Shown here: positions 1 through 24,017 of the stretch, piece after piece | Numbering within the stretch: position 1 is the stretch's first letter | Layout: each line of letters begins with the position of its first letter | Assembly (NCBI GenBank): GCA_021789095.1 | Contig: JAJYJX010000012.1 | Span: forward strand, 1-24,017 | Source of the DNA: a bacterium | GTDB taxonomy: Bacteria; JAMCPX01 | DNA length: 24,017 nt | Reading direction: 5' to 3' | Notes under the pieces: generated by a model | Databases searched by the model: none | What the model was told of the DNA's origin: nothing | What the model saw: the letters and a program-made list of their open reading frames with translations, nothing else | Translations under genes and position numbers: made by a program

Positions 1-1
1 G

Positions 2-247
2 AGAGAACCGGTATATGCAGGTGCAGATATTGTTATGCTTGATAATATGGGATTAAAGATGCTCAGACGTTGCATAAGCATGGCAAGGGGCAGGGCACTG
101 ACAGAGGTCTCAGGCAATATTACACTGGGCAATATACAGGAAGTTGCGCGCCTGAAGCCGGATTTCATATCTACCGGCGCAATCACGCATTCTGCAAGTG
201 CTATTGATATTTCAATGAAGCTAATTAATATTTACCCAAAGACATGA
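2..247 (+). CDS. nadC: Nicotinate-nucleotide pyrophosphorylase, C-terminal part (partial)
   Basis: This is the last 81 residues of quinolinate phosphoribosyltransferase, cut by the left edge of the window. The enzyme turns quinolinate and PRPP into nicotinate mononucleotide in de novo NAD synthesis. The reading frame is open from base 2, so the ATG at 35 is internal and not the start. Visible family motifs are DIVMLDNMG, the EVSGNITLGNI strand-loop that binds phosphate, and the C-terminal DFISTGAITHSA segment. These are typical of the alpha/beta barrel end of NadC. The frame ends at TGA 245-247. The nadK gene further along the window acts later in the same cofactor pathway, but the two are not in one operon. 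Confidence 0.93.
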   Translation, partial: REPVYAGADIVMLDNMGLKMLRRCISMARGRALTEVSGNITLGNIQEVARLKPDFISTGAITHSASAIDISMKLINIYPKT

Positions 248-276
248 AGCTCTTTGGAGACCCTAATCCTCTAGCC

Positions 277-320
277 GTCATTCTGATGAGTGACGCTTTG
301 ATGCCGCAGCGAAGAATCTA
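277..320. repeat. Dispersed-repeat-like element (GTCATTCTGA ... CGAAGAATCTA)
   Basis: The 150-base gap between nadC and the next gene holds GTCATTCTGA at 277-286 and CGAAGAATCTA at 310-320. The second core recurs exactly at 12612-12622 in another intergenic gap. This arrangement resembles the short palindromic repeats scattered in many bacterial genomes. Membership in such a family is inference from two copies seen here. Confidence 0.4.
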
Positions 321-397
321 AAATCTTAGACTGTTCGTGTCGCCGGGGCGCCATTCAGAGTGACCGGTTAAAGGAAATAAAAATTTGAGGAGATAGT

Positions 398-2317
398 ATG
401 AAAAGGTTAATAGTATCAATTATGGCCGTTGTTGTTGTGACCGTGCCTCTGTCGGCACGTGCGAAGGAACCCCAGCCTGAAGCAGGGGCGATTATCATGA
501 AAGACATTGGTAAAACTACAGTTTTCAAAAACTTCACGTATACAACAACAGAACACGAACAGATAAAGATATTAAACAAGAGAGGGGTAAATGAGTACTG
601 CGAGGTTGTAATACCGTACTCGACGGAATATCAGAACATAGAGATCCTTGACGCCAGCACAACCACACCGAATGGCGAAATAATTAAGCCGGGTCCCAAG
701 GCGATAAATGATGTTACGCCTCCGTTCATTGTAAGCGCGCCGATATACTCTGATGTGAAGTACAGGACGATAACAATGCCGGGCTGTACGCCTGGTGCAA
801 CCATAGACTATAAAGTCAGGATTACGACCATAAAGCCTTATATGGATAACAACTTCTTTGACAGCGATAACCTTCAGACAAGTGATCCCATAGAGGTGTC
901 GGAATACGAGGTCAGCATACCAAAGGATATGAAATTCGAATACAGGCAGTACCGGTTTAACGCCACGCCGGCAATTGTTGCGAAAGGAGACAGGCTTGTA
1001 TATACATGGGAGCTTAAGAATATTCCTCAGATTATACCGGAACAGAACATGCCTCCGATATCAGACCTTTCCAACCGTGTTGCCATAAGCACGGTAAGCT
1101 CGTGGGACGCACTCGCAAAGTGGTACTGGGGCCTTGCAGGGGATCAGTACGGTACTGACAAGGATATGGATCAGAAGATTGATGAGCTTACCAAGGGACT
1201 TTCAAAAACCGATGAAAAAATCCGTGCGATTTATAATTATATATCAATGAATATACGGTATGTCGGTATAGAGTTTGGCATAGAAGGATACAAGCCGCAC
1301 AAAGCGGAAGATGTGTTCAGGAACAAGTATGGTGACTGTAAGGATCATGCAACACTGCTTATTGCGATGCTCAGGCACGCAGGCGTTACGGCATATCCCG
1401 TACTGGTCGATACAGCGGGTATAAGGAAAATGGATCCAACGCTGCCCTCTCCAGGACAGTTCGATCACGAGATCATCGCAATACCGCAGGACAATGGCAA
1501 CGGAGGCTACTGGTTCCTGGATTCCACGTCGGATGTTACAAACTATAAAGACCTGCCGCCGATGGATCAGGGCCGGGATGTTGTTGTGATAGAGAAGGAC
1601 AAGGCACACATAGTAAAGACGCCCGTATTTCCCCCGGGAAAAAACAGCATATCGGATCTGAGGAAGGTAAAGATAAACGGCGATAATTCCCTGAATATTG
1701 ATATGCAGCTGGTATACAGCGGTGTTTACGAAATGTTTGAAAAGAGCATGCTCAGGGGCATGAAGCCGTTACAGAGAAAATCATTCATTGAAAGCACCGC
1801 GAATGAAGTGTGTCCCGGGGCGGTTGTTAATGACTATACCATATCCGATATCTATAACCTTAACATACCCGTTACCATAAGTCTTAACTTTACATGCCAG
1901 GATTACGTTATAAAGGCAGGGAATCTCCTTATTGTAAAGGTCCCGACGATATCAATGCAGAACCTTTCACAGCTTGTTGCAAGGGATACAAGGACATATC
2001 CTCTTGTCATAGGGTACAACTTTGAAAAGGCAAACAAAGTAACATTCAATATACCGGAGGGCTACAGCATACGATATATGCCCGACAACACCAAATTCAG
2101 CAACAAGTTCGGCAATTTTGCCGTCAGCTATAAACGGCTTGAAAAACACCTCAGCTATAACGGAGTGCTTCTATCCGATGCATATTCTGTCGGGCCTGAT
2201 GATTATGCCGTTATAAAACAGCTGTTCAACAACGCAGTGATAACGGAAAAGAACCAGGTTGTCGTATTTGAAAAGCTGAAGCTGAAAAGACGCGCGATAA
2301 GGCACAGGAGGAGATAA
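398..2317 (+). CDS. Secreted DUF3857 / transglutaminase-like domain protein
   Basis: This 639-residue exported protein has an N-terminal signal peptide (MKRLIVSIMAVVVVTVPLSARA, cleavage near 22). Residues about 35-240 look like the DUF3857 beta-rich region, followed by a transglutaminase-like core at about 270-380. A papain-type triad is visible: Cys314 in GDCKD, His357 in FDHE and Asp375 in FLDST. The family is found in the periplasm or on the cell surface of Gram-negative bacteria and is thought to act as a peptidase or amidase, but the substrate is unknown. The last 14 residues are strongly basic (KRRAIRHRRR), which is unusual for the end of an exported protein. The start is fixed by a GAGGAG ribosome site at 387-392. 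It stands alone between nadC and the AEC transporter. Confidence 0.87.
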   Translation: MKRLIVSIMAVVVVTVPLSARAKEPQPEAGAIIMKDIGKTTVFKNFTYTTTEHEQIKILNKRGVNEYCEVVIPYSTEYQNIEILDASTTTPNGEIIKPGPKAINDVTPPFIVSAPIYSDVKYRTITMPGCTPGATIDYKVRITTIKPYMDNNFFDSDNLQTSDPIEVSEYEVSIPKDMKFEYRQYRFNATPAIVAKGDRLVYTWELKNIPQIIPEQNMPPISDLSNRVAISTVSSWDALAKWYWGLAGDQYGTDKDMDQKIDELTKGLSKTDEKIRAIYNYISMNIRYVGIEFGIEGYKPHKAEDVFRNKYGDCKDHATLLIAMLRHAGVTAYPVLVDTAGIRKMDPTLPSPGQFDHEIIAIPQDNGNGGYWFLDSTSDVTNYKDLPPMDQGRDVVVIEKDKAHIVKTPVFPPGKNSISDLRKVKINGDNSLNIDMQLVYSGVYEMFEKSMLRGMKPLQRKSFIESTANEVCPGAVVNDYTISDIYNLNIPVTISLNFTCQDYVIKAGNLLIVKVPTISMQNLSQLVARDTRTYPLVIGYNFEKANKVTFNIPEGYSIRYMPDNTKFSNKFGNFAVSYKRLEKHLSYNGVLLSDAYSVGPDDYAVIKQLFNNAVITEKNQVVVFEKLKLKRRAIRHRRR

Positions 2318-2383
2318 TCCCTTAATTTAACCTCCTCCTTCCCTCTTAAACAGGCTGTGCATAAAAGGCAAAATGGGTAAAAT

Positions 2384-2409
2384 GTCATGCTGAACTTGTT
2401 TCAGCATCT
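2384..2409. repeat. Palindromic repeat GTCATGCTGAA-CTTGT-TTCAGCAT
   Basis: A perfect 8-base stem (ATGCTGAA 2387-2394 with TTCAGCAT 2400-2407, loop CTTGT) lies 70 bases after the transglutaminase-like gene. It resembles a short dispersed palindrome seen in several bacterial groups. It might fold in the RNA and help end transcription, but it is not followed by a clear T-run. Confidence 0.45.
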
Positions 2410-2448
2410 AATAAAATTAATAGCTTATGGGACCTAAAAATTAATTCA

Positions 2449-2478
2449 GGACGACAAAACAGGAATTGTCGGACGACA
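2449..2478. promoter_or_regulatory. Direct repeat GGACGACA x2, 22 bases apart
   Basis: GGACGACA occurs at 2449-2456 and again at 2471-2478, about two helical turns apart, just upstream of the AEC transporter start at 2507. Such spacing suits a dimeric regulator, but no regulator gene is adjacent and no matching -35/-10 pair was found. This is only a candidate operator. Confidence 0.2.
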
Positions 2479-2506
2479 TGTTTATTGCATTTTAGGGTTT
2501 GTATAA

Positions 2507-3409
2507 ATGAGTAACACGCTCTTAGAAGCCTTTCTGCTGATTGCCATTGGGATGGCAGCGCGGTTTTCCGGTTTGGTAGAAGAACAGGACAACCGCATAC
2601 TGTCGAGATTTGTTTTTAATGTCACGCTTCCTTTTCTCGTCTTTCTCGCCATGTTCCGTCAGCATCCGTCATTTGTGTACCTGAAGATAAGCCTTCTCAC
2701 ATGGCTGTTGCTCGGTGTGTTTACAGCGATTGTATATTATACTGCACGATATTTTATAAAAGATCCAAAGAGACTTGGAGTTTTTGTACTGACCAGTGTT
2801 GGAGGCAATACGGCATTCCTTGGTTATGCAGTAATCCACAGTCTTGCAGGTGATGCAGGCATGCCTGCTGCGGTGGTCTATGACCAGTTCGGTAACGGCC
2901 TGTTCATTTACACCGTGCTTCTGCTTCTGATAGCCCACCTTGCACACAGGAGTATTACCCCATGGAAGCTTATAGCGAGCGTTGTAACGCCTCCGTTCAT
3001 CGCACTGCTGATCGGCCTTGTATTTCCGGCATGGATCCGCCTTCCCGGATTTATGCTGAGCTCTTTTGAACTTTTGGGCAATGTTACGACTCCTCTTATG
3101 ATGGTGATAGTGGGCATGAATCTAACAAAACCAATACGCCTGCAGGCAGTGCCCATGTTCGGAGCTGCATCGATCATAAAGCTGGTACTTTTGCCTGCCG
3201 CGATGTACGTGCTGGCATCTTTTATAAGTATCCCGCCATCTCCCATGAAAATTACGGTCCTGCAGTCGGCAATGCCGTCAATGATGTCGAGCGTTATATT
3301 TGCACAGATCTACGATCTTGACGAGTCCCTGGCAGCACAGATCGTGTTCGGCACAACGTTGATAAGCTTTTTCAGCCTGCAGTTTATCTGGGCACTGCTG
3401 GGGGGTTAG
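2507..3409 (+). CDS. AEC (auxin efflux carrier) family transporter
   Basis: A 300-residue inner-membrane protein made almost entirely of hydrophobic helices, about ten by eye, in the two-fold arrangement of the AEC/BART transporter family. The opening (LLEAFLLIAIGMAARFSG, then RFVFNVTLPFLVFLAMF) and the N-x-x-FLGYAV segment near residue 105 fit the family. A later TTPLMMVIVGMNL stretch matches the start of the second half. Characterised bacterial members carry dicarboxylates such as malate or malonate. The gene converges with the malic enzyme and their stop codons overlap by 4 bases, so a malate link is tempting but unproven. The ribosome site is weak (AGGG at 2494-2497). Confidence 0.85.
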   Translation: MSNTLLEAFLLIAIGMAARFSGLVEEQDNRILSRFVFNVTLPFLVFLAMFRQHPSFVYLKISLLTWLLLGVFTAIVYYTARYFIKDPKRLGVFVLTSVGGNTAFLGYAVIHSLAGDAGMPAAVVYDQFGNGLFIYTVLLLLIAHLAHRSITPWKLIASVVTPPFIALLIGLVFPAWIRLPGFMLSSFELLGNVTTPLMMVIVGMNLTKPIRLQAVPMFGAASIIKLVLLPAAMYVLASFISIPPSPMKITVLQSAMPSMMSSVIFAQIYDLDESLAAQIVFGTTLISFFSLQFIWALLGG

Positions 3410-4827
3410 TATACCTTCAGCTTCTTCCGTGCTACCCCTGTCCTGTAAGCCGTATCGCTGACGGCCTTTGCAACGGCCTTTACAACACTCTTATCAAATA
3501 CGCTCGGTATAATATAATCCTCACTCAGGTCGGACGGCTTTATAAGGGAAGCTATAGCATCAGAAGCAGCAAGCATCATCTCATCATTTATCTGGCTTGC
3601 TCTGACATCAAGCACTCCCCTGAACATACCCGGAAAGCAAAGAACATTATTTATCTGGTTCGGATAATCCGACCTTCCCGTTGCAACGACCTTTGCATAT
3701 TTCATTGCAATCTCGGGTCTAACCTCGGGATCCGGGTTTGCCATGGCGAATACTATTGCAGATTTTGCCATCTTTTTCAGGTCAGCAGGAGTTACTATAT
3801 TGGGCGCCGATACACCTATGAAAACATCCGCATCTTTAAACGCATCCGAGAGCCTGCCTTTGATATTTTGTTTGTTTGAATGATCTGCGAGCCATTGAAT
3901 ATACGGGTTCATACCCTTTTTCCTGCCTTTATAAATCAAACCGTCCTTATCATTTACAATCAGTTCTTTTACGTTTTTGTGTATAAGCAGCTTGGCAATA
4001 GACATGCCTGCAGCTCCTGCACCTGACAGTACAACCTTGATCTCGCCGAATCTCTTTTTCACCACCTTCAGTGCATTTGTCACGGCAGCAAGCAATACAA
4101 TAGCAGTGCCGTGCTGGTCATCATGGAAAACAGGGATATCAAGGGTCTTTTTCAGTTCATCCTCGATGTAAAAACACCTTGGTGCTGATATGTCCTCAAG
4201 GTTTATTCCGCCGAAACCGCTCGCTATGATCCGTACCGTGTTAATGATCTCGTCAGGGTTTTTTGTATTTAAAACAATAGGGAATGCATCAACATCAGCG
4301 AACTCCTTGAACAATTGGGCCTTGCCCTCCATTACGGGCAGTGCTGCTTCCGGTCCGATATCCCCAAGCCCGAGTACGGCTGTTCCATCAGATACGACTG
4401 CAACGGTATTTTTCCTTATCGTCAGCGTGAATGACTTGCTCTTGTCCTCTTCGATTGCCTTCGAAACCCTTGCAACACCCGGCGTATAGGCAAGGGACAG
4501 GTCGTCTCTTGTTTTTATCGGCGTCTTTCCTATAACGGAAATCTTGCCTCCGAGATGATACAAAAAGACCCTGTCCGAGACGCTTACAACGTTTACACCG
4601 CGGATCTTCTTCAGTGTGGAAACGATCTGCTGGGAGTGTTCCTCGTCCCTTGCTTTTACAGTTATATCGCGAATGATTACATTTTTTGCAAACCCGACAA
4701 GATCAACTGCGCCTATATCGCCTCCGGCCTTTCCTATCTGCGTCGTTACCTTGCCGAGCATACCGGGCACATTGTGTATCTCAAGCCTGACTGTTATACT
4801 GTAGCTCACATTTGGCACAGTAGCCAT
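3406..4827 (-). CDS. NAD(P)-dependent malic enzyme with N-terminal ACT domain
   Basis: This cytosolic 473-residue enzyme decarboxylates L-malate to pyruvate with reduction of NAD(P). Residues 8-85 form an ACT domain (IHNVPGMLGKVTTQIGKAGGDIGAVD), a ligand-binding regulatory fold. The catalytic part follows: YTPGVA at 114-119, EGKAQLF with the likely catalytic Lys169, the metal-binding stretch GINLEDISAPRCF (Glu211, Asp212), FHDDQHGT at 235-242, the Rossmann loop GAGAAG at 269-274, and ATGRSDYPNQINN at 382-394. A strong AAGGAGGA site precedes the ATG at 4827. The ACT module suggests feedback control by an amino acid or similar small molecule, which is inference. Cofactor choice between NAD and NADP cannot be read with certainty. 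Confidence 0.94.
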   Translation of the reverse strand: MATVPNVSYSITVRLEIHNVPGMLGKVTTQIGKAGGDIGAVDLVGFAKNVIIRDITVKARDEEHSQQIVSTLKKIRGVNVVSVSDRVFLYHLGGKISVIGKTPIKTRDDLSLAYTPGVARVSKAIEEDKSKSFTLTIRKNTVAVVSDGTAVLGLGDIGPEAALPVMEGKAQLFKEFADVDAFPIVLNTKNPDEIINTVRIIASGFGGINLEDISAPRCFYIEDELKKTLDIPVFHDDQHGTAIVLLAAVTNALKVVKKRFGEIKVVLSGAGAAGMSIAKLLIHKNVKELIVNDKDGLIYKGRKKGMNPYIQWLADHSNKQNIKGRLSDAFKDADVFIGVSAPNIVTPADLKKMAKSAIVFAMANPDPEVRPEIAMKYAKVVATGRSDYPNQINNVLCFPGMFRGVLDVRASQINDEMMLAASDAIASLIKPSDLSEDYIIPSVFDKSVVKAVAKAVSDTAYRTGVARKKLKVY

Positions 4828-4883
4828 AGAATCCTCCTTGTGCTATTTATGATAACGGATAAATTTAACATAATTGCGGATCT

Positions 4884-5147
4884 ATGGCTATCAATTCACA
4901 AGAAAATGCATATCTTCTTCAAGAGCTTGAACGCCTGCTCGGGAGACTCGATGTACAGATATTGTACGAGCATCTTTCAGATGCAAAGAGCGGGCTGTGC
5001 ACCTTGAAGGGCAGGGCATGCCTTATCATCGATAAAGACGTGTCCGAGGATGAAAAGCTTGCGCTGTTCAAAAGCATCCTCACCGGTTACGACCTTTCAA
5101 AGATGTATCTTGCGCCTGCTGTAAGGGAATTTCTGTCAAAAGAGTAG
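4884..5147 (+). CDS. Small conserved-looking protein of unknown function
   Basis: An 87-residue soluble protein with no signal peptide or membrane helix. The N-terminus is helical (ENAYLLQELERLLGRLDVQILYEHL). A short strand-rich middle (SGLCTLKGRACLIIDKDVS) comes next, and then another helical part ending in LAPAVREFLSKE. The pattern of a Gly-Leu-Cys-x-Leu-Lys-Gly turn followed by a hydrophobic strand and an Asp looks like a real conserved fold, and I recall similar small proteins in diverse Gram-negative genomes without an assigned role. It is divergent from the malic enzyme, 56 bases away, and has only a weak GGA ribosome site. No function is proposed. Confidence 0.72.
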   Translation: MAINSQENAYLLQELERLLGRLDVQILYEHLSDAKSGLCTLKGRACLIIDKDVSEDEKLALFKSILTGYDLSKMYLAPAVREFLSKE

Positions 5148-5169
5148 GGGGAGGGCTTGCCCCTGCCCA
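5147..5169. terminator. GC-rich hairpin after the 87-residue gene
   Basis: Immediately after the stop codon, GGGGGAGGGC and GCCCCTGCCC can pair across a two-base loop with some mismatches. The following stretch is AT-rich (ATAAATTGTTATTTTA). It could act as a weak intrinsic terminator for the plus-strand gene, or be a dispersed repeat. Confidence 0.35.
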
Positions 5170-5190
5170 TAAATTGTTATTTTATCAGTA

Positions 5191-5217
5191 TAGGGCGGCC
5201 GCAAGAGTCGTCCCTAC
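5191..5217. repeat. Imperfect inverted repeat TAGGGCGGC ... GTCGTCCCTA
   Basis: The arms at 5191-5199 and 5208-5217 are complementary apart from a bulge. They lie between the convergent small gene and the acetyltransferase. It may be a dispersed palindrome or a bidirectional terminator; nothing else explains it. Confidence 0.35.
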
Positions 5218-5230
5218 TATTATGAGGAAG

Positions 5231-5692
5231 TTATTTCCCGTTCAGTTCGAGGATCAGCGCGATCTCGTTACAGTCAGGGAATTGCGGGCACTTGAGGCAG
5301 TCGCTCCATATCTTCTGCGGCAGCAATGACTTATCGACTATCCTGAAGCCCAGTTTCTCGAAGAATTCGGGCTTGTAGGTAAGCGAAAAGATCTGGGTTA
5401 TCTCAAAATTCCTTGCCTCATCTATGCATGATTTTGTAAGTGCCGTTCCTATGCCTTTGTGAGTGTATTCCTGCTTTACAGCAAGCGAGCGGACCTCTGC
5501 AAGCCCGTCCCAGAATATGTGCATGGCACATACGCCTACGATTTCGTCTGTATCAAGCGTCGAGACGATGTAATCGCGTATATTTTCGTATATCTCGAGC
5601 AATGAACGCGGAAGCATCTCGCCCTTCTTTGCATAGACCTCTATAAGCTTCTGCATGTCCTTTACATCGCTCATTTTTGCTTTTCGTATCAC
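5231..5692 (-). CDS. GNAT acetyltransferase, ArgA-like (probable N-acetylglutamate synthase)
   Basis: A 153-residue GNAT-fold acetyltransferase. The acetyl-CoA loop is visible in VKQEYTHKGIGTALTKSCIDEA, preceded by the strand LAEVRSLAV. The C-terminal part (TYKPEFFEKLGFRIVDKSLLPQKIW, then DCLKCPQFPDCNEIAL) matches the short, stand-alone type of amino-acid acetyltransferase that makes N-acetylglutamate for arginine synthesis. An argJ gene lies elsewhere in this window, which supports such a role. It starts with GTG, and GTGA overlaps the recN stop by 4 bases, so translation is probably coupled. GGGAG about five bases upstream of the GTG serves as ribosome site. Another amino-acid substrate is possible. 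Confidence 0.8.
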   Translation of the reverse strand: MIRKAKMSDVKDMQKLIEVYAKKGEMLPRSLLEIYENIRDYIVSTLDTDEIVGVCAMHIFWDGLAEVRSLAVKQEYTHKGIGTALTKSCIDEARNFEITQIFSLTYKPEFFEKLGFRIVDKSLLPQKIWSDCLKCPQFPDCNEIALILELNGK

Positions 5693-7392
5693 TTTGTCTC
5701 CCTCACATACCGTAAGAATTCCCTTGCCTGCTTCCTTGCAAGCTCTGTTACCGTCTCGCCTGAAAGCATCCTTGCGATCTCGTCCACCCGTTCTTTCTCG
5801 TCGAGCACCTTGACGGCAACATCCGTTTTCCCGCCGGAGGTATGTTTGGATACACTGATATGATAATCACCAAACGCGGCTATCTGGTGCAAATGGGTGA
5901 TGCAGATGACCTGATGATAGTCGGACAGCTCCTTTAATTTTTTACCGACGGTTTCAGCTGTCTGACCTCCTATACCGGTATCTATTTCGTCGAATACAAG
6001 CACGGGTACCGGGGAGGCTTTTACCAGCACCCTCTTTATTGCAAGCATCGTCCTTGAAAGCTCCCCACCTGATATGATCTCCGTCAGCGGTTTTGGAGGA
6101 AATCCCGGGTTTGCAGAAAAATAAAATGTTACGCTGTCAATGCCGTTTGCATTCATGTGCCTGTCCTTTATTGTAATTGCATCCTTTGCGTCCGTATCTT
6201 CTATCCTTATATCGAATACCGCATCTTTCATGTCCAGTGTCTTAAGTTCGTTTGTGATCTTTTTACCGAGCCCGGAAGCAGCATGTTTCCTTGCCTTTGA
6301 AAGCTCCACTGCGTGACTGTAGAGTTCTTTTTCAAGTTCTGCGTTTTTTTGCTGCAACCCTCCGAGGTCTTCATCCAAGCTGCCGAGCTCTTTCAGTTGT
6401 TTTTCCGCAGACACGGCATACTCCATTATGCCCATTATTGTTTTGCCGTACTTTTTTTTTAATCTGTCCAGCAGCTCTATGCGCTGTTCGGTGTGTTCGA
6501 GCTTTTGAGGATCCAGTTCTATCCTTGAAAGGTAGTTGTTTATATCGGCTGCGGCGTCCTTGAGCTCAACCAGCACCGCATCGAGTCTTTTGGTATATTG
6601 TTGTATCGCCGGATCGATGTCCTGCAGTCCGGCGAGGGTCTTGAGCGATCTGTGCACATTGATGATTGCGCTGTTCTCGTCCCCGGACAGAGATTCGTAA
6701 GCAATATTCAGTTCAGCCAGCAGTCGCTGTGCATGCGAGAGTATATTGTACTCTTTTTCAAGCGTACTGTCCTCGCCCGGCTTCAGGTTCGCCGCGTTTA
6801 TCTCGGACAGCTGGAACCGTATCAATTCCTCTTCCTTTTTTGCGCCGGCGATCCGTGACTGGAGTTTTTCGAACGCGTCTATGACATGTTTCAGGTCCGT
6901 AAACGAAGTGTTTACCTGCGTTGCCTGCCGGTCCAGGCCTGCATAGGCATCAAGCAGTCTTATGTGCGTTGATTCGTCAAGCAGGCTCTGGTGTTCATGC
7001 TGACCGTGTATATCGACAAGTAATTTCGACAGCTCCGAGAGTATTGACAGTGTCGAAGGAGAGCCGTTTATATAGACCCTGCTTTTACCCTGGGCGCTTA
7101 TCGTACGTTTGACCGCCAGTTCCGGAGATGATTCAAACCCATGATCGCTTATGAATTTGTTGAGCAGGGGGCTGTCTTCCTCTATCTCAAAAACCCCTTC
7201 CACTGTTGCTTCCGGTGAGCCGTCCCTTACCACGGTCGAATCTACCTTTGCGCCCAGCAGTGCAAGCATTCCGTCAACCATGATGGATTTGCCTGCGCCT
7301 GTTTCTCCGCTTATAATGCACAGGTGTTCTGAAAACGGGATTGATACGTCTTTAAAGATCGCAAAATCCTTCAGCCTTAAGGATTTCAACAT
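5689..7392 (-). CDS. recN: DNA repair protein RecN (SMC-like ATPase)
   Basis: A 567-residue cytosolic ATPase of the SMC/ABC type that acts at double-strand breaks during recombination repair. The Walker A motif GETGAGKS lies at residues 29-36, and a second conserved block is DIHGQHEHQSLLD. A central coiled-coil region rich in Glu, Lys and Leu follows. Near the C-terminus come the ABC signature ISGGELSR and the Walker B VLVFDEIDTGIGGQ. The length matches the family. Its ATG directly follows the nadK stop codon with no gap, and its own stop overlaps the acetyltransferase start, so the three genes form one operon. Confidence 0.97.
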   Translation of the reverse strand: MLKSLRLKDFAIFKDVSIPFSEHLCIISGETGAGKSIMVDGMLALLGAKVDSTVVRDGSPEATVEGVFEIEEDSPLLNKFISDHGFESSPELAVKRTISAQGKSRVYINGSPSTLSILSELSKLLVDIHGQHEHQSLLDESTHIRLLDAYAGLDRQATQVNTSFTDLKHVIDAFEKLQSRIAGAKKEEELIRFQLSEINAANLKPGEDSTLEKEYNILSHAQRLLAELNIAYESLSGDENSAIINVHRSLKTLAGLQDIDPAIQQYTKRLDAVLVELKDAAADINNYLSRIELDPQKLEHTEQRIELLDRLKKKYGKTIMGIMEYAVSAEKQLKELGSLDEDLGGLQQKNAELEKELYSHAVELSKARKHAASGLGKKITNELKTLDMKDAVFDIRIEDTDAKDAITIKDRHMNANGIDSVTFYFSANPGFPPKPLTEIISGGELSRTMLAIKRVLVKASPVPVLVFDEIDTGIGGQTAETVGKKLKELSDYHQVICITHLHQIAAFGDYHISVSKHTSGGKTDVAVKVLDEKERVDEIARMLSGETVTELARKQAREFLRYVRETK

Positions 7393-8247
7393 CTACCGCT
7401 CACCCCATTTCAGCTTTTCCCTCAGTATTTCAAAATAGTTCCTGAATGGAGATTTTATGACAGTCGTATAATGGGGCGATTTTGATACCACGATCCTGTT
7501 TTCTTTTTTTACAGGCCTTGATACCTGGCCATCAAGCGTTATGACGACATCCTTCTCGTCCGATTCAAGCTCGACTTCCACGACCGCCTCCGACGACAAT
7601 ACGATCGGCCTGTTGGTCAGGGTGTGCGGGGATATGGGCGCGAGTATGATCGTGTCCGTCGTGGGGTACACTATGGGTCCGCCGGATGCCATGGAGTATG
7701 CTGTCGAGCCCGTTGATGTAGCCATGATAAGACCGTCCGCCTTGTACGTTGTAAGGTAGTTGTGATCAACGCTTGTTTTAAGCAATATCATCCTTGCTAT
7801 TGTGCCTTTTGTTATCACTGCGTCATTCAGCACATCGTATGTTATCATGGGTGTGCTGTTGTCCATGACCTGTACACGCAGGCGCATCCTCTTTTCATAG
7901 ACGGCACTCCCCGATATTACAAGATCGGTAACAGTGTACAGCTCATCCATGGTAATCTCTGTAAGAAAACCGAGCCCCCCGATGTTCACCCCTATGATAG
8001 GTATGTCCTGCTCGGCCATAAGCCTTATTGCCCACAGGAATGTGCCGTCTCCGCCAAATACCACAATAGTATCAACATCGCCCGGTATCCTGTCCTTAAA
8101 GCGTACAAGCCCGGAGTTTACAGCGTCGGCCATACTGGCTTCTATGACAACGTTTATACCCCTTTTATCAAGGTATTCTGTGTACCTTCTTATCTCCTCA
8201 TATATGTCTGCTGACTTTTTACTTTTTACAACCAATGCTATCTTCAT
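7393..8247 (-). CDS. nadK: NAD kinase
   Basis: This 284-residue enzyme phosphorylates NAD to NADP using ATP or polyphosphate. The diagnostic GGDGT motif at residues 65-69 carries the catalytic Asp67 and is followed by NIGGLGFLTE. The NDAVI motif at 141-145 and the DGLIMATSTGSTAYS loop at 171-185 bind NAD. Length and motif order are those of bacterial NadK. It is the first gene of the nadK-recN-acetyltransferase operon and is divergent from the rarA-type gene. No good Shine-Dalgarno sequence precedes the ATG at 8247, and the upstream gap contains a CCCCGTTAGAA repeat. Confidence 0.97.
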   Translation of the reverse strand: MKIALVVKSKKSADIYEEIRRYTEYLDKRGINVVIEASMADAVNSGLVRFKDRIPGDVDTIVVFGGDGTFLWAIRLMAEQDIPIIGVNIGGLGFLTEITMDELYTVTDLVISGSAVYEKRMRLRVQVMDNSTPMITYDVLNDAVITKGTIARMILLKTSVDHNYLTTYKADGLIMATSTGSTAYSMASGGPIVYPTTDTIILAPISPHTLTNRPIVLSSEAVVEVELESDEKDVVITLDGQVSRPVKKENRIVVSKSPHYTTVIKSPFRNYFEILREKLKWGER

Positions 8248-8262
8248 ACTATTTACTTTTTA

Positions 8263-8362
8263 CCCCGTTAGAATATATACTATGCCTAACAGCGATGGTA
8301 AAACAAAACATGTTAGCTCCTTTTAGAAAGGATACGGTGTAACCCGGCTTCTTCTAATGGGG
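8263..8362. repeat. Degenerate inverted repeat pair CCCCGTTAGAA ... TTCTAATGGGG
   Basis: In the divergent gap between nadK and the rarA-type gene, CCCCGTTAGAA (8263-8273) faces TTCTAATGGGG (8352-8362), with one mismatch between arms about 80 bases apart. The same core forms a tight perfect inverted repeat at 23739-23778. This suggests a repeat family located next to gene starts. Confidence 0.45.
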
Positions 8363-8417
8363 TTTACTTGTTTTATTTTCTGATAACATAAAACAGGACA
8401 AATTTTAACACAATTAT

Positions 8418-9692
8418 ATGAAACAGCCCCTTGCCCATAGATTGAGGCCCAACAGCCTGAAAGAACTCGCAGGCCAGGAACACGTGCTCGGCGAAGGAAA
8501 GCCACTGAGGCAGACACTCGATTCAGGCGTACTGCCTTCGATGATCATCTGGGGGCCGCCGGGCTCCGGCAAGACATCATTCATAAAGATCATTACTTCA
8601 AACCCGGTGTACGAGCCTGTTTATATGACAGCCGTGTCCGCAGGCACAAAGGAAATAGGCAGTATTTTAAAACAGACAAAGACCCTGAGTCTTACCAGCA
8701 AGAAGCTGGTTCTTGTTCTTGATGAACTTCAGCACCTCAACCGCTCACAGCAGGAGATCCTTCTGCCCTACGTAGAGGATGGGAGCGTTATTTTCATAGG
8801 CATTTCCACGGATAACCCGTCATTCTCACTGAACCGTGCGCTTTTGTCCAGGACCACGCTTGTCGTTTTTGAGCCGTTGAAAGAGCCTGCCTTAGAAGCC
8901 ATCATAGAGCGCGCACTCTCTGATAAAGAACACGGCCTTGGCAGCGAAGGCATAAGGATAAACAAGGAGGCAATGGATTATATCATTGTCATGAGCAATG
9001 GAGACGCACGGAAGGCCTTGAACGCGATTGAGATCCTCGCAGGCATTGCAGTGAACAAACCTGACAGGCTCATAACACTTCAGGATGCATCGAAACTGTC
9101 CGAGGTCAACCTGCTTCCGTACGACAGAAAAGAAGACGAGCATTACCATACCATATCTGCGTTTATAAAAAGCATGCGCGGCTCAGACCCTGATGCGGCC
9201 ATATACTACCTTGCACGGATGCTGGAATCCGGAGAGGACCCGAGGTTTGTTTTGCGGAGGATGATCATATTCGCGTCAGAGGACATCGGCAATGCAGACC
9301 CGGCCGCGCTGACTGTCGCGGTTTCCGCATTCCATGCATTCGAGGCCGTAGGCATGCCCGAAGGCTTCATACCCGTAGCGCATGCGGCCGCTTACCTTGC
9401 ATCGTGTCCGAAAAGCAATGCATCGTACAAGGCATACCTTAATGCAAAGGCAGACCTCAAAAGGCATGGATACCTTGATATACCAAAACATATTATAAAT
9501 CCGGTTACAGAGCTGGGGGAGAAGCTGGGCTACGGTGAGGGCTACAAATATCCTCATGATTATGAAGGCGGGCATGTCGAACAGCAGTACCTGCCGGACA
9601 AACTGAAAGACAAACGTTACTACCTGCCCAAGGATATCGGATACGAGAAGATCATAAAGGCGTATCTCGGAAAAATAAGAAAGGGGCATTAG
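8418..9692 (+). CDS. rarA: Replication-associated recombination ATPase, RarA/MgsA type
   Basis: A 424-residue AAA+ ATPase that acts at stalled replication forks, related to clamp-loader subunits. Walker A is GPPGSGKT at 46-53. Walker B is VLVLDELQHL at 98-107. The sensor region reads STDNPSFSLNRALLSR, close to the family's NPSFxLNxALLSR. The later RFVLRRMIIFASEDIGNADP-like segment and the C-terminal YKYPHDYEGGHVEQQYLP block are hallmarks of RarA. One deviation is DELQHLNRSQQ where most RarA proteins read DEIHRFNKxQQ; the acidic pair is kept. There is no close Shine-Dalgarno site before the ATG. It is transcribed alone, divergent from nadK. Confidence 0.93.
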   Translation: MKQPLAHRLRPNSLKELAGQEHVLGEGKPLRQTLDSGVLPSMIIWGPPGSGKTSFIKIITSNPVYEPVYMTAVSAGTKEIGSILKQTKTLSLTSKKLVLVLDELQHLNRSQQEILLPYVEDGSVIFIGISTDNPSFSLNRALLSRTTLVVFEPLKEPALEAIIERALSDKEHGLGSEGIRINKEAMDYIIVMSNGDARKALNAIEILAGIAVNKPDRLITLQDASKLSEVNLLPYDRKEDEHYHTISAFIKSMRGSDPDAAIYYLARMLESGEDPRFVLRRMIIFASEDIGNADPAALTVAVSAFHAFEAVGMPEGFIPVAHAAAYLASCPKSNASYKAYLNAKADLKRHGYLDIPKHIINPVTELGEKLGYGEGYKYPHDYEGGHVEQQYLPDKLKDKRYYLPKDIGYEKIIKAYLGKIRKGH

Positions 9693-9718
9693 CTTCACTT
9701 ATTCATAACTGTACACCA

Positions 9719-9746
9719 TTGACATTCTGCCCTCTTGTTATACAAT
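9719..9746 (+). promoter_or_regulatory. Sigma70-type promoter for the beta-propeller/barrel operon
   Basis: TTGACA at 9719-9724 is a perfect -35 box. TACAAT at 9741-9746 matches five of six bases of the -10 box, with a 16-base spacer. A start site near 9753 would leave a leader of only about ten bases before the ATG at 9763. Confidence 0.6.
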
Positions 9747-9762
9747 CGTATCTGGGTTTGTC

Positions 9763-10869
9763 ATGGTTTCTTTCATACAGAAAAAGATTAACTCAAGAGT
9801 AACATCATTAGCGAAATGTCTTATTCTTTCTTTCATCTTTTTTACAGGCTGTCCGTACGGGGACTATTTCTACGAAAATGTTAATGTAATAGGTTTAGGG
9901 CATGTTCCTTTTGAGATTGTAACACAGAATATTCCGTCAAATACGGATGCATACATAACCATGGCAAATGAGAACAGTGTATTGGTAGACCGATATTACA
10001 ATGACAACTTTACAATTCCGGCAGGCAGGTATCCTGTCGGTATTGCGCTGTGGCAGGCCGGTCAAAGATTATACGTCATCAACAACGCAGGATTAAGCAT
10101 ATCGGTTATATCCATTTCACAAGCACTCAACGGCTTGCAGGTAATAGCATCCATAAGCGATCCCGCGTTTCATCGCATGGGAGATGCGGTTGTCACACCG
10201 GACGGCGGCTCTCTGTATGTTGCCACGGACACAAACGCACTATCCGTCATATCGACAACAACGAATACCGTCGTACAGACGATTACAGACCCAGACTTCA
10301 GTTATCCCGCCTATCTTGCAGCCGATACGTATGATAGGTATATCTTTGTAAGCGAGTCGTCCGGTAATGCGGTATCGGTTATCTCTACGACAACCAATAC
10401 CGTTGTTGCAACCATAGGAGTAGGCATGTCTCCGAACGGCATGGTACAGACCCCTGACGGCAAATGGCTGTTTGTCGTAAACAGTGGCTCAAACAGCATA
10501 TCGGTCATTGATGTTGATGCTCTCGCTATTGTAAGGACTGTTACGGATCCAAGCTTTGACAATCCCCAGAGGATAATTCTGCACCCAACCTGTGCTTATG
10601 TGTATATCAGTGAATATAATTCAGGAAATATAACGGTTGTTTCAGAGGATACCCTGATAAACGGGACAGGATCGCTCTCTGGCGGATATAATATCTATGT
10701 TGGCAAAAAGCCTTATGACATGGGAGTGATACCGTCCGGGTATACCATGAACGCCGTACCCGGGACGAATTTTACAAATACCGCCGGCACTGCATATCTC
10801 GTTGTCGGATTACAGGGCGATCACGCCATTGCATATGTTGATTTGGGGAGGAAGAATGCGTGCAACTGA
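9763..10869 (+). CDS. Beta-propeller (YVTN-type repeat) lipoprotein
   Basis: A 368-residue predicted lipoprotein. The N-terminus has basic residues, a hydrophobic stretch (LAKCLILSFIFFTGC) and a lipobox ending at Cys30. The rest is built from repeated blades of about 40-45 residues of the YVTN/NHL kind: GQRLYVINNAGLSISVIS, GGSLYVATDTNALSVIS, DRYIFVSESSGNAVSVIS, GKWLFVVNSGSNSISVID and CAYVYISEYNSGNITVVS. Two blades share the identical string SVISTTTNTVV. Such propellers usually bind partners at the cell surface or in the periplasm; no catalytic function is evident. It overlaps the next gene by 14 bases, so the two are probably coupled. A good promoter sits just upstream, but no Shine-Dalgarno site is visible. 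Confidence 0.82.
   Translation: MVSFIQKKINSRVTSLAKCLILSFIFFTGCPYGDYFYENVNVIGLGHVPFEIVTQNIPSNTDAYITMANENSVLVDRYYNDNFTIPAGRYPVGIALWQAGQRLYVINNAGLSISVISISQALNGLQVIASISDPAFHRMGDAVVTPDGGSLYVATDTNALSVISTTTNTVVQTITDPDFSYPAYLAADTYDRYIFVSESSGNAVSVISTTTNTVVATIGVGMSPNGMVQTPDGKWLFVVNSGSNSISVIDVDALAIVRTVTDPSFDNPQRIILHPTCAYVYISEYNSGNITVVSEDTLINGTGSLSGGYNIYVGKKPYDMGVIPSGYTMNAVPGTNFTNTAGTAYLVVGLQGDHAIAYVDLGRKNACN
10845..10851 (+). promoter_or_regulatory. Ribosome binding site GGGGAGG that sets the barrel gene start
   Basis: GGGGAGG lies five to six bases before the ATG at 10856, inside the last codons of the upstream lipoprotein gene. This favours 10856 over the longer open frame from 10802 and over the later in-frame ATG at 10898. 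Confidence 0.65.
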
Positions 10870-11581
10870 TAGGAGCATACTTCTTAAACCATGCACCATG
10901 AAACAATATCTTACTATGCTCTATAAAAAAATGCCACTCATCCTGATGGGCTTTGCTTTCTTGTATGGGTGTCATAGCACAACCGCTTTTGCAGGGTTTT
11001 TAACGCAGGGGCCGATATCGGAAGACCACAGGGATTTCTATATCGGAACTGCAACAGGTGCATACATACCAACCGGCCCTGATCAACCCGGCTATGCAAC
11101 AGGTATCGGTATAAGCTTTCATGTTGGGTATCAGTTTATTAAGTATCTCGCCGCAGAATTAGGATACCACGGTGAATCCGGTGCGTTTAACAGTAATGGC
11201 GTTAAAGGTGGATGGCATCTTATTGAACCGGTTGATGTAGATATCAAACCGATACTGCCGCTCAGTAAATGGGACAATGTGTATATGGTTTTAGGAACCG
11301 GATTAGGCGGTTATGAAGATATGGTTACAGAACAAATCCCTGGAAGGACTGTAGGTCTACAAGGTTTTATATATAATATAGGTATAGGTTACGAACGGTA
11401 TCTGCACGACGGACACTTATCTTTAAGCTGTGCTGTAGTATACCATAGTTTTACCGGTAAACAGGCGATAAGTACGGTAGGTGGACAAACGGACACTTTT
11501 ACCCTGCCCTATAGAATAGACAGAAGCAAGCTGGCCGTGGAGCTCTGGGTGTTCTGGCGGTTTTTCCGGAATAAAGATTAG
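10856..11581 (+). CDS. Predicted outer-membrane beta-barrel protein
   Basis: A 241-residue exported protein whose exact family I do not recognise. After about 25 residues comes a hydrophobic segment (MPLILMGFAFLYGC). This could be a lipobox ending at Cys39 or a signal peptide cleaved after TTAFA. The mature part shows alternating hydrophobic and polar residues with many Gly and aromatics, as in small outer-membrane barrels: DFYIGTATGAYIPTG, YATGIGISFHVGYQF, LAAELGYHGE, NVYMVLGTGLGGYED, FIYNIGIGYERYL, LSLSCAVVYHSF and a last strand LAVELWVFWRFF. It sits directly downstream of, and overlaps, the propeller lipoprotein, which suggests they work together at the outer membrane. The N-terminal extension before the hydrophobic segment is longer than usual, so the start is not certain. 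Confidence 0.7.
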   Translation: MRATDRSILLKPCTMKQYLTMLYKKMPLILMGFAFLYGCHSTTAFAGFLTQGPISEDHRDFYIGTATGAYIPTGPDQPGYATGIGISFHVGYQFIKYLAAELGYHGESGAFNSNGVKGGWHLIEPVDVDIKPILPLSKWDNVYMVLGTGLGGYEDMVTEQIPGRTVGLQGFIYNIGIGYERYLHDGHLSLSCAVVYHSFTGKQAISTVGGQTDTFTLPYRIDRSKLAVELWVFWRFFRNKD

Positions 11582-11590
11582 ATACATCAG

Positions 11591-11624
11591 CCGTTAATCC
11601 CATTGCTGACAGCAGGGATTACGG
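11591..11624. terminator. Strong hairpin between convergent genes
   Basis: CCGTTAATCCC (11591-11601) pairs with GGGATTACGG (11615-11624) with one bulged T. Inside it TGCT pairs with AGCA around a GAC loop. It lies ten bases after the barrel gene stop and before the end of the hydrolase gene. There is no long T-run, so bidirectional termination is an inference. Confidence 0.5.
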
Positions 11625-11662
11625 CATTGCGTTGTTGTACGAGTTCTAAAACGGGATTTACT

Positions 11663-12466
11663 TCACACCCTTGACAAAAAATCCAGTAGCAGGCTGTTAA
11701 CTTGCTCAGGGGCCTCAAGACAGGTGAGGTGGCCTGCATTTTCAATGACCTCAACCCTCGATCCCTTTATCCCTGCTGCCATTGCTTGTGCTTCTTCGAC
11801 CGGCGCTATCCTGTCATGATCGCCTGTCATGATTAAAACAGGGCAGGAGATCTCCCTGAGCAGCGGTGTGGAATCCTGCCTTTCCATCATGCCAAGCGAT
11901 GCATTTGCTATTGCCTCCGGAGATGTATGAAAGATAGCGTCCCTTACCGTGCGTACAACATCAGGCCTTGTCTTTGTGGTTGATGGTGCGAACAGCCGTC
12001 CCGCCCATTCGTCCGCGATCTGCTCCATCTTGCCGCTGCGTGCCTTTTGAGCCAGATCAAACCTGCCTTTTTTGCCTTGTTCGGAATCGGCACCGGGCTT
12101 TGTATCGAGCAATATTAATGCCCTTACGCTCGAGGGGAACAGCTTGTGGAACGCAAATGCAATGTATCCGCCCATGGAGATGCCTGCAAGCACTGCCTTT
12201 TCAATACCAAGCTCATCGAGCAGGATCTTAAGGTCATGTGCAAACAGCTCCATGAAGTATGTGCCGTCTGTAACTTCGGATTTTCCAAAGCCCCTGAGAT
12301 CAGGGGCAATGACCCTTGCCTTTGAACTCAGAACCTCTATCTGGGATTTCCAAATATCTCCTGTCAGGGGGAACCCGTGGATAAGGATCACAGGCACACC
12401 GCTGCCCTGCTCGCGGTAAAACATATGAAAGCCGTTTACGTTTTTATATGACTGATTGGTATGCAT
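11663..12466 (-). CDS. Alpha/beta hydrolase
   Basis: A 267-residue cytosolic alpha/beta-hydrolase fold enzyme. The oxyanion motif is HGFPLTGD near residue 35. APDLRGFGKS follows, then the nucleophile elbow GISMGG with its serine. The acid lies in MTGDHDRIAP and the histidine in ENAGHLTCLEAPEQV. Thus the Ser-Asp-His triad appears complete. The layout matches the carboxylesterase/3-oxoadipate enol-lactonase-like group, where sequence alone rarely fixes the substrate. It has no signal peptide. The ATG at 12466 has only a weak GTGGAA site. It is convergent with the barrel gene and separated by about 220 bases from the peroxiredoxin gene upstream. Confidence 0.87.
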   Translation of the reverse strand: MHTNQSYKNVNGFHMFYREQGSGVPVILIHGFPLTGDIWKSQIEVLSSKARVIAPDLRGFGKSEVTDGTYFMELFAHDLKILLDELGIEKAVLAGISMGGYIAFAFHKLFPSSVRALILLDTKPGADSEQGKKGRFDLAQKARSGKMEQIADEWAGRLFAPSTTKTRPDVVRTVRDAIFHTSPEAIANASLGMMERQDSTPLLREISCPVLIMTGDHDRIAPVEEAQAMAAGIKGSRVEVIENAGHLTCLEAPEQVNSLLLDFLSRV

Positions 12467-12515
12467 ATTCCACGTTAAGCATGTATTTAATTTAATGCGA
12501 GGAAAATTTCAAGGT

Positions 12516-12566
12516 AAAAGTTCATTTGAAAAATAGCGAACAAGCAAATCTCGCTCTTGAACTTTT
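12516..12566. terminator. Nested inverted repeat, possible terminator of the peroxiredoxin gene
   Basis: AAAAGTTCA (12516-12524) is perfectly complementary to TGAACTTTT (12558-12566), and AGCGA (12535-12539) to TCGCT (12551-12555) inside it. Read on the minus strand it follows the peroxiredoxin gene by about 120 bases. A T-run follows on the plus strand only, so its direction is unclear. Confidence 0.35.
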
Positions 12567-12611
12567 TTGGCTCAATATAAAAGTTCCCCGCTTCTGCCAC
12601 TGCCGATGAAA

Positions 12612-12638
12612 CGAAGAATCTATGGGTACAGATCCTTC
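12612..12638. repeat. Inverted repeat GAAGAATCT ... AGATCCTTC
   Basis: GAAGAATCT (12613-12621) pairs with AGATCCTTC (12630-12638) with one mismatch. CGAAGAATCTA here is identical to the core at 310-320. A further GAAGGATGACAT follows at 12657-12668. It looks like a second, degraded member of the same dispersed repeat family. Confidence 0.4.
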
Positions 12639-12683
12639 CTGCTGCTAAAGTGCCACGAAGGATGACATTGTCTGGTTTCCGCC

Positions 12684-13178
12684 TTATACCGCCTTCTTGA
12701 GCCCTTCTTCGCCAAGGTCCTTCAGTATCCTCAGTGCCTCTTCAATGTGTTTCTTAGGCTTGAACTGAGATGAAAATATGTGTCGTATGACCCCCTTTTG
12801 GTCTATTATGTAGGTTACCCTGCCGGGTAACAGACCGAGGGTCCTCGGCACACCGTAAAGCTCTCTTACTTTGCCGTCATCGTCGCTCAGCAGCGTAAAG
12901 GACAGTTTGTAATTCGATGCGAACCTTGAATGGGACTCTTTATCGTCAGAGCTTATGCCGATTACCTCAGCACCTTCGTTTTTGAACGTTTCGTAGCTGT
13001 CCCTGAATGTGCACGCCTCTGCAGTACATCCGGGCGTAAAGTCCTTCGGGTAAAAGTACAGCACGATGTTCTTTTTCCCGACGAAATCTTTCAGACTTAC
13101 CTTTTCACCGGACTGCGATGTGAGTGTGAAATCCGGAGCCGCGTCTCCAACCCTTAGCCTTGATGTTCCTGAAGCCAT
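12684..13178 (-). CDS. Peroxiredoxin, BCP/PrxQ type (thioredoxin-dependent)
   Basis: A 164-residue thiol peroxidase that reduces hydrogen peroxide and organic peroxides. Family marks are APDFTLTSQSG near the start, VLYFYPKDFTPGC with peroxidatic Cys51, and the resolving Cys56 five residues later in CTAEAC, as in the atypical two-cysteine BCP group. Later come VIGISSDD, LLSDDDGKVRELYGV and RVTYIIDQKGVIRH. There is no signal peptide, so it is cytosolic. A strong AAAGGAGG ribosome site precedes the ATG at 13178. It lies 39 bases after the cupredoxin lipoprotein gene in the same direction and may be co-transcribed. Confidence 0.95.
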   Translation of the reverse strand: MASGTSRLRVGDAAPDFTLTSQSGEKVSLKDFVGKKNIVLYFYPKDFTPGCTAEACTFRDSYETFKNEGAEVIGISSDDKESHSRFASNYKLSFTLLSDDDGKVRELYGVPRTLGLLPGRVTYIIDQKGVIRHIFSSQFKPKKHIEEALRILKDLGEEGLKKAV

Positions 13179-13217
13179 AGAACACCTCCTTTGCCATGAC
13201 TGTTCGTGCCTTTTTGT

Positions 13218-13628
13218 TCATTGAACAATTACTGTTCCCTTCATACCAAAGCTCACATGATACGTGCAGTGATAACCGATCGTTTCGGGTGCCGTGAATG
13301 TAAATGAGAATGTTTGTCCCGGAGAAAGGTTTTTGCTGTCAAACGTTACCGGTGCGCCTGAGTCGCTTGTAGCGGTGTGGGGCATGGTCCCCGTGTTTGT
13401 CCATATGACTGTCTGGCCGCTGGATATCTTTATACATGAAGGGGTAAAAACATAATGACCATTTGCATCAGAAGCAGAGACCGATGTTGTTGCCACCGCA
13501 GTAGAAACCGTACAGCCTGTATTATTGTTGTTGCCGCCGTAACCGTTGCTTGAACTACTGCTTCCGCAGCCCGCTATCAGTAAAAGCCCCGCTAAAGCGA
13601 CAGAGAAGACGAATCTCTTCTTGCTCAT
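13218..13628 (-). CDS. Cupredoxin-like (plastocyanin-type) lipoprotein
   Basis: A 136-residue lipoprotein. The start at 13628 is set by AAGGAGG at 13633-13639; a longer open frame begins nine codons earlier and lacks such a site. The signal peptide ends in a clear lipobox (LLLIAGC, Cys21). A flexible Ser/Gly/Asn linker follows to about residue 37. The remaining domain looks like a small blue-copper fold with candidate ligands His84 (MPHTAT), Cys121, His124 and Met129 in YHCTYHVSFGM. This suggests a periplasmic or surface electron carrier. Cys39 and Cys65 might form a disulfide. Its redox partner is not identifiable here. Confidence 0.85.
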   Translation of the reverse strand: MSKKRFVFSVALAGLLLIAGCGSSSSSNGYGGNNNNTGCTVSTAVATTSVSASDANGHYVFTPSCIKISSGQTVIWTNTGTMPHTATSDSGAPVTFDSKNLSPGQTFSFTFTAPETIGYHCTYHVSFGMKGTVIVQ

Positions 13629-13791
13629 ACTACCTCCTTCAACGCCCCAGTACACGTGTGCACTTGCCTTATGCGTTATATAAAGGTAGGTACAGGCATG
13701 TCAGTAGTCAATGCCCTTTTGCGGTTCCATGCCATTGCGGTAGGCATGCTTGATTTCATTATTGCATTTTGGGGTTAATAAAAATTAAGCT

Positions 13792-14817
13792 TTAGCCCAC
13801 TCTGAGCACGATCTTACCGAAGTTTTTTCTGTCCAGCATTTCCTCCTGCGCTTTCCCTGCGTCCTTGAGATCAAAAACCTTATGCACGACAGGCCTGAGC
13901 TTCCCTGAATCGACAAACTTCAGCACCTCGAGCAGTTCTGGTTTTCTGCCCATGTACGAGCCGAGTATGGCAAGGTGTCTTGAAAAGACATATCTAAGGT
14001 CGATGTTTGCGGAAGGACCGCTCGTTGAACCGCATGTTACAAGCCTTCCGTTCCTTGCAAGACTCCTTATATTTTTATCCCACACATCAGGGCCGATATG
14101 ATCTATTATAATATCAATGCCCTGCTTGTCGGTAAGTCTTTTTACCTCTTCCTCAAAGTCCTGCTTCCTGTAGTTTATAACATCATCAGCACCGAGAGAC
14201 TTTGCCTTCTCAATCTTATCATCGCTCCCGACAGTCGTTATCACACGTGCATTGAAGAGCTTTGCAATCTGTATCGCAGCAATGCCAACACCACTGCCCC
14301 CGGCCTGTACAAGGACAGTGTCACCAGGCTTTACACCCCCGCGGCCGATCAGCATATGCCATGCGGTGAGGAATACAAGGGGCATGGACGCTGCCTCTTC
14401 GAATGAGAGATGTTTTGGTTTTGGAAGGATATTCACAGCAGGCACTGAAACATACTCTGCATACCCGCCGTTGTTTCTGTACCCCAGAATGTTGTACTTG
14501 CTGCACTGGTTATCGTCGCCGGTAAGGCATTTTATGCATTTCATGCAGCTTATCCCGGGTGAGACGATTACCTCGTCGCCCTTTTTGATGCCTTCAATAC
14601 CCCCGCCCGAGTTCTCGACAATGCCGGAAACATCGCTGCCTGATATGTGCGGAAGGGTTACGCCCGGCAGGCCCTGTCTCTGCCATAGATCTAAATGGTT
14701 CAGTGCACATGCCTTAACCTTTATGAGCACCTCGCCTGCTTTTACCTCGGGATCGGGGAATTCCTCAAACCTGAATTTATCAACGTCACCGAATTCGTGG
14801 AATACCGCTGCCTTCAT
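13792..14817 (-). CDS. Medium-chain zinc-binding dehydrogenase/reductase family protein
   Basis: A 341-residue MDR-superfamily oxidoreductase. The N-terminal GroES-like domain has four closely spaced cysteines (91, 94, 97, 105 in the CMKCIKC loop), which form the structural zinc site of alcohol dehydrogenases. The nucleotide-binding domain begins with VLVQAGGSGVGIAAIQIAK at about 168-186. The usual GHE motif that helps hold the catalytic zinc reads GSD at 60-62, so the catalytic zinc may be absent and the enzyme closer to quinone oxidoreductases or enoyl reductases. The substrate is unknown. A strong AAGGAGG site precedes the ATG at 14817. The gene lies downstream of a long AT-rich palindrome. 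Confidence 0.88.
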   Translation of the reverse strand: MKAAVFHEFGDVDKFRFEEFPDPEVKAGEVLIKVKACALNHLDLWQRQGLPGVTLPHISGSDVSGIVENSGGGIEGIKKGDEVIVSPGISCMKCIKCLTGDDNQCSKYNILGYRNNGGYAEYVSVPAVNILPKPKHLSFEEAASMPLVFLTAWHMLIGRGGVKPGDTVLVQAGGSGVGIAAIQIAKLFNARVITTVGSDDKIEKAKSLGADDVINYRKQDFEEEVKRLTDKQGIDIIIDHIGPDVWDKNIRSLARNGRLVTCGSTSGPSANIDLRYVFSRHLAILGSYMGRKPELLEVLKFVDSGKLRPVVHKVFDLKDAGKAQEEMLDRKNFGKIVLRVG

Positions 14818-14833
14818 GTTGGCCTCCTTATTC

Positions 14834-14975
14834 CAAATACTAAATTATAATATCTAAATCCTAAACAAATTCAAATCTCGAATGATCAAAATTCTGAATC
14901 TTAAAGTACTTTCTTTGTTTCGAATGTTGAAAATTTGATATTGTTTAGAAATTAGGATTTTGGGTTTAGAATTTG
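14834..14975. repeat. Long imperfect AT-rich palindrome (MITE-like)
   Basis: Arms of nearly 50 bases (14834-14880 and 14927-14975) are complementary at roughly 70 percent by hand alignment. The best matching cores are CTAAACAA with TTGTTTAG, and CAAATACTAAA with TTTAGAATTTG. It fills most of the 208-base gap upstream of the dehydrogenase gene. The base composition is far more AT-rich than the flanking genes. It contains no open reading frame of note. Confidence 0.5.
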
Positions 14976-15025
14976 ATTTCATAAATTGACGCAGGTTTTC
15001 ACCCATTGCACAAACTTCCTTATTT

Positions 15026-16615
15026 TTAAAGCATTTTATTGGTTAACATCTTTCCGGGCAGGGCCTTGGTATGCGTGCCCTTTTTAATCACCGTAACGCC
15101 ATTGACCATTACCGTATCAATGCCTTTTGGATACACATGCGGCTGTGTGTATGTAGCCTTATCCTCCATTTGCTCCGGGGAAAAGATCACAATATCTGCA
15201 AAATATCCTTCCTTAAGCACGCCCCTTTGCCTGATCCCCGCCCTTGATGCAGGCAGGCCGGTCATCTTATAAACCGCCTGTTCAAGCTTCATAATGCCTG
15301 TCCTGACAAAATCGCTGAATACCCTCGGGTATGTGCCATAGGACCTGGGATGGGGTTTGCCTTCAAAAAGCGGGCCGTAATCAGCCCGCAGCCCTGCATC
15401 AGAACCAATGGACACGTACGGCTTTGTGAGTATGCGCCTGAGGTTGTCCTCGTTCATGGCGAAGTAGATCGCCGTTGTCATAAGTTTTTCTTGTATAAGG
15501 ATGAGATAAATCGTTTCAAGCGGCGGCATGCCGAGTTCTGACGATATCTCTGAAATGTTTTTACCCTCGAATGTCTTATATCCGTCCGTAATGCATTGCG
15601 AGATCATGATCCTGGAAAAGTAATCGTTCAAGTCATTATGCTGTGAGCTCAACTCATCATGGATCCTGCTTCGTACGGCTTTGTCCTCAAGCCTTGCTAG
15701 AGCCGCTTCTGTCGAATCCGCAAATACCCAGTCGGGCATGACGGATGCAAGGCCTGTATATGCGGACAAATACGGGTACCGGTCTGCCGCTACGTCAACG
15801 CCGTGTCCTTGTGCTGTCTCGATAAGCTCAAACACCTTTTCAATCTTGTGCCAGTTTTCAGGATGCATGGTCTTCAGATGGCTTATCTCAACAGGCAGAC
15901 CAGCGTGCCTGCCTATTTCGAGAGCCTCTCCCACGGACTCGACAAGCGTCCTGCCTTCCGAGCGCATGTGTGTTGCGTATATGCCGCCGAAATCTGCGGC
16001 AACCTTTGCAAGTTGTATGATCTCGCCTGTATCCGCATAAGCACCCGGTGTATAAGCAAGGCCCGTTGATATGCCGAATGCGCCTGCTTCCATGGACTCC
16101 TTGACCAAAAGTTTCATTTTATCAAGCTCTTTGTCTGAAGGTTTGGCTGCCTTCCTTCCCATCACAGAACCCCTTATGGTGCCGTGACCGGCAAGCATTG
16201 CGATATTTAATGAGGACCCCTGTTTATTGATCTGTTCAATATAATCCTGGAGGCTTTTGATCCTGAGTTTAAGCCCGTAGCTGCCATAGTACTGCTCTTC
16301 TCTTTCCTGTCTTATAATCCCGTCAACAGGCGCTATCGAATATCCGCAGTTGCCGTTAACCTCTGTTGTCACACCCTGTCTTACCTTGCTTTCCGCAAAA
16401 GGGTTCAACAGTATATGGTAATCCGAGTGAGAGTGGATATCTATGAACCCCGGTGAGACCACCATCCCTGATGCATCGATAACGGTATCCGCGCTTATCG
16501 ATGTCTTCGATATGCGGTTTACCCCGGCCTCGAGTATTTCAACGTCCGCATAAAAACCGCTGCTACCGGTGCCGTCAATAACAAAGCCGTTTTTTATAAC
16601 GGTCTTACCTGCCAT
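15026..16615 (-). CDS. D-aminoacylase / N-acyl-D-amino-acid deacylase family amidohydrolase
   Basis: A 529-residue amidohydrolase-superfamily enzyme expected to remove acyl groups from N-acyl-D-amino acids. The metal site is seen in FIDIHSHSD (60-65), with the family's cysteine at Cys90 in GNCGYSIAP. Other marks are GHGTIRGSVMG, FGISTGLAYTPG, IYATHMRSEG, VEISHLKTM, VAADRYPY and the C-terminal SIGSDAGLRADYGP metal aspartate. It ends with the typical amidohydrolase tail in which the beta sandwich closes (GYFADIVIFSPEQM). There is no signal peptide. It overlaps the methyltransferase stop by 11 bases, so the two are probably translated together. A dihydroorotase- or hydantoinase-like substrate is less likely. 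Confidence 0.9.
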   Translation of the reverse strand: MAGKTVIKNGFVIDGTGSSGFYADVEILEAGVNRISKTSISADTVIDASGMVVSPGFIDIHSHSDYHILLNPFAESKVRQGVTTEVNGNCGYSIAPVDGIIRQEREEQYYGSYGLKLRIKSLQDYIEQINKQGSSLNIAMLAGHGTIRGSVMGRKAAKPSDKELDKMKLLVKESMEAGAFGISTGLAYTPGAYADTGEIIQLAKVAADFGGIYATHMRSEGRTLVESVGEALEIGRHAGLPVEISHLKTMHPENWHKIEKVFELIETAQGHGVDVAADRYPYLSAYTGLASVMPDWVFADSTEAALARLEDKAVRSRIHDELSSQHNDLNDYFSRIMISQCITDGYKTFEGKNISEISSELGMPPLETIYLILIQEKLMTTAIYFAMNEDNLRRILTKPYVSIGSDAGLRADYGPLFEGKPHPRSYGTYPRVFSDFVRTGIMKLEQAVYKMTGLPASRAGIRQRGVLKEGYFADIVIFSPEQMEDKATYTQPHVYPKGIDTVMVNGVTVIKKGTHTKALPGKMLTNKML

Positions 16616-17186
16616 TATTCTCTTTCACAGCTATCAGCCCGTACTGGTACTCGCCGGATGGACCTTTCAGGACGATATCAAACCATCGTTTCAATAATGT
16701 TGTTGCATCTTCATAAGAAACCCTGTCCTGTAAGGGCGGGCCTGAGGGCATTGGTTCTTTCTTATGATCTATAAGCAGCAGGATGCCGTTGTTCTTCATG
16801 AGTCTCTTGAGTTCCCTGACAAAGGCATCCATGTCATAAGCCTCGTGCAGCATGTTCACGTTAATAACCATGTCAGCGATTCCATCATCAAGAGGGATGC
16901 TTGTCTCTTCTGATACTACCGCACGCACATTCTTGACATTCTGTTTTTCTATCTCCCTTTTTAATATTTTGAGCATCTCTTTTGACATATCGACTGCATA
17001 AACGAGTCCTTTTTCACCTATAAGCCCTGAAGCGGGGAACGTGTAGAAGCCGGTCCCACAGCCTGCATCAACAACGGTCATACCGCTTCTGATGCCTGCT
17101 GCCTTTAATATCATCTGCGGGTTCTCGTGCTTGGGTCTTTCAGGGTCGTTCAAGCGGTGGGCCTGTCCCGGATCGAATTTGTGCAT
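16605..17186 (-). CDS. Class I SAM-dependent methyltransferase
   Basis: A 193-residue cytosolic methyltransferase. Motif I is VVDAGCGTGFYTFPAS at about 38-53. Next comes LVYAVDMSKEMLKIL with the acidic residue that binds the SAM ribose. VSEETSIPLDDGIADMVINVNMLHE covers motifs II-III and resembles the UbiE/methyltransf_11 group. The N-terminal segment (PGQAHRLNDPERPKHENP) is seen in small methyltransferases of unknown substrate; similar ones sometimes act on metals or small molecules. It is the first gene of a pair with the D-aminoacylase. The ATG follows directly after the dodecin terminator, and no strong ribosome site is visible. Confidence 0.86.
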   Translation of the reverse strand: MHKFDPGQAHRLNDPERPKHENPQMILKAAGIRSGMTVVDAGCGTGFYTFPASGLIGEKGLVYAVDMSKEMLKILKREIEKQNVKNVRAVVSEETSIPLDDGIADMVINVNMLHEAYDMDAFVRELKRLMKNNGILLLIDHKKEPMPSGPPLQDRVSYEDATTLLKRWFDIVLKGPSGEYQYGLIAVKENNGR

Positions 17187-17188
17187 GG

Positions 17189-17229
17189 TAAAAAGGACAA
17201 AAAGAGGCAGAGCCTGTCAAGGCCCTGCC
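17189..17229 (-). terminator. Rho-independent terminator of the eight-gene operon
   Basis: Read on the minus strand, GGCAGGGCC-TTGACA-GGCTCTGCC forms a 9-base stem with one mismatch and a 6-base loop, followed at once by TCTTTTTGTCCTTTTT. It sits about 20 bases after the dodecin stop and just before the methyltransferase start. This is the clearest terminator in the window. Confidence 0.85.
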
Positions 17230-17250
17230 CGATTAATTTTAAGCTGTTGA

Positions 17251-17454
17251 TCAGTCTTCGAGGATGAAGGTGATGTTCATCGTTACCCGGTATTCGGCTA
17301 TCTTACCGTCCTGGATCTTTGCCTTCTGCGATACAATTTCTATGCCGGTAAGATTCCTCAAAGTTTTGTTTGCCCTTTTCAAAGCATCCTGTACAGCTTC
17401 CTGCCATCCTTTTGTGGATGACGACACTACCTGCGTTACTCTTGCTACTGCCAT
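17251..17454 (-). CDS. Dodecin family flavin-binding protein
   Basis: A 67-residue protein of the dodecin family, which forms hollow dodecamers that bind flavins, and in some species coenzyme A, for storage or protection. The sequence fits closely: VTQVVSSSTKGWQEAVQDAL at the start with the conserved Trp18, ANKTLRNLTGIEI in the middle, and the GKIAEYRVTMNITFILE strand with the family's basic and acidic residues at the end. The ATG is one base after the pgsA stop codon. Its GGAGGTG ribosome site lies inside the last pgsA codons, so translation is coupled. It is the last gene before the terminator. Confidence 0.95.
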   Translation of the reverse strand: MAVARVTQVVSSSTKGWQEAVQDALKRANKTLRNLTGIEIVSQKAKIQDGKIAEYRVTMNITFILED

Positions 17455-17455
17455 A

Positions 17456-18055
17456 CTACACCTCCGTTTTTAGTATTTTTGAAAAGTTCATGAAATAACG
17501 TATGCCTGACTGAATGGTTACATACAGTGCAATCCAGATAAACAGCATGCCTGTTCTCTGAAAGTTAATGCCAAAGTATGTATAATGGATAAGCAGGCCT
17601 ATAACAGCGGCTATCTGAAAATTTGTTTTATACTTACCCTCAAGGGATGCCGGTATTACGAGCCCTGAAGAAGCTGCTACCGCCCTCAGTCCTGTTACAG
17701 CAATCTCACGCCCTATGATCAGCGCTACAATCCATGCGTGGAGCCTGTTTACGGATACAAGCATGATCATCGTAGCGGCTATCAGAAGTTTGTCGGATAT
17801 CGGATCCAGCAGTTTCCCAAGGTTGGTTGTGCCTTTGTACTTTCTTGCAAAGTAGCCGTCAAAAAAATCTGTAAGCCCGCCCATGCCGAATATACCCGCT
17901 GTTATGAAACTTATCCATTCCAGTAATACAATGTTACGGGCATCTGCATATTTTATAATTTCCATCAACATAATGATAAAAGGTATAAGAAATACCCTTG
18001 ACAGGCTGAGCATGTTCGGCAGAGTTCTTATATCGTTTGAAATCCTGCTACGCAT
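17456..18055 (-). CDS. pgsA: CDP-diacylglycerol--glycerol-3-phosphate 3-phosphatidyltransferase
   Basis: A 199-residue inner-membrane enzyme that makes phosphatidylglycerol phosphate, the committed step to phosphatidylglycerol and cardiolipin. The CDP-alcohol phosphotransferase signature is complete: Asp63, Asp66, Gly67, Ala70, Arg71, Gly80, Asp84 and Asp88 in DFFDGYFAR and GKLLDPISDK. Several hydrophobic helices surround it. LPNMLSLSRVFLIPF at the N-terminus and REIAVTGLRAVA further on are typical of PgsA rather than of phosphatidylserine synthases. It overlaps the end of the TPR-AIM24 gene by 8 bases and is coupled to dodecin downstream. Confidence 0.95.
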   Translation of the reverse strand: MRSRISNDIRTLPNMLSLSRVFLIPFIIMLMEIIKYADARNIVLLEWISFITAGIFGMGGLTDFFDGYFARKYKGTTNLGKLLDPISDKLLIAATMIMLVSVNRLHAWIVALIIGREIAVTGLRAVAASSGLVIPASLEGKYKTNFQIAAVIGLLIHYTYFGINFQRTGMLFIWIALYVTIQSGIRYFMNFSKILKTEV

Positions 18056-19619
18056 CTATGAAAACCACGCCCTCCCCGTAAAAAGATATAAGGATATCCG
18101 GGGTATAATGCTTTACCGCAGATGGTTTTGGAATAAGCTTGCCGTGCCACCCAATCAGAGAATTCAGCCGAACGGACAGGGCATTATCCGTACTTACCCT
18201 TATGCTCAACAGGTTATGGGACAGGCCAAGGTATACGTCGGCTGTCCCTCTTATCTGGGTTACATTTATGCTTTTGTCCGCCTGGAGCTCGACCCTTCCG
18301 TTTTCCCATTCAAGATCACCCTGGAACGCTACAAGCTTTTCATCATCCAGGAACATTGCTTCATTCTTGAGATTGAAGAGCTTAACGGTTTTGAAATCGC
18401 TTTTCAGTATCAGTGCCCCCTTCCCGTAAACAAGCACTATGGGATCTTCCTTTCTTTCTGCAAAGAACGATTTCGTGTCCTTGCCCCTGTAACGCTTGTA
18501 TGCCTGTTCAATGGTTAAACCATCTGTCAGTGCTATGATCCCCTTGTTCCTGACATAGATAAGATTACCGTCGAGATTAAAAAGCAGCATTGACTCATTT
18601 ATGAAGTTAACCTTTGTGGCAAATTTTGATAAAGAGGTTTCTTCCAACACAGCAGAAAGACCTTGGGATGTCTTTTGGGCGGGTTTCCCGGCTTCCTGGT
18701 CACCGGTTTGTACCGTGGATACCTGTGGTTCTGCAGGTGCCGGTGCCTTCATGTCTGCCCGCGCTTTACCTGAAGGTTTTTTTTCTTCTGTCTCTGAAAG
18801 CTGCTTCTCAGGAGCGGGTTGCTCTTCTTCGAAAGACTCTTCCTTTTCCGTTTCTTCCGTTACTGCTGCTTCTTCATTCAGGAATTCCTGTTCGTCTATC
18901 GCAGATGGGCCGCGTTCTGTCTCTATGATTTGTTCTTCTTCATAATCTTCTGCAGATTCAGTGCCCCGCTGTTCCATGATTTCTTCATTGCCCTCTTCCT
19001 GAGTATGTTCTGCGGATGCCTGTCCGGTTTCCTTGTCTTGTTCCGAAACCTGATCCTCCCCGGGAATTTCTTCCTGGGGCTCTATAGCCTTATCCTTACC
19101 TATGGCCTCCTGCATTATATCCTCTGTGGTCAGTTCTGATACAACAGGTTCGTTGGGGCCGTGTTTTTTTATCTTTTTTACATAATCATTCATCCCCGCC
19201 TTTTTGAATGAATCGATCGCCTCGTCAACCCTGTTAAGTTTTAACAGGGCTTTCCCGTTGAGCTTGAGAACAGTTTTATTCCCGGGATCCTTAGTCAGGA
19301 CAACGGAGAACTCCTTTAATGCATTTTCGGGTTGATTGCTCTTAAGATAAGCCACGCCCAGGTTTGTGCGCAGCGGCATCGTATTAGGATAGCGTAGTAT
19401 AAGCTCCTCGTAGATCTTTACAGCCTTGCTGTACTGATCGAGTTTCAGCATTATTATTGCAAGCAGGTTCAAAGCCCTGTCGTCAGCCGGATTTCCGTCA
19501 AGTATCTTTTCGACCTCATCCTTTGCGTCAACATAATTTTCTTCAGCAAGATACTTTTTTGCTGTTTCCATGGATTTATCCTGCACAGGATTGTTAGAAA
19601 GATGCTTTATTTTTGCCAT
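18048..19619 (-). CDS. TPR protein with acidic linker and C-terminal AIM24-like domain
   Basis: A 523-residue protein in three parts. Residues about 15-150 are tetratricopeptide repeats (for example YSKAVKIYEELILRYPNTMPLRTNLGVAYLK). Residues about 160-330 are a low-complexity, Glu-rich and Pro/Ala-containing linker. Residues about 335-523 form a beta-rich domain that resembles the AIM24 family: GNLIYVRNKG, ILKSDFKTVKLFNLKNE, VYLGLSHNLLSIRV, LIGWHGKLIP and a closing LISFYGEGVVFIDA. There is no signal peptide. The start at 19619 is set by an AGAGGTGA site and sits two bases after the transglycosylase stop; a longer frame would overlap that gene by 61 bases. Its role is unknown; the TPRs imply protein binding. 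Confidence 0.8.
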   Translation of the reverse strand: MAKIKHLSNNPVQDKSMETAKKYLAEENYVDAKDEVEKILDGNPADDRALNLLAIIMLKLDQYSKAVKIYEELILRYPNTMPLRTNLGVAYLKSNQPENALKEFSVVLTKDPGNKTVLKLNGKALLKLNRVDEAIDSFKKAGMNDYVKKIKKHGPNEPVVSELTTEDIMQEAIGKDKAIEPQEEIPGEDQVSEQDKETGQASAEHTQEEGNEEIMEQRGTESAEDYEEEQIIETERGPSAIDEQEFLNEEAAVTEETEKEESFEEEQPAPEKQLSETEEKKPSGKARADMKAPAPAEPQVSTVQTGDQEAGKPAQKTSQGLSAVLEETSLSKFATKVNFINESMLLFNLDGNLIYVRNKGIIALTDGLTIEQAYKRYRGKDTKSFFAERKEDPIVLVYGKGALILKSDFKTVKLFNLKNEAMFLDDEKLVAFQGDLEWENGRVELQADKSINVTQIRGTADVYLGLSHNLLSIRVSTDNALSVRLNSLIGWHGKLIPKPSAVKHYTPDILISFYGEGVVFIDA

Positions 19620-19621
19620 TA

Positions 19622-20227
19622 TCACCTCTCGGTATAGCCCTTCATTTTCCAGAATGTCTTTAATACCTTTGCAACATACCACTGCGTTTCTGGATACGGT
19701 GGTATGCCATTGTATTTTATAACAGCTTTTTCCCCTGCGTTGTAAGCTGCTATCGCCTTTATATAGTCTCCCTTGAACATGGTATACAGATATTTGAAAT
19801 ATTTAACTCCTGCTTCTATATTGTCCCTTGGGGTATAAATGTCGGGCATATTCATCTCTTTAAATGTTGAGGGCAGCAGCTGCATGAGCCCGACAGCGCC
19901 TGCAGACGATATTGCATGCGGCATAAAATCGCTCTCAACCTTTATCATTGCCATTATCAGGAGGGGATCTACCCCGTATTTTCCGGCAACCCGCTCTACC
20001 TTATCCTGAAGCTTTACCTGCGGTATCCTGGTGCGATCAAAAGATCCATATTCCCTGAAAATGAGTTTATACTTTCTATTTGTAGGTACATTGGTAAAAT
20101 GTATAACATTGTTGCCGTCAACATATGAATAAATATCCGTCCTTGCCGGCACTGCACCTGTAAGGCATAGCACAATTACCGATAACAAGATGATGCCTGT
20201 ATGCCTGTTTAAAGAAGCATTCAGCAC
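19622..20227 (-). CDS. Lytic transglycosylase (SLT domain) with N-terminal DUF4124
   Basis: A 201-residue periplasmic enzyme that cleaves peptidoglycan glycan strands to form anhydromuropeptides. A hydrophobic signal segment (GIILLSVIVLCLTGAVPA) precedes a DUF4124-like segment, DIYSYVDGNNVIHFTNVPTN, at 31-50. The SLT domain follows: VDPLLIMAMIKVESDF with the catalytic Glu98, SSAGAVGLMQLLPST at 107-121, and IAAYNAGEKAV at 159-169. The start codon is GTG at 20225-20227, chosen because AGGAGGA lies just upstream and argJ ends nine bases before. The gene is packed between argJ and the TPR-AIM24 gene. Confidence 0.93.
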   Translation of the reverse strand: MLNASLNRHTGIILLSVIVLCLTGAVPARTDIYSYVDGNNVIHFTNVPTNRKYKLIFREYGSFDRTRIPQVKLQDKVERVAGKYGVDPLLIMAMIKVESDFMPHAISSAGAVGLMQLLPSTFKEMNMPDIYTPRDNIEAGVKYFKYLYTMFKGDYIKAIAAYNAGEKAVIKYNGIPPYPETQWYVAKVLKTFWKMKGYTER

Positions 20228-20235
20228 CGTTCCTC

Positions 20236-21426
20236 CTAACTTGTATAGGTTGAATTGATACGGACATAATCATAGGTGAAATCGCAGGTCATTACATTAA
20301 ATCCTTTATTGCCTGAACCCAGGTCAACCGCAAGCTGGATGGTTCTGTTTTTCATTGAATTTCTTACTTTCAGCAGCGCATCATTGTCTATACCCTTGCC
20401 GCAGTTAAACACTATCTGTTTGCCTATCCAGATCTTCAGCCTTGATTCGCTTACATAGGGGCACGATGCTCCAACTGTTGCAACGATCCTGCCCCAGTTA
20501 GGATCTTCTCCGAAGAAAGCGGTTTTAATCAATGGTGAATTTGCAAGTTTAAACGCGACCCTTTTCCCGTCCTCTTCTGTCTTTGTGCCGGTAACGCTGA
20601 TCTCTATTACCTTGTTTGCGCCTTCCCCGTCCTTTACCATCTTTTCGGAAAGTTCTCTTGTCAGGTCTATCAGTGCCTGCTCAAACAATGAGTAATTTTT
20701 TCCATGTTCATTTATAATATCATTTTCTGCAAGCCCGTTGGCGAGAATGAATACCGTGTCGTTTGTGCTCATTTCTCCGTCTATGGTAATCCTGTTGAAC
20801 GATGCATCAGAAGCAGCAAGCATTGCTTTTCTGAGGGCACCTGGAGTTATGTTAACATCGGATGTAAAAAATCCAAGCATTGTCGCAAAATGCGGCTGTA
20901 TCATACCTGATCCTTTAACAAACCCTGTAAGTATGACTTCCCTGCCGTTGATCTTTAACCTCCTGGATCCGTACTTCGGAACAGTGTCCGTTGTCATTAC
21001 CGCTTTTACTGCATCCATAAAACCCTGTCTGGAAAGATCGTTCTTCAGGGTTATTATGTGGGCGTTAATCTTTTCAACAGGCAGCCTTCTGCCGATGATC
21101 CCTGTAGATGCAACAAGGACCTCTTCGGGCTTTACATTAAAGCCTTTGGCATATGCGTTTATGATCTCGTTAACATCCTTTATGCCGTCTTTGGCTGTTG
21201 CAGCATTTGCTATACCGCTGTTTGCAATTATGATCCTTTTCTTGCCCTTTTTAAGCTGGTTCATTGAAACTACAACAGGTGCAGCCTTTATGGCATTTGT
21301 GGTAAACAGGCCGGCTGCTATTGCCGGGACCTCCGAGTATACAATGGCCAGATCCTTTTTACCATCGTTCTTTATGCCGCATGGTGTCCCTGCATACAGA
21401 AAGCCCTTTGGTAACGATAGTGCCAT
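20236..21426 (-). CDS. argJ: Bifunctional glutamate N-acetyltransferase / amino-acid acetyltransferase
   Basis: A 396-residue cytosolic enzyme of arginine synthesis that transfers the acetyl group of N-acetylornithine to glutamate. The autocleavage site is HFATMLGF with the nucleophile Thr182, which splits the chain into alpha and beta parts. Other marks are ASTGIIGRRLP (107-115) for the oxyanion hole, GSGMIQP, RITIDGEMSTNDTV, KMVKDGEGANK, and FGEDPNWGRIVATVGAS. The common NSGNANA motif reads NSGIANA at 69-75, a small departure. The ATG is two bases after the DUF2889 stop, with AAGGAAGGA as ribosome site. The ArgA-like acetyltransferase at 5231-5692 would prime the cycle. Whether it also uses acetyl-CoA cannot be decided here. 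Confidence 0.96.
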   Translation of the reverse strand: MALSLPKGFLYAGTPCGIKNDGKKDLAIVYSEVPAIAAGLFTTNAIKAAPVVVSMNQLKKGKKRIIIANSGIANAATAKDGIKDVNEIINAYAKGFNVKPEEVLVASTGIIGRRLPVEKINAHIITLKNDLSRQGFMDAVKAVMTTDTVPKYGSRRLKINGREVILTGFVKGSGMIQPHFATMLGFFTSDVNITPGALRKAMLAASDASFNRITIDGEMSTNDTVFILANGLAENDIINEHGKNYSLFEQALIDLTRELSEKMVKDGEGANKVIEISVTGTKTEEDGKRVAFKLANSPLIKTAFFGEDPNWGRIVATVGASCPYVSESRLKIWIGKQIVFNCGKGIDNDALLKVRNSMKNRTIQLAVDLGSGNKGFNVMTCDFTYDYVRINSTYTS

Positions 21427-21428
21427 GT

Positions 21429-21887
21429 TTATCCTTCCTTAAAAACGATACAACTGTTTTTCAAATAAGGCATAACCTTTGCTATCCTCTCCTCTTCGCT
21501 TAGTTTTTTGCGTTTATCATGCGTACCATACCCGGCCTTAACACCTATTAGCATAGAAGCGGCAAATCTCATAGCGTTTTGTAAGATCTCCACAACGTGT
21601 GTACATCCTGCTGCATGTCCAAGCGCATCTGCTATCTTCTTGTTTACACCCCTTTCAATCCTAAAACCAATGATTTTCTCAATATTTACCGCTGCCATGG
21701 CGCAAGGTGTATAGGGCACCCGCATCATCTTGACGCCTGCATCGGCGATCCGTTGTGTTGAGAGGTCTATCTTTATTTCAATGCTTATACTGTGGTGGAG
21801 ATCCAGCAGCGAAGCAGCCAGAACAACAGTCTGTGCGTCGAGCTGACGCAGCCTTATATTTATATTTCTTTCATAAATATCATTCAT
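21429..21887 (-). CDS. DUF2889 family protein
   Basis: A 152-residue protein of the DUF2889 family, which has no established function. The family-like features are the early RLRQLDAQTVVLAASLLDLHHSISIEIKI strand pattern, DAGVKMMRVPYTPC, the conserved block AAGCTHVVEILQNAMRFAAS and the Cys-Thr-His in it. There is no signal peptide or membrane helix. Its ATG is three bases after the DUF35 stop, with GAAGAGG as ribosome site, so it is coupled to the thiolase/DUF35 pair. This suggests a role with that pair, perhaps in acyl-CoA or a related thioester pathway, but this is only inference from position. Confidence 0.82.
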   Translation of the reverse strand: MNDIYERNINIRLRQLDAQTVVLAASLLDLHHSISIEIKIDLSTQRIADAGVKMMRVPYTPCAMAAVNIEKIIGFRIERGVNKKIADALGHAAGCTHVVEILQNAMRFAASMLIGVKAGYGTHDKRKKLSEEERIAKVMPYLKNSCIVFKEG

Positions 21888-21890
21888 TTT

Positions 21891-22442
21891 CTAAACCTCT
21901 TCAGCAGGAACATACCAGAAGTCGCCCATGTCCCCGTTTCTTTCGTCTCTGAATTGTATCTTGACCTTCATACCTATCCTTGCCTTTCTTATATCCTTTA
22001 AGAATACATTCTGCATTATAAGAGTGTCGGCCCCGTCCACCCTTACAAATGCACATACATAGGGTGTCTTATCATAAAATACGGAAGTCCCATAATAAAC
22101 TATTGTATATGTTATAATCTCTGCGGTATCCCCGAGCCTTATCCATTCTGTAGGTGCATAGCATTCATTGCAGTTAATCCTCGGAGGCAGCCATACCTTG
22201 CCGCAGTGTGTGCATTTTGAGCCCAGCAGCTGCTTGTTGTCACGTATTTCTCTGAAAAATCTGGATATGCCGCCGTAACTGTACTTGTAAGTTATATCCA
22301 TACTATCTGGTATTTCAAGCGGGGCATCTATGGATGGGTTACCGTACAGCTCGTCTTTAAATGCCTTTTCAATGAGCTCCTTCGGGACCTTTATCTTTTT
22401 TGATGCGAGTTCAAGCCATTTTTCCTTGTTCTGAATCATCAT
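21891..22442 (-). CDS. Zn-ribbon/OB-fold (DUF35) acyl-CoA-associated protein
   Basis: A 183-residue protein. After an N-terminal helical part (to about 70) comes a rubredoxin-like zinc ribbon with Cys77, Cys80, Cys91 and Cys94 (CTHC and CNEC). An OB fold at about 100-180 contains YTIVYYGTSVFYDKTPYVCAFVRVDG. DUF35 proteins bind acyl-CoA and bridge partners of the thiolase fold, as in the archaeal HMG-CoA synthase-thiolase complex, BbsAB and the Ltp2-ChsH2 aldolase. The thiolase-like gene is directly upstream: the stop overlaps this start (ATGA). AAGGAG lies two bases before the first ATG (22442) and five before the second (22439), so the second may be the true start. Confidence 0.93.
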   Translation of the reverse strand: MMIQNKEKWLELASKKIKVPKELIEKAFKDELYGNPSIDAPLEIPDSMDITYKYSYGGISRFFREIRDNKQLLGSKCTHCGKVWLPPRINCNECYAPTEWIRLGDTAEIITYTIVYYGTSVFYDKTPYVCAFVRVDGADTLIMQNVFLKDIRKARIGMKVKIQFRDERNGDMGDFWYVPAEEV

Positions 22443-23725
22443 CGCTCCTTTACTCTTCGACCCCGTAACTTTCTATTATTTGAACCCTTGATCCTTTTAA
22501 CCCTTGATCCCTTTTTCTTTGCTTTAACTTTCTCAATCCTCTCCACGATCACCGCCGCTGTCCATGCTGTTGCAGGTCCGCCGATGCTCTGCACCAATCC
22601 GACCCTTGCGTTCTTTACCTGTCTTTTTTCTGCCCTGCCCTGGACCTGCAGTGCTGCTTCGCCTGTCTGCATAACACCTGTTGCACCTACTGCATGACCG
22701 CATCCGATCAGGCCGCCACTGGGATTGACAGGCAAAGAGCCTGTCATCTCGACAACACCATTTTCTATCAATTTGCCGCCTTCTCCGGGTTTGCAAAAAT
22801 TGAAAGCCTCATAGGAAAGTATCTCCGCACCTGTAAAGGCATCATGCAGTTCTGCGAAATCCAGTTCTTTTGCAGGATTTTTAATATCCGCCATCTTATA
22901 AGCATCCCTGCCCGCGTAAAGACTTGAAGTGAACACCGTTATGTCCTCCCTTTCTCCGGCAAAAGCTTTATCGAGTGAGAGCCCAACGCCTGTTATCCAT
23001 GCAGGGTTGTCTGCCAGGACTTTTGCCCTATCCTCCGAGGCGAGTATTATTGCGGATGCACCCTCTGAGTAAAGGCAGTTATCATAGAATTTGAAAGGAT
23101 AAGTAATCATTCTCGAATTAAGGACATCATTAACTGTAAGCAATTTAGGGCTCTGTGCAATGGGATTGTTCATTGCATTTTTATGGTTCTTGACGGAAAC
23201 CATTGCCATCTGCCTTTCAGTGGGTGTGCCGTACCTGTCCATGTGAGCTATCAATGGAAGGGCATAAGATGCCGCTGCTGTCAGGCCCATCGGGTTTTCG
23301 AACGTCATATCACCTGAAAACAGTATTGCTTTCAGTGTTTCCGGGGTCGCATGCCCGACCTGGTAGTTGTAATTGTCCGTTGCCTTCTCAACACCAAGCA
23401 CCATAACTATATCGTAAAGGCCGGATGCAACCCATGTCCATCCCACAAATACGGCTGCCCCCCCTGTTGCGCCTCCTGTTGCAACCCTTACAGACGGCTT
23501 GAGTCCCATGCCGATGTAATTATGAATATAAACATCCGGCATGAACTGCCTTTCAAAAAACTCGTTGTAAATGCCGTAAACAACACCATTCACCTCTTTC
23601 TTGTCTATGCCTGCATCGGCAAGCGCGGATTTTGCCGCATCAAATGAGAGCTCATAGTATGTCTTTTCCAGCCACCTTGCCCTGAACTGTGTTGTCCCGA
23701 AACCGACAATGGCCACCTTCCTCAT
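22439..23725 (-). CDS. SCP2/SCPx-type thiolase-like protein, apparently lacking the nucleophilic Cys
   Basis: A 428-residue thiolase-fold protein. Recognisable blocks are KVAIVGFGTTQF at the start, VATGGATGGAAVFVG at 81-95, YSEGASAIILAS at 219-230, ELHDAFTGAEIL at 292-303 with His294, NPSGGLIGCGHAVGATG at 334-350 with His344, and GLVQSIGGPATAWTAAVIVER near 376-396. In thiolases the second block carries the acylated cysteine (as in NACASGS); here the aligned residue is Gly85. The usual HDCFT reads HDAFT, and the late cysteine of thiolases is also not seen. Residues after about 397 form a Lys/Arg-rich tail that looks added. A GGAG ribosome site and the CCCCGTTAGAAA repeat lie upstream. It leads the eight-gene operon. 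It may be a C-C lyase or aldolase with the DUF35 partner. Confidence 0.88.
   Translation of the reverse strand: MRKVAIVGFGTTQFRARWLEKTYYELSFDAAKSALADAGIDKKEVNGVVYGIYNEFFERQFMPDVYIHNYIGMGLKPSVRVATGGATGGAAVFVGWTWVASGLYDIVMVLGVEKATDNYNYQVGHATPETLKAILFSGDMTFENPMGLTAAASYALPLIAHMDRYGTPTERQMAMVSVKNHKNAMNNPIAQSPKLLTVNDVLNSRMITYPFKFYDNCLYSEGASAIILASEDRAKVLADNPAWITGVGLSLDKAFAGEREDITVFTSSLYAGRDAYKMADIKNPAKELDFAELHDAFTGAEILSYEAFNFCKPGEGGKLIENGVVEMTGSLPVNPSGGLIGCGHAVGATGVMQTGEAALQVQGRAEKRQVKNARVGLVQSIGGPATAWTAAVIVERIEKVKAKKKGSRVKRIKGSNNRKLRGRRVKER
22470..22517. repeat. Short tandem repeat AACCCTTGATCC within the thiolase-like gene end
   Basis: On the plus strand AACCCTTGATCC occurs twice, 17 bases apart (22482-22493 and 22499-22510), each followed by T-rich sequence. 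It lies in frame at the 3' end of the thiolase-like gene, where it encodes the basic tail (GSRVKRIKGSNNRK). Similar AACCCTTGA arrays are usually intergenic, which suggests the stop codon was lost into a repeat. Confidence 0.5.
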
Positions 23726-23738
23726 ATATACTCCTTTA

Positions 23739-23778
23739 CCCCGTTAGAAAACCCCGTCTGCGTGCCTTTCTAACGGGG
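23739..23778. repeat. Perfect 12-base inverted repeat CCCCGTTAGAAA / TTTCTAACGGGG
   Basis: Arms at 23739-23750 and 23767-23778 are perfect complements with a 16-base loop that itself holds another ACCCCGT. It sits directly upstream of the thiolase-like gene's ribosome site, so it would be in the 5' leader if the promoter is further out. The same core occurs at 8263-8273 and, altered, at 8352-8362. Confidence 0.6.
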
Positions 23779-23920
23779 TTTACAGATTTTCATTCATATC
23801 ATATTTATATATTTTATCCAGTTTTTTATTCCCCGTCTTACAGCGCCAGAAGCCGGCGGCTTGCTCTAACGGAGAGGGTTGCCGGGATGACAAGTAGGAT
23901 TGTGTTGTTTGATGAATCGG

Positions 23921-23941
23921 ACCGCTAAAAATAATAGCGGT
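23921..23941. terminator. Hairpin ACCGCTA ... TAGCGGT
   Basis: A perfect 7-base stem with a 7-base AT-rich loop lies about 45 bases beyond the presumed end of the gene entering from the right edge. It could end that minus-strand transcript, but no T-run follows on the minus strand. Confidence 0.35.
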
Positions 23942-23984
23942 TTAATCACAAGATTTAAAGTATATTATGGGAATGTTTAACGGC

Positions 23985-24017
23985 CTATTTCTTCGCAGCA
24001 AACTTCTTTGAAAGGTC
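23985..24017 (-). CDS. Possible 3' end of a minus-strand gene (partial)
   Basis: Read leftward from the window edge there is an open frame encoding DLSKKFAAKK and then TAG at 23985-23987. A short Lys/Ala-rich ending of this kind is common at bacterial protein C-termini, and the direction agrees with the operon that follows. A hairpin at 23921-23941 could mark its end. With only ten residues visible no product can be named, and it may be chance. Confidence 0.4.
   Translation of the reverse strand, partial: DLSKKFAAKK

Follow-up and report, generated by a model that had tools for sequence, protein, structure and literature searches.

A thiolase-fold protein lacking the nucleophilic cysteine and its adjoining DUF35 protein: a plausible aldolase-like pair acting on acyl-CoA

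Thiolase-fold proteins that have lost the acyl-accepting cysteine raise the question of which reaction, if any, they still catalyze. This question is posed by a bacterial locus in which such a protein is encoded beside DUF35 and DUF2889 proteins (Table 1). The window, that is, the whole stretch of DNA that was analyzed, is an entire contig of 24017 bases belonging to a 2.15-Mb draft genome (92% complete). A sequence-only reading of this DNA had described three tightly packed genes at 21429-23725 and suggested that they form a unit carrying out a retro-aldol or another C-C bond reaction on an acyl-CoA, with DUF2889 as a third component. Reading frames and Pfam matches agree with the close packing, all three genes lying on the minus strand with a 4-base overlap between the thiolase and DUF35 genes and a 3-base gap between the DUF35 and DUF2889 genes. 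The supposed end of the unit at DUF2889 does not hold, since the directon continues on the same strand with argJ after a gap of 2 bases, and then with genes for a lytic transglycosylase-like, a TPR and a PgsA-like protein. The spacing of the genes past DUF2889 ranges from -61 to +8 bases. The same gene order is found in relatives. Upstream of the thiolase gene only ~290 bases remain before the contig ends, the pair has no catabolic neighbors in this directon, and no Rfam families were found within the window.

Table 1. Genes and active-site codons at the locus (positions in the window)
Feature	Position	Strand	Description
Thiolase-fold gene, Cys-less product	22439..23725	minus	428 aa; Pfam Thiolase_N / Thiolase_C_1
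DUF35 gene	21891..22442	minus	183 aa; Pfam zf-ChsH2 + OB_ChsH2_C
DUF2889 gene	21429..21887	minus	152 aa, GCTH motif; PF11136 60.3 bits vs cut-off 25
argJ	20236..21426	minus	PF01960 442 bits; TIGR00120 above cut-off; context gene
Gly85 codon	23471..23473	minus	column of the nucleophilic cysteine, by alignments
His294-Asp295-Ala296 codons	22838..22846	minus	HDAF replaces HDCF; YDHF position in Ltp2, YDCY in Sal
Cys342-Gly343-His344 codons	22694..22702	minus	His344 = GHP histidine

The active site of the thiolase-like protein was compared by alignment with the solved thiolases among the matches listed and with 10 Cys-bearing relatives. Gly85 occupies the nucleophile column, and both His294 and His344 are retained, just as had been read from the sequence. 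Across the alignment, this column holds Gly in 17/17 members of the clade and Cys in all 10 canonical relatives. The second Cys of the HDCF motif is replaced by Ala296, as had also been seen; however, the replacement is of no value as a sign of cysteine loss, because HDAF is present alongside a nucleophilic Cys in BbsB (7pxp) and in the P. furiosus protein 7yvy, so that the Gly alone is diagnostic. The first reading had left room for one of the protein's three cysteines, Cys217, Cys311 or Cys342, at the nucleophile position, and in the alignment all three fall in other columns. Cys217 and Cys311 are present in canonical relatives as well. Cys342 is invariant in 17/17 clade members, its column being occupied by Lys, Arg or Phe in Cys-bearing relatives and by Cys in two further Cys-less proteins (loci L034 and L226). 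Thus, of the features of SCP2-type thiolases, the window protein has the fold and the GHP histidine and lacks the nucleophilic Cys and the HDCF motif.

Orthologues of this protein occur in 9/9 genomes examined of the window's phylum, the other eight being 85-89% identical to the window copy, and a sister protein within the same phylum shows 59-61% identity. In a sample of 395 genomes from the phylum to which a Candidatus Zymogenus genome belongs, presumably Desulfobacterota, 7 contain more distant relatives, at 58-64% identity. No clade member was detected at E < 1e-75 in 398 genomes of the phylum that includes a Sneathiella genome. A tree of 38 proteins, obtained by a quick search without bootstrap, separates three groups with 97-100% SH-aLRT support. 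The 17 aligned members have in common the motifs GGATGG (with Gly85 in the window protein), HDAFTG (His294 and Ala296), GCGHAV (Cys342 and His344; GCGHAVG in the window) and QSIGG, with the L221 protein deviating beside the third. Purifying selection is evident from dN/dS values of 0.02-0.04 where dS is measurable, with synonymous sites close to saturation, and from a pN/pS of ~0.11 elsewhere. A sequencing slip or a pseudogene is ruled out, since Gly85 is retained in 17/17 members while its codon differs among orthologues (GGC, GGT or GGG), and since the gene is under purifying selection. On these comparisons of sequences, the Cys-less state is a fixed trait of the clade rather than a one-off.

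The AlphaFold2 model of the thiolase-like protein (pLDDT 78.3, pTM 0.83; alignment of 13 sequences) is weak at residues 56-61, 120-149 and 400-428. The modelled fold is that of a thiolase, with VIA-align Z scores of 44-55 to SCP2-type and DUF35-partnered enzymes. The adjoining gene encodes a DUF35 protein with a C4 zinc ribbon (C77-x2-C80-x10-C91-x2-C94), an OB fold and an N-terminal extension of ~55 aa, whose nearest solved relative among the matches listed is 6esq chain E (53.7 bits). All clade loci examined have a DUF35 gene next to that of the thiolase. Additionally, the window genome contains a Cys-bearing SCP2-type thiolase beside a DUF35-like protein at another locus (L037).

The gene neighborhoods of relatives offer metabolic context. 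Five of the seven distant loci share the arrangement thiolase, DUF35, BKACE, AMP-dependent ligase and MaoC, and also contain an acyl-CoA dehydrogenase gene; the BKACE of L216 scores 346 bits to PF05853. TRAP or ABC uptake genes stand alongside in L217-L220 (assigned by Pfam for the proteins of L217, L218 and L220, and by sequence recognition for L219). The sister pair lies in 5/6 loci within the order acyl-CoA dehydrogenase, thiolase, DUF35 and 3-oxoacid CoA-transferase A/B (ScoA-ScoB), and both ScoA and ScoB of L212 exceed the NCBIfam cut-offs. In L023, too, BKACE is encoded next to a DUF35-thiolase pair, one that is more distantly related. A search of L209-L221 with five query proteins (two HAD-type and three SDR) detected no 3-hydroxyacyl-CoA dehydrogenase apart from two SDR-like genes ~5-7 kb from the pair in L214, a sister-type locus, although the enzyme could be encoded elsewhere. 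Among nine genomes of the window's phylum, no BKACE was found and no HMG-CoA lyase reached its cut-off (best match 63.7 vs 246 bits); the matches below the cut-off are mostly frames of 500-760 aa and are probably 2-isopropylmalate synthase-like and carboxylase proteins.

As the clade is Cys-less, paired with DUF35, conserved and under selection, it is best interpreted as catalyzing a C-C bond reaction other than thiolysis. The thiolase-like protein and DUF35 may constitute a two-part acyl-CoA C-C lyase that acts by retro-aldol cleavage, possibly as a reversible aldolase, rather than by thiolysis; a probability of about one half is assigned to this proposal. The suggestion of such chemistry in the sequence-only reading gains from the loss of the cysteine, the DUF35 partner, the selection and the operons of relatives, and is left without its DUF2889 part. 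Further points in its favor are the structural similarity to the Ltp2 and Sal aldolases, the precedent of Sal, in which Gly likewise stands at the nucleophile position, and the lack of an HMG-CoA lyase above the cut-off in the nine genomes. The observed gene order, residues, clade and context suggest a complex, a reaction, roles for residues and a substrate along the following lines. DUF35 would complete the channel for CoA and substrate, by analogy with other thiolase-DUF35 complexes. A 3-hydroxyacyl-CoA would be bound, and no acyl-enzyme would form because the nucleophile position has no cysteine. His294, which stands where Ltp2 has the base Tyr294 and Sal the base Tyr302, may remove the proton of the 3-hydroxyl group, whereupon the C2-C3 bond would be cleaved and His344 may help stabilize and reprotonate the acetyl-CoA enolate.

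For the relatives, a beta-keto acid is a plausible second product, which would make the substrate one of the 3-hydroxy-3-alkylglutaryl-CoA type. Acetyl-CoA and the beta-keto acid would then be the two substrates of the neighboring BKACE, which moves an acetyl group from a beta-keto acid onto acetyl-CoA (PMC6365646). Where the alkyl group is methyl, cleavage would give acetoacetate, a usual substrate of 3-oxoacid CoA-transferase, the enzyme encoded beside the sister pair. Retro-aldol cleavage fits these loci, since a MaoC hydratase is present and the 3-hydroxyacyl-CoA dehydrogenase that would be needed before thiolysis was not found there with the five queries. The window copy has no catabolic neighbors, so its substrate may differ.

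A narrower proposal, tentative and with the odds against it, is that the pair performs the job of HMG-CoA lyase, or a longer-chain counterpart of it, by means of a His/His site and feeds BKACE or 3-oxoacid CoA-transferase. In converting 3-hydroxy-3-alkylglutaryl-CoA to acetyl-CoA and a beta-keto acid, the pair would in that case solve the HMG-CoA lyase reaction a second time with unrelated proteins. The parallel is one of function alone: the window protein has a thiolase fold, and PRK05692 (HMG-CoA lyase) is absent from its 25 NCBIfam matches. Against a retro-aldol lyase in general, BKACE clusters are also compatible with the ordinary recycling of acetoacetate, in which a real thiolase would be expected (PMC6365646). 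The proven bases (Tyr of YDxF) and acids (Cys304, Tyr344) of Sal and Ltp2 are absent from the window protein, and the literature found contains no precedent for His/His catalysis. Moreover, the window copy resides in the argJ directon rather than in a catabolic operon, and its phylum lacks BKACE in the nine genomes. The literature search returned nothing that links HMG-CoA lyase, beta-keto acid cleavage and acid mine drainage.

The classical thiolase nucleophile depends on local activation of the cysteine, which Cys342 would lack. This residue lies outside the nucleophile column, in one that varies among Cys-bearing relatives, and its use as a relocated acyl acceptor, leaving the protein a thiolase or an acyltransferase, is unlikely, even though it stands two residues before His344, is invariant in the clade against Lys, Arg or Phe in Cys-bearing relatives, and is shared by the two other Cys-less proteins, and even though the BKACE and ScoAB neighbors of the relatives suit acetoacetate metabolism with a thiolase (PMC6365646). 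It is likewise improbable that the protein is an inert scaffold or an acyl-CoA-binding pseudoenzyme holding DUF35 and a partner enzyme. The lost nucleophile and the Cys-bearing thiolase of L037 in the same genome are in keeping with a pseudoenzyme, but both catalytic histidines and the clade-specific active-site motifs are fixed in members from two phyla, dN/dS is as low as 0.02, and acyl-CoA operons are the setting of two of the three clades.

A site that stabilizes an enolate would serve cleavage and condensation alike, and one such site would allow the pair to work in the biosynthetic direction, by aldol or decarboxylative C-C formation, for instance by adding the enolate of acetyl-CoA or malonyl-CoA to a keto acid. 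This possibility concerns especially the window-type clade beside argJ, where the pair is outside any catabolic operon, and it accords with the nearest solved relative being the thiolase of an archaeal thiolase/HMG-CoA synthase/DUF35 complex. Nevertheless, biosynthesis appears to have little likelihood, given that the uptake transporters, CoA ligase and acyl-CoA dehydrogenase of the relatives point to breakdown and that adjacency to argJ was seen in one phylum only.

The position of DUF2889 depends on whether its linkage recurs beyond the window. The triad of thiolase, DUF35 and DUF2889 is present in 8/9 genomes of the window's phylum and recurs solely inside this phylum; this is not independent evidence of a functional link, because the rest of the argJ directon is kept along with it. 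In genome G006, thiolase, DUF35 and argJ occur without DUF2889, with 166 bases in between, and the only DUF2889 gene lies elsewhere (L041). DUF2889 is also absent from 13 sister and distant Cys-less pairs, and 43 of 44 other DUF2889 neighborhoods, some cut by contig ends, contain no thiolase-DUF35 pair, the remaining one being on a Variovorax replicon with a Cys-bearing thiolase. The protein evolves about twice as fast as its neighbors (pN/pS ~0.2 vs 0.11), and it has no match among PDB sequences and no confident match in Foldseek. Despite the 3-base gap, the order kept in 8/9 genomes and the occurrence of DUF2889 in acyl-CoA gene clusters of Pacificitalea and Variovorax, a three-part enzyme with DUF2889 as third subunit is thus very unlikely in view of G006, the 13 pairs, the 44 other loci and the faster evolution. 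Being mostly without the pair elsewhere and absent from beside it in G006, DUF2889 is most likely a closely spaced neighbor with its own role rather than a subunit.

Taken with the gene context of its relatives, which strengthens it, the aldolase-like reading of the thiolase-DUF35 pair is plausible. Proven thiolase-fold aldolases in the literature found are restricted to steroid side-chain breakdown; if the reading is true, this chemistry would be widened from steroids to other branched acids by a non-steroid, nucleophile-free clade that is operon-linked to BKACE or 3-oxoacid CoA-transferase in relatives. It would also give a testable function to genes labelled "thiolase domain-containing protein", for which the annotation as acetyl-CoA acetyltransferase is probably wrong, and DUF2889 drops off the list of likely subunits.

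Among known systems, both Sal and Ltp2 are retro-aldolases with a thiolase fold and a DUF35 partner, the former with Gly at the nucleophile position and the catalytic pair Tyr302/Cys304, the latter with Tyr294/Tyr344 (PMC12329534). The window protein resembles both in its missing nucleophilic Cys and lacks the Tyr of YDxF and the general acid (Tyr344 or Cys304), a comparison based on the motif and spacing that PMC12329534 reports rather than on direct alignment. Sal-Shy(DUF35), the bile acid side-chain aldolase of Comamonas testosteroni (PDB 9myr; Z 45.7), shares the thiolase fold, the Gly and the DUF35 partner with the window pair, as well as MaoC hydratase and acyl-CoA dehydrogenase neighbors with distant members of the clade. 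However, Sal has YDCY with essential Tyr302 and Cys304, whereas the window protein has HDAF and neither residue, and the zinc ribbon of Shy is C3H1 as opposed to C4. Ltp2-ChsH2(DUF35) (PDB 6ok1; Z 46.1) likewise combines a thiolase fold with a DUF35 partner, which has the same C-x2-C-x10-C-x2-C ribbon spacing as the window DUF35; Tyr294/Tyr344 of Ltp2 correspond to His294/His344 at the same 50-residue spacing. The parallel with Ltp2-ChsH2 drawn from the sequence therefore extends to the logic of the reaction and not to the residues, the Tyr/Tyr and Tyr/Cys pairs being absent. Acyl-CoA dehydrogenase and MaoC without a detected 3-hydroxyacyl-CoA dehydrogenase, as seen in the relatives, is the arrangement of aldolytic steroid side-chain cleavage; no steroid genes were recognized.

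The BbsAB benzoylsuccinyl-CoA thiolase (PDB 7pxp; Z 50) is also a thiolase-DUF35 pair with HDAF, but BbsB has the nucleophilic Cys, and the window proteins score far below the NCBIfam equivalog cut-offs (147.1 vs 750 bits for BbsB and 21.8 vs 250 for BbsA). ST0096 of Sulfolobus tokodaii (PDB 4yzo; Z 49.7) is a thiolase-like protein that likewise lacks a Cys nucleophile, with Ser aligned to this position and an HDMA motif where the window protein has Gly and HDAF. The solved structures nearest to the thiolase-like protein (Z 54-55) and to the DUF35 protein (53.7 bits) both belong to the archaeal thiolase/HMG-CoA synthase/DUF35 complex (6et9, 6esq). This complex differs in having the nucleophilic Cys and a bound HMG-CoA synthase, whereas no HMG-CoA synthase gene adjoins the window pair.

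Many IscU/SufU structures align with the predicted structure (pLDDT 74) of the window's DUF2889 protein, a close neighbour of the Cys-less thiolase-DUF35 pair, with Z scores of 5 to 6.5 over approximately 95 residues (residues 12-115 of the model against about 23-126 of IscU). Further structural matches of this model are the LplA C-terminal and NqrC/RnfG domains. All of these matches are weak (Z < 8, Foldseek E > 0.1), and the likeness to IscU/SufU, LplA and NqrC/RnfG offers a weak, model-based lead to the DUF2889 fold. Judged by the offset between the aligned ranges, the conserved cysteine of the GC(T)H motif (C95) would lie near Cys106 of IscU.

A palindrome sits directly before the ribosome-binding site of the thiolase gene; a comparison with relatives did not show it 5' of their copies of this gene. 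Arms resembling those of the palindrome are present elsewhere in the window, at two other loci of the same genome (L032 and L035) and at L012 and L045; together, the palindrome and its look-alikes probably constitute a small dispersed palindromic repeat.

Palindromic features in the window
Feature	Position	Remarks
Palindrome CCCCGTTAGAAA...TTTCTAACGGGG	23738-23779	strong hairpin, z -4.2
Similar arms	8263-8362	

The window's genome contains additional Cys-less thiolase-like/DUF35 pairs, one adjoining a methylmalonyl-CoA-mutase-type B12-binding subunit (L034:1-2082) and others at a locus where thiolase-like and DUF35 genes are each present twice (L035:5082-8398). Loci L226, L227 and L228 represent a separate Cys-less thiolase-like subgroup with GGATGA/HDAF motifs and a long DUF35 partner (about 330 aa).

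DUF2889 genes are also present in other surroundings. On a Variovorax replicon (L048:8776-16324), the gene lies 5' of SDR, MaoC, DUF35, thiolase, acyl-CoA dehydrogenase and CoA-transferase genes, the DUF35 protein being a long OB-fold protein and the thiolase Cys-bearing. In three Zymogenus-phylum genomes (L116, L121 and L128), DUF2889 directly follows purA, identified by sequence recognition, an arrangement that differs from the DUF2889 context of the window.
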